Assembly: GCA_021791495.1 (NCBI GenBank)
Contig: JAJYWN010000061.1
Coordinates: 1-64,000 of the forward strand
DNA from: Bacillota bacterium
Lineage (GTDB): Bacteria > Bacillota > Sulfobacillia > JAJYWN01
Direction: 5' to 3'
Length of the DNA stretch: 64,000 nucleotides
This document shows, piece by piece, positions 1-64,000 of the stretch (the stretch's first letter is position 1; the number at the start of each line of letters is the position of its first letter). A program made the translations under genes and the position numbers. The notes beneath the pieces are model-generated. The model was not told where the DNA came from, did not search any database, and saw only the letters and a list, made by a program, of their open reading frames with translations.

Positions 1-458
1 GGCGTGTCCAGAAACTCCGCCAGGCCCAGGATGTCCCGGAAGTGGGCCAGGTTTTGCCGGTAGCGCTCCTCCGGCACGCGGTAAATATGTCTCAGTAATT
101 CGAAGGAATCGATGGTGGGCAAGTCCCACCACAGCTGCGAGCGCTGGCCGAACACCACGCCCATGCGGCGTGCGTGCTCCACCCGGTCGCGCCAGGGTAC
201 CAGCCCGCGCACCCGGACCTCCCCGGCCGACGGGACCAACACGCCGGTGAGCATCTTGATGGTCGTCGACTTCCCGGCTCCGTTGGGGCCCACCAGGCCG
301 ACCAACTCCCCCGGTTCGATGGAGAAAGCGACATTGTCCACTGCCACCTTGGTAACCGTTTCGCGTGATACGAAGGTACGCAGCCAGCCGAGCCGCCCCT
401 CGAAGCGGCGTGCGCGCCGAAACTCCTTCCGCAGACTCTCCACGATGATGATGGGCAA
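1..458 (-). CDS. ABC-2 type exporter ATP-binding protein (3' part outside window)
   Basis: Cytoplasmic ATPase of an ABC export system; only the first 152 codons lie in the window and the gene runs off the left edge. Walker [10 protein letters not shown] is at about residues 57-65. It is followed by a Q-loop region reading [14 protein letters not shown], a wording typical of the COG4586-like ATPases that pair with ABC-2 permeases. The start is taken as TTG at 458 because GGGAGG lies 7 bases upstream on the minus strand; an ATG a few bases earlier is out of frame. The N-terminus carries a basic, Arg-rich extension before the first strand. It diverges from the amino-acid importer operon. The partner permease would lie left of the window, so the substrate cannot be named. 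Confidence 0.88.
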
Positions 459-758
459 GGGTCATCCTCCCAGGTCAGACTCTCGACGGACCAGACTCGC
501 GACGGATTTCAGCCCTCACATCCGAGTGTCAAGCAAGAGCCGTGCCAAAGCGATGGCGGAAAGGGTGCGCAACATGTTCCATAGCGAATGAACAAAAGTA
601 TGACCAATCACACTGTGTCGGCAGGAAACGGTCCTTAACAGGGCGAAACGTGGGGAGCAGTCTTCATCTGAAGCAATCCATACCCCACCGCTATCCCAGA
701 TGCCGCTACCCTTTGGTTCCGTTTCGGTTTTGTTTTTATCCGTGTTTTCATAGACATC
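459..758. other. Divergent intergenic region between exporter and amino-acid importer
   Basis: About 300 bases with no convincing gene. It should hold promoters for both flanking units. A T-rich stretch at about 713-750 precedes the importer, but I could not assign a clear -35/-10 pair. No RNA fold or riboswitch was recognised. Confidence 0.4.
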
Positions 759-761
759 GTG

Positions 762-1502
<741 letters not shown>

Positions 1503-1570
1503 AGTGGTTCGGTAAAGCGCGGGCCGTCCGCGGGCGGCCCAAGGCCCTAATTCGGTGGAGGTCGATCTTA

Positions 1571-2380
1571 ATGAAAAAGCGTAGCTGGTTTGCGGTACTG
1601 AGTCTGGCGTTGGTCGTAGCCTTGGTGTTCACCGTGGCGGCGGGGTGCTCAAAACCATCCAAGCAGCCCACCATCGACAAAATCAAGAAACGCGGAGTGC
1701 TGAAGGTGGGGGTCAAGGCCGACGTTCTGGGTTTCGGCTTCATGAACCCCGCTACCAAGCAGTATGAAGGCTTGGAAGTCGATATCGCCAAGCGGATAGC
1801 CAAAGACCTCCTGGGTGACTCCAAGAAGGTTGAGTTCACCGCGGTCACCGGTAAGACCCGCATGGGCGTTCTGGATAACGGTGAAATTGACATGGTCATC
1901 GCCACTTTCACCATCACCGAGGACCGCAAGAAGCTGGTGGACTTCTCGCCGGTATATCACGTCGACGGCATCCAGTTCCTGGTGAAGAAGGACTCAGGGA
2001 TCACCGGCCTGAAAGACACAGATAAGAAGACCATCGGCGTGGCCAAGGGCTCCGACACCCAGGACCGCCTTGCGGAGCAGGCCGCCAAACTGAACATCAA
2101 ACCCCAGTTCGCTTCCTTCGAAACCTACCCCGAAATCCTGGCGGCCCTGCAGTCCGGGCGAGTGCAGGTTTTCGCCACCGACGGGTCGGTTCTGAAGTAC
2201 TACGAATCCCAGGACAAGAACACCGTCATCCTCCCCGACAAGTACAGCTCCGAAGAGTACGGCGTCGCCACTAAGAAGGGCAACGACGACCTCCGCGACT
2301 TCGTGGCCAAGGTCATTAACAACATGGTAAGCAGTGGAGACCTGGCTGCACTGAAGCGTACTTGGGGCCTGGGGAAGTAG
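1571..2380 (+). CDS. Polar amino-acid ABC transporter substrate-binding lipoprotein
   Basis: Extracytoplasmic receptor of the importer. A basic N-terminus and hydrophobic stretch end in the lipobox VAAGC with lipidation Cys26, so it should be a membrane-anchored lipoprotein as expected for a Gram-positive. The mature part is a type-3 periplasmic-binding-protein fold (SBP_bac_3): IKKRGVLKVGVKADV opens lobe 1 and DMVIATFTITEDRKK is the typical hinge region. GlnH/PEB1-like proteins binding Glu, Asp or Gln are the closest families by wording. It lies 68 bases after the ATPase gene and 1 base before the first permease gene. Confidence 0.93.
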   Translation: MKKRSWFAVLSLALVVALVFTVAAGCSKPSKQPTIDKIKKRGVLKVGVKADVLGFGFMNPATKQYEGLEVDIAKRIAKDLLGDSKKVEFTAVTGKTRMGVLDNGEIDMVIATFTITEDRKKLVDFSPVYHVDGIQFLVKKDSGITGLKDTDKKTIGVAKGSDTQDRLAEQAAKLNIKPQFASFETYPEILAALQSGRVQVFATDGSVLKYYESQDKNTVILPDKYSSEEYGVATKKGNDDLRDFVAKVINNMVSSGDLAALKRTWGLGK

Positions 2381-2381
2381 C

Positions 2382-3059
2382 TTGTTCGGCCTCGAGTCCT
2401 GGCAGACTCTGCTCGTAGATTGGCGCATCTTCGCTCAGGGCCTGGCTCAGACCGTCCTCGCGTCGGTGCTGGGCCTGGCCCTGGCGCTGGCGCTCGGGGT
2501 GGTCATGGGGGTTCTCGGCGTGGTCCCCGTGCGTCCCCTGCGCTGGCTAAACCGTTTCTACGTCGAGTTCTTCCAGAACACACCCTTGCTTACGCAGGTC
2601 TTCTTCTACTACTACGGCCTGCCGAGGCTGGGCCTACGCCTGCCGGTGCTGGCCGTGGGCGTCATGGGCCTGGGGATCTACACCGGCGCCTACATCGCTG
2701 AAATCATCCGGGCCGGTATCCTTTCCGTCCACCGGGGGCAGTTGGAGGCGGCGTTCAGCCAGGGTTTCCGCTACGAGGAAGCGATGCGCTACATCATTCT
2801 GCCCCAGGCTTTCCGGGTCATCATGCCGCCCCTGACCAACCAGTTCGTGAACCTCATCAAGAACTCGTCCATCCTATCGTTCATCGCTGGGTACGACCTC
2901 ATGTACCACGCCGACGTGTGGTCCTCGTATAACCTCCTCTATGGGGTCGCCTATGTCACCATCGCCGCTCTCTACCTCTGCCTGACGCTGCCCACGGCCA
3001 CCCTGGCGCGGCGGTTGGAACGACGGATGCAGGCCACCTGGGGAGGGTCGGTGTCATGA
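2382..3059 (+). CDS. Amino-acid ABC transporter permease (first)
   Basis: Integral membrane subunit of the polar amino-acid importer, HisM/GlnP family, 225 aa, about five membrane helices. The coupling EAA region is visible around RGQLEAAFSQGFRYEEAMRY followed by ILPQAFRVIMPPLTNQ. The start is TTG, directly after the lipoprotein stop and with GGGGAAG just upstream. Its last codons overlap the next gene by 4 bases (ATGA), indicating translational coupling and a heterodimeric permease. Confidence 0.92.
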   Translation: MFGLESWQTLLVDWRIFAQGLAQTVLASVLGLALALALGVVMGVLGVVPVRPLRWLNRFYVEFFQNTPLLTQVFFYYYGLPRLGLRLPVLAVGVMGLGIYTGAYIAEIIRAGILSVHRGQLEAAFSQGFRYEEAMRYIILPQAFRVIMPPLTNQFVNLIKNSSILSFIAGYDLMYHADVWSSYNLLYGVAYVTIAALYLCLTLPTATLARRLERRMQATWGGSVS

Positions 3060-3733
3060 CCATCAAGGGCTTCACCGATCTATTGCGCCCCGAAAACGTC
3101 AGTTTTCTGGTGGGCGGGCTGGCGATCTCGGTGCGCATCGCCGTCCTCACCATCCTGATGAGCTTTGTTTTCGGCCTCCTCCTGGCCGTGGCCCGCTACA
3201 GCGGCGGCCGCTTCAAGCACGCTCGGGCCGCCCGCTACCTGGGCTTGGCGGCGGCCTGGTACATCGAAATCATCCGCAACCTGCCCATGCTCCTCATCAT
3301 GCTGGCGACCTATCTCCTCGGGCGGATTCCGGCCCTGCGCGCCGCCATCATCGGCATGACCATCTTCACCAGCGCCATCATCGCCGAGATCGTGCGGGGT
3401 GGCCTCTTGTCCATCGACCGGGGGCAGTGGGAGGCCGCCACCGCCCAGGGCTTCTCTTACCGGCAGACCTTGTCGTACATCGTGCTGCCCCAAGCCTTGC
3501 GGCGCATGATCCCCCCTATCGTCAGCCAGTTCATCACTATCATCAAGGACACATCTTTCGCCTGGTCCCTGGGGGTCCAGGAGATGACCGGGCGCGGGAC
3601 CATCATCTTCGCCAAGTACGCCAACCCTATGGAGACCTTCTTCACCATCGCCGTGGTCTACTTCATCATCAACTACACCGTCGGTCAGGCGGCGCGGGCG
3701 CTGGAACGCCGGCTCGCCGGGCACTCTTTCTAG
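3056..3733 (+). CDS. Amino-acid ABC transporter permease (second)
   Basis: Second membrane subunit of the same importer, 225 aa, same length and fold as its neighbour. The EAA motif region reads RGQWEAATAQGFSYRQT, then LPQALRRMIPPIVSQFI. The ATG overlaps the preceding stop (ATGA). It ends the operon: the next 250 bases contain no gene, only a hairpin. Confidence 0.92.
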   Translation: MTIKGFTDLLRPENVSFLVGGLAISVRIAVLTILMSFVFGLLLAVARYSGGRFKHARAARYLGLAAAWYIEIIRNLPMLLIMLATYLLGRIPALRAAIIGMTIFTSAIIAEIVRGGLLSIDRGQWEAATAQGFSYRQTLSYIVLPQALRRMIPPIVSQFITIIKDTSFAWSLGVQEMTGRGTIIFAKYANPMETFFTIAVVYFIINYTVGQAARALERRLAGHSF

Positions 3734-3848
3734 CAATAGCGGCAAGACCATCCTAGTCATGCCCGCGGGTCACGCCGGCAAGGCGCTCCCGCGGGTCACC
3801 GCCGTGGGCACCTCTGCGGGACACCCCCTTCTAACACCCTTCCGACAG

Positions 3849-3877
3849 GACAGGTATGCGACAGTCGCATGCCTGTC
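3849..3877 (+). terminator. Hairpin downstream of amino-acid importer operon
   Basis: Inverted repeat with 14-base arms (3849-3862 and 3864-3877, one G-T pair) separated by a single A. In RNA the innermost pairs would open to form a short loop. No T-run follows, so it may stabilise the mRNA 3' end or work with Rho rather than act as a classic intrinsic terminator. A direct repeat of CCCGCGGGTCAC also occurs at about 3770-3800. Confidence 0.5.
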
Positions 3878-3982
3878 CGGCTGCAAGCCGGGCAAGAATA
3901 TAGGCAGCGTGGATGAGACACAATCCATCACAGCCAGAAAAGGCTGACCCAACGCCGGGTAAGGGGAAAAGGGGGCACTGAC

Positions 3983-4204
3983 TTGCGCGAAGTAACTCCG
4001 GGAGAAGTACTGTCACTGCGAGAGTTTCTAATGATGGAGACCACAGCTCTGATGACCGCTAAGGCAGCGTTGTCTGTCACCCAGGACAAAGAACTGCGTG
4101 GCATCATCCAGGGCGCGATGGAAGGCTCGGAGAACCGGATCAAGAGCCTGAGACGCTTCATCGATGAGAACGGCATCGCCTCGATGAAAGGAGGGACCGT
4201 ATGA
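3983..4204 (+). CDS. Small helical protein, CotF-type spore coat partner
   Basis: 73-aa all-helical protein with the pattern LREFLMMETTALMTAKAAL followed by a second helix around KELRGIIQGAMEGSENRI. This wording is typical of the short first member of the two-gene CotF-like spore coat cassettes of Clostridia. The start is TTG with a long purine-rich AAGGGGAAAAGGGGG upstream. It overlaps the next gene by 4 bases (ATGA), so the two are probably co-translated as partners. Function in the spore coat is inferred from family and neighbour. Confidence 0.72.
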   Translation: MREVTPGEVLSLREFLMMETTALMTAKAALSVTQDKELRGIIQGAMEGSENRIKSLRRFIDENGIASMKGGTV

Positions 4205-4503
4205 GCTTCGTCAGGGGAATTTTCGGCGAGAACTCCGCCACTGATGACCGCTACATCGCTCTGAGTCTGGACGGGGCTCTCAAGGCCGGCGCCACGACCT
4301 ACCTGGCCGGGACTCTGGAAGCTGCCACCCCAGAAGTGCGGAAGATGTATTTTAGCTTCTGCGGTGAACTGATTCAGAGCCACGAGCGGCTCATCGACCA
4401 CTTGAATGAGAAAGGCTGGTTTAAGGTGTACGGGGAGCCCAAGGTCCAGTTGGAAGAGGCCATCGAACACACCACGGCCGTGGTCCACCCTCACGCCCAC
4501 TGA
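4201..4503 (+). CDS. Spore coat protein, CotF family
   Basis: 100-aa protein with a Coat F-like ferritin-type helix pair: DRYIALSLDGALKAGATTYL, then TPEVRKMYFSFCGELIQSHERLIDHL and the family's GWFKVYG ending. CotF-family proteins are spore coat or spore-associated proteins in Bacillota, which supports a sporulating host. The C-terminus HPHAH is mildly His-rich. It is coupled to the preceding gene by ATGA and followed by a GC-rich hairpin. Confidence 0.8.
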   Translation: MSFVRGIFGENSATDDRYIALSLDGALKAGATTYLAGTLEAATPEVRKMYFSFCGELIQSHERLIDHLNEKGWFKVYGEPKVQLEEAIEHTTAVVHPHAH

Positions 4504-4529
4504 AAACGGAACGAGAAACAAGAGAACCC

Positions 4530-4555
4530 GAACCCCGACCTCGCGGCCGGGGTTC
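4530..4555 (+). terminator. GC-rich hairpin after CotF pair
   Basis: Stem GAACCCCG / CGGGGTTC (8 bp) around a 10-base loop, 27 bases after the CotF stop. The following bases are not a T-run. It lies between convergent transcription units (cotF-like on plus, prpD-like on minus) and could serve both. Confidence 0.6.
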
Positions 4556-4605
4556 GAGTCTACCTGAACAAGATCATTTGGGTAACATGACCATCGCGGA
4601 CCGGC

Positions 4606-6048
4606 TCAGATGATGGTCTGTGCAAGGAGCGGGCCCAGGTCTTCAAGGTGTTCAAGGTCCCAGGCCAATCGCAGGAACTCCTTCCGTTGAGCGGGGGCTA
4701 GCAGCCCCCCGGTCTGTTCCAGGAATTTCTCCTCGACTTCCCGGTCGGTCATGGGGTTACCGAAATGGCCGCGCGGGTAATCTTGCCGGACCGTCTGCAC
4801 TTCGCCTGATTTCAGGTACGCCTCCAGCACCGTCGGTATCCCGTCGGGATACTTGGCGGTCAAGTCCTCATCCTCCATCACAGCGATGCGGTTCAAGAAA
4901 CCCTGAATGACCGGGTCGGTAATGCGCGCCTCGCTGAACTGGGCCGGACTGATGGTGCCGTCCATGAGCGCCGCGGCGACGCAATAGGGCAGGCTGTGGT
5001 CGGCCGTCTCCCTTGTCTTCGGATGCCATTTCTCCGGGTCCTTGGCGATGATCTCCACGCCCACCAGGAAAGTCTTGATGGTCATGCGCTCGACCTGATC
5101 GGCCGTGACGCCGCGCCGACGCAGTTCCAGGGCGGCCTCGATTCCGGCCTGGCTGTGGTACTCGGCCGGAAAACGCTTCAGGAACGAATCCAGGATCTTG
5201 AAACGCGTAACCGCGCCGCCGACCGCCGCTTCGCCACCCTCCGCGGGCCCGTCACCTTCCGCGGGCCCGTCACCCGCCGCGGGTTCCCCGCCCAGAGCAT
5301 CCGGCAGGGCGAAGGGACCCGACACCTGCTGGAAAAACCCCATTTCCCCTTCGAAAATGGGCGCCGGGCCGGTCATGCCGTGCCGAGCCAGCAAGGCGGC
5401 GAATACCCCGTTTCGGGCGCTGTTGGCGAAGGCCGCGCCCTTCCACATGGAAAGCTCGCCCGCCCGCGTTTGCCGGAGCGTGGGGCTGGTGACCCCGGCC
5501 AAGTTTACCGCCTGCACCGTACGCCCGAAATCCAGCCCCATGAGCTTGGCCGCTACCAGGGCGGTGGAGAACGCGCCATAGGTTACGTGATCCCACCCGC
5601 GCGCCCGGATACTCGCGGCATCCGCCAGCCGGCATTGCACCTCGTAGGCCAGGGCGATGGCGGCGATGAGGTCTTTCCCGCTCCGCCCCCCGGCCTCAGC
5701 CACGGCCAGGGCGGCCGGGATGTTATCGCTGGGGTGGGCCGGCTCGAGCGACAGGTAAGTGTCGTTAAAATCCAGGTAGCGGACGGCTACACCATTGGCC
5801 ATGGCCGCCAGGTCCATGGACGTGGCCACCGGGGACCCGATGACGCTGGCCTCCGGCTCCCGCCCCAACTCCAGGGCTACCGCGCGGGCCGCCTTGCACG
5901 GCTCCGCCGCGTATGCTCCCAGGGTGCAGCCAACAGTGTCGATGACGCGCCGCTTCACTTCGTGGACCACCGCGGGTGGCAGATGCTCGAACTCCAGCCA
6001 CAGGGCGTAACGGGCCAGGCGGTGGGCCAGGTCGTCGGTCTCCTTCAT
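4606..6048 (-). CDS. MmgE/PrpD family protein
   Basis: 480-aa member of the MmgE/PrpD family, which includes 2-methylcitrate dehydratase, cis-aconitate decarboxylase and iminodisuccinate epimerase. Recognisable blocks are the N-terminal VKRRVIDTVGCTLGAYA, then VRYLDFNDTYLS with the expected Asp/Asn-rich loop, HPSDNIPAALAVAE, and HSLPYCVAAALMDG near the C-terminus. The frame is open upstream to 6288, but that part overlaps tctA and is not family-like. ATG 6048 overlaps the tctA stop (ATGA) and gives the normal family N-terminus. A proline/glycine-rich insert (about residues 255-275) contains a repeated 18-bp unit. Last gene of the tricarboxylate operon, so a substrate such as methylcitrate, aconitate or tricarballylate is likely but unproven. 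Confidence 0.85.
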   Translation of the reverse strand: MKETDDLAHRLARYALWLEFEHLPPAVVHEVKRRVIDTVGCTLGAYAAEPCKAARAVALELGREPEASVIGSPVATSMDLAAMANGVAVRYLDFNDTYLSLEPAHPSDNIPAALAVAEAGGRSGKDLIAAIALAYEVQCRLADAASIRARGWDHVTYGAFSTALVAAKLMGLDFGRTVQAVNLAGVTSPTLRQTRAGELSMWKGAAFANSARNGVFAALLARHGMTGPAPIFEGEMGFFQQVSGPFALPDALGGEPAAGDGPAEGDGPAEGGEAAVGGAVTRFKILDSFLKRFPAEYHSQAGIEAALELRRRGVTADQVERMTIKTFLVGVEIIAKDPEKWHPKTRETADHSLPYCVAAALMDGTISPAQFSEARITDPVIQGFLNRIAVMEDEDLTAKYPDGIPTVLEAYLKSGEVQTVRQDYPRGHFGNPMTDREVEEKFLEQTGGLLAPAQRKEFLRLAWDLEHLEDLGPLLAQTII

Positions 6049-7556
6049 GCCCGGTGAACTCCTTTCAAGCGGGACTGCGCGGCCACCCGTCGCAGGAAGG
6101 GGAACAGCAGGAAAGCCAGCGCCAGAACGAGGAGGGTGGCCGAGATGGGGTGCACCACGAAAGTGTTCCAGTTCCCTCGGGATATGGTTAGGGCCTGTCG
6201 CATGGACTGCTCCACCATGGGCCCCAGCACCAGCGCGAGGATCATGGGTGGAGTGGGAATCTGGTATACACGCATGAGAATGCCGCACAGGCCGAAGAAG
6301 AGCATCATCTCTAGATCCGTGCGACTGTTCGACAGCGCGTAGACACCGATGGAAGACAGCACCACGATCAAAGGAAGAAGCAGTTGCTTAGGGATGTCCA
6401 GGATCTTGGCGAACAGCGGCACCAGGGGCAAGTTCAGGATCAAGAGCATCACGTTGCCGATGTACATGCTGGCCACGATTCCCCAGAAGATCTCCGGGTG
6501 CTTCGGTATCAACATGGGTCCGGGCTGGATCCCAAACATCATCAGGGCACCCAGCATGACCGCGGTGGTCCCCGATCCGGGCAAGCCCAGCGATAAGAGA
6601 CTGACCAGGGCGCCCTCCGAAGCTCCATTGTTAGCCGATTCGGGCGCGGCGACGCCCCTGAGAGCCCCTTTTCCAAACTCGTCCGGGTTCTTTGAGATCT
6701 GCTTCTCGACCGCGTAGGATACGAACGAGGCCGTGGATGCCCCGACTCCGGGCAGCACTCCCAGGAAGAACCCCAGAGAACTACCGCGCAGGATCGCCCC
6801 AGCGGACTCCTTGATGTCCTTCCAGGTCGGGTAGGGGCTGTTCAGCTTAATGCGCTCCGCCGCTCCTTCCCTATGGGTGGCCTCCCAGAGCACTTCGGCG
6901 ATAGAGAATAGGCCTAGAGCGAGGACGAGGAAGTCGATGCCATCCAGCAAGTCCAGACGGCCGAAAGTGAAGCGAGTGGTCCCCGTCTGCAGATCAATAC
7001 CGATGGTGCCCAGAGCCAGACCCAGGCCCACAGCCATCAGCCCCTTGGACGCCGACCCTTCGTTCAAGGTCGTAGCCGACATCAGGCCGAGGAGCATCAA
7101 AGAGAAGTACTCCGCCGGACCGAAAGCCAGCGCCCACTGGCCAAGGGGCGGGGCCAGGAACTGCAGGAGAATGACGCCGATAGTGCCGGCGACGAAGGAC
7201 CCGATGGCCGAGATGCCTAGGGCGCTCCCAGCCCGTCCTTTCTTGGCCAGTTGAAAACCGTCGAGACAGGTTACTACCGAGGAGTTCTCGCCGGGAACAT
7301 TGAGCAAAATGGAGGTGGTCGACCCGCCGTACATGGCGCCGTAGTAGAGGCCGGACATGGTCATCAGCGCCGTGACGGGGTTCATGTTATAGGTCAACGG
7401 GATCAGGAGAGCCACTCCACTGATAGGTCCGATGCCCGGTAAGACCCCGATCATCGTGCCCAGGACGACTCCCACCGTCAGCCAGATGAAATTCAAAGGT
7501 TGCAGAACGATGGCGAAACCGGACATGAGCAGGTGCAGGTTCTCTGCCATCATCAC
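6045..7556 (-). CDS. tctA: Tripartite tricarboxylate transporter, large permease TctA
   Basis: Large membrane subunit (503 aa, about 11-12 helices) of a tripartite tricarboxylate transporter (TTT), a secondary transporter that uses an extracytoplasmic receptor. Family blocks include GVLPGIGPISGVALLIPLTY, MYGGSTTSILLNVPGENSS and the second repeat GVLPGVGASTASFVSYAVEK, with GLPGSGTTAVMLGALMMFG. Together with TctB and TctC it would import citrate-like tri- or dicarboxylates driven by ion gradient. The ATG has GGAGGGG-type purines upstream; the stop overlaps the prpD-like start. Confidence 0.95.
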   Translation of the reverse strand: MMMAENLHLLMSGFAIVLQPLNFIWLTVGVVLGTMIGVLPGIGPISGVALLIPLTYNMNPVTALMTMSGLYYGAMYGGSTTSILLNVPGENSSVVTCLDGFQLAKKGRAGSALGISAIGSFVAGTIGVILLQFLAPPLGQWALAFGPAEYFSLMLLGLMSATTLNEGSASKGLMAVGLGLALGTIGIDLQTGTTRFTFGRLDLLDGIDFLVLALGLFSIAEVLWEATHREGAAERIKLNSPYPTWKDIKESAGAILRGSSLGFFLGVLPGVGASTASFVSYAVEKQISKNPDEFGKGALRGVAAPESANNGASEGALVSLLSLGLPGSGTTAVMLGALMMFGIQPGPMLIPKHPEIFWGIVASMYIGNVMLLILNLPLVPLFAKILDIPKQLLLPLIVVLSSIGVYALSNSRTDLEMMLFFGLCGILMRVYQIPTPPMILALVLGPMVEQSMRQALTISRGNWNTFVVHPISATLLVLALAFLLFPFLRRVAAQSRLKGVHRA

Positions 7557-7581
7557 CCCTCCTTACCAGGGAGATCGCCGC

Positions 7582-8052
7582 TCACAGACCGAGAAACCCC
7601 AGTATTCCCGCTGGGAGGGGCACGTTCAGGACGACGTTGAATAAGAGGTAAGTCCCGACGGAGAAGAGAGCGGCTACAGTCAGGATCACCTTGAAACGCG
7701 GATACCCCATGAAATGGGCGGCCAAAGTCAGATAGATGAAAGTCGTGATCAGGAAGCCCAGGGGTTCAAGGGCCAATATGAACCCGGTTACCAGGACGGT
7801 GTGGATCAAGAGAGCTTTGAAGTCGAAACCGGCCCAGCTGTAGATGACCTTGCCTAGCAGTCCAGAGCCGGCCTCCACCCACAGCGCGGCCGAGAGTACC
7901 AGGAGGAACAAGCCGACGGCTATCGGGAAAACGTCGGCATCCACCACCGTGCTCATGGTGAAACGCGGCAGCCTCCAGGCCGAGTAGATATACGCCAGAG
8001 AGAAGACCGCCATTCCCAGCGCCAGTATACGGTCGGCTCCCAAACGTCGCAT
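7582..8052 (-). CDS. tctB: Tripartite tricarboxylate transporter, small permease TctB
   Basis: Small membrane subunit of the TTT system, 156 aa with four predicted helices (around ILALGMAVFSLAYIYS, VFPIAVGLFLLVLSAALW, ALLIHTVLVTGFILALEPLG and the C-terminal LFSVGTYLLFNVVLNVPLP). The short C-terminal LPAGILGFLGL is characteristic. The start is ATG 8052 with AAAGGGG 8 bases upstream; an in-frame GTG at 8061 overlaps that ribosome site and is less likely. It lies 25 bases upstream of tctA. Confidence 0.92.
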   Translation of the reverse strand: MRRLGADRILALGMAVFSLAYIYSAWRLPRFTMSTVVDADVFPIAVGLFLLVLSAALWVEAGSGLLGKVIYSWAGFDFKALLIHTVLVTGFILALEPLGFLITTFIYLTLAAHFMGYPRFKVILTVAALFSVGTYLLFNVVLNVPLPAGILGFLGL

Positions 8053-8187
8053 GCCAGTCACCCCTTTTTGTCCACCGGTCCCGGCCGGTTCGGCGGAGCC
8101 GAGGTCCCGTAAGGTCCGGACAGGGGTGGGAGGGTGCCTTGCGACGCCCCTTGGCGCTCCCCCCGCCCCGTCCGCACCTTGGACTAC

Positions 8188-8210
8188 CCCATCCCACGGG
8201 GTTGGATGGG
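8188..8210 (-). other. Intercistronic hairpin between tctC and tctB
   Basis: Inverted repeat CCCATCC / GGATGGG around a 9-base loop, in the 194-base gap after tctC. In binding-protein-dependent operons such hairpins commonly protect the upstream receptor message or cause partial termination, so the receptor is made in excess of the permease. That role is inferred from position only. Confidence 0.45.
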
Positions 8211-8246
8211 CTTGTTTGGTGGCTCTCGACGGGCCGGCCCCCGCTT

Positions 8247-9245
8247 CTACTTGATCAGGCCGAGTGTCTTGAGCAGGTCACCCAGGGCCTTGTTCTGCTC
8301 ATCCAAGAAAGACTTGAACTGGTCCCCAGGCAGGTAGGCGTCGATCCAGTTGTACTTCTCGAGGACGTCCTTCTTCCAGTTAGTGGACTTGACCATGTTC
8401 TCCAGGGCCTTGCTTATGTAGGCCTTGGCATCGGCGGGCATGTCCGGCGGTCCGAAAATGCCGCGCCACACGTCGAAGGTGACATCGATACCCGATTCCT
8501 TCAAGGTCGGGACGTCTTTCAACCGTGGGTCGGTGTAACGTTTCGGGGCGGTGACCGCCAAGCCGATGACGGTCTTGGCCTCAAGCTGGCCCAAGGTCTC
8601 GCCGACACCGGTTGAGGCGACGTCGATCTTGCCGCTGATCAGGTTACTCATCAGCTGGGAGCCGTCGGGGAAGGAGACATACGGGACGTCTTTTACGTTC
8701 ACGCCGGCCTTCGAGGCCGCCAACATGAAGGAGAGGTGGTCCATGCTGCCGGGGGCCGAGGCGCCGCCCACGGTCAGGGACTTCGGGTCCTTCTTCAAGG
8801 CGTCCATGACATCCTTCAGCGTCTTGTATTTGGACTTGGCGCTGACGGCGATGATCTGGTAGTCGGTGGTCAGGCGGGCCAGCGGGGTAATGTCCTTGTA
8901 GCCGAATTTGCTCTGGCCGTTGAGGTTAATGAGAATCAGGGGCGGCGAGTAGACCACCAGCGTATAGCCGTCGCCCTTCTTGTTCTGAACCACGTTGGCC
9001 AGGGCCACGCCGCCGCCGCCGCCGGCCTGGTTCTCCACCGTGGTGGCCACGGAGACCAGCTTGGTGTCGGCCAGGACTTTGGAAACGCTACGGGCGGTGA
9101 GGTCCCATCCGCCGCCGGGGCCCGCCGGGGCGATAATGGTGATGGGCTTATTCGGATACTTCTTGGCGCAACCTGCGGTGACGGATGCGACGAGGATGAG
9201 GACGAGGAGAAGTGCGAGCGCCAAATGGTAACTGCGCCTGAACAT
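8247..9245 (-). CDS. tctC: Tripartite tricarboxylate transporter receptor lipoprotein TctC
   Basis: Extracytoplasmic solute receptor of the TTT system, 332 aa. Signal sequence with lipobox SVTAGC, lipidation Cys26. The mature N-terminus YPNKPITIIAPAGPGGGWD is the hallmark of the Bug/TctC family: the glycine loop contacts a carboxylate of the ligand. Start ATG 9245 has AAAGGAG upstream; the frame is open further upstream to 9320 but without family similarity. Substrate is inferred as a tricarboxylate from adjacent aconitase and isocitrate dehydrogenase genes. Bug proteins in general bind diverse carboxylates, so the ligand is not certain. Confidence 0.94.
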   Translation of the reverse strand: MFRRSYHLALALLLVLILVASVTAGCAKKYPNKPITIIAPAGPGGGWDLTARSVSKVLADTKLVSVATTVENQAGGGGGVALANVVQNKKGDGYTLVVYSPPLILINLNGQSKFGYKDITPLARLTTDYQIIAVSAKSKYKTLKDVMDALKKDPKSLTVGGASAPGSMDHLSFMLAASKAGVNVKDVPYVSFPDGSQLMSNLISGKIDVASTGVGETLGQLEAKTVIGLAVTAPKRYTDPRLKDVPTLKESGIDVTFDVWRGIFGPPDMPADAKAYISKALENMVKSTNWKKDVLEKYNWIDAYLPGDQFKSFLDEQNKALGDLLKTLGLIK

Positions 9246-9342
9246 CGCAACACACTCCTTTCGTTTGCCCTTTTCCAGGTACCCGTTTCCATGGGACGTC
9301 GATCGGCCTCTATGAACCACCCCCCCGTATGGGTCAGAGAAC

Positions 9343-10587
9343 CTACATGTTCGCGATAATCAACGACCCGAACTCCGAGCACTTGACCTCTTTAGCGCCC
9401 TTGGTCAGGCGGGCGAAGTCGTAGGTCACGGTACCGTCCTTGATGGTTTTCCGGAGACCCTTGATAATCAAGTCGGCGGCCTCCCGCCAGCCGATATGCT
9501 CCAGCATCATGACACCGGACAGGATTACCGAGCCCGGGTTGACCTTGTCCTGGTCCGCGTACTTTGGAGCGGTGCCGTGGGTAGCCTCGAAGACGGCGTG
9601 GGCTTCCCCGATGTTCCCGCCGGGGGCGATGCCGATGCCGCCGACTTGGGCCGCCACCGCGTCCGAGAGGTAGTCACCGTTCAGGTTGCAGGCGGCGATG
9701 ACGTCGAACTCGTCCGGCCGGAGGAGGAGTTGCTGAAAGGTGATGTCGGCGATACGGTCCTTGATCACGATCTTCCCTTCGGGGGCCACGCCGCCGTGCC
9801 GGTTCCAAACCTCCTCCTCGGTGATGGTCACCCCGGCGAACTCCGTCCGTGCCACCTCATATCCCCAGTCGCGGAAAGCGCCCTCGGTGTATTTCTGGAT
9901 GTTCCCCTTATGGACCAAGGTCACGCTTTTGCGGTGGTGATCGACGGCGTACTTGATGGCCGCCCGGATGAGGCGCTTGGAGCCGGTTTCGCTGACGGGC
10001 TTGATCCCGATGGCCGAGTCCGGGCGGATCTTCGTGCCCATCTCTTTGTTCAGGAAGTCCAGGACTCTCCGTGCTTCGGGGGTCCCCATTTTCCACTCGA
10101 TGCCGGCATAGATGTCTTCGGTGTTCTCGCGGAAGACGACCACGTCCAGCTTCCACGGCTCCTTCACCGGGCTGGGGACGCCCTCGAACCACCGGACTGG
10201 ACGCAGGCAGACGTAGAGGTCGAGAATCTGGCGGAGCGCCACGTTCAAGGACCGGAAGCCGCCGCCGATGGGGGTGGTGAGGGGGCCTTTGATTCCGACG
10301 AAGTACTCCTTGAAGGCCGTGACGGTATCCTCGGGGAGCCAATCGCCGAAGGTATTGAAGGCCTTCTCCCCGGCGTAGACCTCGAACCATTCGATCTTCC
10401 TCTTCCCGCCGTAAGCCCTTTGGACGGCGGCATCGAAGACGCGGACCGAGGCGCGCCAAATGTCGGGACCAGTCCCGTCACCTTCGATGAAGGGGATGAT
10501 GGGGTGGTCCGGAACCAAGAGATGTCCGTCGACGTAGATGATCCTTTCGCCTTGGGTCGGTGGTGTGAGCTTTTCGAACTTCGGCAC
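9343..10587 (-). CDS. icd: Isocitrate dehydrogenase (NADP+)
   Basis: Converts D-isocitrate to 2-oxoglutarate with NADP+ in the TCA cycle. 414 aa, close to the E. coli Icd type. The substrate loop RSLNVALRQ carries the Ser equivalent to the regulated active-site serine. [26 protein letters not shown] and [19 protein letters not shown] are present; the Lys-Tyr in PKYA is the NADP-specificity pair. The GTG start abuts the aconitase stop with no gap, so translation is coupled. Kinase/phosphatase control is not implied, since no aceK is seen. Confidence 0.97.
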
Positions 10588-12522
10588 CTAGTTCGCCTGC
10601 TTTCTGGTGTAGTTCAACAGACCGCCGGCCAGGACGATGTCGATCTCGCGACCGGAGAGGCCGTGTCTAGCCTCGAACGAGGTGCCCTTGGTCAGGTTTT
10701 TCACCGTCAGAAGGTCGCCGGCCCGTACCCGCGCGCCGACCTCCTCGATGGTCAGCCGGTCTCCTTGGGCCACGGCGTCATAGTCGGCTTCTTTCACGAA
10801 GGTCAACGGGAGGATGCCGAAGTTGACCAGGTTGGCGCGGTGGATGCGGGCGAAGGACTTAGCGACGACCGCCTTCACACCCAAATGCATCGGGGCCAGG
10901 GCGGCGTGCTCGCGGGATGAACCCTGGCCGTAGTTGATCCCGCCGACGATGAGCCCGCCACCTTCTTCCTTCGCCCGGCGGACGAAGGTTGGGTCGACGG
11001 CCTCGAAGACGTGTTCGGAGATCTTCGGTATGTTCGATCGGAGGGGTAGGATCTTGGCGCCGGCGGGCAGGATGTGGTCGGTGGTGATGTTGTCCCCGAC
11101 TTTCAGGAGGACGGTGCCCTCGACGGTCCCCGGCAGCTCGGTGTTGAGCGGCAGCGGGGCGATGTTCGGTCCGCGGAGGACGGCCACATCCGACGACTCG
11201 GCGGTGGGCGGTACGACCATGTTATCGTTAACCAGGAAGCTCTGCGGCAGACTCACTTCCGGGTAGTCGCCCAGTTCCCGGGGGTCGGTCAGGACGCCGG
11301 TGAGGGCGGCCGCGGCCGCCGATTCCGGACTGACCAGGTAGATCTTGGCATCGGCCGTGCCGCTGCGCCCCTCGAAGTTACGGTTGTTGGTGCGGACCGA
11401 AACGCCCCCCGAATTCGGAGAGAAGCCCACGCCCACGCAGGGGCCGCAGGCCGACTCCAGAACGCGGGCGCCGGCGGCGATGAGGTCGGCCAAGGCTCCG
11501 TTCTGGGCCAGCATGGTCAGGACCTGCTTGGAGCCGGGAGCGATGGCCAGACTGACGGTGGGGTGAACGGTCTTGCCTCTGAGGACCGCCGCGACCCGCA
11601 TCATATCGACGTACGACGAGTTGGTGCAGCTCCCGATCATGACCTGATCGACCTTGATCGGTCCCACGTCTTTGATCTTGGCGACGCGGTCGGGCATGTG
11701 TGGCTGGGCGACCAGGGGCTCCAGTTCCGAGAGGTCGATCTCAATGGTCTCATCGTAGGTGGCGCCGGGGTCGGCCTTCAACCCCACCCAGTCCTTCTCG
11801 CGACCCTGCGCTTTCAGGAACTCCCGCGTCCTTTCATCTGACGGAAAGACCGACGTGGTGGCACCCAACTCCGCCCCCATGTTCGTGATGGTCGCCCGCT
11901 CGGGAACGGAGAGGGTGGCTACGCCGGGTCCGGCGTATTCGATGATCCTACCCACGCCGCCCTTGACGGTCATGATCCGTAGGAGTTCCAGAATGACGTC
12001 CTTCGCGGCCACCCAGGGCCGCAGCCTGCCCGTCAGATTCACCTGGACCACTTTCGGCATGGCAAGGTAGAACGGACCGCCGCCCATGGCCACCGCCACA
12101 TCCAAACCGCCGGCGCCGATAGCGATCATGCCGACACCGCCGCCGGTCGTGGTGTGGCTGTCGGCGCCCAGCAAGGTTCTGCCCGGCACGCCGAACCGCT
12201 CCAGGTGGACTTGGTGGCAGATGCCATTGCCAGGACGCGAGAAGTGGATGCCGTACTTCGCCGAAAGGGTCTGCAGGAAGCGGTGGTCGTCGGGGTTTTC
12301 AAAGCCGGTCTGCAGGGTGTTATGGTCCGCGTAACAGACCGAGACCTCGGTCCTGACCCGTGGAACTCCCATGGCCTCGAACTGCAGAGAGGCCATGGTG
12401 CCGGTGGCGTCCTGGATCAGCGTCTGGTCGATCCGGATGGCTATCTCCTTGCCGGCGGCCATCTCTCCCTCGACGAGATGCGTTCCCAGGATCTTTCTCA
12501 CCAAGTTGGTCGTACCCATCAT
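10588..12522 (-). CDS. Aconitate hydratase (compact, Aquifex-type)
   Basis: Isomerises citrate and isocitrate via cis-aconitate using a [4Fe-4S] cluster. At 644 aa it is shorter than AcnA/AcnB and matches the compact aconitases of Clostridia and Aquificae that resemble fused LeuC and LeuD. Cluster cysteines are visible in IGSCTNSSY and ESACGPCVGVG. The swivel domain carries GGINYGQGSSREHAAL, whose Ser-Arg is the substrate-binding pair. Start ATG 12522 (a second ATG follows) with GGAGG 6 bases upstream. It directly precedes icd in an operon behind an IclR regulator gene. Confidence 0.95.
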   Translation of the reverse strand: MMGTTNLVRKILGTHLVEGEMAAGKEIAIRIDQTLIQDATGTMASLQFEAMGVPRVRTEVSVCYADHNTLQTGFENPDDHRFLQTLSAKYGIHFSRPGNGICHQVHLERFGVPGRTLLGADSHTTTGGGVGMIAIGAGGLDVAVAMGGGPFYLAMPKVVQVNLTGRLRPWVAAKDVILELLRIMTVKGGVGRIIEYAGPGVATLSVPERATITNMGAELGATTSVFPSDERTREFLKAQGREKDWVGLKADPGATYDETIEIDLSELEPLVAQPHMPDRVAKIKDVGPIKVDQVMIGSCTNSSYVDMMRVAAVLRGKTVHPTVSLAIAPGSKQVLTMLAQNGALADLIAAGARVLESACGPCVGVGFSPNSGGVSVRTNNRNFEGRSGTADAKIYLVSPESAAAAALTGVLTDPRELGDYPEVSLPQSFLVNDNMVVPPTAESSDVAVLRGPNIAPLPLNTELPGTVEGTVLLKVGDNITTDHILPAGAKILPLRSNIPKISEHVFEAVDPTFVRRAKEEGGGLIVGGINYGQGSSREHAALAPMHLGVKAVVAKSFARIHRANLVNFGILPLTFVKEADYDAVAQGDRLTIEEVGARVRAGDLLTVKNLTKGTSFEARHGLSGREIDIVLAGGLLNYTRKQAN

Positions 12523-12556
12523 GGCATACCTCCAGGTGCTGAGTGCTCTTCTGCAA

Positions 12557-13354
12557 CTACCGTGGCTGCTGCGCGGACGCCGATGCCTCGCTGGATTGGG
12601 GCCAGGCCACCAGGAGCCGTGAAATGGCCGCGGCCCGCTCCTTTACCGTGGGGGCCAGGCCCACCAATCGGTCCGGGTCCAGCCTGGTGGACGGGCCCGA
12701 CAGGGAAAGAGCGGCGACCAAATGGTCGGCGCGGCCGAAGATAGGGGCCGCCACCGCGGCTATCTCTGGGTGTCTTTGACCGTAGCTGATGGCGTAGCCC
12801 TCTTTCCTCACCCTATCAAGGAGGGAGAGCCAGGCTTCGCGGTCGAACCCGGCCGGGCAGGGCATGCGGGCCGTGAAATCGCGTTTTTCCGCCTCGGGCA
12901 TGAAGGCGGTGAGAATCTGTGACGCCGCCCCGGCGTACATCGGCAGGCGCTGGCCGAGACGTACGAAAATCCGGACGGAGTTGGTGCCTTCCAGCCTCTG
13001 GACACAGATGCGTTCAAAGCCACTACGTATGTAGATGCTGGCGGTCTCACCGGTCAGGTCGCGCAGACGTTCCACTTCGGGAAAACCGATGTTGGATAGC
13101 TCATTCTCACTCAAGAATCGCCCGGCCAGCGAAAGCACTTTGGGACCCAGACGGTACCTCTGTGTCTCCGGGTTCTCCTCAACGAACCCCTTGCGCTCCA
13201 TGGTGTATAGCAGCCGCAGGACCGTGCTCTTGTCCAGCCCCAACTCGGCGGCGAGGGCCGTCGGCCCTTTCTCCCCTTTCGCCTCATCGAAGGCGGCCAG
13301 TACGTCCAGAGCCCTCTCTACGGCCCTTACGGTTTTGACATTCTTGTCGGCCAT
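12557..13354 (-). CDS. IclR family transcriptional regulator
   Basis: 265-aa regulator: N-terminal winged helix (VKTVRAVERALDVLAAFDEA, GLDKSTVLRLLYTMERKGFV) and C-terminal IclR effector domain (ETASIYIRSGFERICVQRLEG; GYAISYGQRHPEIAAVAAPIF). IclR proteins bind small carboxylates and palindromic operators. First gene of the minus-strand block, 34 bases upstream of aconitase, so it probably controls the tricarboxylate operon and itself. Two palindromes lie in the 188-base divergent region upstream. Activator or repressor mode cannot be told from sequence. Confidence 0.92.
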   Translation of the reverse strand: MADKNVKTVRAVERALDVLAAFDEAKGEKGPTALAAELGLDKSTVLRLLYTMERKGFVEENPETQRYRLGPKVLSLAGRFLSENELSNIGFPEVERLRDLTGETASIYIRSGFERICVQRLEGTNSVRIFVRLGQRLPMYAGAASQILTAFMPEAEKRDFTARMPCPAGFDREAWLSLLDRVRKEGYAISYGQRHPEIAAVAAPIFGRADHLVAALSLSGPSTRLDPDRLVGLAPTVKERAAAISRLLVAWPQSSEASASAQQPR

Positions 13355-13396
13355 CGCTGATGTCCCCTTGTCTCCGGTATCCGCCGTGTTACTAGG

Positions 13397-13411
13397 TGAA
13401 ACGACGGTTCA
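13397..13411. promoter_or_regulatory. Candidate IclR operator 1
   Basis: 15-bp near-palindrome TGAAACGACGGTTCA; 12 of the 14 non-central positions are symmetric. It lies 43 bases upstream of the iclR start, in the iclR/chemoreceptor divergent region. Length and TGAA/TTCA ends suit an IclR-family site. Assignment is inferred from position. Confidence 0.45.
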
Positions 13412-13425
13412 AGGCATGAGACGTA

Positions 13426-13444
13426 TTCGTAACCGGGTGACGAA
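13426..13444. promoter_or_regulatory. Candidate IclR operator 2
   Basis: 19-bp near-perfect palindrome TTCGTAACCGGGTGACGAA; only one symmetric pair of positions breaks the dyad around the central base. It sits 14 bases from operator 1, between the divergent genes, and could control both. Confidence 0.5.
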
Positions 13445-13542
13445 TTCCTGCAAAGTCACGAGGCCAGAGGATGCGGCCCTTCACCCAGACCTCCTTCCCG
13501 ACGATGGAATTAACTGAGGAACGTCTTTGAGGGGGACTGGAT

Positions 13543-15402
13543 GTGCGCAAGAGACTTCGGCTTCGTCGTAACACTATTGGGTTTCGACTCATGGCTTTGA
13601 GTATCACCCTGGCCATAATCCCTGCTCTTGTACTTGGCGTCGTCGCCTATAGGATCGCCGATGCTGCTCTCTACCGCTCCAGCCGCCAGCAGTTGGAGTA
13701 CATGGCCGACTCTTTCATCACCCTGGCCCGGGCGTATCAAGCCGCCGTCGACCGAGGGGCGATGACCCTGGCCCAAGCCCAGAACGCCGTGCGACAGGAG
13801 GTCAAGAAACTGAAAGTCGGCGCGACCGGCTATGCCTACGCCCTCGACCCCAAAGGCATACTCACTATCCACCCAGCCAAGGAAGGATCCGACCTGACCC
13901 AGTATGACTTTATCCGTAAGATGCTGGCGGAGAAGAACGGTTGGATACAGTACCCCTGGCAAAATGCTGAGCTGGGCGAAAAGCGCGCCCGCGACAAGGT
14001 TGTGGCCTACCGGTACTTTGAACCTTGGCAGTGGGTTTTCGGAGTGGGCAGCTATCTCGAGGAGTTCACCGCCGGCGCCCGCCAGGTGGGCATCGTGATC
14101 GTAGTGGTCGCCGTCCTGGCTTTAGGCGCCGGTATCCTGCTAAGCAGCATGGTCATCCGTCGTCTCACCAGGCCCATCACCGCCCTGGTCGCGAACACCG
14201 CCACCGTGGCCCAAGGGGACCTGACCAAGGAGATCCGCGCTGACTCCGGCGACGAAATCGGTGATTTGGCTCGCGCCTTCAACCAGATGGTCGAGAACCT
14301 GCGCCGTCTGGTGGGAGAGGTCAAGGGTGTGGTGAACGACGTGGGCTCCGCCGGCGAAAACGTCCGCCAAGCCTTGAGCGTGACCGCCGGTGAGACGGCG
14401 GGCATCTCCACCGCCATCCAGTCCGTCCACGCCGGAGCCCAGCGGCAAACCGAGGAGGCGGCCAAAGCTTTTTCCTCCACCCACGAACTGGTGGCGGCCA
14501 TCAACCAGATCGCCGCCGGGGCGCAGCAGCAAGCAGCGGTAGCCGGCCACGTGACGGTAGCGGTGCAGCAGATGGCTACCTCCATCAATGAGGTGGCCAC
14601 CGAAGCCCAGCAGGCCTCAGAAACCGCCGCCGGTACCTTAACGGCCGCGGCGAGCGGGTCAGAAGCGGTTAAGCAGGTCATCAATGGCATCGAGCGCATG
14701 CGGGCCGCCGTCTACGACACGGCTAAGAAGATGGAGGAGTTGGGACGGCATTCCTCACGCATCGGCGAGATCGTCAGAATCATCTCCGAGATAGCCGACC
14801 GGACCAACTTGCTGGCATTGAATGCGGCTATCGAGGCCGCACGCGCCGGCGTTCACGGCAAAGGCTTCGCCGTGGTGGCTGATGAGGTCCGGAAGCTGGC
14901 CGAGAGTTCAAGCCAGTCGACCAAAGAGATCTCCGAGCTCATCCGCAGCATCGAATTGAGTGTCCAGGAAGCGACGCAGGCCATGGGCGCAGGTACGGCG
15001 GAAGCCGATCGCGGGACGGAACTGGCCCGCCAGGCAGAGTTCACCCTCAAGGAAATCGTGGACACGGTCAAGGCCACGAACGACCGCATTGCCGCCATGG
15101 CCGGCGCCGCATCACACGTCACCGCCGGGAGCCAGGAAGCGGTGCACTCGGTCAATCAGGTCGCCGCGGTAACCGAGCAGAACTCGGCCGCGACCGAGCA
15201 GATGTCGGCCGGGTCGGCACAGGTGGAGGCAGCCGTGAAGGCTATGGCCGACGTCGGGGAAGAAACGGTCATGGCGGTTCGGGAGGTCTCGGCATCCGCC
15301 GACCGCCTTTCCGACTCCAACCGGGCCATCGAAGTGCAGACCCTGAGATTGACCCAGAAAGCGCGGGCTCTGGAAGAGGCTGTGGCGAGGTTCAAGGTCT
15401 GA
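13543..15402 (+). CDS. Methyl-accepting chemotaxis protein with extracellular Cache domain
   Basis: Membrane chemoreceptor, 619 aa. TM1 at about residues 15-37 and an extracellular single-Cache-type sensor at about 40-175 ([19 protein letters not shown], then [14 protein letters not shown]). TM2 is at about 183-203, HAMP to about 258, and the coiled-coil signalling domain carries the conserved tip [19 protein letters not shown], preceded by [16 protein letters not shown]. Such Cache domains often bind carboxylates. GTG start with GAGGGGG upstream. It is divergent from, and shares its regulatory region with, the tricarboxylate operon, so a role as a carboxylate sensor is plausible but inferred. 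No che or flagellar genes are in the window. Confidence 0.94.
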
Positions 15403-15440
15403 GGGCTGAATCAGCGCAGCTAGCGCACGCGCTACTGTTC

Positions 15441-15469
15441 TTGACATTTCATCCTGCAGATGGTAAAGT
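15441..15469 (+). promoter_or_regulatory. Promoter of the riboswitch-controlled operon
   Basis: -35 TTGACA (15441-15446, perfect), 17-base spacer, -10 TAAAGT (15464-15469, four of six consensus). Sigma-A type. The predicted transcript would start near 15476 and run into the c-di-AMP riboswitch. Confidence 0.75.
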
Positions 15470-15520
15470 AAGGTCAATTCAATAGACAACTGGCTGGTTT
15501 TCCCAGAGCCAGTCCACTTG

Positions 15521-15650
15521 GATCGCTTAATCCTCGCCAGAGGAACGGGGGACCCAATCACTGGGGCGAATCCGGATGCGGTAGGGCCATTTCCGTCCCG
15601 AGCCCGTCAGCTAACCTCGTAAGCGTGCAGGGAAGGTGGACGCCAGCGAC
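15521..15650 (+). ncRNA. c-di-AMP riboswitch (ydaO/yuaA class)
   Basis: The leader carries the conserved blocks of the ydaO-yuaA class in order. They are ATCGCTTAATCCT at the 5' end, ACGGGGGACCCAAT, GGGGCGAATCC, GGTAGGGC, CCGTCCCGAGCCCG and CAGCTAACCTCGTAAGCG. A closing helix can form between TCGCT at 15523-15527 and AGCGA at 15645-15649. This class binds cyclic di-AMP and normally switches genes off when c-di-AMP is high, acting on genes for wall remodelling, K+ transport and osmolytes. It lies between a strong promoter and a terminator hairpin and precedes the ATP-grasp ligase gene. Identification rests on recalled consensus, not a covariance search. Confidence 0.9.
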
Positions 15651-15681
15651 TTATTTGCAGTCTGCTTTGGAAGTGGGTCCA

Positions 15682-15720
15682 GGCGGGCAGATGAGCTTGC
15701 CCGGCCCCCTCGTTGTTTCT
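15682..15720 (+). terminator. Intrinsic terminator (expression platform)
   Basis: Stem GGCGGGCA (15682-15689) with TGCCCGGCC (15698-15706, one bulged G), loop of 8 bases, then a pyrimidine/T-rich tail CCCCTCGTTGTTTCT. It is placed 32 bases after the aptamer and 150 bases before the first start codon, as expected for transcription termination upon ligand binding. Confidence 0.65.
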
Positions 15721-15872
15721 ACTTTCGCTCTAACCCCCTGCGTGACGCGGTACATCGGGACCGCGGGTTGGCTCGATGTTTCTTCTCTGGATTCGCCGCG
15801 CCGCAGCACCTCTCCGGCTCGGTTTCGCCCGTTCGCCCTGGCGACCCACCCATGGGAAGGAGGGCGAGTATC

Positions 15873-16844
15873 GTGGCAACCGTGGCCTTGGTGTACGACA
15901 GAGGTTCGCGCCATTCCATTCGCAATCAACTACAGGCACAGCGCACCCGGAAGGCGGTCAAGGCCGCTCTCTTAGCCAACGGGTACAACGTGACGGAACT
16001 GGCCGCCGGCACGGCACTGGCTCATGTGGTCCGCGCCCTGCGGCCACAGTTGGTGTTCTCCCTGGCCACAGGCTCGAGTACCAAGAACCAGCAGGCCCAT
16101 GTCATCGCTGCCCTGGAGGCTACTGGAATCCCCGTAGTCTCTTCCTCATTGTCCGGACATGTTTTCGGTCTCCACAAGCCCGCCGCCAAGTTGCTCTTTG
16201 CGGCGGCCGGCGTGCCGACTCTGCCTTTCGTCGTCTACGACGAAGGGGGGCGCACCCTGTTGCGCCTTGGCCAACTGGCCTTTCCGGCCATCGTCAAGCC
16301 GGCCCACGAGGGGTCCAGCCTGGGAATTGACAGTAGTAGTGTGGTGGCCGACCCGGCGGAGCTTCAGCCGGTGGTCGACCGGGTCATCCGGTCCTTCCAC
16401 CAACCGGCGCTGGTCGAAACGTACGCGCCGGGGCGTGAGTTCACTGTGGGCCTGGTGGGTAACTTCGCCAAGGGACGCGAGCCGGAGATCCTCCCCATCG
16501 AAGAAATCGTGTTTCAGAACGGTGACGGCGCCTACACCTACGACGTCAAGAGTCGCGACGCGGTGACGCCCGTCTGTCCGGCCGGAATCGACGAGGAACT
16601 GGCCGCGCAGATCAGGGACATGTGCTTGACGGCATTCCGGGCCTGCGGGTGCCGCGACCTGGCCCGCATCGATGTGCGGCTGTCGGCGGAGGGGCACCCA
16701 TACGTCCTGGAGATCAACACCTTGCCCGGCCTGGAACCGGGCTACAGTGAACTTCCGCGCATGGCGGACGCGGCCGGCTGGGGTTTCAACGGGCTTATCA
16801 AACGGATCGTTCAGGCTTGCCTACTAAGGGGGTGGCGACAATGA
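15873..16844 (+). CDS. ATP-grasp ligase, D-alanine-D-alanine ligase-like
   Basis: 323-aa ATP-grasp enzyme of the Ddl family, which joins a carboxylate to an amine through an acyl phosphate. Visible blocks: ATP-binding PAIVKPAHEGSSLGID, acidic metal site VLEINTLPGLEPGYSELP, and N-terminal VALVYDRGSRHSIRNQL. The C-terminal EINTLPGLEPGYSELPRMA differs from housekeeping Ddl (EVNTxPGMT), suggesting a different amine or carboxylate substrate. The frame is open upstream into the riboswitch, but the start is taken as GTG 15873 with GGAGGG 8 bases ahead. First gene of the c-di-AMP-riboswitch operon; overlaps the dehydrogenase start by 4 bases. Wall D-Ala-D-Ala synthesis is less likely because no mur genes are near. 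Confidence 0.82.
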   Translation: MATVALVYDRGSRHSIRNQLQAQRTRKAVKAALLANGYNVTELAAGTALAHVVRALRPQLVFSLATGSSTKNQQAHVIAALEATGIPVVSSSLSGHVFGLHKPAAKLLFAAAGVPTLPFVVYDEGGRTLLRLGQLAFPAIVKPAHEGSSLGIDSSSVVADPAELQPVVDRVIRSFHQPALVETYAPGREFTVGLVGNFAKGREPEILPIEEIVFQNGDGAYTYDVKSRDAVTPVCPAGIDEELAAQIRDMCLTAFRACGCRDLARIDVRLSAEGHPYVLEINTLPGLEPGYSELPRMADAAGWGFNGLIKRIVQACLLRGWRQ

Positions 16845-18058
16845 CCGAGAGACAAAGTTCTGACTCCGCACAGTCTCCCCGTTTCGTCATCGTGGGAGCG
16901 GGCAACGGTGGGCTGGCCATCGCCGGCCATCTGGCCCTGAAGGGACATCCGGTGGCCGTCTACGGCCGCCGGGAAGAGAAGCTGAAGCCCATCCGGGAAG
17001 CCGGCGGGCTGGAACTGGCCGGTGCGGTGCAGGGGTTCGCGCCCGTGTCCTTACTCACGACCGACATAGAGGAGGCCCTGGCCTTCGCCGACACCGTTCT
17101 GGTGGTGGTCCCCGCCTCGGCCCACCGTGACGTGGCCGAGAAGTGCGCGCCGTACCTTGGTGACGACCACGTGGTGGTGCTGTTGCCGGGCCGAACCGGA
17201 GGCGCGATGGAGTTTAGCCGGGTCTTGCGGGAGAACGGAAACTCCCTGAGCTGGATTGTGGCGGAGACAGGGACTTTCCCGTACGCCAGCCGCCATCTGG
17301 GGGGCAATTTGGTACGGGTATTCGGGTTGAAGAAGACGGTGACCGTGGCCGCGTTGCCGGCCCTTGCCACGCCTCTGGTGCTGTCCAGGCTGCACTTCGC
17401 CTTCCCCGAGATGACGCCGGCCCTGACGGTGCTGCGGACCAGCCTCGATAACCTGGGCGCCATTTTCCACCCGGCGCCCACCGTCCTGAACGCGGCCCGG
17501 ATTCACGAGACGGGAGGGGCTTTCGACCATTACCACCAGGGGATCAGTCCCGAAGTGGCCAGAATCCTGGAGGCGATGGACCGGGAGCGTGTGGCGGTGG
17601 CCGCGGCGCTGGGCGCCAAGGTCTCCACGGCCCTGGAGTGGCTGCATCAGACTTACGGAGTCGGGCAGGGCGCCGGGCAGGGCACCGGGCAGGGCGCCGG
17701 GCACGGCGGTGGGCAGAGCGTGGCGCACGGTGCCGGGCCGGCCGACCTGTACTCGGCGCTGCAAGAGAACAAGGTCTACGCCGGCATCGCCGCCGCCACG
17801 GACCTCAATCACCGCTACATCACCGAGGATGTCCCTTGCAGCCTCGTACCCATCGCCTCTCTGGGGCAAAGTGTGGGAGTACCCACTCCCACGATTCGCT
17901 CTATCATCTACCTGGCCTCACTGATGACCGGGGTCCAGTTTTGGCTGACCGGTCGCACCGTCGACAAATTGGGGCTTTCCGGCCTGTCGGCTCCGGAGAT
18001 CCGGCGGCTGGCGGAGTTCGGGAGCAGCGACGTACCTGAAGAGGTGGTCCTCGCTTAA
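16841..18058 (+). CDS. Opine-type NAD/NADP dehydrogenase (octopine/nopaline DH family)
   Basis: 405-aa two-domain dehydrogenase. Rossmann motif GAGNGG at residues 19-24, followed by LAIAGHLALKGH. The C-terminal octopine-dehydrogenase domain shows AIFHPAPTVLNAARI with the catalytic-type His, then GGAFDHYHQGISPEVARILE and DRERVAVAAALG. Family members reductively couple an amino-acid amine to a 2-oxo acid, giving N-(carboxyalkyl)amino acids. A Gly/Gln/His-rich insert at about residues 272-295 is encoded by five degenerate 12-bp repeats (17663-17722). ATG 16841 overlaps the ligase stop and has AAGGGGGTGG upstream. Probably acts with its neighbours in one pathway; substrate unknown. Confidence 0.82.
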   Translation: MTERQSSDSAQSPRFVIVGAGNGGLAIAGHLALKGHPVAVYGRREEKLKPIREAGGLELAGAVQGFAPVSLLTTDIEEALAFADTVLVVVPASAHRDVAEKCAPYLGDDHVVVLLPGRTGGAMEFSRVLRENGNSLSWIVAETGTFPYASRHLGGNLVRVFGLKKTVTVAALPALATPLVLSRLHFAFPEMTPALTVLRTSLDNLGAIFHPAPTVLNAARIHETGGAFDHYHQGISPEVARILEAMDRERVAVAAALGAKVSTALEWLHQTYGVGQGAGQGTGQGAGHGGGQSVAHGAGPADLYSALQENKVYAGIAAATDLNHRYITEDVPCSLVPIASLGQSVGVPTPTIRSIIYLASLMTGVQFWLTGRTVDKLGLSGLSAPEIRRLAEFGSSDVPEEVVLA

Positions 18059-18081
18059 GGATTCGTTTCGGGAGGTGTTCC

Positions 18082-19722
18082 ATGGCAGACAGAAACGACC
18101 ATAGTCCGAATGGTCCAAGGCACGGCCAATTCATCCTGGGGGCCTGCCTCGGTGAAGATGTGCACGTCGCCGGAGTCCTGAACTTCCTGCGCCTGGCGGA
18201 GGAGCAGGCCGGTTACGTAACGGAATTCCTGGGCCCGGCCACGCCCGTACAGAGAATCGTGGACGTCGTCAAGGAAAAGCGGCCGCACATGGTGGCTATC
18301 GGCTACCGTCTGGGACCCGAGGCCGCCGCGGTCCTTTTGGGGGCGCTGGCGCGCTCCGTCCGCTCTGAACTCGCCGGGGTCATCGCCATCGACGGCTCAG
18401 CTATCCGCTGGGTCTTCGGCGGTACGCCTCCGGTGGCGGAGGAAGCCAGGGCCACCGGTCTTTTTGAAGCCGCCTTTTCGGGCGAGGAAGGGATCGACCA
18501 CATTCTGGCCTTTCTCCGGGGGAAAGTAAGTTCCGGCGTCGCCGTGCGGTGGCCGGACTCCTTGGTCGAGCGCATCGCCGCGAAGAAGCCCTACCCGCTC
18601 ATCCGGCACCACTTCGGCCTGGCGACTGTGGAGCAGACGGTGCGCGGCGCGGCGGAGATCGCCGAGGCGGAGGTGCTGGACATCTTGTCCCTCGGCCCCG
18701 ACCAGAACGCGCAGGAGAGCTTCTTCCGGCCCGAAGAGATGGACCCCAGGCAGGACGGAGCGGGCGGGGTACCCCTCCGGACGCCCGATGACCTGCGCCG
18801 TATCTATGAGGCCAGCCGCCGCGGGAACCACCCCCTCGTCCGGTGCTACAGCGGCACGCGCGACCTGGTCAAGATGGCCGCCATGTACAAGGCTACCATC
18901 AACCTGGCCTGGGGGGCGGTCCCGCTCTTCTGGTATTCGGTGCTGGACGGACGGAGCAACCGGGGGCTCGAACAAGCCATTTCGGAGAACCTGGCCGCCG
19001 TCGCCTGGCACGCGGACCAAGGCATACCGGTGGAGATGAACGAGTCGCACCATTGGAGCCTGCGCGAGGCGCCTGATGAGGTGGCGGTGGCGGCGGCGTA
19101 TCTGGCCGCCTACAACGCTAAGAAGGCTGGCGTGCGGCACTACGTGTCGCAATACATGCTAAACACACCGGCGGGTACCACGGCGTCCATGGACCTGGCC
19201 AAGATGCTGGCCAAGATCGACCTCATCGAGTCCTTACACGACGGTGACTTCACCACCTACCGGCAGGTCCGGGCGGGGCTCATGAGCTTCCCGACCGATC
19301 CAAACGCGGCCCAAGGGCAGTTGGGCTATGCCATCTGGCTGGGCATGTGCCTCAAGCCGCACATCGTCCATGTGGTCGCCGCCTGCGAGGCCCACCACGC
19401 CGCCAGGCCGGGCGATGTGATTGAAAGCTGCCGGCTGGCCCGGGGCGTTATCAACAGCTGCTCGGCCGGGCTGCCCGACCCGGCCGCGGATCCGGTGGTC
19501 GCCGCCCGGCGCCGCGAACTGGTGGATGGAGCAACCCATCTGCTGGATGAGGTGAAGCGCCTGGCGCCGGCCGGATGCCCAGACCCATGGACCGATCCGG
19601 CCACGCTGGCCGCGGCGGTGCGGACGGGTCTGCTCGACGCCCCCCATCTCGCCGGTAACCCCCATGCGGCCGGCCGAGTGCGGACCAGAATAGTGGGTGG
19701 AGCCTGTCGCGCCATAGCTTAG
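18082..19722 (+). CDS. B12-binding-domain enzyme, possible mutase of unknown substrate
   Basis: 546 aa. The N-terminal ~150 residues form a cobalamin-binding Rossmann-like domain. Motif DVHVAG at residues 26-31 fits DxHxxG of base-off/His-on B12 proteins, and VFGGTPPVAEEA fits the glycine pair below the nucleotide tail. The usual Ser-x-Leu is replaced (GYRLGPE). The C-terminal ~370 residues look like an alpha/beta barrel with blocks EMNESHHWSLREAPDE, RHYVSQYMLNTPAGTTAS and FPTDPNAAQGQLGYAIWLG. They remind me of glutamate-mutase-like barrels, but I cannot place the family. It follows the dehydrogenase gene by 23 bases with GGGAGGTG upstream of ATG. Function unknown; a B12-dependent rearrangement or methyl transfer is an inference. 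Confidence 0.7.
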   Translation: MADRNDHSPNGPRHGQFILGACLGEDVHVAGVLNFLRLAEEQAGYVTEFLGPATPVQRIVDVVKEKRPHMVAIGYRLGPEAAAVLLGALARSVRSELAGVIAIDGSAIRWVFGGTPPVAEEARATGLFEAAFSGEEGIDHILAFLRGKVSSGVAVRWPDSLVERIAAKKPYPLIRHHFGLATVEQTVRGAAEIAEAEVLDILSLGPDQNAQESFFRPEEMDPRQDGAGGVPLRTPDDLRRIYEASRRGNHPLVRCYSGTRDLVKMAAMYKATINLAWGAVPLFWYSVLDGRSNRGLEQAISENLAAVAWHADQGIPVEMNESHHWSLREAPDEVAVAAAYLAAYNAKKAGVRHYVSQYMLNTPAGTTASMDLAKMLAKIDLIESLHDGDFTTYRQVRAGLMSFPTDPNAAQGQLGYAIWLGMCLKPHIVHVVAACEAHHAARPGDVIESCRLARGVINSCSAGLPDPAADPVVAARRRELVDGATHLLDEVKRLAPAGCPDPWTDPATLAAAVRTGLLDAPHLAGNPHAAGRVRTRIVGGACRAIA

Positions 19723-19813
19723 CTCCCCATCGCCACGGTTTGTCCACAATTCTGAGCTATGCTATGCCCAGACAGCCTGCATCGGCTGGCACGCACAGGG
19801 AGGCTTGACCATA

Positions 19814-20128
19814 ATGATGGGTTGGGGATATGGCGGCGGTTTCGGGTACGGTTTCGGCGCTCTGCTGGTCCTTATTTACGTGGGCGCCATTGTCTACGGG
19901 TTCTACCTCTTGGCGAACATTGCGGCGGCCACCAAGCGGTCGGCATACGCTTTGGAGCGGCTGGCTCAGCACCTTGAACAGGGCGGCCATCACCATGGAG
20001 GGTTCTATCGGGGAGGGCCGATGCCCCAGCAGAATGTGCCCTACCAGGGCCATCCCGCGCCCGCCGACCGGCAGCCGCCGACGCACCAGGGGCCGCCGGC
20101 ACACCAAGGCCCGCCAACGCAGGAGTAG
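19814..20128 (+). CDS. Small membrane protein, unknown function
   Basis: 104 aa. A Gly/Trp/Tyr-rich start MMGWGYGGGFGYGFG leads into one strong membrane helix (ALLVLIYVGAIVYGFYLLANI), then a short amphipathic helix (SAYALERLAQHLE) and a disordered tail rich in His, Pro and Gln with repeats of THQGPPAHQGPPTQ. GGGAGG lies 10 bases before ATG 19814; an in-frame TTG at 19805 is too close to it. The methyltransferase gene starts 12 bases after the stop. I do not recognise the family. Confidence 0.6.
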   Translation: MMGWGYGGGFGYGFGALLVLIYVGAIVYGFYLLANIAAATKRSAYALERLAQHLEQGGHHHGGFYRGGPMPQQNVPYQGHPAPADRQPPTHQGPPAHQGPPTQE

Positions 20129-20140
20129 ACCAGCAAGACC

Positions 20141-20803
20141 ATGAACGCCAAGGCTTCACAGGCTACGCGCGCCACACAGCGCCGCTACGACCGGTTGGCC
20201 CCGTTCTACGACCGACTTGACCGCATGGGGCAGCCCGGCTGGCGCCGGCGTGTGTTCCAGGAGACCGTCGGTCAGGTCCTGGAAATCGGTGTTGGGACCG
20301 GCAAGAACTTCCCTTTCTACAAGCCGGGGACCAGCGTCACGGCGGTGGATATCTCCCCGAGGATGCTGGAGGTCGCGCGTCGGAAGCTGGACGCTGCCCG
20401 CCAGAAGAATCCGGGCAGTGGCGAAGGAATCGGAGACGGCGGCCCGGTGCCGGTCAAGCTTATGCTTACTGACGCGCAGAGTCTGCCTTTCCCCGATGCC
20501 TCATTTGACTGCGCCGTGGCGACCTTCGTCTTCTGCTCGGTGCCGGACCCGGTCCTCGGGCTGCAGGAGATCCGGCGGGTCCTGGCGCCGGGAGGAAGAC
20601 TCGTCCTCCTCGAGCACATGCGGCGGGATGACCGCATTGTCGGCCCCTTGATGGACCTGCTGAACCCCTTGGTGGTACGGATGGTGGGGGCGAACATTAA
20701 CCGGCGGACCGTCGAGAACGTGCGGAAGGCGGACTTCGCCGTTGATCAGGTCGATGACCTGTCGATGAACATCGTGAAGCTGATCCTAGCGCACCGCGAT
20801 TAG
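20141..20803 (+). CDS. Class I SAM-dependent methyltransferase
   Basis: 220-aa methyltransferase. Motif I VLEIGVGTGKNFPFY binds SAM, VTAVDISPRMLEVAR is the acidic ribose-binding strand, MLTDAQSLPFPDASFDCAV is motif II/III and RVLAPGGRLVLLEHM is the UbiE-like post-motif. The N-terminal YDRLAPFYDRLDRM and C-terminal NIVKLILAHR recall the bacterial phosphatidylethanolamine/ubiquinone methyltransferase group (PmtA/UbiE-like). Substrate cannot be named. It ends the plus-strand group; an 846-base gene-poor stretch follows. Confidence 0.88.
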   Translation: MNAKASQATRATQRRYDRLAPFYDRLDRMGQPGWRRRVFQETVGQVLEIGVGTGKNFPFYKPGTSVTAVDISPRMLEVARRKLDAARQKNPGSGEGIGDGGPVPVKLMLTDAQSLPFPDASFDCAVATFVFCSVPDPVLGLQEIRRVLAPGGRLVLLEHMRRDDRIVGPLMDLLNPLVVRMVGANINRRTVENVRKADFAVDQVDDLSMNIVKLILAHRD

Positions 20804-21649
20804 GGCGCCGTGCTAAGGCTGGGTGGAAAACGACACGCAGTCACTGTCATAGGAGAGAGATTCCCAATGAGAAGCAGGCGCCTCGGGGCCGTCGTGCCAC
20901 GGGGCGCTTCAGGCCGTTGACAAAGGCATCGTCCGTCCCGGCACGGTGCTTGGGAGCCGCCCAACTGCTGGATTCTCAGACACTCCCCGAGCCGGACTGA
21001 ACCGCGGGATGCGGACCCACGTGCCAGGTGATGTGAGAAGGCAGCCCGGCGAACCGGCTGCCTCCTCGGTCTGTTGACACAGTCTTCGCCTCCAGCCCTT
21101 GGCGCAAGGAAGGAGAGGACGCCACTTCCGCCTTGCCCAACCCTGATTGTGCCATGGAGAACTATAATGTCGTTCCGGGACACGTTACTCCAAGGATGGG
21201 TGTGTCTGGAGTACCCGTTTGGTTCCAAGGAGGGTGCTGGCCGTGGTGTGAACAGCGACAGAGACTACATCGACTGATGACCATAGGTCGCCTTGTTTCT
21301 TAGGAAGCAGAATCATTGCTGGTAGACTGCGGGGTTGTGATCTTCCACGCCAATTCCGCGTGGATGCATGCTGGCCTCCGGATGTTTTCTGTAGCCCCCC
21401 GCCACGCTTAGTATCCCCGAGAACGCTCTGCCGACACCCCCCATCCGGCTGCGGTCGGGTTACATGTGTATTCGTGACACCATCGATCTCTAGAAACATG
21501 GTCTGGAATCGACAGTTTAGTACAGGCCGGCACAATCTTCCGCGAACAGGCCGCGGCGGCTCGTGGGGGCACGAGAACAGATCATAACCATCGTTTGAAA
21601 ACAGCCTATATCGGGGCCGCGGTGGATCAGGGGTGTTTGCCAACTACTT
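20804..21649. other. Gene-poor stretch of about 850 bases
   Basis: No open frame here looks like a protein, and base composition is lower in GC than the genes around it. It contains a GC-rich hairpin at 21039-21063, isolated promoter-like hexamers (TTGACA near 20916 and 21073, TATAAT at 21163-21168) without good partners, and no recognised RNA family. It may be decayed coding DNA or house an undescribed RNA. Confidence 0.5.
21039..21063 (+). terminator. Hairpin with CGAA loop
   Basis: AGGCAGCC(C)GG pairs with CCGGCTGCCT across a CGAA tetraloop; one bulged C. Followed by CCTCGGTCTGTTG, which is only weakly T-rich. It could end the methyltransferase transcript or belong to an unrecognised structured RNA. 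Confidence 0.45.
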
Positions 21650-21682
21650 GAGAAGGCGGCCGGGCAGACCGGCCGCCTTCTC
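21650..21682 (-). terminator. Strong hairpin terminator downstream of YHS gene
   Basis: Perfect 14-bp stem GAGAAGGCGGCCGG / CCGGCCGCCTTCTC with a 5-base loop, 39 bases after the YHS-gene stop on the minus strand. A U-tract is not obvious. The stem is symmetrical enough to work from either side. Confidence 0.7.
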
Positions 21683-21721
21683 GACTCATGGAAGGGTACG
21701 CGAGGAACCGCCCGTGCCTGG

Positions 21722-21964
21722 TCAGCAGCAGCAGTGGCCTCCGTGGTGCTGAGGATTGTGGCCGCCGTGGCCGCCATGACCGCCGTGGCCCATGTGCCCA
21801 CCGCCCATTCCTCCTGAGGAACCGCCCAGGTAGTTCTCAGGGGCTTTCTCGAAAGCCGCCTTGCAGCCGGGACTGCAGAAGTAGTAGGTTTGCCCCTTGT
21901 AGGTGGAGGTAGCCGCCGCTTTGTTCTCGTCGACCATCATCCCACAGACTGGATCCTTGGCCAT
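21722..21964 (-). CDS. YHS-domain protein with His-rich, Cys-terminated tail
   Basis: 80 aa. Residues 1-46 are a YHS domain (DPVCGMMVDENKA; YKGQTYYFCSPGCKAAFEKAP), a small metal-binding module found in copper ATPases, heavy-metal transporters and TRASH-like proteins. The tail is a run of Gly-His repeats (MGGGHMGHGGHGGHGGHNPQ) ending HHGGHCCC, with at least nine His and three terminal Cys. That predicts high capacity for soft or borderline metals (Cu, Ni, Zn). ATG with GAGGAGTGAGG upstream, monocistronic, strong terminator. Role in metal storage or delivery is inferred; no transporter gene is adjacent. Confidence 0.85.
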   Translation of the reverse strand: MAKDPVCGMMVDENKAAATSTYKGQTYYFCSPGCKAAFEKAPENYLGGSSGGMGGGHMGHGGHGGHGGHNPQHHGGHCCC

Positions 21965-22181
21965 TTTCCCTCACTCCTCTAGGGTCTGAATTGTGGTCCG
22001 CGACAGGCACCGCCTCGGCCTGGATGCGCCGGGCGGCCGCCCGCTCCGTCCAGATTCTAGCGCCATAATTTGAAGACTTGATGGAAGTCTGTCCCGAACT
22101 CGCCTTTCTCTCCAGTGGCGCATACACTGCCAGGGTCGCGGCAGCGGGCGGCAAGCGGCTTTGGTGGGAGGCGGCAAGGGT

Positions 22182-22922
22182 TTGGGCTTGGCTACGGTGC
22201 TGGTTCTGTCTCTGTGTCTTAGTGCTGACGGACTAGGTGTCGGCTTCTCCTATGGCGCCAAGGGAGTGCGAGTACCCCTCGCCTGCGTTACGCTGGTCTC
22301 GGCCATCTCCGCCGCGACCTTCCTGGCTTCCTCCATGGTCGGAGCGGGCGTCGAACGCCTGGTGGGCGACTGGCCCGCGCGGGTGCTGGGCGCGGTGATT
22401 CTGGCGGGTCTGGGAGTCTGGCTCATCCGCGACGCTCTACGGGAACGGGCGGAAGTCGGCAAGGTTGACGGCGACCCCGGAGCCGCTTCCCACCATCGAG
22501 GACAACTTCCCGCAGATGAGGTCTGGGCTGTCGTGCGGCGTCCCGAAACGGCCGACCTTGACCGCTCGGGGACCATCAGCCTCTACGAAGCCGCTCTACT
22601 GGGATTGGCGCTGGCGGTGGACTCGGCTGGCGCAGGCGCGGGGGCTACTTTAGCAGGGAGCCCTCCATGGTGGAGTTGCTTCGCGGTGGCGGCGGTGAAC
22701 GCGGCCTTTCTCTTGGCGGGACTATGGTTGGGAAGATCGGTGGCTGCCAAGGTCACCATGGCCAAGGCCGCGAGGGCTCTCGAAACAGCGGCCACCCAGG
22801 GCCAGGAGGCGCATGGTGCTACGGCACGATCAACCTCCGCCCGAGACCGGTTGGCTTTGGCAGAGGCGCTTCTTCCGGGGTTGGCGTTGATCTGCGTCGC
22901 CCTGCTGGACCTGGTAATCTGA
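22182..22922 (+). CDS. ytaF: Sporulation membrane protein YtaF (MntP-like fold)
   Basis: About 246-aa membrane protein of the YtaF/DUF204 group, related to Mn exporter MntP. Helix 1 carries SLCLSADGLGVGFSYGAKG with the conserved Asp. The second half repeats it after an EF-hand-like DLDRSGTISLYEAALLGLALAVDSAGAGAGATL, the diagnostic YtaF segment. Six membrane helices are expected. YtaF is linked to sporulation in Bacillus. The frame is open from TTG 22161; TTG 22182 is chosen because GGGAGG at 22166-22171 is 10 bases upstream, and TTG 22188 is also possible. Stands alone between divergent and convergent neighbours. Confidence 0.85.
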   Translation: MGLATVLVLSLCLSADGLGVGFSYGAKGVRVPLACVTLVSAISAATFLASSMVGAGVERLVGDWPARVLGAVILAGLGVWLIRDALRERAEVGKVDGDPGAASHHRGQLPADEVWAVVRRPETADLDRSGTISLYEAALLGLALAVDSAGAGAGATLAGSPPWWSCFAVAAVNAAFLLAGLWLGRSVAAKVTMAKAARALETAATQGQEAHGATARSTSARDRLALAEALLPGLALICVALLDLVI

Positions 22923-22968
22923 CCGGCCGGCACGGCCCGGCACGGCCCGGCCCGGCCCGGCACGGTTC
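22922..22968. repeat. GC-rich GGCAC/GGCCC microrepeat
   Basis: Irregular tandem copies of CGGCACGGCC and CGGCC directly after the ytaF stop. Simple-sequence repeat between convergent genes; possible slippage hotspot. Confidence 0.6.
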
Positions 22969-22999
22969 CGCCGCCAATTCCAGCCCCAGACCGCGATGA

Positions 23000-23030
23000 A
23001 CTCAGAAGCAGGTGTACTCAGAAGTAGGTG
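23000..23030. repeat. 16-bp tandem duplication over the eis-like stop codon
   Basis: ACTCAGAAGCAGGTG (23000-23014) and ACTCAGAAGTAGGTG (23016-23030) differ by one base. On the minus strand each encodes a Thr-(Tyr or Cys)-Phe-stop, so the last codons and stop of the acetyltransferase gene are duplicated. Confidence 0.8.
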
Positions 23031-24358
23031 ACGTTCTCCGGCTTCTGTCTGGCGCGGAAGACCTGCTCCAGCACCGGCAGGCTCCCCTCGGGCGCGCTCA
23101 CCCGCCCCAAGCGGTGCAGGGTGGACACCTCCACGCTGCCCATCAGGAGTGAGGCCAGCTCATTGACGCCTAGGGATAGAGGGATGGCGCCTCCGTCGAT
23201 GGTACCGCCCCCATCGGCGTGACCCGCCCCTTCCGCTGCCTTGGATGGCTGACGGTTCAGTCCCGTCATCCTGCCTCCCTCGAACGTGAGGAGGTAGCGA
23301 CCGGTGTTGGCCGGTCGGAAAGTGTCGGTGACGTCCAACTCCACCTTGGCGGTGACCCCGTTATAGTCCCTGCTGCCCGCCGTGCTCTCTAAGAGCTTGA
23401 CCACATCCACGATGCGGTACATCACCCCGACCCCCGCCGTGTTGGTCTCGTGACCGACATGGGGCATGATGAGGTTGTCGGTCCCGTTGCGGACGTCCTT
23501 GAGGAGGAAGTGGAAGTCGGCCTGGTGGGTGTTGAACTCCACCCGGTGGATCTGGTCGGCCAGGGAGCGGATGAAGCCGCCCGTGACCGCCAGCGCCTCC
23601 GGGCTGTCCCAGCGCCAAGCTCTGATGATCAAGTTGTTCTTCATTACGTTGGCGGCGTGGGCGCTCTTGAAACCGTAGGAAATGTAGCCGCGCAGCTTCC
23701 CGTCGTGCTTCCACCCCACGACCGTCCGAGATTCGTGCCTCTTCAGGAGGTTCTCCAGCTCGAACCGACTGTCCCGGCAGTACCCATGCTGTCGCGCCGC
23801 CGTGCGGACGCTGAACTCATCGAGAAGGGGAAGGTCGTCGGGCGTCAGGTATTCGACCCTTTCGCCCGGTGACACGCGGCCGGCCAGCGCGGCGCGCGTC
23901 TCAGAAACCCTGGGTAGGCTGTCCGGTAGGAAAGTGTACTGGTTAACCTTTGGCCCGTAGCCGAAGCCCATCTGGTAGTAGAAGTCGGGTCGGAAGGGGT
24001 AGAGGTAGGCCAGGTACTGCCCTTCGGCGGCGCACCGGTCAAGGAAGAAGGTCACGATCTCCTTGGCGACGCCCCGCTTACGCTCGGCGATATCGGTGGC
24101 GACGGCGCCGACGCCGCCCGCCGGAATGAAGCTGCCGTGATAGTTCAGGCTGAAGTCGAGGATCCTCATGCCTCCGACCATCCGGCCGTCCTCGAACACC
24201 CCCCAGAAGTGGGAATACCGGCTCTCCAGGTGCGTCGTCCGCATCCGCTGGGCCATGGTCTCTACCTGGGCGTTCGAGCTGGGATAGGCGTTGACGCTCA
24301 ATCTGGCAAAGTCCAGGAACTCGGCCTCGCTCTCCAGCTTGCGGATGTGGTGCGGCAT
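23018..24358 (-). CDS. Eis-like GNAT N-acetyltransferase
   Basis: 446-aa member of the Eis family: two GNAT domains and a C-terminal sterol-carrier-like domain, usually hexameric. The N-terminal domain shows GVFEDGRMVGGMRILDF and the acetyl-CoA-site region IPAGGVGAVATDIAERKRGVAKEIV. YLAYLYPFRPDFYYQMGFGYG is a family hallmark. The protein ends in Phe (VTYF), matching the C-terminal carboxylate that acts as general base in mycobacterial Eis. Eis enzymes acetylate aminoglycosides or protein/peptide lysines; natural substrate here unknown. AAGGAAGGGG lies upstream of ATG. Divergent from the arsenic operon across a repeat-rich 225-base region. Confidence 0.9.
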   Translation of the reverse strand: MPHHIRKLESEAEFLDFARLSVNAYPSSNAQVETMAQRMRTTHLESRYSHFWGVFEDGRMVGGMRILDFSLNYHGSFIPAGGVGAVATDIAERKRGVAKEIVTFFLDRCAAEGQYLAYLYPFRPDFYYQMGFGYGPKVNQYTFLPDSLPRVSETRAALAGRVSPGERVEYLTPDDLPLLDEFSVRTAARQHGYCRDSRFELENLLKRHESRTVVGWKHDGKLRGYISYGFKSAHAANVMKNNLIIRAWRWDSPEALAVTGGFIRSLADQIHRVEFNTHQADFHFLLKDVRNGTDNLIMPHVGHETNTAGVGVMYRIVDVVKLLESTAGSRDYNGVTAKVELDVTDTFRPANTGRYLLTFEGGRMTGLNRQPSKAAEGAGHADGGGTIDGGAIPLSLGVNELASLLMGSVEVSTLHRLGRVSAPEGSLPVLEQVFRARQKPENVTYF

Positions 24359-24444
24359 GCGGGTAGCCCCTTCCTTGATCGTAATCGTCCCCCAGAGCTT
24401 TCTGGCGCCCGCGTCGGTCTACCTGTCCCCGTGGTTACATAACG

Positions 24445-24514
24445 GTGGAAAGTTGTTTGCCGCCAACTGGCCCTCGCCGTGGAAAACAACTTTCCACGCG
24501 CAACTTTCCACGCG
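24445..24514. promoter_or_regulatory. Repeat cluster, candidate operator between eis-like and marR genes
   Basis: A 14-bp perfect inverted repeat GTGGAAAGTTGTTT (24445-24458) / AAACAACTTTCCAC (24484-24497). Its right arm is part of a 14-bp unit CAACTTTCCACGCG repeated exactly in tandem (24487-24500 and 24501-24514). Three CAACTTTCCAC elements in all. Position between divergent genes suggests binding of a dimeric regulator, perhaps the MarR protein; alternatively a hairpin in an eis leader. Confidence 0.6.
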
Positions 24515-24516
24515 CC

Positions 24517-24528
24517 GGGGGGGGGGGG
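24517..24528. repeat. Homopolymer tract of 12 G
   Basis: Twelve consecutive G ending 4 bases upstream of the -35 hexamer of the arsenic operon promoter. Such tracts slip readily and can alter promoter activity between clones. Confidence 0.9.
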
Positions 24529-24532
24529 ATAT

Positions 24533-24562
24533 TTGACACACTCAAGAGTTGTGACATACAAT
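24533..24562 (+). promoter_or_regulatory. Promoter of the arsenic operon
   Basis: -35 TTGACA (perfect), 18-base spacer, -10 TACAAT (five of six). Predicted start about 24569, within or just before the ribosome site AAGGGGGGCGG of the marR gene, so the leader is very short. Confidence 0.8.
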
Positions 24563-24583
24563 AGCTCAAGGGGGGCGGTGGAA

Positions 24584-25081
24584 GTGGGCAAGACAGAAGC
24601 AGGCTTGACGGGCGGCGCCGGTCGGTTCAGGGAGCTGTTGCGGCTTTTGACCAGACGCCTGGGATACGTCGAGCGGGACTGTTTCTCGTGCTGCGGCGTG
24701 ACCCTGACCCAGTGCCACCTGGTGGGGGAGGTCCGGCGGTCGGGCTCCCAGACCTTGGGGCAGTTGGCCCAGACGCTGGAACTCGACCCCGGCTCCGCCA
24801 GCCGCGCCGTAGACGCCATGGTCAAACAAGGGTACCTCGAACGGGTGACCGATCCGCAAGACCGCCGGTACGTGACCATCTCCCTGACCGAGGCCGGCGA
24901 CCGGTTGGCTTCCTTCGTGGAGAGCACCGGCATATCCATGGCAGATAAGGTGCTGGCGCTCATCCCCCCATCTGAACACGCCATCGTCTTCGAAGCCTTG
25001 GCGCTGCTGAACCAGGCCCTGGCTTCGGTGGACCTGGACGGAGCGGGGGGCTGCTGCCCGCCCGAGGGATCACCTGACTGA
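24584..25081 (+). CDS. MarR-family regulator with Cys cluster (probable arsenic sensor)
   Basis: 165-aa winged-helix regulator. DNA-binding core TLGQLAQTLELDPGSASRAVDAMVKQGYLERVTDPQDRRYVTI with the typical MarR wing DxxDRR. Upstream of the helix-turn-helix is DCFSCCGVTLTQC with four Cys, and the C-terminus has GGCCPPEG. Cys clusters of this kind suit thiophilic As(III). First gene of the arsM operon, 54 bases upstream of it, so As-responsive repression is likely. GTG 24584 is chosen (purine-rich site 9 bases ahead); a GTG two codons earlier is too close. As binding is inferred. Confidence 0.85.
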   Translation: MGKTEAGLTGGAGRFRELLRLLTRRLGYVERDCFSCCGVTLTQCHLVGEVRRSGSQTLGQLAQTLELDPGSASRAVDAMVKQGYLERVTDPQDRRYVTISLTEAGDRLASFVESTGISMADKVLALIPPSEHAIVFEALALLNQALASVDLDGAGGCCPPEGSPD

Positions 25082-25135
25082 CAGAAGCATAGACAGACAC
25101 ATAGACCGGACTTGGGCACGAAAGGATGTATCAGA

Positions 25136-26488
25136 ATGAAGAGCAAACAAGAAACCTGCTGCGGCGCTCCCGCCGCCTCGCCGACTTCCGTCCCGTCCTG
25201 CTGTGGCTCCCCCGTCTCGATGCCGGCGCCGTCCCCGGCGAGCGCGCCGGACTTGGCCCCGGTCGGCGTCGACATGAAGCAGGCCGTCCGCCGCCGCTAC
25301 GCTAGCGCCGCCCAGACGGTCCTCGGGAAGAAGACTCTCGGGTGCTGCGATTCCGCCGTTTCGGTTTCGAAGGGTATATACGACCCGTCCCAACTGGGCG
25401 ACATTCCGGCCGACGCCGTCGAAGCCAGCCTTGGCTGCGGCAACCCCACCCTCCTGGCCCAGCTGAACCCCGGCGAGATTGTCCTTGACCTTGGTTCCGG
25501 CGGCGGCATCGACGTCCTCCTCTCCGCACGCCGCGTCGGCCCGACCGGTTTCGCCTACGGCGTCGACATGACCGACGAAATGTTGGAGCTGGCCCGGAAG
25601 AACCAGGCCGAGGCAGGCGTGACGAATGTCGCCTTCCTAAAAGGTGAGATCGAAAACCTGCCCCTCCCCGACGGTGCGGTGGACGTAGTCATCTCTAACT
25701 GCGTCATCAACCTTTCCGTCGATAAGGACCGTGTATTCAAGGAGATCTTCCGCGTCCTCCGCCCCGGCGGCCGCATGGCCGTGTCCGACATGGTCTTCAC
25801 CCGGCCCGGCCCCGAAGCTCTGCGCCGCAGCGTCGCCCTGTGGTCCGCCTGCGTGGCCGGCGCCCTCACCGTCGCCGACTACCGCGCGAAGATGGAGGCC
25901 GCCGGTTTCACGAACGTGACCTTGGACATCACCCGCGAGATCGGGCTGGGCCTGGCTACCATCGCCAGTGCCTCCATTAAGGGGCGCAAACCGTCACCGC
26001 CCACGGACGGCAGGGAACCGGTCATCCGCGATGTCCGTCAGAATGATGGAGAGGACGCCGCCACCGATGCTGCCGGCGACATTGCCAGCGACGTTGCCAC
26101 CGCCAAGGAAATCCTGACCGCCGCCCACCTTCCCCTTGACGGGTTGCAGGACACGCACCTGCTCCTCGCCGAATTGGGAGGGTACGGGGCGGTCGGCACC
26201 GCGGGGTTCGAACTGCACGGCCCCTACGCCCTCCTGCGGTCGGTGGCGGTGCGGCGTGAGTTCCGCTCCCAGGGGCTGGGAAAACTCTTGGTAGACGCCG
26301 CCATCGGCCGGACACGAGCCGCCGGCGCGACCAAGGTCTACCTTCTCACCGATACCGCCGAGAAGTACTACCAGCCCATGGGATTCAGCAAGGTGGCGCG
26401 CGCCGAACTGCCCGCCGAACTCGGCGACTCGGCCGAAGTGCGCGGGGCGTGTCCGGTTAGCGCCACGTCTATGGTTCTCGAACTCTGA
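25136..26488 (+). CDS. arsM: Arsenite methyltransferase ArsM fused to ArsN2-type acetyltransferase
   Basis: 450 aa, two enzymes in one chain. Residues about 1-285 are ArsM, which methylates As(III) with SAM: VLDLGSGGGIDVLLSA is motif I. The three conserved As-binding Cys are present in ASLGCGNP, VISNCVINL and SACVAGAL, with an extra Cys-rich N-terminus (CCGAP, SCCGSP). After a Pro/Asp/Ala linker (285-325), residues about 325-450 are a GNAT domain with ALLRSVAVRREFRSQGLGKLL, KVYLLTDTAEKYYQPMGFSKV and ACPVSATSM, the hallmark of ArsN2. ArsN proteins N-acetylate organoarsenicals such as arsinothricin. ATG 25136 has AAAGGATG upstream. A SAM step and an acetyl-CoA step would thus act on the same toxic arsenic flow. 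Confidence 0.92.
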   Translation: MKSKQETCCGAPAASPTSVPSCCGSPVSMPAPSPASAPDLAPVGVDMKQAVRRRYASAAQTVLGKKTLGCCDSAVSVSKGIYDPSQLGDIPADAVEASLGCGNPTLLAQLNPGEIVLDLGSGGGIDVLLSARRVGPTGFAYGVDMTDEMLELARKNQAEAGVTNVAFLKGEIENLPLPDGAVDVVISNCVINLSVDKDRVFKEIFRVLRPGGRMAVSDMVFTRPGPEALRRSVALWSACVAGALTVADYRAKMEAAGFTNVTLDITREIGLGLATIASASIKGRKPSPPTDGREPVIRDVRQNDGEDAATDAAGDIASDVATAKEILTAAHLPLDGLQDTHLLLAELGGYGAVGTAGFELHGPYALLRSVAVRREFRSQGLGKLLVDAAIGRTRAAGATKVYLLTDTAEKYYQPMGFSKVARAELPAELGDSAEVRGACPVSATSMVLEL

Positions 26489-26502
26489 GGGAGGCATCGG
26501 CC

Positions 26503-28041
26503 CTGTTAGGCAAGGGAAACGGTGATCATCCGGCCGGCAGCGGTGAGCCCGACGTCGGCCAGGGAGGCCGCCAGGTAGGTGGCCAGGCAGGCGGCGGCCG
26601 GCCCCAAAACCCTGAATACCAGCGCCGTTGGGCCGGGCCGCCCCGGGAAGAGGCGGAAGATTGGGTCGCCCGCGGCCTGATCACCCCGGCCCAGCGTGAC
26701 GCCATACTTGCCCTTTACCCTCCGTCGCGCCCCGGCGCTGCGGCGGAGACTGCTGGAGCCGGCCGGCGGGACAGGGCCGTCCTCATCCTCAGCATCTTGG
26801 GCAGCATCCTGGTAGCCGCCGGCGTTATCCTGTACTTCGCCGCCAACTGGCCGCTTCTCCCGGTCTGGCTGAAAGTGGCCGCCGTCTACGCCGCCATCGT
26901 CCTGACCTATTGGGGAGGCTACCGGCTGGCGTACAGCCCCGGCGCCTACCCCGTCCTTGGGAAAAGCCTTATTTTCCTGGCCGCTCTGTTCTACGGCGCC
27001 GGCATCTGGCTGGTCGCCCAGGTCTTCCACCTGCAGAGCGGTTTCCCCAGCGGGTTCCTCCTCTGGAGCCTGGGCATCCTGCCAATGGCCTGGGTCATCT
27101 CCTCGCCGCCCATCCTCTATGCCGCCGCCATCTTTCTCACCATCTGGATGTTCTCGGATGTCACCGCCGCCTCCGGCGCGCTGAACTACCTCTACCCGCT
27201 GCTCCTCTTGGGCGCCGTGTTGCCTCTGGCGCGCCGCCTGCGGACGGCGCTGGCCGAAGTCCTGGTGACGGTGGGGTTCTTCCTCTGGTTCGCCGGGAAC
27301 GCGGGCAGACTCGCTGACGTCCACGGCCCGCGGGGTCTGGTGATGGGCGGCCTCTTGGTCTTCGCTCCTCTGGCCATCCTCTATGGAACGATGCTGTGGG
27401 CGGGCGCGGTGGCGCAATGGGGGCCCGAACGCGTGTATCTGGGCGTGGGGGCGGCCTTTGCCTTGGCGGGGTTCTACGCTCTCAGCTTCAACTACCCGGC
27501 GGCAGCGGCGGGGGCGGGCGCGGCGTCGGGGGCTGCCGGGTCGCTATCGTCATCCCTGCTACCCCCGGTGGTGCGCGGACCCACTTTCCTGACCTTGGGT
27601 GTCATCCTAATCCTGGCGGCGATGGCCGCCGCGGCCTGGCTGGCCTGGAAAGGTAAAAAGCGCGATCAAGGGTGGGCCGTCCGACCGTGGGTACTCATCG
27701 TCTCCCTCGTCATTCCGGTGGTGGCGGCGCTGACGGCGCACCTCTGGGGCACCATACCGCGGGCCGTCGTCTTCAACCTGCTACTCTTCGCCGGCGCAGT
27801 GGGCCTTATCACCGTGGGCGTGCAGCGACGGGCCGAAATCATTTTGAACCTGGGCTTATTGGCCTTCGCCGTCCACGCCATCACCCGTTACACCGATCTG
27901 TTCTTCCGCGCCATCGACCGGGCGTTGTTCTTCATCCTTGGCGGCCTGCTCCTTCTGGGCGGCGGCTGGCTGGTCGAACGGAGCCGGCGCCAGCTCACCA
28001 AGGCTTGGGGCGAAGGGGGGGCGGACGGCCATGCGGAGTGA
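26503..28041 (+). CDS. DUF2157 membrane protein, CTG start
   Basis: About 512 aa. A Gly/Gln-rich N-terminus precedes the soluble DUF2157 segment WVARGLITPAQRDAILALYP, then about eleven membrane helices. No ATG, GTG or TTG exists between the upstream in-frame stop (near 26460) and TTG 26797, yet the DUF2157 segment lies before 26797. CTG 26503 has GGGAGG 8 bases ahead, so a CTG start is the simplest reading. Starting at 26797 would remove the domain. It begins 14 bases after arsM-arsN and overlaps the GDYXXLXY gene, its usual partner. Function of this pair is unknown; the arsenic connection may be only transcriptional. Confidence 0.8.
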   Translation: MLGKGNGDHPAGSGEPDVGQGGRQVGGQAGGGRPQNPEYQRRWAGPPREEAEDWVARGLITPAQRDAILALYPPSRPGAAAETAGAGRRDRAVLILSILGSILVAAGVILYFAANWPLLPVWLKVAAVYAAIVLTYWGGYRLAYSPGAYPVLGKSLIFLAALFYGAGIWLVAQVFHLQSGFPSGFLLWSLGILPMAWVISSPPILYAAAIFLTIWMFSDVTAASGALNYLYPLLLLGAVLPLARRLRTALAEVLVTVGFFLWFAGNAGRLADVHGPRGLVMGGLLVFAPLAILYGTMLWAGAVAQWGPERVYLGVGAAFALAGFYALSFNYPAAAAGAGAASGAAGSLSSSLLPPVVRGPTFLTLGVILILAAMAAAAWLAWKGKKRDQGWAVRPWVLIVSLVIPVVAALTAHLWGTIPRAVVFNLLLFAGAVGLITVGVQRRAEIILNLGLLAFAVHAITRYTDLFFRAIDRALFFILGGLLLLGGGWLVERSRRQLTKAWGEGGADGHAE

Positions 28042-28663
28042 CGGTACACAGAAAGGCGCGCGGAAAGTCGGCGCACCCCTCTTCATCACGCGCTATTGGC
28101 TGGCGGTCCTCCTGCAACTGCTAGTCATCGGCGCCATCATTGCCGTCCACAGCTACTCGCTGGCCACCGGCCGACCCGTGCTGCTTAAGACGGCGCCGGT
28201 GGACCCCTGGGACCCCATGCGTGGGCAGTATTTGAACCTAAGCTACGAGATATCCCGGCTGGCGGAGGACAAAGTCCGCATGGACGGGCTGCCCTACGCC
28301 TCCGGACAGCAGGTATGGGTCACCCTGCACAAGGGGGAGACCTACTGGGACGCGGTGGCGGTCAGTCCGACCCGGCCGGCCGGCAACCAGGTGGCGGCGG
28401 GCGACGTGGTTATTGGTGGCCGGGTTATGTGGTCCTACCCCGAGCCGGTCCCCGTGCCACAGCCGCCCAGCAAGCCCACGACGGAAGTCACGCAGGCCTT
28501 CATTCGCTACGGCATAGAACAGTTTTACGTCCCCGAGGGCGAGGGACAGAAGATCGAGGCCAACCGCACGGTGCAACTGTCGGTGGAGGCTGTGGTCGAC
28601 GCGCGTGGCCGCGCTTTGGTGCGACGTGTCTTCGCCGATGGGAAGGAGCTGCGCTGGCGGTAG
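28031..28663 (+). CDS. GDYXXLXY-domain membrane-anchored protein
   Basis: 210 aa. One N-terminal membrane helix (WLAVLLQLLVIGAIIAVHSY), then an exported domain with the signature DPMRGQYLNLSYEI (variant of GDYxxLxY) and FIRYGIEQFYVPEGEGQKIE. This family is almost always encoded next to DUF2157 proteins, as here, where the genes overlap by 11 bases. ATG follows a G-rich stretch (GGGGGGGCGG). Biochemical role unknown. Last gene of the plus-strand operon, convergent with addA 36 bases away. Confidence 0.82.
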   Translation: MRSDGTQKGARKVGAPLFITRYWLAVLLQLLVIGAIIAVHSYSLATGRPVLLKTAPVDPWDPMRGQYLNLSYEISRLAEDKVRMDGLPYASGQQVWVTLHKGETYWDAVAVSPTRPAGNQVAAGDVVIGGRVMWSYPEPVPVPQPPSKPTTEVTQAFIRYGIEQFYVPEGEGQKIEANRTVQLSVEAVVDARGRALVRRVFADGKELRWR

Positions 28664-28699
28664 CCGGGCTGACCGCAACCGGCCAGTCCTTTCTCACCC

Positions 28700-31600
28700 T
28701 CAGTGCGAGAAGCGCTCGGGCACCCGGACCGCTTCTCCAGTCTGCAAAAGCACGAGGTATACCTCATCGGGCGCCCGCCCCAGCGCCGCCTCAAGGGCCA
28801 GGCTGTATAGACGCATCTGACCGGCGTACCGGTCGACAAGGGGGTGGGGGGCGCCGTCCCTCGTATCGTCGCCGCTCGCACCACCATCGCTCGTATAGCC
28901 ATCCCTCGCGATAGCTGCGGCGGCTGCCCCGGCGGGTACCCGGTCGGTCTTGAAATCCAGGAGCACTAGTCCGTCCTCATCCTCGAAGAGGCAGTCCATG
29001 ATACCCTGGACGATCACGAGCTCGCCCTTGGCCAACGAGATATCGAATTCGGGCGGGAACTCGTGAAGGAGTGTGACGGGCAGGCCCGCCGTGAAAGGCA
29101 GCTCCCGCCAAACACGGGCGCGACCTTGGTTCACCCCCGCCACCGCTCCAACCGCCGCCGTTCCGGCCGCCGCCCGCGCCAGCCGGCGCCCCAACTCCGT
29201 CGCGAAGAAGCCGGCCACCGGCGGGACCAGGGCCAGCGCCGCTTCCTCGGCGGTCAGACGCCCCGCCTTGACGATCTCGTCTAGCTGGCTCTTTATCCCG
29301 CCCTCGTCCAGAGGTCCCGCCAGGTCCAGATGGCGCAAAAGCGCGTGGGTGGCACTGCCGCGCGCCGCGGCGTCACCAGCGCCGCCGCCACCTTCGCGCG
29401 CTATGGCAGCAGGTTCTCCCCAGCGTCCCTCAGCCTCAGCCCCAGCCCCAGCCCCAGCCCCGGCCCCGGCCTCGCGGGCCAGACCGGCCTCCCCACCCGC
29501 CCCGAACTCCGCGACCGCCGCGACGGCCTCCAGACGCCGCTTGGCCTCCACCGAGCGCACCTTGGCGGCCCGCCCCGACAGCGGCAGGTACCGGTATTCC
29601 CAGGCCAGGCGCCGCCCCAACTCCTCCAGCAGCGCCTCGCTGACTGCCGGCGCGCCCTTCAGATCGCCCGGCTCCGCCTCCAATCCCGCCAAGGCGTCCC
29701 AAGGCCAGTCCTGGGCCGCCGCCCGCGCCTCCTCATCCAGGCCGGGGACCTCCCGTGCGCCCGGTACTCCCCGCATCCCCCAGAACACCACGTCCCACGC
29801 CGACACGTCCTCCGCCACGGCGGCGGGCGGCGGGTCGGCCCACTCATGCCCCGCTACCTGGGCGAAGTGGCCCAAGGCGCCGTGTCGTGCCAGCGCCGGG
29901 CAGAGCCAATCCAGGAAAGTGGCGGCCGAAGCCAGGGCGTGATCGGCCAAGGGGGGGTCTCGTCCGTCCGCCCGCTCGCACCACGTCCGGATCTGGCCGC
30001 GCAGGTCCTTGGCCGAACCCACCAGCACCAGCCTCTCCCGCGCCCGCGTCATCGCCACATACAGGACCCGCAGCTCCTCCGCCAACGCCTCCAAACGCAA
30101 CCGGTGCGCGATGGCCCGGTGGGCGACGGTGGGGAATTTCAAACGCAACGCCGTGTCCACGAACTTCGGCCCAAAGCCCAGCTCCTTATGCCACAAGAGG
30201 TCGCCGCTAAGGTCGCGCAGGTTGAACTGCTTACCCAGGTCCATCAGGAAGACCACCGGGTACTCCAACCCCTTGCTCTTATGGATGCTCATGACGCGGA
30301 CCACGTCTTCGGCTTCCCCCAGCGCCCGGGCGGTTCCCAGGTCGCCTTCATTCTCCTGAAGCCGGCGGACGAACCGCAAGAAACGGGAGAGCCCCTGGCG
30401 GGCGAAGTTATCGAACTCACGGGCGCGGTCGTAGAGGGCCCGCAGATTGGCCTGGCGCTGCTGCCCGCCGGGCATCCCCCCAGCGTAGGCCATAAAACCT
30501 GTTTCCCGGTAAATGCGCCAGATGAGTTCGCTCAAGGGGGCGCGCCGCGCCGCGGTGCGCCAGCGCTCCAACCGTTCCATGAATACTCCCAGCCGCGCCA
30601 CGGCCGCCGGAGAAAGGTCCGCCACGCCGGGGGCCTTCATCACGGCGTCCAGATAGTTGGCTGTCTGTGGGGCGGCGGCCCGGATATAGGCCAGCTCCGC
30701 CGCGCTTAAGCCTACCAGCGGAGACCGCAGGACGGCCGCCAGGTAGATGTCCTGGCGCGGGTTGTCGATGACCCGCAGCAAAGCCAGCATGGCTTCGATC
30801 TCGGTGGCCTGGAAGTACCCCGTGCCCAGCTCCGCGTAGGAAGGGATACCGGCGCGCGCCATCACGTCAATGACCGTGTTCGCCCGGGCGCGGGGCGCGG
30901 ACATGAGGATGGCGATATCCCGGTACCGCACGCCCCGAAAACCTCCCAGGGCCCGGTCGTACACCTGGAACTGGGGCCCGCCCGCCGGCCCGCCTTCGAC
31001 CATTTCCTTGATGCGCTGGGCGACCACGCGGGCTTCCTTCTCCAGCGCCGCCAGCATCTCCGGGTTCTCCTCTTCCACGACCCGTGGCTCGCCGTCGCCA
31101 GGCGTCCCATTGGGTGTCGCTCCCTCTCTGCCGCCGGCCTCCGCGGATGCCCCGGTCCCGGCCTCGCTCACCGGCTCCGGGTTCTGACGCTCGACGAGAT
31201 GGAACTCGACGGGCGGGGCATCGGTCGAGACCCCACCCGCATCCCGACCGTAGCAGGTCGCCCCATAGACCAGGGCGGCCTCTTCGTCGTATTTCAGTTC
31301 CCCGACCGAAGCGGTCATGATCTGCCGGAAAACGAAGTTGACCGCGTCGACCACCTGCCGGCGGCTGCGGAAGTTGGCCTTCAGCGCCAGGAGCCGGCCC
31401 GCATTCTCTGTGCCTTGCGCCGCGAACTTGCCGGGCGCTGGCGGCGAGCCCGCCCGTAGAGCCGCCTCGGTCGGATCGAGGCGACGGAACCGGCGGTACT
31501 TCTCAAGGAACAGACCGGGGTCCGCCAGACGGAAACGGTAGATACTCTGTTTCACGTCACCGACGAGAAACAGGTTACCGGGGTCGCGCCGGGCCACGCG

Positions 31601-33013
31601 CTCCAGAATGGCGTTTTGAACGCCATTCACATCCTGATACTCGTCTACCAGCACCTCCGCGTAGCGGGCCCGCAGTTCCAAGGCCGCCTCGGAAAGCTCT
31701 CCCCCCGGCCCACCCAAGGCCTTGAGGGCCAGGTGTTCAAGGTCGGCGAAGTCCACCTGCCCGCGCGCCGCCTTGGCCTCCGCAAAACGCCGGCCCAGGG
31801 TCCGGACGATGCCCGCCAGTTTCTCCAGGTGCGGCGCCATGGAAGCAATCTCTCTCATCAAACTGTCGCCGGTGCGCCGCCCCGCGGGTTCGTCCTTGCC
31901 TCCGCCGCTACCGCTTGCGTCGCCGGCATCGCCCGCGCCGCCGCCGGTGCCACCCGCGTCGCCGGCATCGCCCGCGCCGCCTCCGGTCTCGAACGCCCCG
32001 GCAAAGAACTGGCTGAAGGTTTGCGCCACGCGGCGCTTGGCATGATCGCGAAGTTTCTTAACCGTTTCCACAAGGTCGTCCGAAAGGGTGGCGCCCTTCG
32101 CCGCGCGCCCGCGCAGACGGCCAAACTCCCCGGCATCCTCCACCTTGTCGCCCAGCGCCGCCCAGGTAGATGCCTGGGCTCCCGCCCGCGCCGCCGCCTC
32201 CACGCGGGCAATATCCTCTTCCAGCACCTCCAGGTAATGGCCGGGCCCATCTGGACGGCGGGCCTCCCGCCTGGCCTGGCGCAGGAAAGCCGCCGCCTGC
32301 TCCAGGTTAAGAATCACCGCATCGCGCGCGTGGGGGAACCAAGGGGAGTCTTCAAAACGCCGACCGGCCCCCGCTCCCCGCGCCAATGATACGGTGCGGT
32401 CCAGCCACCCGTCAGGGTCATCTTGACTCCGCAAGTACTTGTACAAGCCGGTGGCCAAGGTCTGGAGCCCGTCGTCTCCGCGGTCGCTGCCGAAAACGTC
32501 GACCAGATCCAGAAAAGCCTGGTCCACCTCCGCCGAGCCGTAGAACTCCTCGAAAAGCTGGTCCACGACGTCCTGAAGGAGCAGCTCCGCCTCGTTTTCG
32601 TCCATCACTTTGAAGGACGGGTCCAGCCCCAGGCGGTGGAAATTCCGTCGCGCCACCCCCAGGCAGAAGGAGTGGATGGTGGAGATGGAGGCCCGGTCCA
32701 GCAGGGCGGCCTGCATCGCCAGGCGCTCGGCCAGGGGCGACCCGTGTGTGGCGGCGGCCAGGGCCTTCCGCAGCGCACCGGCTAGGCGCGCCTTCATTTC
32801 GGAGGCGGCGGCGTCGGTGAACGTCACCACCAGAAGCTGCTCGACATCGACCCCGTCCTTGATGATGCGGTCGATGGCGCGCTGGACAAGGACGGCGGTT
32901 TTGCCGGCGCCGGCGGCGGCGGATACCAGGAGGTCGGTTCCCCGATACTCGATGGCCGCCAGTTGTTCGCCCGTCCAGGACGGGGAGGGCGAGATTTTCG
33001 CGTTACTGGCCAC
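28700..33013 (-). CDS. addA: ATP-dependent helicase/nuclease subunit A
   Basis: AddA of the AddAB (RecBCD-equivalent) double-strand-break resection enzyme, 1437 aa. UvrD-type helicase motifs: Walker A SAAAGAGKTAVLVQRAID near residue 32, motif II VLVDEYQDVNGVQNAIL, motif III VGDVKQSIYRFRLADP, motif VI VAMTRARERLVLVG. The C-terminal RecB-type nuclease shows IVQGIMDCLFEDEDGLVLLDFKTDRV (cut here at catalytic D and DxK). It is larger than Bacillus AddA (about 1230 aa) because of low-complexity inserts: a Gly-Ala-Asp block at about residues 342-378 and an Ala-Gly-Glu block near 1190. GTG start overlaps the addB stop by 11 bases. Confidence 0.97.
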   Translation of the reverse strand: MASNAKISPSPSWTGEQLAAIEYRGTDLLVSAAAGAGKTAVLVQRAIDRIIKDGVDVEQLLVVTFTDAAASEMKARLAGALRKALAAATHGSPLAERLAMQAALLDRASISTIHSFCLGVARRNFHRLGLDPSFKVMDENEAELLLQDVVDQLFEEFYGSAEVDQAFLDLVDVFGSDRGDDGLQTLATGLYKYLRSQDDPDGWLDRTVSLARGAGAGRRFEDSPWFPHARDAVILNLEQAAAFLRQARREARRPDGPGHYLEVLEEDIARVEAAARAGAQASTWAALGDKVEDAGEFGRLRGRAAKGATLSDDLVETVKKLRDHAKRRVAQTFSQFFAGAFETGGGAGDAGDAGGTGGGAGDAGDASGSGGGKDEPAGRRTGDSLMREIASMAPHLEKLAGIVRTLGRRFAEAKAARGQVDFADLEHLALKALGGPGGELSEAALELRARYAEVLVDEYQDVNGVQNAILERVARRDPGNLFLVGDVKQSIYRFRLADPGLFLEKYRRFRRLDPTEAALRAGSPPAPGKFAAQGTENAGRLLALKANFRSRRQVVDAVNFVFRQIMTASVGELKYDEEAALVYGATCYGRDAGGVSTDAPPVEFHLVERQNPEPVSEAGTGASAEAGGREGATPNGTPGDGEPRVVEEENPEMLAALEKEARVVAQRIKEMVEGGPAGGPQFQVYDRALGGFRGVRYRDIAILMSAPRARANTVIDVMARAGIPSYAELGTGYFQATEIEAMLALLRVIDNPRQDIYLAAVLRSPLVGLSAAELAYIRAAAPQTANYLDAVMKAPGVADLSPAAVARLGVFMERLERWRTAARRAPLSELIWRIYRETGFMAYAGGMPGGQQRQANLRALYDRAREFDNFARQGLSRFLRFVRRLQENEGDLGTARALGEAEDVVRVMSIHKSKGLEYPVVFLMDLGKQFNLRDLSGDLLWHKELGFGPKFVDTALRLKFPTVAHRAIAHRLRLEALAEELRVLYVAMTRARERLVLVGSAKDLRGQIRTWCERADGRDPPLADHALASAATFLDWLCPALARHGALGHFAQVAGHEWADPPPAAVAEDVSAWDVVFWGMRGVPGAREVPGLDEEARAAAQDWPWDALAGLEAEPGDLKGAPAVSEALLEELGRRLAWEYRYLPLSGRAAKVRSVEAKRRLEAVAAVAEFGAGGEAGLAREAGAGAGAGAGAEAEGRWGEPAAIAREGGGGAGDAAARGSATHALLRHLDLAGPLDEGGIKSQLDEIVKAGRLTAEEAALALVPPVAGFFATELGRRLARAAAGTAAVGAVAGVNQGRARVWRELPFTAGLPVTLLHEFPPEFDISLAKGELVIVQGIMDCLFEDEDGLVLLDFKTDRVPAGAAAAAIARDGYTSDGGASGDDTRDGAPHPLVDRYAGQMRLYSLALEAALGRAPDEVYLVLLQTGEAVRVPERFSH

Positions 33014-36000
33014 GGGTCGGATCGCCTCCTTTCGCGCCTTCGGCGACGATGGCGGCCATAGCCGCCTTGGAGTTCATTGAAGGCAGATCCCGGTAGGCGC
33101 ATCCGGGCACCAGGGAGTCGAAGGAGCAGACCGGTTTGTAGGGGCAGTAGGCGCAGGCCGTGACGGTGCCCTGTCGCCAGGGGTGGATGGCCGCTTCGCC
33201 CTGGAAGATCCCCTGGGCCAGTTCGACTACCTTTTTCCGCGCAAAGGCCAGCACGGCCTCAAGGTCCTCCCGGGACACGGGGGTCCTCGTAAACAGGTCT
33301 GAGGAGCGGGCGCCGCGGCCCAGGGCATCATCGAGAAGCCTCAGGACTCCGGGGTCATCCAGCACCAGGCCGGTCATCTTCAGGTCCTTGGTGCGGCGGG
33401 ACTCCACCTCAGCCGGCGAAATGGGGCCGTCGGCGGGGACCATGGGGTCGCCGATGGCGAAGTACTGGACGGCGGCGATGCCGGGTGGCGGCGCGGGCGG
33501 CGCGTTCGTCAGGGCCGCTGGGACAGCCGGGGCAGCCGGGACAGCCGGGACAGCCGGACCGGCCGGACCGACCGGTGGAGGCGGGGGCCCGAACGCCTGA
33601 TAATGCTCCAGAGCCACCAGTGCGTATACCAGGAGCTGGAGGGCCAACCCCTCGCGGATCTTCTGGAAGTTCAGAGAGCGCTTGGAGCTCTTGTAGTCGA
33701 TGACGCGCAGATACCAGCCGCTTCCGCTCGTATTCTCGCTCCCGCTCTCGCTCTCAGCCCGCGCTACGTCGACCCGGTCGATGATGCCCCGCAGCATCAG
33801 GGTGCAGTCCTCACTGACGCGAAGTGTAAGACCGGGCAGGTTGAGGCCCTCGTCCTCCGGAGCCGGCGGCAGGCCGAAGCGCAGTTCCACCGCCACCGGT
33901 CGGAACGGCCCTCTTTTAGCATGCTCTCCCAGCATTCTGATGGAGCGGGTCAAGGTCCGCCGCAGCATGACCGCCATATATCGTCGCCGGGCGGTGCTTG
34001 TGAGGACCCGGTCTTGGATGGTCGGGACCACCTTCTCCACCGCCCGGCCGACCAGCCGGTCGATATCCTGTGCCCCCAGGTCCGCCCAGTCCCGGCCCTC
34101 ATCGATCAGCCCCTTCACGAAGACCTGCAACGCGGCGTGGAAGAACTCGCCCATGTCGGGCGCCTTGAACTGCTGCTCCTGCCGTTCAGCCAGCTTCAAA
34201 CCGTGGGCCGCCAGGTAACGAAAGGGACAGGCCGCGAAATCCTCCAGCCGCGACACGCTGCCCCGGAGGTGCAGGCCGTGGAGGCGGCGCACCAAATCCT
34301 TGGGGAGGCGGGGCACGTCGTTGGAGTGGACCAGAGACCGCAGCACAGCCATGGCCGCCTGGCGACGGGCGGGGTCTTCCTTGGCCCAACGGTACACCGC
34401 CCACCATTCCGCCCCCGGCGGGCGACCGTCGCCCCCGCGCGCCAGCCGCAGCCGCCGTGCCAGGTGGCGGATGGCCTGTTCCGGGCGAGCCAGGTATGTC
34501 ATCTCTTCTCCCGCCGCCGGCTCCAGCCCGGCGGTCACCAGCCGCACTCCGGGCACCACCTGGCGCAACCTCCCGGCCAGCGACGCCGATGGTGGAAGCC
34601 CGCGACCCTCCTCGTCCGCGAGCGGATAGGACACGTACAACCGCTGGCTCGCCCTGGTCAGAGCAATGTAGACGAAATACTGCTCTCTCAAAGTCTGATG
34701 TCTGCCCGTGGGCGCCAGCCTCAGTCCGGCCTCCGCCAGTCTGGACCGCTCCCGGTCGGAGAAGATGAGGTCCTCGCCACGGCTCGACGGGAAGACCCCG
34801 TCGGTGGCCCCCATGACGAAACAAGCCTTGATCTCCGGCTGCCGGGACCGTTCGATGGATCCCACCATGACCTGGTCCAGCCCCGGAGGAATGAGGCCCA
34901 GCCGGAGGCCGGCCAGACCGCTTTCCAGAATCTGCAGGCATTCTTCGGGCGACACGGGCTCGTCGCCCAGGCCTTCGTCCAGTTGGTCGAGAAGGCCGAC
35001 GAGGCCGTTCCACACCTGGAGATGCTCCTGCGCCGCCAGCGGGTGCCCCTGCTCCGTTTCCTGGGCGGCCCAAGCCTCCAATTGCCCGGCCACATCGAGC
35101 TCATCTAGCAGGCCACGGATCGCGGCGGTGGCAAGGCGCACCGGCACGGGGTGTTTCCCCGTCCACCGCTCGCCGAAGGCTTCCGCCAGGTGGCGGAGGG
35201 GGCCCGCGATTCTACCGCGCGTGTCATTGACCGCCTGTTCCAGAGCTCGCTCTTCCGGTGAGGCCCGCCGGGCCGGCAGTTCCCCCTCCGATCGGGGCGG
35301 GTCGGCGGATTCCCACCCCTTGTGGGCGTACCAACTCTCGCCGTGGACCCCGTGGGCCAGGGCGTGGTTCTCCAGAACGTCGATGGCGTCCCGCGACACC
35401 GGGAACAGGTCGGTCTTCAAGAGGCGCAGGACGGGTTCGGCCGCCCACCCGCCGGCCAGCGCCTCCACCGACGACCTCACCAGTTCGATGACGGGATGGT
35501 GGGGCACGGGTCGCCGACGGTCGACGAACAAGGGTACGCCGCACTCTTCAAACGCTCCCGCGATGAGGTTGTCGTACCCTTCCAGCGTCCGCAGGACCAC
35601 CGAAACCTCGCGATAGCGGTAACCGCCGTCACGGCAGAGGCGTACGATCTCCCGCGCCACCCATTCGGCCTCGGCGCGCCGGTTGGCGGTCGTGACCAGA
35701 GTGATCGGAAGCTCGACGTCGGTAGCGCCCCCGGCCGCCGGATAGGCGGTCGGGGCCAGACGCGGCCATTGGCTTTCCAGGTGGTCCAGGCAGGCGTGGG
35801 CGAAACGGGGTAGCCTGGCGGCGCCAGTCGTCGCAGTCGTCGCGGTCGCCACCGCCCGCCCCAGCTCCAAAGGGGGGTCCACGGCCACTCCAGCCTGAGC
35901 CGCCACCTGGCGGAGCAAGTCGTAAGTCTCGCGTGTGGGGGCGAAAAGGTCTACCTCCGACATCTCCAACTCTACCTCGGAGGGGTCCAGGCACAGCGCC

Positions 36001-36713
36001 ACATTCACCTTGGGAGCAGTGAGGAAGAGCGCCCGCAGGACGTTGACTTCCTGGGGAGTGAAACCGGCGAAGCCGTCGATCCAAACCGTGGCTTGGCGCA
36101 TGAGCGACGACTGCGGCAGGCGCTGGGCCAGAAGGTCCAGGTAATCATCGGGGTCGGTAAAGCGCTCCCCCAGGTAAGCCTGAAAGTCGCGGTACAGGAG
36201 CAGTAGGTCCTGGGCCTTGGCCAGTGCCGGCGCTTCCACCTTGCTCCCGCCGCCGCTCTTCCGCTGCGTCGCCAGCCACCCCTCCAGCGACTCCGGGGTG
36301 ACCCCGTAGGTCTTCAATTCTGAGAGAGTGGCGGCCAGCCGGGCCGTGAAACCCGGTGTCAAGGTGGTCCCACGGAAGAATACCAGATCTCCCCGGCGTT
36401 TCTGAAGTAGTGAACGGAGAGCCATCTGCTTGCCAAGTTCGCCAAGGGGTGGGTGGGCCGGTCCGCCCACTTCCTCAAAGACCCGCCAGGCCAGTCGCCG
36501 AAAACTCAGGACCTGCGCCCTGATCAGGGCCCGTGGGGTCGCGGCGGACCCCGGTTCCACCAGGTCCCGCTCCATTTGGAAGCTGGCCTGTTCGGGCACG
36601 ACGAAGAGAACAGGGGGGCCCAGCGGGTCCACGGCCGCCGCCTGCCTGATTCCGTCCAGGCAGACGCGGGTCTTCCCTGATCCGGCCCGCCCAAGGATGA
36701 ACCGGACGCTCAT
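33003..36713 (-). CDS. addB: ATP-dependent helicase/nuclease subunit B
   Basis: AddB, 1236 aa: helicase-like N-terminus with Walker A ILGRAGSGKTRV near residue 8, inactive-type helicase body, and a C-terminal nuclease with an iron-sulphur clamp. Cluster cysteines: one in FAACPFRYLAAHG and three in CAYCPYKPVCSFD. Nuclease core around YLRVIDYKSSKRSLNF. Together with AddA it resects DNA ends and recognises a Chi-like site. An Ala-Pro-Val rich loop (about 33485-33590) consists of 9-bp repeats. ATG 36713 overlaps the yhaN stop (ATGA); an upstream in-frame extension lies wholly within yhaN and is ignored. Confidence 0.96.
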   Translation of the reverse strand: MSVRFILGRAGSGKTRVCLDGIRQAAAVDPLGPPVLFVVPEQASFQMERDLVEPGSAATPRALIRAQVLSFRRLAWRVFEEVGGPAHPPLGELGKQMALRSLLQKRRGDLVFFRGTTLTPGFTARLAATLSELKTYGVTPESLEGWLATQRKSGGGSKVEAPALAKAQDLLLLYRDFQAYLGERFTDPDDYLDLLAQRLPQSSLMRQATVWIDGFAGFTPQEVNVLRALFLTAPKVNVALCLDPSEVELEMSEVDLFAPTRETYDLLRQVAAQAGVAVDPPLELGRAVATATTATTGAARLPRFAHACLDHLESQWPRLAPTAYPAAGGATDVELPITLVTTANRRAEAEWVAREIVRLCRDGGYRYREVSVVLRTLEGYDNLIAGAFEECGVPLFVDRRRPVPHHPVIELVRSSVEALAGGWAAEPVLRLLKTDLFPVSRDAIDVLENHALAHGVHGESWYAHKGWESADPPRSEGELPARRASPEERALEQAVNDTRGRIAGPLRHLAEAFGERWTGKHPVPVRLATAAIRGLLDELDVAGQLEAWAAQETEQGHPLAAQEHLQVWNGLVGLLDQLDEGLGDEPVSPEECLQILESGLAGLRLGLIPPGLDQVMVGSIERSRQPEIKACFVMGATDGVFPSSRGEDLIFSDRERSRLAEAGLRLAPTGRHQTLREQYFVYIALTRASQRLYVSYPLADEEGRGLPPSASLAGRLRQVVPGVRLVTAGLEPAAGEEMTYLARPEQAIRHLARRLRLARGGDGRPPGAEWWAVYRWAKEDPARRQAAMAVLRSLVHSNDVPRLPKDLVRRLHGLHLRGSVSRLEDFAACPFRYLAAHGLKLAERQEQQFKAPDMGEFFHAALQVFVKGLIDEGRDWADLGAQDIDRLVGRAVEKVVPTIQDRVLTSTARRRYMAVMLRRTLTRSIRMLGEHAKRGPFRPVAVELRFGLPPAPEDEGLNLPGLTLRVSEDCTLMLRGIIDRVDVARAESESGSENTSGSGWYLRVIDYKSSKRSLNFQKIREGLALQLLVYALVALEHYQAFGPPPPPVGPAGPAVPAVPAAPAVPAALTNAPPAPPPGIAAVQYFAIGDPMVPADGPISPAEVESRRTKDLKMTGLVLDDPGVLRLLDDALGRGARSSDLFTRTPVSREDLEAVLAFARKKVVELAQGIFQGEAAIHPWRQGTVTACAYCPYKPVCSFDSLVPGCAYRDLPSMNSKAAMAAIVAEGAKGGDPTRGQ

Positions 36714-39700
36714 GCCGTGGCCTCGATGGCCCCGTCGCCCGCCAGACACACCGGCGTGCCCCACGATGCAAGCTCCGGGCGATGGGATAGAAGGATGATC
36801 TGTCTTTCGGCCGCCAGCCGGTCAAGAGTGGAACGGATGCGCTCCATGCGGGCCTGGTCGCAGGAAAGGAAGGGGTCATCAAACACGAAGGGCAACTGAA
36901 CGTCGCGGGCCAGAAGGTCAGCCACAGCCAACCGCAAGGCGAGATAGAGCTGGTCGCGGGCACCCTGACTGAGTTGGGCCACGGCGCATTCGCCCTCCGG
37001 CACGGTCAGGGCTACCTTGAAATCCTCATCCACCAGCACCCGCCGGTCCGCCACCCCGGAAAGCTCCGCGAAATGGGCGGTCGCCCTGTCGGCCAGGAGA
37101 CCGCGGTAGGAGGCCTGGTAATCGCGGCGGGCCGCGTCCAGCTCGGTGTAAGCCATCCCCAGCGCCCGGGCCTCCATCTCCTGTTCTTTGACTTGCTGCC
37201 GGTTCCGCTCCAGCTTCTCCTGGAGCTGGGCCAGGTTCTCCAGGTTCTTAGCCTTCAAAGTAGACACTTCCTGGCGCAGCCCTTCGACCAGGTCCTCATA
37301 TCTCACAAGGTCGCCGGCCAGCCCGTTGATCTCCTGCTCCAGCGCCACCTGGCGTCGGGCCAGATCCTCGAAGTCGTAGCTTCCGTCGGCGGGGGGGAGC
37401 CCCGACCTGGCCGACACCAGCGCCTTCCACTCCATCAACGCCGCGCCCATCCGCGCCTCGGCGTCGGTCAGGCGGTTCGCCAAGGTCTCCTCGTCGGTCA
37501 TCCCTTGCCCCTGCAAGATGCCTTTCAGTTCCTGCTCCAGCGCGGCGCGGCGCCGGGAGATAGGCAGGTAGGCCTGCCACAGCTCCAAGGTCTTCGACAC
37601 CGACCCGGTGGCGGCCGCCAAAGGCGTGGCCAGTCCCGTTTCCAGAGACCGGGCTTCCTCCGCTTGGTGTTGATGTTCGGCGGCAAGTCTCTCCAAACGT
37701 TGCCGGTTCTTGGTGACCGACGTGCTCCGCCCGACCTTCTCCTGTTCCAGGGCCTGAGCCTGTTGTACCAGAGTCTTCACATCTTCAGGATCGGTCTCTT
37801 CAGTGTAGGGTGCGACCCGTTCTTGGAGGTCCGCCAGTTCAGCTGCCAGACGTTCTTCGGCGGCCCCACCGGCCCCACCGGCTTCCTCCCCCGACAGCAC
37901 GTGGAGACGGTTCTGGGCGTCACGCAGCCGCACCGCCGCCGCTTCGTATCCCCGCGCCTCGGCCGCCGCCTCCTCCCACCACGCGGGGGAGAGGGATTCC
38001 AGCCATTCCACCAACTGTCCCACCGTGTCGGCCCGGGCGCCGCACATCTCCGCCAGACTCAACAGGCTTTCGAAGGGCGGTTTCCCCGCCGTGGAAGTGC
38101 GCGCGGGGTCATCCGGAGAGACACCCAGGGCTTGGGCGGTTTCCTCCAGTTGTGTTCGAACCCTTCTGTGCTCGTTCTTTACCAGTTCCCAATTCCGGTA
38201 GGCCTGGGCCGGGTCGTTACTGTAGGCTTCTCGGAAAGACGCGACTAACCGCAGAAAAGCATCAAGGGAGGATTGAGCCTGCTGGGACCTGGCGCTGACG
38301 TCTCCCAGGCGATCAAACCCCGGAATCGCCGACACCTGCGAATGCAGTGCGCTCCGGCGCGCTTCGCGGGTCGACAGCCTGGTGATCACCTGGGTGAGTA
38401 CCGCGGCGCCGGCGTCGGCGTATGTCCGTAAGGTCGGATTCAGAGCATCAATTTGCTTCTGAAGCTCAATCAATCGCGCTTGAGCCTGCCCCGTCTGCGC
38501 ATCGGTGGCCTGGCCGGCTTGCCCTGTCTGCTCTCCCGTCTGCCCTCCCGTCTGTTCTGCCGTCCGGTCTCCTGCCCGGCGTCCGGACCGGCCTCCGGAC
38601 CGTCGGCCCGCTCCCGCCACTATCTGAGTCACGAGGAAAGCCGCTAAACCGCTCAGGACCGCCACGATGGCGGCTAGTCCCAGGGTGGCCGGGCTTATTC
38701 CCGAAGCGCCCCCGCCACCGGCCGGTACCACCGCTTTCACTCCCAAGGTGGCCGCGAAGCCCACCACCGCCACCAGTGAGCCCACCAAGACCGCCCGCCC
38801 GCCGCCGGCCCTTCCCACCGGAGCCGCCGCCGCGACGGCCTTCTCCAGCACGTATTTCTCTTCGAGGAGGGCTATCTTCGCTTGGGCGGCGTGGCCGAAG
38901 TCGGCCCCCAGGCCGTCCAGGTCCGCGAATTCGTCGTCGATGGCCCTTTCTTCTTGGCGATAGTGGGCGGCGGCGCTCTCCAACTGGGCCAGATCGCCCG
39001 CGGCCGCCGCGGCCTCTTGCTGCAGCCGCTCCAGAGTGGCCTCATAGCGCGTGATGACCTTCAGGGTGTCCTCGTCTGCCGCCTGGAACAAGCCGTAATC
39101 GCTCTGGAGCGTCTGCTCAAATTGCGAGGCTCGCGCCGCGAATCCCGTTAGCCTGGCCCAGGCCGGAAGGACCTCGGCTGCCCGGCTCCTAGCGGAATGC
39201 AGGACCTGGACCGGGCTTCCGCCGAGCTTGCTCCAAGGGCGCATCCCCCCCAGGGTGGCCTTGGCCTCTTCCGCGGTCGCCCTGGCCGCTGCCAGGGCGA
39301 CCCGCAACTCCCGTAGCTGGCCGGATACACGTCGTAATGCCCCCAGCTGTGCCGGAAGGTCGGGCCGACCGCGTACTCCCGCCAGCTCACCCACCAGCCT
39401 GACCTCGGCCTCCCGCAGCGCGGTTTCGTCTTCGCGCAGCTGCGCCGACAGGGCGTCCATCTCCTTGCTGCGTTCCGCGGCCTGCCGCTCCAACGCCGCC
39501 AGGGTGGCCAGCCGGTCACCGGTGTCCTCCGCCTGCCCCTCGAAGGCGGCGTAATTCTGGCGGATCCGCCGTCCGAGTTCGTCGATCTCTACTCGTCGCG
39601 TCCGGGCTGCCTCCTGGGCCCGTGTGAGGAGGGTCTTGGCGCGCACCGCCGCTTCGTAGGCGCTGCGCTTCCCTTGCCACTCCGTCCAGGCCGCCGCCGT

Positions 39701-40483
39701 CGCCCGCTTCTCGCGCAGGGCGCTTTCCGTCGCCCGGCGTTTCTCGAGGGCCGCGTCCAACTCCGCCTGTTCCACGTGAAGCCGGTCCAGGGACTCCCCC
39801 TGGGACCGGAGGGTCTCTTCCGCCCCCACTACTTCTTGCCGCAAGGTGTCCAGCCGCCCGTCCAGCCGCGCGTCGCGCTCGCCCACGCCGTAAGAGGTGT
39901 TCAGCTTGGTGACCTTGCGCAGGCGCTCCAGCAGGCCCTTCAACGCACCCTCCAACCCGCCGCCAGCCCCCGCTAGCAGTTCCTGCACCTTGCCGTCCAC
40001 CTCGGCGCCGTCCGGCATCGGTTGCCCCACGCAAAACGTCTGCTCGAACAGCTCCCGACTGCGCACGCCGAGCAGTTCGTGAAGCTTCTGCTCATAGGCC
40101 TCGTTCCGCTTGGTGGCGCCGGGGTTGTGCTCGCCGCGGACCAGCGCTTGCCAGGCATTGAGGGCGTAAGTGTCAAGGGTTATGACATTCCTATCAAACT
40201 GCCTGGTGATGCGGTAACGCTGCCCACCCACCGAGAACTCCACGCGCCCGGAGAAGTTGACCGGACCGTCCCAGTTTCGGAAACGGCGGTTCCCGAAGGC
40301 CTCGGGAGACGAGTTATTCGGCAGCCCGAAAACTACGGCCGACAGCCCGGCCACCAGGGTGGACTTCCCCGTCTCGTTCTGCCCGATAATCGTGTTGATA
40401 CCATCCTGGAACTCCGCGGTCACACGTCCCCGGTAACGGCCAAACCCCTCGAGTTCGAGCACGTGCCAAATGACCCCCGCCAT
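36710..40483 (-). CDS. YhaN/SbcC-like ATPase with internal membrane segment
   Basis: 1257-aa SMC/SbcC-like ATPase. Walker A GQNETGKST near residue 36, long coiled coils, and the C-terminal ABC signature LSQGARDQLYLALRLAV with Walker B LPFVFDDPFLSCDQ. Two adjacent hydrophobic helices at about residues 560-625 interrupt the coiled coil, as in Bacillus YhaN rather than classical SbcC. The chain would thus be membrane-tethered. A Gln-Thr-Gly repeat region follows (about 630-665). It is paired with the YhaO-like nuclease (stop and start overlap), as SbcC is with SbcD; the pair would process DNA ends or hairpins upstream of AddAB. ATG 40483 preferred over GTG 40486. Confidence 0.88.
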   Translation of the reverse strand: MAGVIWHVLELEGFGRYRGRVTAEFQDGINTIIGQNETGKSTLVAGLSAVVFGLPNNSSPEAFGNRRFRNWDGPVNFSGRVEFSVGGQRYRITRQFDRNVITLDTYALNAWQALVRGEHNPGATKRNEAYEQKLHELLGVRSRELFEQTFCVGQPMPDGAEVDGKVQELLAGAGGGLEGALKGLLERLRKVTKLNTSYGVGERDARLDGRLDTLRQEVVGAEETLRSQGESLDRLHVEQAELDAALEKRRATESALREKRATAAAWTEWQGKRSAYEAAVRAKTLLTRAQEAARTRRVEIDELGRRIRQNYAAFEGQAEDTGDRLATLAALERQAAERSKEMDALSAQLREDETALREAEVRLVGELAGVRGRPDLPAQLGALRRVSGQLRELRVALAAARATAEEAKATLGGMRPWSKLGGSPVQVLHSARSRAAEVLPAWARLTGFAARASQFEQTLQSDYGLFQAADEDTLKVITRYEATLERLQQEAAAAAGDLAQLESAAAHYRQEERAIDDEFADLDGLGADFGHAAQAKIALLEEKYVLEKAVAAAAPVGRAGGGRAVLVGSLVAVVGFAATLGVKAVVPAGGGGASGISPATLGLAAIVAVLSGLAAFLVTQIVAGAGRRSGGRSGRRAGDRTAEQTGGQTGEQTGQAGQATDAQTGQAQARLIELQKQIDALNPTLRTYADAGAAVLTQVITRLSTREARRSALHSQVSAIPGFDRLGDVSARSQQAQSSLDAFLRLVASFREAYSNDPAQAYRNWELVKNEHRRVRTQLEETAQALGVSPDDPARTSTAGKPPFESLLSLAEMCGARADTVGQLVEWLESLSPAWWEEAAAEARGYEAAAVRLRDAQNRLHVLSGEEAGGAGGAAEERLAAELADLQERVAPYTEETDPEDVKTLVQQAQALEQEKVGRSTSVTKNRQRLERLAAEHQHQAEEARSLETGLATPLAAATGSVSKTLELWQAYLPISRRRAALEQELKGILQGQGMTDEETLANRLTDAEARMGAALMEWKALVSARSGLPPADGSYDFEDLARRQVALEQEINGLAGDLVRYEDLVEGLRQEVSTLKAKNLENLAQLQEKLERNRQQVKEQEMEARALGMAYTELDAARRDYQASYRGLLADRATAHFAELSGVADRRVLVDEDFKVALTVPEGECAVAQLSQGARDQLYLALRLAVADLLARDVQLPFVFDDPFLSCDQARMERIRSTLDRLAAERQIILLSHRPELASWGTPVCLAGDGAIEATA

Positions 40484-41730
40484 CACCGGGCACCCCCTCT
40501 CAAGGCTATCAGACCTTGGACCAGCGCTCGACGCGCGACGGTGGCCCCCACCGCGTCCCCGGAGGCCAGCGCCTCCTCCTCTTTCCGGCGGACACGCCGG
40601 ATGAACTCACCTCTTAAAGTAGGCTCCGTCGCCCACTGGTCGATCTCCGCCGGAGCCAGGACCGATGCCTCGCCCCTGACTTCCAGATAGTAGCAGCGGT
40701 CCTGGTGCCGCGCCGCCAAGGCCTCTAGGTTGATACCGAAAGGCGCCGTCCCCCGCAACTCGACCCGTACCAGAGGAGACAGAACCGCCGCGCCCCCGCT
40801 GTTCCCGGCCTCTGCCGCGCCCCCGGCCCTGTCCCCGGCCCCCGCGCCGTCCAAGGCCTCCGCCATCGCGTGGTCCAAGGCCTCCGCGTCAGGCAACGCC
40901 GTGACATCCAGGTCGATGGTGACATAGCGGCGCACGCCGGGCACCGGTATCCTCCGCACCTTGACCGCGCTCTGGCCGGCGTTTCCGCCGTCGCCCGCCG
41001 CTGGCGATATCTCGGCCACCACGAACTGCCCCGTACCTGGATCGGAGAAACCGCGTCCCTCCACGGGGCCGGCGTAGACCAACGTCGAGTGCCCGCTCTC
41101 TTCCGAACTGAAACGGTGAAAGTGCCCGAGGGCCACGTAGTCGTAACCCGCCGATCCCAGGGCTTCCGCCTCCAGCGGCAGGCTGCGGTCCCCTCCATCC
41201 CAGCCCAAGGAGCCGTGGAAGACGGCCAGATGGACGCCGGGCGCGGCCGAGCGGGGGAATTCCCGGATGGGCGGGCGCGTGTGTGTCACCCCACCTATAT
41301 ACGCCAAGGAATAGACATGGACCGCCATACCATCGACATTCACCGTGGTTACCCTCACGGGCATGGGGTCGCTTACTAGGTATCCCGGCCAGCGGTCCCC
41401 GTGGAGGCGGTAGACCGAGTCCACGTAGCTTATTTCGTCGTGATTCCCCGGCGTGGTGACTGAGGGTATCCCGGCTGTCTCCAGCCGGCGTAGCTGCGCG
41501 ATGGTCTCCTCCACTTGTTTGGCGGTCGGGTGGTGGCTGTCGAAGAGGTCGCCGGCGATGACTACCAGGCCTATCTTGTTAGCGGGATCGAGGGCGAAAT
41601 CCACCGCTTTCCGCAAGAGCCCATCGCGTTCCCGGGCCCGCTCCGCCTCCTTGCCGCCAAGGTCGGCCGGCTCCCACCCGAGGTGCAGGTCGGCCAAATG
41701 AAGGCACTTTATAGCAGGGCGTTCCGCCAT
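40483..41730 (-). CDS. YhaO/SbcD-like DNA repair exonuclease
   Basis: 415-aa calcineurin-like metallophosphoesterase. All metal motifs are visible: LHLADLHLGWE (DxH), VVIAGDLFDSHH (GDxxD), TTPGNHDEIS (GNHD), LAVFHGSLGW and VALGHFHRF (GHxH). This is the Mre11/SbcD active site, Mn-dependent. Followed by a capping domain and a C-terminal helical region of the YhaO type. First gene of the repair operon, GGAGGCGGGGGAGAGA upstream of ATG. The small Ala-Gly insert at about residue 295 is part of the repeat pattern seen across the window. Confidence 0.93.
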   Translation of the reverse strand: MAERPAIKCLHLADLHLGWEPADLGGKEAERARERDGLLRKAVDFALDPANKIGLVVIAGDLFDSHHPTAKQVEETIAQLRRLETAGIPSVTTPGNHDEISYVDSVYRLHGDRWPGYLVSDPMPVRVTTVNVDGMAVHVYSLAYIGGVTHTRPPIREFPRSAAPGVHLAVFHGSLGWDGGDRSLPLEAEALGSAGYDYVALGHFHRFSSEESGHSTLVYAGPVEGRGFSDPGTGQFVVAEISPAAGDGGNAGQSAVKVRRIPVPGVRRYVTIDLDVTALPDAEALDHAMAEALDGAGAGDRAGGAAEAGNSGGAAVLSPLVRVELRGTAPFGINLEALAARHQDRCYYLEVRGEASVLAPAEIDQWATEPTLRGEFIRRVRRKEEEALASGDAVGATVARRALVQGLIALRGGAR

Positions 41731-41883
41731 TCTCTCCCCCGCCTCCTTACATCTCCTGGGACTGCCAAGGGCTTCGACGTGGCGGGGATAAGCCCTGCTG
41801 TTGGCAGGATAGCCGGGCCAAAGTGGCGAAAGAGCAGGGAGTCATTTGACAGGGAACAATGTCAGGGCTAGGGAGGGCCACCT

Positions 41884-44800
41884 GTGGTGGACCGCCGTGC
41901 CACCAGGCTGTTCGTCTTGGTGGCTCTAATAGAGATGATCGTCGGGCAGGGGAACACCATTTTGGGTGGCCGTTTTGAGGATCCTGGCGGCCTCACCGAG
42001 CGGCTACTTCCCACAGTCCTCATGGCCGGCAGCATCGTCCTGATACTTCTGGTACGTTATCCCGCCAAGAAGTGGGCCCAGAGGGTTCTGGTGGCTATCC
42101 CGGCGGCCAGTCTGTTGTGGCTTGCGGGATACCTGGCCTTGGAGGGAATCTGGATCGAGGCGGTATTCGGCGCTACGGTCGGTCTGGCCGTTCTGCTGGT
42201 ACCCTGGGTTTCTCCGGCTCACAAATACGTCGACGACCGGCAGACCGGCGACTACCTGGCTATCAGTATCGCCGTGGCCGAGGGCGGAGTGGGCCTCCTG
42301 GCGGTAGCGGCGCCGGGCAGCCTTGGGTTACATAACGCCTTCTCCGTCGAGAGCTTCGCGCCCCTGATCGCCATGGCTGGGATCGGCGGAGTCATATCGT
42401 TACTCTTCCCATCGCTGGAAGCGGCGAAGCGGTCCTCCATCCGTCCGTTCCGACTGATAGGTGGAGCTGTCCTACCCATTATCATGGTGGCCGATTCCGC
42501 CCGCCTCGGGTCCTGGGACTTCGCCGCCGGATGGGCGACTATCGCTCTGGCCATTCTGTTCTACCGGCCCACCTCGCACGCTTTACTCCCCGAGGAACAG
42601 CTACGTCTCTCGGGGAAGGCCACGACTCCAGCCGAAGAGTCGGCCGAGGCCCTTGGCCGGGTGCAGACCACGCTGGAGATGTGGACGTGGCTGGTGGTCT
42701 TGGCGGTCGCCCTGCATCAGGGACTACGGCCCCCGCGCGGGTTTCCCAGCCGGGCCGTGGACTACTTCGTTCTCGCGCTGAGTACGTTCAACCTCCTGCT
42801 CCATGTGTCATTCCCCCGCCTGGGGTCGGCCCGGATGAGAGTGATCTGGCATTTGGCGTTCTTGACGGTCACCATTGGTCTCCTGCAGATGGTGACCCAC
42901 GACGCGCCCTTGGGCCATGCTCTGGGCCCGCTCCTAGTGGTTGGGCCCCTGCTGGCGACGCGCGCCCTGGGGGCGGCGGCCGGATTCTCCATCATGGCGT
43001 GCGCTGTGGTGGCGGCCAACCTTGGGGAAATCCGCCTGTGGCTGGTGGGCCGGACCTCACCGGCGGCATGGCTCGGGGAGTCCTTGGTGGAGTCGCTGGT
43101 CCTTGTCCTGGCTTCCTGGGCCGGAATCCGTACCGCCAACGACCAGCGGCGTCTGGTCCGGCTCTTGGCAGCCCGGACCAGGGAACTGTCCGCCGAACGG
43201 GAGGTTATCCACCAGGCGGAGCAGGCTTTGCGTGGAAGTGAGGAGCGCTTCCGGAGCGCCTTCGAACACGCGGCCATTGGGAAGACCCTCGTCGGTTTGG
43301 ATGGCAGATACCTGCAGGTGAACCAGTCCTTTTGCCGGATGGTGGGGTACACCGAGAATGAGCTGGTGGGCCGGCACTTCGCCACCGTCACCCACCCGGA
43401 CGACGTGGCGGACCAAGAGACGGCCCGGAGCCGCCTCATTTCCGGCGAAGTGCAAGAGGTGCACTTGGACAAACGCTACGTCGGTTCCCAGGGCCGGGTG
43501 GTCTGGGCTCACGTTAGCCTGTCGCTCTTTCGGGACTCCGCGGGTACGCCCGTCTACATCATCGCGGAAGTGGAAGACGTCAGCGAGCGTAAACGCTTCG
43601 AGGAGCAGTTGGTCTATCTGGCCAACCACGATCCCTTAACCAACCTGTTCAACCGGCGCCGGTTCCAGGAGGAACTTGAAAAGGAACTGGCTTCCGCCCA
43701 GCTTCACGGTTCCACGGGGGCCGTGGCCTTTCTCGACTTGGACCAGTTCAAAGACATCAACGATAGCCTGGGCCACCGGGCGGGCGACGAGATTCTGGTC
43801 TCCATCGGTCAACTCCTGCGCAGGGAGTTGCGGGAGACGGACATCCTGGCCCGTCCAGGGGGTGACGAGTTCGCCATCCTGTTCCCAAACGTCGGAGAAG
43901 ACCAGGCCCAGCATTCGGCGGCCCGTTTGGTGGAGGCCATCAGCAAATACGGTCTGGTCACCGGCGGGCAACTCATCCGGGTGACCGCCAGCGTGGGTGT
44001 GGCCCTCTTCCCGCAGCACGGAACGAAGGTTGAAGAAATCATGGCTGCCGCCGACGCCGCCATGTACGCCGCCAAACAGGCCGGCGGAAACCGTTACGCG
44101 GTGCATGTTCAAGACAGGGACTGGCAGGAACAGCTTTCGACCCGCCGGACCTGGGAGTACCGGATCAGGCAGGCCCTGGAGAATGAAGGCTTCATACTAT
44201 ACTGCCAGCCGATTATGGATCTGAAGACGGGCAAGATCGACCGGTACGAAGTCCTGCTACGGATGGTCGGCCCCGACGGGACCCTCATCCTTCCGGGCGA
44301 TTTCCTCGAGGTCGCCGAACGCCATGGGCTCATCCGCCAGGTGGACCGTTGGGTGGTGGAGCACGCCATCCAGTTCATGGGGGAGCAGGGGCGGAACGGG
44401 GTCGACCTTTGCCTTGAGGTGAACCTTTCGGGGACAAGCCTCGACGACGCCGAGCTGCTACTGGCGGTCCGCGACGGGCTGGCCGAGTGGAGCGTGGATC
44501 CCGCGAAGCTCATTCTGGAGATCACCGAAACCGCGGCCATATCGAACATTTTCGGTGCTCAACGATTGGTCGAAGGGCTGGCGTCCATGGGCTGCCGCAT
44601 CGCCTTGGATGATTTCGGGGTGGGCTACTCGTCCTTCTGGCACCTGAAGCGCCTCCCCGTGGATTTCCTGAAAATCGACGGGAGCTTCATCCGCGACCTG
44701 CCCGACGACCCCGTGGACCAGCGGCTGGTGGCCGCCATGGTCGAGGTGGCGCGCGGGCTTGGCAAGGAAACCATCGCCGAATTCGTGGGCGACGAGGCCA

Positions 44801-44928
44801 CGTTGCAGATACTGCGGCGGTGTGGCGCCGACTTCGCCCAAGGGTATTACATTGGCAAACCCCATCCTCTGACCGATCTGGCGGTGGCCCAAGCCAAAAC
44901 GAAACGACGCCGCGGCCTCGGGGGCTGA
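41884..44928 (+). CDS. Membrane PAS-GGDEF-EAL c-di-GMP signalling protein
   Basis: 1014 aa. N-terminal ~430 residues form about ten membrane helices, then a linker coil and a PAS domain (about 449-565, RSAFEHAAIGKTLVGLDGRYLQVN). GGDEF domain (about 575-740) has an intact ARPGGDEFAILF and an I-site RETD five residues before it, so c-di-GMP synthesis with product inhibition is possible. EAL domain (about 760-1000) keeps catalytic blocks EVNLSG, LEITET, ALDDFGVGYSS, LKIDGSFI and AEFV, although the signature EAL reads EVL. It could therefore be bifunctional. GTG start with GGGAGGG upstream. A TGACA-N8-TGTCA dyad at 41847-41864 precedes it. Confidence 0.94.
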   Translation: MVDRRATRLFVLVALIEMIVGQGNTILGGRFEDPGGLTERLLPTVLMAGSIVLILLVRYPAKKWAQRVLVAIPAASLLWLAGYLALEGIWIEAVFGATVGLAVLLVPWVSPAHKYVDDRQTGDYLAISIAVAEGGVGLLAVAAPGSLGLHNAFSVESFAPLIAMAGIGGVISLLFPSLEAAKRSSIRPFRLIGGAVLPIIMVADSARLGSWDFAAGWATIALAILFYRPTSHALLPEEQLRLSGKATTPAEESAEALGRVQTTLEMWTWLVVLAVALHQGLRPPRGFPSRAVDYFVLALSTFNLLLHVSFPRLGSARMRVIWHLAFLTVTIGLLQMVTHDAPLGHALGPLLVVGPLLATRALGAAAGFSIMACAVVAANLGEIRLWLVGRTSPAAWLGESLVESLVLVLASWAGIRTANDQRRLVRLLAARTRELSAEREVIHQAEQALRGSEERFRSAFEHAAIGKTLVGLDGRYLQVNQSFCRMVGYTENELVGRHFATVTHPDDVADQETARSRLISGEVQEVHLDKRYVGSQGRVVWAHVSLSLFRDSAGTPVYIIAEVEDVSERKRFEEQLVYLANHDPLTNLFNRRRFQEELEKELASAQLHGSTGAVAFLDLDQFKDINDSLGHRAGDEILVSIGQLLRRELRETDILARPGGDEFAILFPNVGEDQAQHSAARLVEAISKYGLVTGGQLIRVTASVGVALFPQHGTKVEEIMAAADAAMYAAKQAGGNRYAVHVQDRDWQEQLSTRRTWEYRIRQALENEGFILYCQPIMDLKTGKIDRYEVLLRMVGPDGTLILPGDFLEVAERHGLIRQVDRWVVEHAIQFMGEQGRNGVDLCLEVNLSGTSLDDAELLLAVRDGLAEWSVDPAKLILEITETAAISNIFGAQRLVEGLASMGCRIALDDFGVGYSSFWHLKRLPVDFLKIDGSFIRDLPDDPVDQRLVAAMVEVARGLGKETIAEFVGDEATLQILRRCGADFAQGYYIGKPHPLTDLAVAQAKTKRRRGLGG

Positions 44929-44949
44929 CCTAGTCCGACACGATCCTTG

Positions 44950-45039
44950 CCAAGGTCGCAATCCCCACCAAGGTCGCAATCCCCACCAAGGTCGCAATCC
45001 CCACCAAGGTCGCAATCCCCACCAAGGTCGCAATCCCAA
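44950..45039. repeat. 18-bp minisatellite, five copies
   Basis: Unit CCAAGGTCGCAATCCCCA repeated head to tail five times; the first four copies are exact and the last differs at the end. It starts 22 bases after the GGDEF-EAL stop. The unit is a multiple of three, so all frames stay open through it, but no credible protein is encoded. Not a CRISPR: there are no spacers. Confidence 0.95.
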
Positions 45040-45092
45040 CTACGGACACAAGCCTGCCTAATGGTGAAGAGAACAGCCTGCGCTGCCGATAA

Positions 45093-45272
45093 TGTGCGTG
45101 GAACCAGAGCTACGCCAAGAGCTACACCACCACTCGGCAGGCCAGGAGGGCGGTGGGCAAGGCCCTGGCCGACTTGGCGCAGCCTCCCACCACCTTGACC
45201 GTACCCGTCGGCACCCCGGTGCCCGTCGGCGCCCCGGCGGCCACGGCAGCGAGTAGAAGGCTGTCGGCCTAG
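45093..45272 (+). pseudogene. Decayed coding remnant, C-terminal part
   Basis: 59 codons with strong coding-like composition (high GC at third positions) between two in-frame stops and with no plausible start. Translation reads WNQSYAKSYTTTRQARRAVG, then ALADLAQPPTTLTVPVGTPV, ending SRRLSA. It looks like the C-terminus of a larger protein, perhaps a transposase, but I cannot name it. Sits between the minisatellite and the hppA terminator. Confidence 0.4.
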
Positions 45273-45578
45273 CCCTGCCGGCACCCAACACGTCCGTCTG
45301 GCGGGCCCGCAAGGCTACACTTCGCGACTTTGCGCCGTCAATGCACAAAGTTCAGGGGCAAATGGTCGGTTTCCCGGATGCTTGAGGGTGCCATTCCATC
45401 CAGAAACCCGGACCCTTCCCCTTCCTCAAGGGCCCCAAAAGCTGTCTAGCGGGAGACGTAGGTTACATAACTATGCCATCCGTCCGGGTTTCCGGACAGT
45501 CCGATCAAGGCAAGTGTCCGGGATTCCGACCATTGGCATCATCCTCCCCGCCCACCGCCGCCCAGCATGACCAAGCAA
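45273..45578. other. Intergenic region, no gene seen
   Basis: Contains an 11-bp inverted repeat GAAACCCGGAC (45403-45413) / GTCCGGGTTTC (45482-45492), and between its arms a copy of GTTACATAAC (45462-45471). No protein-like frame or known RNA was recognised. Confidence 0.45.
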
Positions 45579-45607
45579 AAGCGCCGAGCGCTTGGCGCCC
45601 GGCGCTT
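45579..45607 (-). terminator. Intrinsic terminator of hppA
   Basis: On the minus strand AAGCGCCG pairs with CGGCGCTT around a 13-base inner segment that can pair further (GCGC/GCGC). The stem is followed by TTTTGCTT. It lies 117 bases after the hppA stop. Confidence 0.75.
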
Positions 45608-45672
45608 ATCCACGATCTAGGCAACTACGGTTTTCCTGGTGTTGCGAGTCTCACTCGTGACTTTGGTCTTCG

Positions 45673-45720
45673 GCCTGGTTTTCGGCCCAGCTTTCTAGCC
45701 TGGTTTTCAGCCCAGTTTTC
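45673..45720. repeat. Imperfect 23-bp direct repeat next to hppA stop
   Basis: GCCTGGTTTTCGGCCCAG and GCCTGGTTTTCAGCCCAG, each followed by a T-rich end, occur 25 bases apart just beyond the hppA stop. Function unknown. Confidence 0.6.
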
Positions 45721-45723
45721 GGT

Positions 45724-47793
45724 CTAGACGAACAGCACCGCCAGGACCAAGGTGATCGTGGACAGCAGCTTGATCAAAACGTGCAGCGAGGGGCCGGCCG
45801 TGTCCTTAAAGGGGTCGCCCACCGTATCGCCGACGACCGCCGCCTTGTGAGCCTCGCTCCGCTTTCCGCCGTACTGCCCGCTCTCGATGAACTTCTTCGC
45901 GTTATCCCAGGCGCCGCCGCCCGTGTTCAGGAAGAGGGCCAGGATGATGCCGGCGATGGTGCCGACCATCAGGAAGGCCGCCGCCGCCTCGGCCCGCAGC
46001 AGCAGTCCCACGATGATGGGCGTGACCACGACGAGCAGGCCCGGCAACACCATTTCCTTCAGCGCGCCCACCGTGACGATGTCCACGGCCTTCCGGTAAT
46101 CGGGCTTGGCCTTGCCTTCCATGATGCCGGGGATCTCCTTGAACTGGCGCCGCACCTCAAGGATAACGACCTGCGCCGCCTTGCCCACGGCCCGGATGGC
46201 GGTGGACGAGAAGATGAAGACCAGCATGGCGCCGATGAAGGCCCCGATGAACACCGCCGGCTTGCCGATGTCGACCGGGAAGATCATCGCCGCCGCCTTG
46301 ACCGCGTCGCCGCCGGCCAGGCGGAGCTTGACGTCGTCGATGTAGGCCGAGAACAGCAGGAACGCCGCCAGCGCCGCGCTGCCCACCGCATAACCCTTGG
46401 TCAGGGCTTTGGTGGTGTTGCCGCTGGCGTCCAGCTTGTCGGTGCGGGCGCGGATGTTGGCCGGCGCGTCACTCATTTCGACGATGCCGCCGGCGTTATC
46501 CGTGATGGGCCCGTAAGTGTCCATGGCCAGGATGTAGGCCACCACCGAGAGCATACCCATCGTCGCCACGGCCGTCCCGTATAGTCCGCCGTTCGGCAGG
46601 CCCGACGTGGAGCCCAGCCAGAAGGCGGCGTAGATGGCCGCGGAGATGACTATGACCGGAATAGCCACCGACTCCATACCCACGGCGATACCGCTGATGA
46701 TGTTGGTCGCCGGGCCCGTGGTCGACGCCGTGGCGATCTCTTTCACCGGGCGGAAGCGGGACTCGGTGTAATACTGGGTCACGAACACGAACACCACACT
46801 GGTGGCCAGCCCGACCAGGGAGGCCAAGTAGAAGTTCATGAAGTTGACGCCGGTCGCGCCCAGCATTCCCTTGGTGACGAAGTAGAGGAAAATGGCGGCT
46901 AGGACGGCGGTGACGTAGAACCCGCGGTTCAAGGCGCTCATGGGGTTCTCGTCTTCCCTCGTCTTCACGAAGAAGATGCCCACCACCGAGGCGATGATAC
47001 CGAAGGCGCGCGCCACCAAGGGGAAGATGATGCCGTTGACCCCGAACACGGGGATGAGGGCGATACCAAGGATCATGGCGCCGATGTTCTCGGCCGCCGT
47101 GGACTCGAAGAGGTCGGCGCCACGGCCGGCGCAGTCGCCGACGTTATCGCCCACCAGATCGGCCACCACGGCCGGGTTACGCGGGTCGTCTTCCGGGATG
47201 CCGGCTTCGACCTTGCCGACCAGGTCGGCGCCCACGTCGGCGGCCTTGGTGTAGATACCGCCGCCCAGTTGAGCGAACAAGGCGACGAAGCTGGCGCCGA
47301 AGCCAAACCCGACGATGGACAGCGGAGCCACCTCAGGGTGGGCCGCCCCGCCGAAAGCGTAGAACAGGCCGGCCACGCCCAAGAGCGACAGCGCCGTCAC
47401 GGCCAGACCGGACACGGCCCCGCCCCGGAAGGCGATGGTTAGTGCGCTGTTCATGCTCTTGCGGGCCCCCGCCGCGGCGCGCAGGTTGGCGATGACCGCC
47501 ACCGACATGCCGATGTACCCGGAGACGGCCGAGGCCGCCGCGCCGGCCAGGAAGGCCACCGTCGTATGCCAGGAGCGGGTCGCCAGACCCAGCAACGCGC
47601 TGACTACGATGGCCAGCATGGCTATGGTGCTGTACTGGCGCTTCATGAAGCCGGCGGCGCCCTGCTTAATGGCGGCCGCCACTTCCTGCATCTTTGGGGT
47701 CCCAGTTTCCTGGGCGAGGATGAAGCGGGTGAGGTACCACGCCGCAAGGATGGCAATGACCCCCGCTATCGGGATGACTGCAGACAAGCTCAT
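45724..47793 (-). CDS. hppA: Membrane H+-translocating pyrophosphatase, K+-independent type
   Basis: Couples pyrophosphate hydrolysis to ion pumping; 689 aa, about 16 membrane helices. PPi-binding signature DVGADLVGKVEAGIPEDDPR and DNVGDCAGRGADLFES are intact, as is the C-terminal DNAKKFIESG / GDTVGDPFKDTAGPS. The potassium switch region reads GNTTKALTKGYAVG. Lys and Thr at these two sites mark the K+-independent, H+-pumping class, whereas K+-dependent pumps have Ala and Gly/Ala. ATG with AAGGAAGGGG about 12 bases upstream; monocistronic. ATCCAG/CTGGAT dyad lies upstream at about 47846-47864. Confidence 0.97.
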   Translation of the reverse strand: MSLSAVIPIAGVIAILAAWYLTRFILAQETGTPKMQEVAAAIKQGAAGFMKRQYSTIAMLAIVVSALLGLATRSWHTTVAFLAGAAASAVSGYIGMSVAVIANLRAAAGARKSMNSALTIAFRGGAVSGLAVTALSLLGVAGLFYAFGGAAHPEVAPLSIVGFGFGASFVALFAQLGGGIYTKAADVGADLVGKVEAGIPEDDPRNPAVVADLVGDNVGDCAGRGADLFESTAAENIGAMILGIALIPVFGVNGIIFPLVARAFGIIASVVGIFFVKTREDENPMSALNRGFYVTAVLAAIFLYFVTKGMLGATGVNFMNFYLASLVGLATSVVFVFVTQYYTESRFRPVKEIATASTTGPATNIISGIAVGMESVAIPVIVISAAIYAAFWLGSTSGLPNGGLYGTAVATMGMLSVVAYILAMDTYGPITDNAGGIVEMSDAPANIRARTDKLDASGNTTKALTKGYAVGSAALAAFLLFSAYIDDVKLRLAGGDAVKAAAMIFPVDIGKPAVFIGAFIGAMLVFIFSSTAIRAVGKAAQVVILEVRRQFKEIPGIMEGKAKPDYRKAVDIVTVGALKEMVLPGLLVVVTPIIVGLLLRAEAAAAFLMVGTIAGIILALFLNTGGGAWDNAKKFIESGQYGGKRSEAHKAAVVGDTVGDPFKDTAGPSLHVLIKLLSTITLVLAVLFV

Positions 47794-48275
47794 CTAACTA
47801 GACCCCTTCCTTCAGCATATAGTGGGGATTTTGCCCACCCTTATCCAGATTATCCCTGGATTGGAAGGGCCCACCCCTTGGACAAACATCCGACACCATT
47901 CTATCTTGAAGCAGCTTGTTCCTCCAGTATGAATCCTATCGAAGAAGCGATTCCGGCGTAGAGCGCGCTGCCTGCGTCTCGACGGTCACCCCTAGGGTGT
48001 GCGACCTTTGCTAGATCCTTGCATAATCGGCATCCGCGTCCATGTTCGCCCTTGGTGCAATCTGACAATTGGCCGTGTCGTTTCTTGTCACAGTCACCAA
48101 AGGGAACGCCAGCCGCGTCACAGGAAACTAGCAGCGTCGGTGGCTCTGCTTTGCCGTTCTTACGCAGGCCGGTGGAATGACCTGTCCGCCGGCCCACCTC
48201 CCTCAGGGGAGAAGCGAGCTAACCGGCGAAATGCCTGTCAAACTTTGTCATTTGGCATTACTGGGAGGGGACCGT
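47794..48275. other. Divergent region between hppA and dipeptide operon
   Basis: About 480 bases without a gene. It must hold both promoters. I see a 6-bp dyad ATCCAG/CTGGAT around GGATAAT at about 47846-47864, but no promoter pair I would defend. The frame upstream of the lipoprotein is open but not protein-like. Confidence 0.4.
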
Positions 48276-49817
48276 ATGAGTACCAAAGCCACCAGGATCG
48301 TCGCTATCCTGGTAAGCCTTCTGCTGGTAGCCGTCACCGTGACCGGCTGCGGCTCGAAACCGAACGCCTCTAACAGCCTGACCTACGCCGTCGGCACCGA
48401 CGCCAAGACCCTTGATCCGCAGTTTGTCAACGATCTGCCCAGCGCCGTGGCGGCCATGCAGATCCACGAAACCCTCGTCGCCCGCGACGAGAACATGAAC
48501 CTCGTCCCCGGCCTGGCCACGGAGTGGTCGGTGTCTTCAGACGGCAAGACCTGGACCTTCAAGCTCCGCAAGGGCGTGAAGTTCCACGACGGTACGGACT
48601 TCAACGCCGACGCCGTGAAGTACACCCTGGACCGCATGCTCGACAAGGCCACCGCCTCGCCGCGCCGCTCCGTGGTGTCCATGATCACGGGCGTCAAGGT
48701 GGTCGATGCCTCTACCGTGCAGATCACCACCGACCAGCCCTTCGGGCCCTTCCTGGCCCAGCTCTCCACCTACAATGTGGCCATGATGAGCCCCACCGCC
48801 GCCAAAGCGGCCGGCGTCAAGGGCTACGGTCAGAAGCCAGTCGGCACCGGCCCCTTCAAGTTCAAGAGCTGGACCCCCGGCGAGAAGCTGGTCCTGGAGC
48901 GCAACGATAGCTACTGGGGCACCAAACCTACCATCAAGGAACTCACCTTCAAGGTCGTCCCCGAAGACGCCACCCGCGTCATGCTCCTGAAGACCGGTGA
49001 CGCTCAGGTCGTCGGCGGCGTGCCCGCCTTCCAGATCGATGACCTGAAGAAGGACGCCAACATCACTCTCATCGCCAAACCCGGTTTCCGCACCATCTAT
49101 GTGGGCATGAACAACAGCCAGAAGCCGTTTGACGACCCCAGGGTCCGCCAGGCCGTGAACTACGCCATCGACCGTGAGGCCATTGTGAAGAACCTGTTGC
49201 GCGGCCAGGCCACCATTGCCGTGGGCCCCGAGTCCACCACCATCCCCGGCGCCGCCAAGACTCTGCAGACCGTCTATACCCACGACGTGGCCAAGGCCAA
49301 GCAGCTCTTGAAAGACGCCGGATATCCCGACGGTTTCAAGACCGTCTTCCACACCCCGTCGGGCCGCTACCCCATGGACCAGCAGGTTTCGGAAGCCATC
49401 GTCGGCCAACTGAAGGAAGCCGGCATCCAGGCCGAACTGAAAGTCATGGACTGGGGCGCCTATAACGACATGCTGACCAAGGGCACCGAGTCCCGCCTGT
49501 TCCTCTTGGGCAAGGGCTCACCCTCCGCCGACCCGGACATGACCCTCTCGCTCTCCTTTGGGACGAAGGCCAGCATGAACCAGGCTTTCTACTCGAACAA
49601 GCAAGTCGACGGCCTCCTGGCCGACCAGCGCAAGGAGACCAACGCCGACAAGCGTGCCCAGATTCTCCAGCAGATCCAGGATCTCGTCCAGAAGGACGCC
49701 GCCTGGGCGAACCTCTACTACGAGACGATCACCGTGGGCACCAGGGCCAACGTCAAAGGTCTCCAGGTCCTGCCCAACGAACTGATCTTCTTCAATAAGG
49801 TCACCATCGGCAAGTAG
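48276..49817 (+). CDS. Peptide ABC transporter substrate-binding lipoprotein (family 5)
   Basis: 513-aa receptor of an Opp/Dpp-type importer. Lipobox TVTGC, lipidation Cys25. Family blocks: VGTDAKTLDPQFVNDLP, LATEWSVSSDGKTWTFKLRKGVKFHDGTDFNADAVKYTL (quoted here as the well-known LRxGVKFHDG region), VGTGPFKFKSW and RQAVNYAIDREAIV. Given two downstream dipeptidase genes, dipeptides are the likely cargo. ATG has GGGAGGGG upstream. First of seven genes in one direction. Confidence 0.94.
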   Translation: MSTKATRIVAILVSLLLVAVTVTGCGSKPNASNSLTYAVGTDAKTLDPQFVNDLPSAVAAMQIHETLVARDENMNLVPGLATEWSVSSDGKTWTFKLRKGVKFHDGTDFNADAVKYTLDRMLDKATASPRRSVVSMITGVKVVDASTVQITTDQPFGPFLAQLSTYNVAMMSPTAAKAAGVKGYGQKPVGTGPFKFKSWTPGEKLVLERNDSYWGTKPTIKELTFKVVPEDATRVMLLKTGDAQVVGGVPAFQIDDLKKDANITLIAKPGFRTIYVGMNNSQKPFDDPRVRQAVNYAIDREAIVKNLLRGQATIAVGPESTTIPGAAKTLQTVYTHDVAKAKQLLKDAGYPDGFKTVFHTPSGRYPMDQQVSEAIVGQLKEAGIQAELKVMDWGAYNDMLTKGTESRLFLLGKGSPSADPDMTLSLSFGTKASMNQAFYSNKQVDGLLADQRKETNADKRAQILQQIQDLVQKDAAWANLYYETITVGTRANVKGLQVLPNELIFFNKVTIGK

Positions 49818-49938
49818 GCAACACCATCGGACCAACGGGGTTGGGCCGGGCTACCCCCCTCCAGAGGGCCTGGCCCGCCCCGGCGTGTCCGTCTGTCTGA
49901 CCGGTATAGAGTCGCCCAAGATCGGGTGGTGAAACCGC

Positions 49939-50859
49939 TTGTCCAAGATGTTGCTCCGCCGCGCGGCGATGTCCATACCTATCCTCTTGGCCGTGTCTGT
50001 CCTGGTCTTCATGATGATCCACCTCATGCCCGGCGACCCGGCCCGCATCATCGCCGGCGACTCCGCCACCGAAGAGGACATCGCCATGGTACGGACCACC
50101 CTTGGGCTGGACAAGCCGGTGGTCACGCAGTATGCCGTCTATATGGCGAACGTGTTCAAGGGTGACCTCGGAACGTCCCTGCGCACTCACCGGCCCGTCG
50201 TGGACGAGATCAAGGTCCGTCTCCCCAATACCATCCGCCTGGCCGCCGTGGCCATGGTCCTTTCGGTAGTCTTCGGCGTGGCCATCGGCGTCATTTCTGC
50301 GTCGCGTCCCTACTCGTGGGCCGACAGCGCCAGCATGGTCGGGGCTTTGGTCGGGGTGTCCATGCCCACCTTCTACCTTGGCTTAATGTTGATGCTGCTC
50401 TTCAGCGTCAAGCTGGGCTGGGTACCTCTCCTGGCCGATAACAGCCTGAAAAGCATGATCCTGCCCGCCGTCACCCTGGGCGCGCGCAGCCTGGCGCTCT
50501 TGGCCCGGATGACGCGTTCCTCCATGCTGGAGGTCCTGAACCAGGACTACATCCTGGCCTCGCGGGCCCAGGGCCTTCCGGGCAATGTCATCCTCTACTC
50601 CCGTGCCCTGAAAAACAGCATGACCACCATCCTGACCGTGGCCGGCCTGGAGTTCGGCCACCTGATGGCGGGCGCGGTCGTCACCGAACAGGTCTTCGCC
50701 TGGCCCGGCATCGGCCGGCTCATCGTCGAGTCCATCTGGGCCCGGGACTTTCCCGTGGTGCAGGCCTCGGTCCTCATCATCGCCGTGGCCTTCGTCCTCA
50801 TCAACCTGCTCACCGACATCCTGTACACCGTGGTCAACCCGCGGGTCCGGTTCCGCTAG
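49939..50859 (+). CDS. Dipeptide ABC transporter permease, DppB-like
   Basis: 306-aa permease with six helices. N-terminal MIHLMPGDPARIIAGDSATE and the loop GLDKPVVTQYAVYMANVFKGDLG are typical for DppB/OppB. Coupling EAA region RAQGLPGNVILYSRALKNS and the C-terminal VFAWPGIGRLIVESI with DILYTVVNPRVR. TTG start; ATG 49948 is an alternative. It lies 121 bases after the receptor gene and 16 bases before the partner permease. Confidence 0.94.
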   Translation: MSKMLLRRAAMSIPILLAVSVLVFMMIHLMPGDPARIIAGDSATEEDIAMVRTTLGLDKPVVTQYAVYMANVFKGDLGTSLRTHRPVVDEIKVRLPNTIRLAAVAMVLSVVFGVAIGVISASRPYSWADSASMVGALVGVSMPTFYLGLMLMLLFSVKLGWVPLLADNSLKSMILPAVTLGARSLALLARMTRSSMLEVLNQDYILASRAQGLPGNVILYSRALKNSMTTILTVAGLEFGHLMAGAVVTEQVFAWPGIGRLIVESIWARDFPVVQASVLIIAVAFVLINLLTDILYTVVNPRVRFR

Positions 50860-50875
50860 GGAGGTGGGGAAGAGC

Positions 50876-51727
50876 ATGCGCAGCCGCGACACTGAGTTCC
50901 AGAAGAACCTCAAACGTTTCGCCCGCCGGCGCGTGGTGGTGGTGGGCACCGCCCTTGTCCTGCTCTTCATCATCGCCGCCCTGGCCGCGCCGATCCTGAC
51001 GAAAGCCGACCCAAACGTCCAAGACCTGTCTGAGCTGCTACACCCCCCCGGCGGCGGGCATCTCCTGGGCACGGACGAGTTGGGCCGCGACATCTGGTCA
51101 CGGATCCTCTACGGCGCGCGGGTCTCGCTCCTGGTGGGACTGTCGTCGGTGGGCATCGCCATCGCCGTCGGCGTCCCCCTTGGGGCCATGGCCGGTTTCT
51201 ATGGCGGCTGGATAGACGAGGTGATGATGCGCGCCCTTGACGTCATGCTGGCCTTCCCCGGCGTGCTCCTCACCATCGTCCTGGTGGTCATCCTGGGACC
51301 CAGCCTGCGCAACGTCATCATTTCGGTGGGCGTCTACGCCATGCCGAACTTCGCCCGCCTGGCGCGCGGCGAGGCCCTGTCCATCCGGAGCAATGAGTAT
51401 ATCGAGGCCGCGCAGGCGGTGGGGGCGCCGAACTGGTGGATCATCTGGGACCACATGCTCCCGAACATCATCTCTCCCATCATCATCATGGGGACGCTGT
51501 CCGTGGGTAACGCCATTCTGACGGCGGCCAGCATGGGGTTTTTGGGGATGGGCGCGCCGCCCACCATCCCGGAGTGGGGCGCCATGCTATCGAACGGGCG
51601 CAAGTACCTCTTGGTCGCACCGCACGCCGCCACCATCCCGGGCCTGGCCATTTTGCTCCTGGTGTTGGGGCTTAACCTCTTGGGTGATGGGCTCAGGGAC
51701 ATCCTCGACCCGAAGATGAAGAATTGA
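50876..51727 (+). CDS. Dipeptide ABC transporter permease, DppC-like
   Basis: 283-aa partner permease. LLGTDELGRDIWSRILYGAR is the DppC/OppC hallmark after the N-terminal helix, followed by EAA region EAAQAVGAPNWWIIWDHMLP and C-terminal LLVLGLNLLGDGLRDILDPK. ATG 50876 is used with GGGAGG upstream; a GTG at 50864 lies inside that ribosome site. The stop is close to the M20 peptidase start. Confidence 0.94.
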   Translation: MRSRDTEFQKNLKRFARRRVVVVGTALVLLFIIAALAAPILTKADPNVQDLSELLHPPGGGHLLGTDELGRDIWSRILYGARVSLLVGLSSVGIAIAVGVPLGAMAGFYGGWIDEVMMRALDVMLAFPGVLLTIVLVVILGPSLRNVIISVGVYAMPNFARLARGEALSIRSNEYIEAAQAVGAPNWWIIWDHMLPNIISPIIIMGTLSVGNAILTAASMGFLGMGAPPTIPEWGAMLSNGRKYLLVAPHAATIPGLAILLLVLGLNLLGDGLRDILDPKMKN

Positions 51728-51747
51728 CAGGGGAGGTCGGTGGTACG

Positions 51748-53199
51748 GTGGCCGGTTCCAATAGTGGTCTAAACAGCGCCAACAGCGCCAACAGCGATTT
51801 CCTCAGCCAGGTCCAGGCCCATGTCCAGGCGAACAAGGGGCGCTATCTGGAGGAATTGAAGAGTTTCATTCGTCAGCCCAGCATCAGCACCATTGATGTG
51901 GGGATGGGGGAAGCTTCCCAGATGCTGGCCGCCTTCATGCGCCGGTTGGGCATCAGGACCACCATCTACCCGACCCGCCGCCACCCGGTGGTCTTCGGCG
52001 AGATCGGGCCGGAGGACGGCGCGGCGCCGGCGGGGATGCGCACGCTCCTGGTGTACGGCCATTACGACGTCCAACCCCCCGAGCCGCTCGAGAAATGGGT
52101 GACCCCGCCTTTCGAGCCCGCCGTCCGCGACGGGAAGCTCTACGGCCGCGGGACGTCGGATAACAAGGGCCAGCTTTTTGCCCATTTGAAGGGCTTGGAG
52201 AGCTATCTGGCGGTGACCGGGGCAGAATCCGGTGCGGCGGGTGCCGCCGCCCGGCTTCCCATCAAGATCAAGTACCTTTTCGAGGGCGAGGAGGAGACGG
52301 GCAGCCCGAACCTGCGCCCCTTCGTCCTTGAACACAAGGAACTCCTTCGCGCCGACGCCGCCATCTTCAGCGATAGCCACTACCACGAATCGGGCCGGCC
52401 CTCGCTGATCCTTGGACTGAAGGGCCTCCTGCCGCTGGAACTGAGGGCGAAGGAACTGGCCTCCGACCAGCATTCCATGAAAGCGACGGTGCTGCCCAGC
52501 GCCCCTTGGCGTCTGGTCACGCTCCTCTCCACCATCAAGGGTGAAGACGGCCTGGTGAAGATCGACGGCTTCTACGACACAGTGCGGGCGCCGCTTCCCG
52601 AGGAGATGGAGGCCGCCGACCGCATCCCGGTAAACGATACCGAGATTCTGAAGGCCCACGGCGCCAAGCACCTCTTGGACAACCGTTTCGGGCGCCGGTA
52701 CTACCATAACATGATGTTCGAGCCTACCTTCAACATCTCAGGGTTGGTCAGTGGGTACACCGGCAAGGGGACGAAGACTGTTCTCCCGGCGGAAGCCTCG
52801 GTGAAGATCGACATCCGTCTGGTCCCCGACATGCGGCCCGACGATATCCACGCGAAGGTGGTCCGCCACCTGGAGAAGCACGGGTACGGCGACGTCGAGG
52901 TGGCCCGCGCCGAGCTGGGCCTCATCCCCAGCCGGACGCCGATCACCAACCCCTACGTCGAGGTGGCGCGGCGGGCGGCGGCCGACGCCTGGGGTGACGA
53001 GCCGGTCATTTTTCCGAGCACCGGCGGCGCCGGCCCCAACTACATCTTCACCGACGACCTTGGGGTGCCGTGCATCGTCATCCCCTTCGCCGCGTCCGAC
53101 CAGGCGAACCACGCGCCCAACGAAAGCTTGGTGCTGGACGGGTTCGAGAAGGGCATCGTGGCCAGCGCCATGGTGATCAAGTACATGAGCGAGAGCTGA
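51748..53199 (+). CDS. M20 family dipeptidase (first)
   Basis: 483-aa zinc-dependent dipeptidase. Metal and catalytic motifs: LLVYGHYDVQPPEP (His, Asp), KLYGRGTSDNKGQ (bridging Asp), FEGEEETGSPNL (general base Glu and Glu ligand) and SDSHYHESGRPS. The dimerisation/lid domain is present. The N-terminus NSANSANS arises from a 9-bp repeat. GTG 51748 is preferred (GGGGAGG upstream); TTG 51724 precedes that site. Lies inside the transporter operon, so it should hydrolyse imported dipeptides in the cytoplasm. Confidence 0.93.
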   Translation: MAGSNSGLNSANSANSDFLSQVQAHVQANKGRYLEELKSFIRQPSISTIDVGMGEASQMLAAFMRRLGIRTTIYPTRRHPVVFGEIGPEDGAAPAGMRTLLVYGHYDVQPPEPLEKWVTPPFEPAVRDGKLYGRGTSDNKGQLFAHLKGLESYLAVTGAESGAAGAAARLPIKIKYLFEGEEETGSPNLRPFVLEHKELLRADAAIFSDSHYHESGRPSLILGLKGLLPLELRAKELASDQHSMKATVLPSAPWRLVTLLSTIKGEDGLVKIDGFYDTVRAPLPEEMEAADRIPVNDTEILKAHGAKHLLDNRFGRRYYHNMMFEPTFNISGLVSGYTGKGTKTVLPAEASVKIDIRLVPDMRPDDIHAKVVRHLEKHGYGDVEVARAELGLIPSRTPITNPYVEVARRAAADAWGDEPVIFPSTGGAGPNYIFTDDLGVPCIVIPFAASDQANHAPNESLVLDGFEKGIVASAMVIKYMSES

Positions 53200-53232
53200 G
53201 CGCGAACAGCCTGCGAACAAAGGAGCTTCGTT

Positions 53233-54648
53233 ATGACTATCAAGGACCGCATCGCCACCTACGTGGCCGACCACAAAGAGCGCCTCATCGACGAGCTGCA
53301 AGCCTTCCTGCGGCAGAAGAGTATCTCCACCGAGGACATCGGCATGGAGGACTGCGCCGCCATGCTGGAGCGGGAACTGCGGCGGCTCGGATTTGAGGCC
53401 GGCATCGCCCGCGTCCCCGGCGCTATGCCCGCCGTATGGGGAGTGGCCGGCGGCGGGCCAGACGGAGCGTCCGGCCACGGGCCAGGCGGCGCGGGAGCAA
53501 CGCGCGGCGGTCGCCGCATGTTGGTATACGGCCACTATGACGTCCAGTCGCCCCAACCCCTTGAACTCTGGCAATCCGACCCCTTCGGCGCCGACATTCG
53601 CGGCGGTTTCATCTACGCCCGCGGCGCCACCGACGACAAGGGGAACCTCTGGGCGAATATCAAGGCGGCGGAGACGGTGCAGGCGGTCTTGGGCGAAATC
53701 CCGCTGCAGCTGCGATTTCTGTTCGAGGGCGAAGAGGAGATCGGTAGCCCGAACCTGGCGGCGGTCATGCGCGGGCTGGCCGGGCGGCTTTCGTCCGACA
53801 TCTCCATTGTCTGCGACCGTGGCGTTCACGAAAGCGGCCGCCCCCAGATCTACCTGGGGAACAAGGGTATCCTCAGCGCCGAGATCACGGCGACGAAAGG
53901 CAGGCGCGACGTCCATTCTGGTCACGCGCCCCTCATCCCCAACGCCGCCTACGACCTGATGGCCCTCATCACCTCGATGCGGGCTCCCGACGGCACCATC
54001 CTTGTCGACGGGTACCTCGATAACGTCAAGGGGCCGGACGCCGACGAGGCGGCCCTCCTTGACACCATCCCCTTCGACCGCGACGAGTTCAACCGCGGCT
54101 ACGGCCTGAAGGAGAACCTGGGTCCGAAGACGGCCCGCGGCATGTTGGAGCGCCTGCTCTACTACCCGACCGCGAACGTGTCCGGCTTCAAGGCCGGCTG
54201 GCTGGGTGAACGCGGGAAAACCATCATCCCGCACACGGCCTGGACGCGGCTGGACCTGCGCCTGGTGCACGCCCAGACCCTCACGGAGGCCAAGGAGAAG
54301 TTGGCGGCCTTCATCGACCGGTCACCTTACGGACCTTTCGACTACCGCATCAGCGGCGAGAACGAGGAGTACAAGGTACCGCCCTCCAACCCCGCCGTCC
54401 GGACGGCCATCGCCACCGCGGCCGATGTCTACGGTTCCGACCCCGTGGTCTGGCCGCTGCTGGACGGGTCCGGGCCATTGTGCCTGTTCCCCAGGTACTT
54501 GGGTGCGCCGGTCTTCATGATCGGCCTGGCCGCGGCCTTCTCGACGGCGAACACCCACGCCCCGAACGAGAACATATCCATCGAGCAGTACCTGAAGGGC
54601 ATCGAGTACATGGCTAACCTGATGGTGCGCTACGCGGAGCTGAGCTGA
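53233..54648 (+). CDS. M20 family dipeptidase (second)
   Basis: 471-aa paralogue of the preceding gene. Motifs LVYGHYDVQSPQPLE, FIYARGATDDKGNLWA, FEGEEEIGSPNLAAV and CDRGVHESGRPQ retain the same zinc and base residues. A Gly-rich insert at about residues 78-95 separates the first strands. AAAGGAG precedes ATG. The two paralogues differ throughout and probably have different dipeptide preferences. Followed after 1 base by the DppD-like ATPase gene. Confidence 0.93.
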   Translation: MTIKDRIATYVADHKERLIDELQAFLRQKSISTEDIGMEDCAAMLERELRRLGFEAGIARVPGAMPAVWGVAGGGPDGASGHGPGGAGATRGGRRMLVYGHYDVQSPQPLELWQSDPFGADIRGGFIYARGATDDKGNLWANIKAAETVQAVLGEIPLQLRFLFEGEEEIGSPNLAAVMRGLAGRLSSDISIVCDRGVHESGRPQIYLGNKGILSAEITATKGRRDVHSGHAPLIPNAAYDLMALITSMRAPDGTILVDGYLDNVKGPDADEAALLDTIPFDRDEFNRGYGLKENLGPKTARGMLERLLYYPTANVSGFKAGWLGERGKTIIPHTAWTRLDLRLVHAQTLTEAKEKLAAFIDRSPYGPFDYRISGENEEYKVPPSNPAVRTAIATAADVYGSDPVVWPLLDGSGPLCLFPRYLGAPVFMIGLAAAFSTANTHAPNENISIEQYLKGIEYMANLMVRYAELS

Positions 54649-54649
54649 C

Positions 54650-55723
54650 ATGGAGAAGAACCCGGCGGCAGGCGCCCCGATAGCAGTCGACCGGCCCTTG
54701 CTGGACATCGCCGACTTGTCCGTCGAGTACCGCACCTTCGACGGCGTCGTCTCGGCGGTCAACGGGCTGAACCTGAGCATTGGGGCAGGCGAGAACCTGG
54801 GATTGGTGGGGGAGACGGGCGCCGGCAAGACCACCACGGCCCTCACCGTCCTGAAGCTCTTGCCGCCGCGCGTCGGGTTCGTTACCGGCGGTCGGGTGGT
54901 GTTCGAGGGGCGGGACCTCCTCCGGGCACCCGAGCATGACATGCAGACCGTCCGCGGCAACCGGATCTCGATGATTTTCCAGAACCCCATGACCTCCCTG
55001 AACCCGGTCTTCACCGTGGAACAGCAGATCCAAGGCGTCCTCATGCAGCACCAACACCTTTCGAAGGAGGAAGCGAAAGAACGGGTGGGGGCCATGCTCG
55101 AACTGGTCGGCATTTCGCGGCGGCGTGCCCTCGAATACCCGCACCAGTTCAGCGGCGGCATGCGGCAACGCGTCAGCATTGCCATCGCCCTCTCCTGCAA
55201 CCCCAAGCTCCTCATCGCCGACGAGCCCACCACGGCCCTGGACGTCACCATCCAGGCCCAGGTCCTGAAGCTCATGAACGACCTGAAGTCCCAGTTCAAC
55301 ACCAGCACCATCATGATCACCCACGACCTCGGCATCGTGGCCGAGAACTGCGATACCGTGGCGGTGATGTACGCCGGCACGGTGGTGGAGCGGGCGCCGG
55401 TGAAAGACCTGTTTGAAGACCCGCGGCACCCTTACACCGTCGGCCTCTTCGGGTCTCTCCCCGACCCCGACAGCACGAAAGAGCGGCTGGACCCCATCCC
55501 CGGGTCGCCGCCGGACCCCATGGCCTTGCCGGCCGGATGCCACTTCGCTCCAAGGTGCCGAAAGAAGCGGCCGGAGTGCGACGAGGCCAGGCCCGTACTG
55601 CGCCAGACGGCGGCGGGACATTATGTCATGTGTCACCTGGCAAGGGAAGATGCCGGAGCTGGAACGGGAACTGGAGTGGGCGCGGACGCGGGGGTCAGCT
55701 CGGCTGGAGGTGATGCGCGATGA
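54650..55723 (+). CDS. Dipeptide ABC transporter ATP-binding protein, DppD-like
   Basis: 357-aa ATPase. Walker A GETGAGKTTT (an uncommon Thr-rich variant), signature FSGGMRQRVSIAIAL, Walker B LIADEPTTALDVT, and the oligopeptide-transporter C-terminal domain with ACHFAP-like GCHFAPRCRKKRPEC, whose Cys may hold a cluster or metal. C-terminal tail is Gly/Ala rich. Overlaps the next gene by 4 bases. Confidence 0.94.
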   Translation: MEKNPAAGAPIAVDRPLLDIADLSVEYRTFDGVVSAVNGLNLSIGAGENLGLVGETGAGKTTTALTVLKLLPPRVGFVTGGRVVFEGRDLLRAPEHDMQTVRGNRISMIFQNPMTSLNPVFTVEQQIQGVLMQHQHLSKEEAKERVGAMLELVGISRRRALEYPHQFSGGMRQRVSIAIALSCNPKLLIADEPTTALDVTIQAQVLKLMNDLKSQFNTSTIMITHDLGIVAENCDTVAVMYAGTVVERAPVKDLFEDPRHPYTVGLFGSLPDPDSTKERLDPIPGSPPDPMALPAGCHFAPRCRKKRPECDEARPVLRQTAAGHYVMCHLAREDAGAGTGTGVGADAGVSSAGGDAR

Positions 55724-56670
55724 CCGCCGCGGCGGGCCAACCCATCCTGGAAGTCGTCGACTTGAAGAAGTATTTCAACGTGGGCTCGAAGGGTGTGCTG
55801 AAGGCCGTGGATGGAATGTCCTTTTCCATCGAACCCGGCGAAACCCTGGGGCTGGTGGGGGAGAGTGGCTGCGGCAAGTCCACCACGGGCCGCGTCATCC
55901 TTAACCTCATTTCGGCCAGTGGCGGGAAGGTCATCTTCAAGGGCGAGGACGTAACCAACGCGGTGGCCGGCCGCCGGCGCCGGGAGATGCAGATCATCTT
56001 CCAGGACCCCTATTCGTCGCTGGACCCGCGGAAAGCGGTGGGGACCATCATCGCCGAACCGCTGAAGGTGCAGCACGTCGGCGCCGGACGCGAGAGGGCG
56101 GAGCGTGTCAAGCTGGCCATGGAGAAGGTCGGACTGGCCCCCGACTACTTCGGCCGCTTCCCACACGAGCTGGACGGCGGGCGCCGCCAGCGCGTGGGCA
56201 TCGCCCGGGCCCTGGTCCTGAACCCCAGCTTCATCGTGTGCGACGAACCGGTTTCGGCCCTCGATGTCAGCGTCCAGGCCCAGATTCTAAACCTTCTCCA
56301 GGACTTGGCACAGGATATGGGGCTGACCTACCTCTTCATCTCCCACAACCTGCACGTGGTCAAGCACCTGAGCCAGAAGGCGGTCGTGATGTACCTGGGG
56401 AAAATGGCCGAGATGGCCCCCACGGCTGAGCTTTTCCGCCATCCCCTCCACCCCTATACCAAAGGCCTGCTGGCTGCCGTCCCTATTCCTAAGTACCATC
56501 CGGGACGCGAGAAGATCATCCTCCATGGCGACGTCCCCAGCGCCATCAACCCCAAACCGGGTTGCCGTTTCGCTCCGCGCTGCAGCCAGGCGACGGACGT
56601 CTGCCGGAACGAGGACCCGGTCCTCCGCGACACGGGCGACGGGCACCTGGTGGCCTGCCACAATGTTTAG
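55720..56670 (+). CDS. Dipeptide ABC transporter ATP-binding protein, DppF-like
   Basis: 316-aa ATPase partner. Walker A GESGCGKSTTG, signature ELDGGRRQRVGIARAL, Walker B IVCDEPVSALDVS and the C-terminal GCRFAPRCSQATDVC Cys motif. With the DppD-like protein it energises the permease pair upstream. It may also serve the second importer at 59667-63075, which lacks ATPase genes. Last gene of the operon; the histidine kinase follows after 137 bases. Confidence 0.94.
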   Translation: MTAAAGQPILEVVDLKKYFNVGSKGVLKAVDGMSFSIEPGETLGLVGESGCGKSTTGRVILNLISASGGKVIFKGEDVTNAVAGRRRREMQIIFQDPYSSLDPRKAVGTIIAEPLKVQHVGAGRERAERVKLAMEKVGLAPDYFGRFPHELDGGRRQRVGIARALVLNPSFIVCDEPVSALDVSVQAQILNLLQDLAQDMGLTYLFISHNLHVVKHLSQKAVVMYLGKMAEMAPTAELFRHPLHPYTKGLLAAVPIPKYHPGREKIILHGDVPSAINPKPGCRFAPRCSQATDVCRNEDPVLRDTGDGHLVACHNV

Positions 56671-56807
56671 TCCCAATTCCCGGCAAACCCCACTCTCTGT
56701 CGGATAGTGTCGATTCGCGGCGAACAACCGCCCAGCTAGGCGGCAGGAAGGGCTTTCCTTCGAGGGGAATCCCGCATGCACTATTCTCTCTTGGGGAGCG
56801 TGTGCGG

Positions 56808-59240
56808 GTGTTGTCGGAGTTCACTGATCTCTCCACGGCTTGGCGGGCGTACTTCGTCGATGGGCGGGTGAGCCCCGGCCTCCGGCCCGTGATACTGGAG
56901 GCCTGGAGACGCAGCCTTGCCTATGGGAACCGGCCCGATCAGCCGAAGGTTCAAACCCCGGACCCGGCGCGGCTGGAGCGGGCCCGCGATCGTAGCCGGA
57001 AGTTCTTGGAGCATGCCGATCCCCTCATCGCCGAGATGGGACAAGCCCTGCACGACCGGTTTCATTCCATCGTGCTCCTGGATGACGAAGGCATCGCTCT
57101 GCGCCTACGGCACCACCCCGACATGAAATCGGCCACTGCCCTGGATGGCGTCGCCGAGGGCACGTCCTGGCTGGAAAAGGATAGGGGGTGTAACGCAGCC
57201 GGCACGGCTCTGGCCATCGGGAAGCCGGTGGTCTTCATCGGCCCGGAGCACTTCTTTCCGGAACAGGCGGACTGGACGTGCATTGGGGCTCCTATCCGGA
57301 GTCCCGACGGCGGAATCCGCGGCGCACTGGGCATGGGTATCCTGAACCCAGTCGTAGACGTGGACATCTGGGGCTGGACTCTGTCCATGGTGTCCAAGCT
57401 GGAGACATCCTTGGCCGGCGCCGGTGAAAATGGCGCGCGCAGCCGGGAAGGGCTCGGCGGTCGCGGGTTGGACGACCCCTTTCATTCCCTCCGGGGGATC
57501 ATGGATTTCTTGATCCAGGAGATCTACCTGACCCCCACCCACGAGAAGCTGGTGGGCCAGGCCCGAGACCGTTTGGAGCAGGCTGAACAGCGCTTGACCA
57601 ATCTGCTGCGGGATCTGGGTAACAGCCAGGAGCACCTGGCTGCCGCATTGCGGGCTTCCGAGGTTAAGACCGCCGAGTTGCAGGCCGTTTTCGACACTAT
57701 CGATTCAGCGGTGTATGTTATCGAGGACCCGCGTCGCCTTGTGACGGCTAACCGCGCCGGTCTGGACCTCCTCGGCCTGGACTCCATGGAGGAGCTCCAA
57801 GACGGCTGCGAACGAATCCTCGGCGGCTTGATCGTCATGAGAGACAGCGGCCCCCAGATCCTATGTAACGATCCGCTCCACACCGACGTACTCCGCCGGA
57901 GTTGGGCCACTAACGTTCCCGCTCGGGTCCGGAACATGAAAGGGCGCGACGTCGATGTCCTGGTAACAATCAGCTCGATCGACCAGCCTGAAGGGAGTCC
58001 GCGCCGCCGCGTTATCACGGTTCGGGACGTTACTACCCTAAGGTCCCTGGAGAGGGCCAAGGATGAGTACTTGCAGGTCCTCTCCCATGAACTGCGCAAC
58101 CCTCTGGCGGCTGCCTTTGGACTGATTCAACTGATTTCGAAGCGGCTGGCGGCCAGGGCCGACCGTCCCGAGGCGGGCCACCCCGAAGCGGGCCGCGACG
58201 GCCGCCGCGAGGTCAGCCATGTCAGTCATGGTGAAGACGGCGTCGGACGGTACCTCAAGACGGCGGAGTCCGAACTGCGAAGGTTGAACGATCTCCTCAC
58301 CGATATCCTTAACGGCTACCGGGTTAGCAGCGGACGGCTGCCCCTGGACCTCATGCCCCTTGACCTGTCGGAGGTGCTGTCGGAATCGGTCGCGCCCTAC
58401 GCCGGCGCCGGTCAGGAGCGCTCCCTCACCTTCGACATCGCCGGAGGCCCAATCCACGTCCTGGGCGACCGACAGCGGCTGATCGAGGTCATGGCAAACC
58501 TGCTCAGCAACGCCACCAAATACTCGCCGCCGGGGTCTCAGATCAAGGTCAAGACCGTGCTGAGCAAGCACCAGGTGACCGTGAAGGTGGAAGACGAGGG
58601 GGTCGGCATTCCCCCCGACCAGTTGGAGAAGGTATTCGATGGGTTCTACCGGGCCACCAACCTTGCCAACCGCCAGCCGGGCGGTATCGGGCTGGGCCTT
58701 TACATCAGCCGGGACATCGCCCGCCGCCACGGAGGTGACCTCTGGGCCGAGAACCGCCCTGGCAAGGGCACCGTCATGAGCCTCAGGTTGCCGGTGGTGC
58801 CGGGCCTGGTGGAAGCGGGAATAGAGTTGGGAGCGTGCACCACCTCAAGGGGGAGTCCGGCGGCCGGCGCCGGCGCAGACACAGGCACAGGCACAGGCAC
58901 AGGTGAGGTGGCGGTGGCGGCGGTGGCGGCGACGCCGGCGCCAGGTATCAATGCCTGCGGCTCCTCCTGCGCCCAGTGTCCATCCTTGGGAGAAACGTGT
59001 TCCGGCTGCGCCGTCGCCAAGGGGAGGCCGTACTGGTCGATGGACGTCCTGACGAAGGTCTGCCCTCTGTACCGGTGTAGTTTCATGCACGCCGATTGCC
59101 CGGCTGTCGCGTCTTGCCCGGACCTGCCCTGCGGGGTCTGCCCCCAGTCGCAGACGCTCGCACCGGCACGCGCCACGGGCGCTGCCGCGGCAGGCGGGTC
59201 TGCCGAGGGCGAATCGGACGACAGTGTGTCCAGGTCCTAG
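56808..59240 (+). CDS. Orphan sensor histidine kinase, GAF-PAS-HisKA-HATPase with Cys-rich tail
   Basis: 810 aa, soluble. N-terminal GAF-type sensor related to AcoR-like regulators (about 10-205; GRVSPGLRPVILEAWRRS, AGTALAIGKPVVFIGPEH), a linker helix and a PAS domain (about 290-400). The HisKA phosphoacceptor is VLSHELRNPLAAAFG near 426, and the ATPase has NLLSNATKYSPPGS, DEGVGIPPDQ and GGIGLGLYISR. After a Thr-Gly repeat comes a Cys-rich segment (about 714-781) with roughly fifteen Cys: CGSSCAQCPSLGETCSGC, VCPLYRC and CPDLPCGVC. This resembles DUF3795-type metal-binding domains. GTG 56808 chosen (GGGGAG 9 bases ahead). No response-regulator gene is adjacent. The stop overlaps the convergent hicA-like stop. 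Confidence 0.88.
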   Translation: MLSEFTDLSTAWRAYFVDGRVSPGLRPVILEAWRRSLAYGNRPDQPKVQTPDPARLERARDRSRKFLEHADPLIAEMGQALHDRFHSIVLLDDEGIALRLRHHPDMKSATALDGVAEGTSWLEKDRGCNAAGTALAIGKPVVFIGPEHFFPEQADWTCIGAPIRSPDGGIRGALGMGILNPVVDVDIWGWTLSMVSKLETSLAGAGENGARSREGLGGRGLDDPFHSLRGIMDFLIQEIYLTPTHEKLVGQARDRLEQAEQRLTNLLRDLGNSQEHLAAALRASEVKTAELQAVFDTIDSAVYVIEDPRRLVTANRAGLDLLGLDSMEELQDGCERILGGLIVMRDSGPQILCNDPLHTDVLRRSWATNVPARVRNMKGRDVDVLVTISSIDQPEGSPRRRVITVRDVTTLRSLERAKDEYLQVLSHELRNPLAAAFGLIQLISKRLAARADRPEAGHPEAGRDGRREVSHVSHGEDGVGRYLKTAESELRRLNDLLTDILNGYRVSSGRLPLDLMPLDLSEVLSESVAPYAGAGQERSLTFDIAGGPIHVLGDRQRLIEVMANLLSNATKYSPPGSQIKVKTVLSKHQVTVKVEDEGVGIPPDQLEKVFDGFYRATNLANRQPGGIGLGLYISRDIARRHGGDLWAENRPGKGTVMSLRLPVVPGLVEAGIELGACTTSRGSPAAGAGADTGTGTGTGEVAVAAVAATPAPGINACGSSCAQCPSLGETCSGCAVAKGRPYWSMDVLTKVCPLYRCSFMHADCPAVASCPDLPCGVCPQSQTLAPARATGAAAAGGSAEGESDDSVSRS

Positions 59241-59371
59241 GGGCTCACCTTGGTCCGTAGCACCCTGCCGTCGGGTAGGGTTTTCTCGTACTGGTAGCGA
59301 TCAGTTACCCGAGAGCACACCCAGCCGTGACGGTCAAGGTAGGCCTTGAACTCCCTGAACTTAGTGGGCAC
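59237..59371 (-). CDS. HicA-like miniature protein, 44 aa
   Basis: A short frame after the HicB-like gene: KFREFKAYLDRHGWVCSRVT then YEKTLPDGRVLRTKVSP. This follows the HicA (YcfA) pattern of an N-terminal helix, HGW turn and double-stranded-RNA-binding-like strand with DGR. The catalytic His of HicA (in GSHH) is missing (TDRYQY), and the end is truncated relative to about 60 aa. GTG 59371 lies inside the antitoxin gene, overlapping by 11 bases. Its stop shares bases with the kinase stop on the other strand. Could be an attenuated or decayed toxin. Confidence 0.55.
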   Translation of the reverse strand: MPTKFREFKAYLDRHGWVCSRVTDRYQYEKTLPDGRVLRTKVSP

Positions 59372-59645
59372 GGTAGTCCAGAAGCCCCGCAATCTCCTCT
59401 TCGGAATCGGTCAGAAGAAGGCGCAGGATACGTCCAAAGTGCCCCCTACGGTTCGGGGCCCGCAGAAACAAGGGCAGGCGCTCCAGGTAGTCTCTGGCGT
59501 ATTCGGCGAGGTCCGTGACTAGTTGCCGTCGAGCCGCATCCTCGTCCGGTCCCCAAGCCACAATATCCCAATCTGGAAGGTCCACGGTCATGACCACCGT
59601 CCCGTCCCCAGATTCGGTACGAATCGGAAAACGGAGTTCCTCCAT
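59361..59645 (-). CDS. HicB-like antitoxin
   Basis: 94 aa. N-terminal partial RNase-H-like HicB fold: VVMTVDLPDWDIVAWGPDED followed by helix ARRQLVTDLAEYARDYLERL and the segment APNRRGHFGRILRLLLTDSE. There is no C-terminal helix-turn-helix or ribbon-helix-helix, so autoregulation may need other means. ATG has GGAAGGAG upstream and lies 21 bases after the DppC-like gene, so it could be cotranscribed with the importer. The gene order antitoxin then toxin is reversed relative to classical hicAB. Confidence 0.7.
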   Translation of the reverse strand: MEELRFPIRTESGDGTVVMTVDLPDWDIVAWGPDEDAARRQLVTDLAEYARDYLERLPLFLRAPNRRGHFGRILRLLLTDSEEEIAGLLDYRAH

Positions 59646-59666
59646 AGGTCTCCTTCCTCTCTTGGC

Positions 59667-60557
59667 CTACTTCATCGTCGGGTCCAGAGCGTCGCGGATA
59701 CCGTCACCCAAGAGGTTGAAACCCAGCACCAGGATGAAAATAGCCGCTCCCGGCATCAGCGCCAGCCACGGCGAACTGTCCATGTAGCCGCGGGCCATGC
59801 TGAGCATCGACCCCCAGCTGGGAGTGGGCGGCGGTGCCCCCAGCCCTAGGAAGCTCAAGCTGGCTTCGGTCAGCACGGAGCCGGCTAGGCCCAGCGAAAC
59901 CTGGACGATAAGGGGAGGGGCGGCGTTCGGGAGGATGTGGCCGAAGATAATGCGGCTGTCGGTCGAACCCACCGCCCGGGCGGCCTGCACATAGGGCCGC
60001 TCACGGATGGACAGGACCTGCCCGCGGATGAGGCGGGCGAACCCCGGAATACCGACGAAACCGATGGCCAGCATGGCATTGGTCAAGGATTTCCCGAGGG
60101 CGGCGGCTATGGCGAGGGATAGGAGGAGGGAGGGGAAGGCCAGGACCACGTCCATGACGCGCATGACGATGGTGTCGACCGCGCCGCCGAAATAGCCCGC
60201 TACCAGCCCGAACAGTGTGCCGATGGTCATCGAGATCCCGACGGAGATGACGCCCACGTAGAGTGAGATCCGCGTTCCGAAGAGCAACCGGCTCAGAATG
60301 TCACGCCCCAATTCGTCGGTGCCCAGCCAATGGCCGGCCCCCGGCGGCAGGAGCACGTTCTTCAGGTCCGGCTTGATGGGGTCCTTCGGGGCCAGGGCCG
60401 GAGCCAGGGCCGCCGCCGCCAGAAGCAGGACCACGATGAGGACGCCGGTCATGGCGCGGCGGTCACGGACCATCTGCTTAACGGCACGCGAAAGCAAGCT
60501 CGAGCCGGCGCCGCCGGCAGCCGTCTTAGTATCGGATCCGGGGGTCGAAGAATCCAT
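59667..60557 (-). CDS. Peptide/nickel-type ABC transporter permease, DppC-like (second system)
   Basis: 296-aa permease. LGTDELGRDILSRLLFGTR, EAA region QAARAVGSTDSRIIFGHILP and C-terminal LVLGFNLLGDGIRDALDP identify DppC/OppC. ATG 60557 overlaps the upstream permease stop by 32 bases without a clear ribosome site; a start about 29 codons later is possible. Last permease gene of a cluster that has no ATPase genes. Confidence 0.92.
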   Translation of the reverse strand: MDSSTPGSDTKTAAGGAGSSLLSRAVKQMVRDRRAMTGVLIVVLLLAAAALAPALAPKDPIKPDLKNVLLPPGAGHWLGTDELGRDILSRLLFGTRISLYVGVISVGISMTIGTLFGLVAGYFGGAVDTIVMRVMDVVLAFPSLLLSLAIAAALGKSLTNAMLAIGFVGIPGFARLIRGQVLSIRERPYVQAARAVGSTDSRIIFGHILPNAAPPLIVQVSLGLAGSVLTEASLSFLGLGAPPPTPSWGSMLSMARGYMDSSPWLALMPGAAIFILVLGFNLLGDGIRDALDPTMK

Positions 60558-61467
60558 AGAGCAAGTCCACCACCAGGTTAACGAAGACGAAGGCGGCCGC
60601 CATCACGAGGGTCACGCCCTGCACCACAGGGAAGTCGCGGGCGAAAATGCCGTCAACGGCCAGCTTGCCAAGGCCCGGCCAGGCGAAGATGGTCTCAGTG
60701 ATGACCACACCGCCCAAGACGCGCCCGATCTGTAGCCCGACCACCGTTACGATTGGAATCAGGCTGTTCTTCAGAACATGACGGTAGATGACGGTCCGTT
60801 GGCTCAGCCCCTTGGACCGCGCCGTCCGGACGTAGTCCTCCCGGAGGACCTCCAACACCGCCGACCGGGTCTGCCTGGCCACCACCGCCGCCAGCTGCAG
60901 CCCTAGCGTGATGGTGGGCATCACCAGGTAACGGAGGTTCTGGAGCGGTGCTTTGGTGAAGGGGACGAAGCCGGCCGCCGGTAAAATACGCAAATGCAGG
61001 GCGAAGATCAGGATCAGGGTGATGCCCAGCCAGAAGTTGGGCATGGACACGCCGAACAGCGAAACCAGAGTCACGCCGTAGTCCGCCCAGGTGTTCTTCC
61101 TAACGGCGCTCAAGATGCCCGCCGGGATGGCGATGACGACCGACAACGCCACGGCCGCCAAGCCCAGCTCGGCGGTGGGCACCATCTTCTGGACGATCAG
61201 TTCGGAGACCGGGGCGTGCGCGAAAAGCGAACGCCCCAAGTCTCCATGCAGAGTCCGGCCCAACCACGTCACATACTGGACCGACAAAGGCCTGTCCAGC
61301 CCCATCTCCTGGCGTAGAGCCGCCACCGCCTCTGGGCTGGCCTGCTCTCCGAGCATGGTGACCGCCGGGTCCCCGGGGATCATGTGGATCAGCAAGAAAA
61401 CCATGATCGTGACCCCGAGGAGCACCGGGACCAGGGCTATCAGCCTTTTTCCTATGTACAGGCTCAT
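60526..61467 (-). CDS. Peptide/nickel-type ABC transporter permease, DppB-like (second system)
   Basis: 313-aa permease, six helices. IHMIPGDPAVTMLGEQASPE, GLDRPLSVQYVTWLGRTLHGDLG, EAA region RSKGLSQRTVIYRHVLKNS and IFAWPGLGKLAVDGIFARD match DppB. ATG, 33 bases after the receptor gene. Forms the heterodimer with the next gene. Confidence 0.93.
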   Translation of the reverse strand: MSLYIGKRLIALVPVLLGVTIMVFLLIHMIPGDPAVTMLGEQASPEAVAALRQEMGLDRPLSVQYVTWLGRTLHGDLGRSLFAHAPVSELIVQKMVPTAELGLAAVALSVVIAIPAGILSAVRKNTWADYGVTLVSLFGVSMPNFWLGITLILIFALHLRILPAAGFVPFTKAPLQNLRYLVMPTITLGLQLAAVVARQTRSAVLEVLREDYVRTARSKGLSQRTVIYRHVLKNSLIPIVTVVGLQIGRVLGGVVITETIFAWPGLGKLAVDGIFARDFPVVQGVTLVMAAAFVFVNLVVDLLYGFFDPRIRY

Positions 61468-61500
61468 CGGCGCACGTTCACCCGCGTCGGTCCGGTTACC

Positions 61501-63075
61501 TCACTCGAGCCAGACACCGGCCAGGCGGATGCGGCCATCGGATATCATCTTGTACCCCTTGACGTTCTTCTTCATGGGGTGCAGGAACTGGTCGGAATGG
61601 ATGAACACTAGCACCGATTCGTCGGCAATGATTTGCGCGGCCTGCTGGTACAAGGTCTTGCGCTCGGCCTGGGTGGTCGCCGCCCGGGCTTTTTCCAAGA
61701 GGTCGTCCAGAGTCTTGTTACTGAGCTTGCGGTAGTTGATGCTGCCGTTAGTGGTGAACATGGTGTACACGTTGCCGTCCGGGTCCGCCCGGCCGCTCCA
61801 CCCGGCGCGGCACGCCTGATACTTCCCGGAGGTCAGCGCGGCGCTCAGGGCCGAGCTGTCCACCAGGTCAAGCTGCATGTCGATACCGACTTCCTTCAAC
61901 TGCCCCTGAATCACCTGGCCGACCAGAACGTTCAGCGGCGTGTTGGTCATGGTCAGCTTGAAGCTGAAGCCGTTGGGTTGGCCGCCCGCGGCCATTGCGG
62001 CTTTGGCCTTGGCCACGTCCCTGGTATAGGGGACGAAGTTCGGGTCGTGAGCCCAGAGGCTGGCCGGGAACGGGCTGTTGGCCACGGCGCCCACATTGTA
62101 GTAGACCGTCTGCTGGATGGCCTGGCGGTCGATGGCCCAGGCCACCGCCTGGCGGAGGGCCTTATTGTTGAAGGGAGGCTGCTTGGTATTCAGGTCCAAG
62201 TAGTCATAGGCTTGGCTGGGCGATTCGGCCACGGTGTACTCCCCGCTGGCCTTTACGCTGGCGACATCCTTCGGCGGAATGGTGTCGATGAGGCCGACCT
62301 CTCCCGTCTTCAGGCTGGTCAGGCGGACGGTCTCGTCGGGGATTATCTTGTACACCACACCGTCCAGGTAGGGCTTGGGCTTGTCCCAATACTGGTCAAA
62401 CCGCCTCAGCACGACCTGGCTCTTCGGCGTCCACTCGGTGACGATGAACGGGCCGGTCCCCACGGGTTTGCGGGCGAAGTCGTCGCCCAGCTTTTCCACG
62501 GCTGCCTTAGAAACCATCATCCCAGAGCGGTCCGTAAGGACGGTCAGGAAGGGGGCATAGGGCGTCTTCAAGGTGATCTTCAGTGTGTTGGCGTCGGTCA
62601 CCGTCACCGTGTCAATCATGTTGATCTCCGAGAGGCGGGGCAACTTTGCCTTGGGGTCCAGCATCCGGTCGAAGTTCCACTTGGCGATGGTGGCGTTGAA
62701 GTCGGTGCCGTCGTGGAATTTCACACCGGTACGGAGGTGGAAGATGTAAGTTTTCGGGTCCGGGTTATCCCACTTCTCCGCCAGGCCTGGCTGGATGCTA
62801 CCGTCGGCACCTAGTGTGACCAGGGGGTCATAGATCTGATAGTAATAGTTGCGGTCGGTCATGGACGCCGACTTGTGGGGGTCCAGGGTAATGGGGTCGC
62901 CGGAGATGCCGACGGTAAGCGTGCCGCCGCGTTTGGGACCGCCGGCGGTGGTGCCGCCGGTGGTGCCGGTCTGTCCGGTGGTCTTTGGCTTAGCGCATCC
63001 CGCCACCAGGGTCGTTGCCAACAAAAGAGCGATCAGGGCAAAGGCGAACACCTTATTGCGCAACACGGAACGCAA
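61501..63075 (-). CDS. Peptide/nickel-type substrate-binding lipoprotein (second system)
   Basis: 524-aa family 5 receptor. Lipobox LVAGC, lipidation Cys27, then a Thr-Gly rich linker that tethers the fold. ISGDPITLDPHKSASM, FHLRTGVKFHDGTDF and VGTGPFIVTEW are typical; DIGMQL-type end blocks are present. TTG start with AAGGGG 8 bases ahead. Heads the second importer. Ligand unknown; no peptidase or metal enzyme gene adjoins. Confidence 0.93.
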   Translation of the reverse strand: MRSVLRNKVFAFALIALLLATTLVAGCAKPKTTGQTGTTGGTTAGGPKRGGTLTVGISGDPITLDPHKSASMTDRNYYYQIYDPLVTLGADGSIQPGLAEKWDNPDPKTYIFHLRTGVKFHDGTDFNATIAKWNFDRMLDPKAKLPRLSEINMIDTVTVTDANTLKITLKTPYAPFLTVLTDRSGMMVSKAAVEKLGDDFARKPVGTGPFIVTEWTPKSQVVLRRFDQYWDKPKPYLDGVVYKIIPDETVRLTSLKTGEVGLIDTIPPKDVASVKASGEYTVAESPSQAYDYLDLNTKQPPFNNKALRQAVAWAIDRQAIQQTVYYNVGAVANSPFPASLWAHDPNFVPYTRDVAKAKAAMAAGGQPNGFSFKLTMTNTPLNVLVGQVIQGQLKEVGIDMQLDLVDSSALSAALTSGKYQACRAGWSGRADPDGNVYTMFTTNGSINYRKLSNKTLDDLLEKARAATTQAERKTLYQQAAQIIADESVLVFIHSDQFLHPMKKNVKGYKMISDGRIRLAGVWLE

Positions 63076-63341
63076 GACATCATCCCCTTCTTCTTATACC
63101 GGTTACTTCGATACCGACTACTCCAATGATCACGACCCGTCTGCTGTCCAGCTTCGGTCCAGTTTCAGCGTCCTCGCGGTGAGCTAGAGGCGGCGTGTGG
63201 TGAGGGGATGTATGAAAGTGCAATGTATATTCAATGGTGCGGTCAAGCCTTGCACGGGCAATTCGAGGACACCCTTGTTCTTCCTGCATCCATCGGTGAA
63301 GGGGACCACTCCAGTTTCACCACAGCACAGGTTAGCAGCTT

Positions 63342-64000
63342 TTAGCGGATCCAATGCGCCCCGTCGTTCGGGCGCGGGTCCGGTACCACCTGGAAAGGAT
63401 CGGCAGCGAAGAGGGGGACCGAGAAGATGGTCCCGGTCGCGTCATCGCCGCCCTGGCGGACGTCGGTGCCCTTGGTGACGGTGGATAGCTCGCGACCGCC
63501 CAGCCAGGTCCGGAGTTTCAGGTTGTACGTTGTGACTGGTCCGACGACACCGTCCACAGCCAGTCCATAACGGGCCTGGAAGCCCCGGACGGCGGCCGTG
63601 GTGGTCGCGTCGAAGAAGCCGGTGGCTGCGCCGACGACGGTCTGACCGGCGATGTTCAGGCGGTTTTGGAGGATCCAGACATCGCCACCGCTCATGCCTT
63701 GGCGGAGCGTGCGGGCGCCGAAGCGCGGGCTGCCGCCCAGGTACGGGCCGGTGGACTCGCCCAGGACCCAGAACGTGTCCGGCCCCACAATTCCGTCGAC
63801 GGCTAGCCCGTAGTAGGATTGGTAGGCCCGGACGGCGGCCAGGGTCAGGGGGCCGAAGATGCCGTCGATGGGCCCAGGGTCGAAACGGTCCATGATCTTC
63901 AGTTTGACCTGTAGAATCTTGACGTCGGTGCCCCGCGGGAACGGGGTCGCGAGCCGCAGAAACCGGCTGCCGAAGTCAAAGTAGGGCAGACCATCGATCT
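63342..64000 (-). CDS. Peptidoglycan-binding repeat protein (5' part outside window)
   Basis: Runs in from the right edge; at least 219 codons are visible. Two PG_binding_1 repeats: the first around PIDGIFGPLTLAAVRAYQSY / GLAVDGIVGPDTFWVL, the second around ATTTAAVRGFQARYGLAVDG / VVGPVTTYNL. Each repeat is a three-helix wall-binding module. Before the first, PRGTDVKILQVKLKIMDRF is part of the same repeat and shows that the gene continues past 64000. The C-terminus starts a third repeat (TKGTDVRQGGDDA) that breaks off into a unique tail. Such proteins are common in spore-forming Bacillota. Catalytic domain, if any, lies outside. Confidence 0.88.
   Translation of the reverse strand, partial: IDGLPYFDFGSRFLRLATPFPRGTDVKILQVKLKIMDRFDPGPIDGIFGPLTLAAVRAYQSYYGLAVDGIVGPDTFWVLGESTGPYLGGSPRFGARTLRQGMSGGDVWILQNRLNIAGQTVVGAATGFFDATTTAAVRGFQARYGLAVDGVVGPVTTYNLKLRTWLGGRELSTVTKGTDVRQGGDDATGTIFSVPLFAADPFQVVPDPRPNDGAHWIR

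Follow-up and report, generated by a model that had tools for sequence, protein, structure and literature searches.

Riboswitches of the ydaO type generally lower expression when c-di-AMP is high. Known ydaO regulons include co-regulated K+ transporters, betaine transport and wall hydrolases (PMC7266159), as also seen here. In the pathway leading to the osmolyte NAGGN, amidation is carried out by an asparagine-synthase-type enzyme (PMC8070244). The window analysed here, a stretch of 64,000 nucleotides from a Bacillota bacterium, contains an operon of three genes, LIG, ODH and MUT, encoding a ligase, an opine dehydrogenase and a putative B12 mutase. It shares its aptamer family with the known ydaO regulons, but an operon combining a B12 mutase with an opine dehydrogenase was absent from the literature found. 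Like the operon as it is interpreted below, the NAGGN pathway, consisting of asparagine synthase and Ngg, is small, osmotically regulated and amidates an acidic amino-acid conjugate, whereas it contains no mutase, no opine dehydrogenase and no c-di-AMP riboswitch. The chances are judged to be about even that the operon directs the c-di-AMP-controlled synthesis of an acidic, opine-type compatible solute or K+ counter-ion. The most likely function, by inference, is to make an acidic amino acid that carries an N-(1-carboxyethyl) group on a rearranged carbon skeleton and is then amidated; the product is unproven.

All three genes are encoded on the forward strand. LIG (15873..16844) encodes a Ddl-superfamily ATP-grasp ligase of 323 aa and starts with GTG, preceded by the Shine-Dalgarno sequence GGAAGGAGG. 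ODH (16841..18058) encodes a CENDH/ArODH-type opine dehydrogenase of 405 aa, and MUT (18082..19722) a B12-domain protein of 546 aa, in which an N-terminal cobalamin domain is combined with a C-terminal glutamate-mutase-E-like barrel. The open reading frames of LIG and ODH overlap by 4 bases (ATGA) and 23 bases separate ODH from MUT, which recovers the tight spacing claimed in a preliminary description of this DNA. Its assignment of the genes to a Ddl-like ligase, an opine dehydrogenase and a B12 protein agrees with the domain and fold matches.

A c-di-AMP riboswitch aptamer (ydaO/yuaA, RF00379) precedes LIG at 15514..15640 on the forward strand; the covariance model matches with 89.9 bits against a gathering cut-off of 38, and positions 1-134 of its 134 are covered. 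The c-di-AMP control inferred in the preliminary description is thus real at the sequence level, without any data on binding or switching. On the 5' side of the riboswitch, a promoter-like site (TTGACA-17-TAAAGT, 15441..15469, forward strand) was recognised as a consensus match only, with 10 of 12 positions matching and 0.1 such sites expected in shuffled sequences. No clear terminator was found between the aptamer and LIG, and the expression platform in 15641-15872 is unresolved. The genome holds three c-di-AMP riboswitches, including that of the operon, and the other two precede K+ transport genes, encoding a KimA-like permease and TrkA. A diadenylate cyclase gene is present in the same genome.

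The link between riboswitch and operon recurs in other genomes. Among 134 MUT loci, 68 have a riboswitch on the same strand within 6 kb upstream, where about 0.2 would be expected, as estimated from riboswitch density; about half of the MUT loci are without one. The distance between riboswitch and MUT mostly fits either ODH alone (1.1-1.6 kb) or LIG plus ODH (2.2-2.5 kb). True glutamate mutase E genes, serving as a negative control, never adjoin a riboswitch in the seven genomes having both. Partner genes that are not linked to MUT were also found behind riboswitches of their own. This applies to ODH in five cases, and in four of those genomes the MUT loci have no adjoining ODH, as well as to LIG (two cases), other Ddl-like ATP-grasps (five) and AsnB-type enzymes (two), with AsnB at locus L160 as an additional riboswitch-associated case. 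In the literature found, no paper connects c-di-AMP riboswitches with a B12 mutase or an opine dehydrogenase, and the earlier view of the pathway as possibly undescribed can be maintained to that extent, with prior mention in the tables of Block 2010 and Nelson 2013 not excluded.

In 81 of 89 loci, a count that includes a few loci twice, the gene immediately upstream of MUT is ODH. These loci are spread across many families of the phylum, and roughly one in five of the related genomes in the sample contains the pair. ODH-MUT is the conserved core of the operon, and rarity of the neighbourhood elsewhere, which would have spoken against the pathway, does not apply to this pair. The full set is less general: LIG joins ODH-MUT in about 15 same-strand loci, in the order LIG-ODH-MUT in nine (the window included) and ODH-MUT-LIG in six. 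AsnB-type enzymes are found instead in about 12 others, and in many genomes the pair stands without a third enzyme. LIG shares the role of amide-forming partner with other ATP-grasps and AsnB, and these enzymes are interchangeable. Mutual exclusion of LIG and AsnB is only suggestive (P ~0.04 in the first counts and ~0.06 without one genuine Ddl, uncorrected for relatedness).

LIG and D-alanine-D-alanine ligase have the Ddl-family ATP-grasp catalytic domain in common (Pfam Dala_Dala_lig_C, E 7.6e-39, 133.8 bits against a cut-off of 24). Unlike that enzyme, LIG lacks the N-terminal Ddl motif GGxSxEHEVS, carries Ser227 at the position of the specificity residue Tyr216, and stays under the cut-offs of the Ddl family (166 and 139 bits against 243 and 246). 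Two further Ddl genes are present in the same genome, the canonical one (L003) and another next to a VanY-like gene (L004). LIG is therefore not the sole housekeeping Ddl, and the pathway is not refuted on this ground.

ODH consists of an NAD(P) Rossmann domain and an Octopine_DH helical domain (E 4.3e-46 for Octopine_DH and 1.2e-71 for 1bg6). The His/Asp dyad, an Arg/Gly pair and the Arg at ArODH position 35 are shared with mODH (PMC10787698) and ArODH/CENDH (PDB 1bg6), taken together. The dyad, His210/Asp330, corresponds to ArODH His202/Asp297, and both residues occur in 78 of 78 family members; Arg43, at ArODH position 35, is of the NADPH type. Arg118 (codon 17192..17194, forward strand) occupies the ArODH A111 position and is Arg in all 77 members with a residue there, and Gly206 (codon 17456..17458, forward strand) occupies the N198 position and is Gly in 78 of 78. 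The pair is absent from the ODH paralogues of the same genome. In Telek et al. 2024, mutagenesis showed that Arg at ArODH-111 and Gly at 198 make hot-spring metagenomic opine dehydrogenases prefer L-Asp/L-Glu, with pyruvate as the partner (PMC10787698). ODH carries this signature for acidic amino acids, and activity on L-Asp/L-Glu plus pyruvate is predicted from these residues. The same work reports a poor KM of mODH-582 for L-Asp (24.8 mM; PMC10787698), so that the natural substrate could be a different acidic compound, e.g., the product of MUT; in the passages considered, it does not address genomic context or physiological role.

The B12-binding domain of MUT is matched with E 2.5e-5, under the Pfam cut-off. 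The DxHxxG cobalamin motif noted in the preliminary description is present as D26-V-H28-V-A-G31 (codons 18157..18174, forward strand); all family members keep His28 and Gly31, whereas Cys stands at the Asp position in 72 of 78 members and Asp in the other six. Despite the sub-threshold Pfam match, a B12 mutase fold is supported by the AlphaFold model (pLDDT 88.5), for which both structures of glutamate mutase E come out on top in Foldseek, 6h9e_B with E 3.4e-15 and TM 0.58/0.65 and the other with E 9.5e-15. D-ornithine 4,5-aminomutase and lysine 5,6-aminomutase, which also use PLP, match MUT in the sequence of the B12 domain and provide the next-best folds; Pfam detected no PLP-binding part in MUT. 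Glutamate mutase (GlmS/GlmE; PDB 1cb7, 6h9e) shares the B12 domain, the barrel fold and a remote profile match, but is only ~15% identical to MUT, which is a single chain, has ODH as partner and is under predicted c-di-AMP control. A search for a PduO-type adenosyltransferase, the only type considered, found none in this genome.

A canonical glutamate mutase was rejected at the level of family membership. Met_asp_mut_E (PF06368) matches neither the window MUT nor any other protein of its genome, and scores ~18-35 bits (E down to 3.7e-9) with the MUT of relatives, compared with up to 786 bits for true members; a PDB sequence search with MUT alone gave no match. In a remote profile alignment (E 3.5e-4), Tyr177 of glutamate mutase pairs with MUT Tyr285, and MUT Arg175 and Arg254 stand two residues before the Arg66 and Arg149 columns. 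Arg66, Arg100, Arg149 and Glu171 have no identical MUT residue in this alignment, and Arg100 and Glu171 lack a counterpart. Since pairing by eye and the profile alignment differ by two residues, no firm claim can be made on Arg66 and Arg149, and with the pocket residues unmatched, glutamate as substrate is a guess. MUT is a remote glutamate-mutase homologue with an apparently non-conserved substrate pocket and represents a putative new mutase family, as far as profiles and the structural model can tell.

A paralogous set of loci encodes MUT fused to MutL (PF13941), a family that is found with AdoCbl mutases. These loci also contain ODH, a peptide-type importer, amide hydrolases of the C26 and D-aminoacylase types and GntR regulators, and the set looks catabolic. 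Their ODHs are ~26-30% identical to the window ODH and have the Arg/Gly pair in seven of seven cases; no riboswitch was found adjoining these loci. Importer SBPs related at 52-64% identity occur in three MUT-MutL loci and behind nine riboswitches, once directly after LIG.

In the proposed pathway, MUT would use AdoCbl radical chemistry to rearrange a glutamate-like carbon skeleton, supplied either by glutamate itself or by the glutamate moiety of an opine, and ODH would use NADPH to couple pyruvate to the acidic amino acid. The result would be a branched acidic amino acid bearing an N-[(R)-1-carboxyethyl] group. The candidate product would be the same whichever step comes first. N-(1-carboxyethyl)-3-methylaspartate (C8H13NO6, monoisotopic mass 219.074), an isomer of N-(1-carboxyethyl)glutamate, can be named as the most concrete candidate. 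LIG, or AsnB-type enzymes and other ATP-grasps in other species, would cap a carboxylate as amide. Via the riboswitch, expression would be lower at high c-di-AMP, i.e., in K+-replete cells, and permitted under osmotic demand. The peptide-type ABC importer, which is riboswitch-linked and also present in the degradative MUT-MutL operon of other species, may take the product up. The novel amino-acid conjugate suggested earlier is the best-supported reading, still an inference, and its exact nature is unknown. Measured against this proposal the evidence is limited, as it comes from sequence without metabolite, expression or enzyme data. The unmatched pocket residues of MUT, the lack of a PduO-type adenosyltransferase, the MUT loci without a riboswitch and the genomes without a third enzyme also speak against it. 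Somewhat more doubtful is the generalisation to a new class of compatible solutes, in which branched acidic opines and their amides would be built by a hitherto unrecognised family of AdoCbl mutases, controlled by c-di-AMP together with K+ transport, passed between cells by a dedicated importer and degraded in other bacteria via a MUT-MutL form of this chemistry. Vitamin B12 would then be a cofactor of osmoadaptation in bacteria.

An osmolyte is not the only product compatible with c-di-AMP control, since these riboswitches also control wall hydrolases, which form a large class among the genes behind the other riboswitches. The operon could instead place an unusual amino-acid or opine residue on the cell wall or a surface polysaccharide. 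N-(1-carboxyethyl) amino acids are known as O-antigen decorations, LIG belongs to the Ddl superfamily, and at two loci (L130 and L148) ATP-grasp, MUT and ODH are found inside surface-polysaccharide gene clusters. However, these are the only polysaccharide-type loci among ~86, most ODH-MUT operons have no adjoining glycosyltransferase or wall gene, and LIG is devoid of the Ddl specificity residues. A product that apparently has an importer and a degradative operon fits a free solute. The wall-linked metabolite, which the preliminary description had named beside an osmolyte, is therefore retained as the weaker rival and considered unlikely, the osmolyte being the better-supported inference. Just as unlikely is a catabolic or redox function, in which MUT and ODH would break down acidic amino acids or imported opines, or use them for fermentation, and opine formation would serve as an NADPH sink. 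Glutamate mutase is a classical fermentation enzyme, and the importer, hydrolases and GntR regulators of the MUT-MutL loci would suit this function, but these loci constitute a separate branch with divergent ODHs and no riboswitch found beside them. The combination of amide-forming, ATP-consuming enzymes with K+/osmotic control in the canonical operon fits synthesis.

It is also conceivable, though improbable, that MUT is a cobalamin-bound sensor or corrinoid carrier rather than a mutase and that the chemistry is performed by ODH alone. The sub-threshold B12 domain and the prevalence of Cys at the motif Asp would allow this, but the C-terminal barrel of ~400 residues shows strong conservation and has AdoCbl mutases as its nearest structural matches, and MutL is fused to MUT in a related branch. 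The adjacency of opine dehydrogenase and ligase genes recalls opine-type metallophore pathways, such as that of staphylopine. Such a role is very hard to reconcile with a c-di-AMP control shared with K+ transporters and an ODH signature of Asp/Glu-pyruvate enzymes, and no recurrent metal-uptake or nicotianamine-synthase-like gene was noticed among the neighbours. Hardly any weight is left for ordinary genes in a chance neighbourhood: LIG is Ddl-like by profile, but the two other Ddl genes, the scores under the cut-offs and the missing specificity residues, with Ser replacing Tyr216, rule it out as the housekeeping D-Ala-D-Ala ligase, and the neighbourhood is conserved.

If the synthesis of an acidic opine-type solute is confirmed, an undescribed metabolite and an uncharacterised family of B12-dependent mutases would be added to osmoadaptation. 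A physiological role would be found for a subclass of opine dehydrogenases so far studied only as biocatalysts, and the c-di-AMP regulon would extend from solute import to solute synthesis. With a substrate class for ODH, a candidate mass, a riboswitch and genes that could be deleted in a culturable species, the prediction is specific enough for testing. Several other genes recur near the operon, encoding a P-type ATPase, an aminotransferase, YicC/RemA/Gmk and an RqcH-like protein; they were rejected as pathway members and look like a shared chromosomal neighbourhood.

The operon consists of three closely packed genes, encoding a Ddl-like ATP-grasp ligase (LIG, an open frame at 15873-16844), an opine dehydrogenase (ODH, 16841-18058) and a B12-domain protein proposed to be a mutase (MUT, 18082-19722). 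LIG and ODH overlap by 4 bases (ATGA) and a 23-base gap separates ODH from MUT, exactly as the preliminary description had it. Pfam places LIG in Dala_Dala_lig_C and ODH in Octopine_DH, and finds a sub-threshold B12-binding match in MUT. The c-di-AMP control claimed in the same description is supported by a predicted full-length c-di-AMP riboswitch ahead of the operon (15514-15640, Rfam, 89.9 bits), the sole RNA detected in the 64-kb window at curated thresholds. A sigma-70-like promoter site lies immediately 5' of the riboswitch, and a c-di-AMP synthase gene is present in the genome.

The proposed pathway would have been refuted if LIG were the sole housekeeping Ddl. This is ruled out, as the genome contains two other Ddl genes in addition to one LIG paralogue, LIG scores only 166 and 139 bits against Ddl cut-offs of 243 and 246, and its Ser227 occupies the position of E. 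coli DdlB Tyr216 (located as the residue differing between 1iov and 1iow). The N-terminal Ddl motif is absent from the LIG sequence. At one other locus (L145), an apparent LIG is a genuine Ddl, judged by Tyr216.

MUT occurs in 64 of 101 near relatives, a few of these being weak or partial matches, and in 87 of 398 genomes sampled across the phylum. The triplet had been expected to recur, which holds for ODH and MUT: ODH lies immediately 5' of MUT on the same strand at 81 of the 89 MUT loci with surroundings fetched (a few duplicated between two collections), establishing a conserved pair. LIG is nearby less often; the order LIG-ODH-MUT is found at nine loci including the window, while LIG follows MUT at six and lies on the opposite strand at two. 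About twelve other loci carry an asparagine-synthetase-type enzyme 3' of MUT or 5' of ODH, and this enzyme and LIG were seen together at none of the loci. The core of the pathway is thus ODH plus MUT, and the amide-forming step is exchangeable. Two loci (L130, L148) have ATP-grasp, MUT and ODH within surface-polysaccharide gene clusters, and at L148 two adjacent genes (395 and 244 aa) together make up MUT.

ODH is nearest to the Arthrobacter enzyme ArODH (1bg6, E 1.2e-71). Telek et al. 2024 (PMC10787698) report that hot-spring opine dehydrogenases favour L-Asp and L-Glu with pyruvate, and that the preference is switched by two exchanges, Ala111 to Arg and Asn198 to Gly (ArODH numbering). In an alignment, these positions correspond to ODH Arg118 and Gly206, a signature observed in 77/77 and 78/78 family members, respectively, and absent from the opine-dehydrogenase paralogues of the same genome. 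From this signature, ODH is predicted with good confidence to couple an acidic amino acid with pyruvate, and we consider its action on acidic amino acids probable. The NADPH position is Arg or Lys in 76/78. The metagenomic mODH-582 of the same study (PMC10787698) has a low efficiency with L-Asp (KM 24.8 mM), which suggests by analogy that in nature ODH may act on a different acidic amino acid. Four more opine-dehydrogenase-like genes without the acidic-substrate signature are located on one contig of the genome (C62).

The AlphaFold model of MUT, built from a 32-sequence alignment (mean pLDDT 88.5), has a predicted mutase fold: its best Foldseek hit is glutamate mutase E (E 3.4e-15, 15% identity), and next come ornithine and lysine aminomutases and acyl-CoA mutases. 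In sequence, the relatives' MUT genes are weakly matched by the Pfam model of glutamate mutase E (best 3.7e-9), and 401 columns can be aligned by profile-profile comparison (E 3.5e-4). Fusion of a related MUT branch to MutL (PF13941) provides supporting evidence for real mutase chemistry, and an AdoCbl mutase is very probable. In that profile alignment, MUT does not straightforwardly retain the residues with which glutamate mutase holds its substrate. Tyr177 is matched, and MUT Arg175 and Arg254 fall on the equivalent strands but are offset by two residues from the Arg66 and Arg149 columns; Arg100 and Glu171, the latter of which binds the free amino group in glutamate mutase, have no counterpart. 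As far as a remote alignment permits inference, the pattern agrees with a substrate that resembles glutamate without being identical to it and is perhaps N-substituted. At residue 26, in the DxHxxG cobalamin motif, the window protein has Asp and 72/78 MUT proteins have Cys; the His and Gly are invariant across the family.

The riboswitch search yielded 196 matches in 126 genomes, nearly all MUT-bearing. Sixty-eight lie on the MUT strand and at most 6 kb 5' of that gene (34/59 loci inside the class and 34/75 outside); our own estimate from riboswitch density puts the chance expectation at about 0.2. With the species related, these are not 68 independent events. The true glutamate mutase E gene has no adjoining riboswitch in 7/7 genomes having both. 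Downstream genes were read for eighty of the riboswitches not at MUT. ODH alone follows in five cases, and four of these five genomes have a MUT locus without adjacent ODH. LIG-type genes follow in two cases, other Ddl-like ATP-grasps in five and AsnB-type genes in two. Behind 9/80 lies the gene for a peptide-type ABC importer's family-5 solute-binding protein, suggesting that c-di-AMP controls the import of an unknown solute, and at L267 a single riboswitch is common to LIG and the importer. The remaining riboswitches precede K+ transporters, betaine-transport genes, many wall hydrolases and others (identified by eye), and the other two of the window's genome precede a KimA-like permease and TrkA. 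The shared regulation thus documented, with pathway genes repeatedly and separately behind the riboswitch, is the strongest evidence for joint action in osmotic/K+ physiology.

Product and function are inferred. We give an acidic-opine osmolyte or counter-ion pathway an even chance, with an envelope role as its main rival, and its product being specifically N-(1-carboxyethyl)-3-methylaspartate remains a tentative, rather unlikely proposal. The individual proteins belong to known superfamilies, but neither the pathway nor the mutase family appears to have been described in the literature that could be searched.

At seven paralogous loci a divergent ODH, retaining the Arg/Gly pair in 7/7, accompanies MUT fused to MutL in a protein of about 1,220-1,270 aa. 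The neighbours at most of them include a peptide-type importer together with a C26 amide hydrolase, a D-aminoacylase-type amidohydrolase or both. No riboswitch was found adjoining any of the seven, and the solute-binding proteins of three share 52-64% identity with those behind c-di-AMP riboswitches. One genome carries canonical and fused modules side by side (L065). The fused loci probably represent an operon for taking up and degrading the same compound or a related one; in the simplest reading, the canonical set makes the compound that the fused set imports and degrades.

A tandem riboswitch pair precedes ODH-MUT at L132 (G144:C37:42548-42937). At L060 (G041:C41:39962-40188), the riboswitch lies only 90 bases 5' of a MUT having no ODH ahead, and the second MUT copy of that genome (L061) has ODH and no riboswitch. 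The two asparagine-synthetase-like proteins behind riboswitches (L223, L246) start with MSRI and MYRI, not MCGI, and apparently miss the N-terminal glutaminase cysteine. By eye, a GNAT-like acetyltransferase gene (213 aa) was identified directly 3' of strong riboswitches in two genomes (L207 in G018, L209 in G038). Likewise by eye, the gene directly behind the riboswitch at L199 (G001:C67) encodes a PstA/DarA-like, c-di-AMP receptor-like protein, a possible feedback loop.
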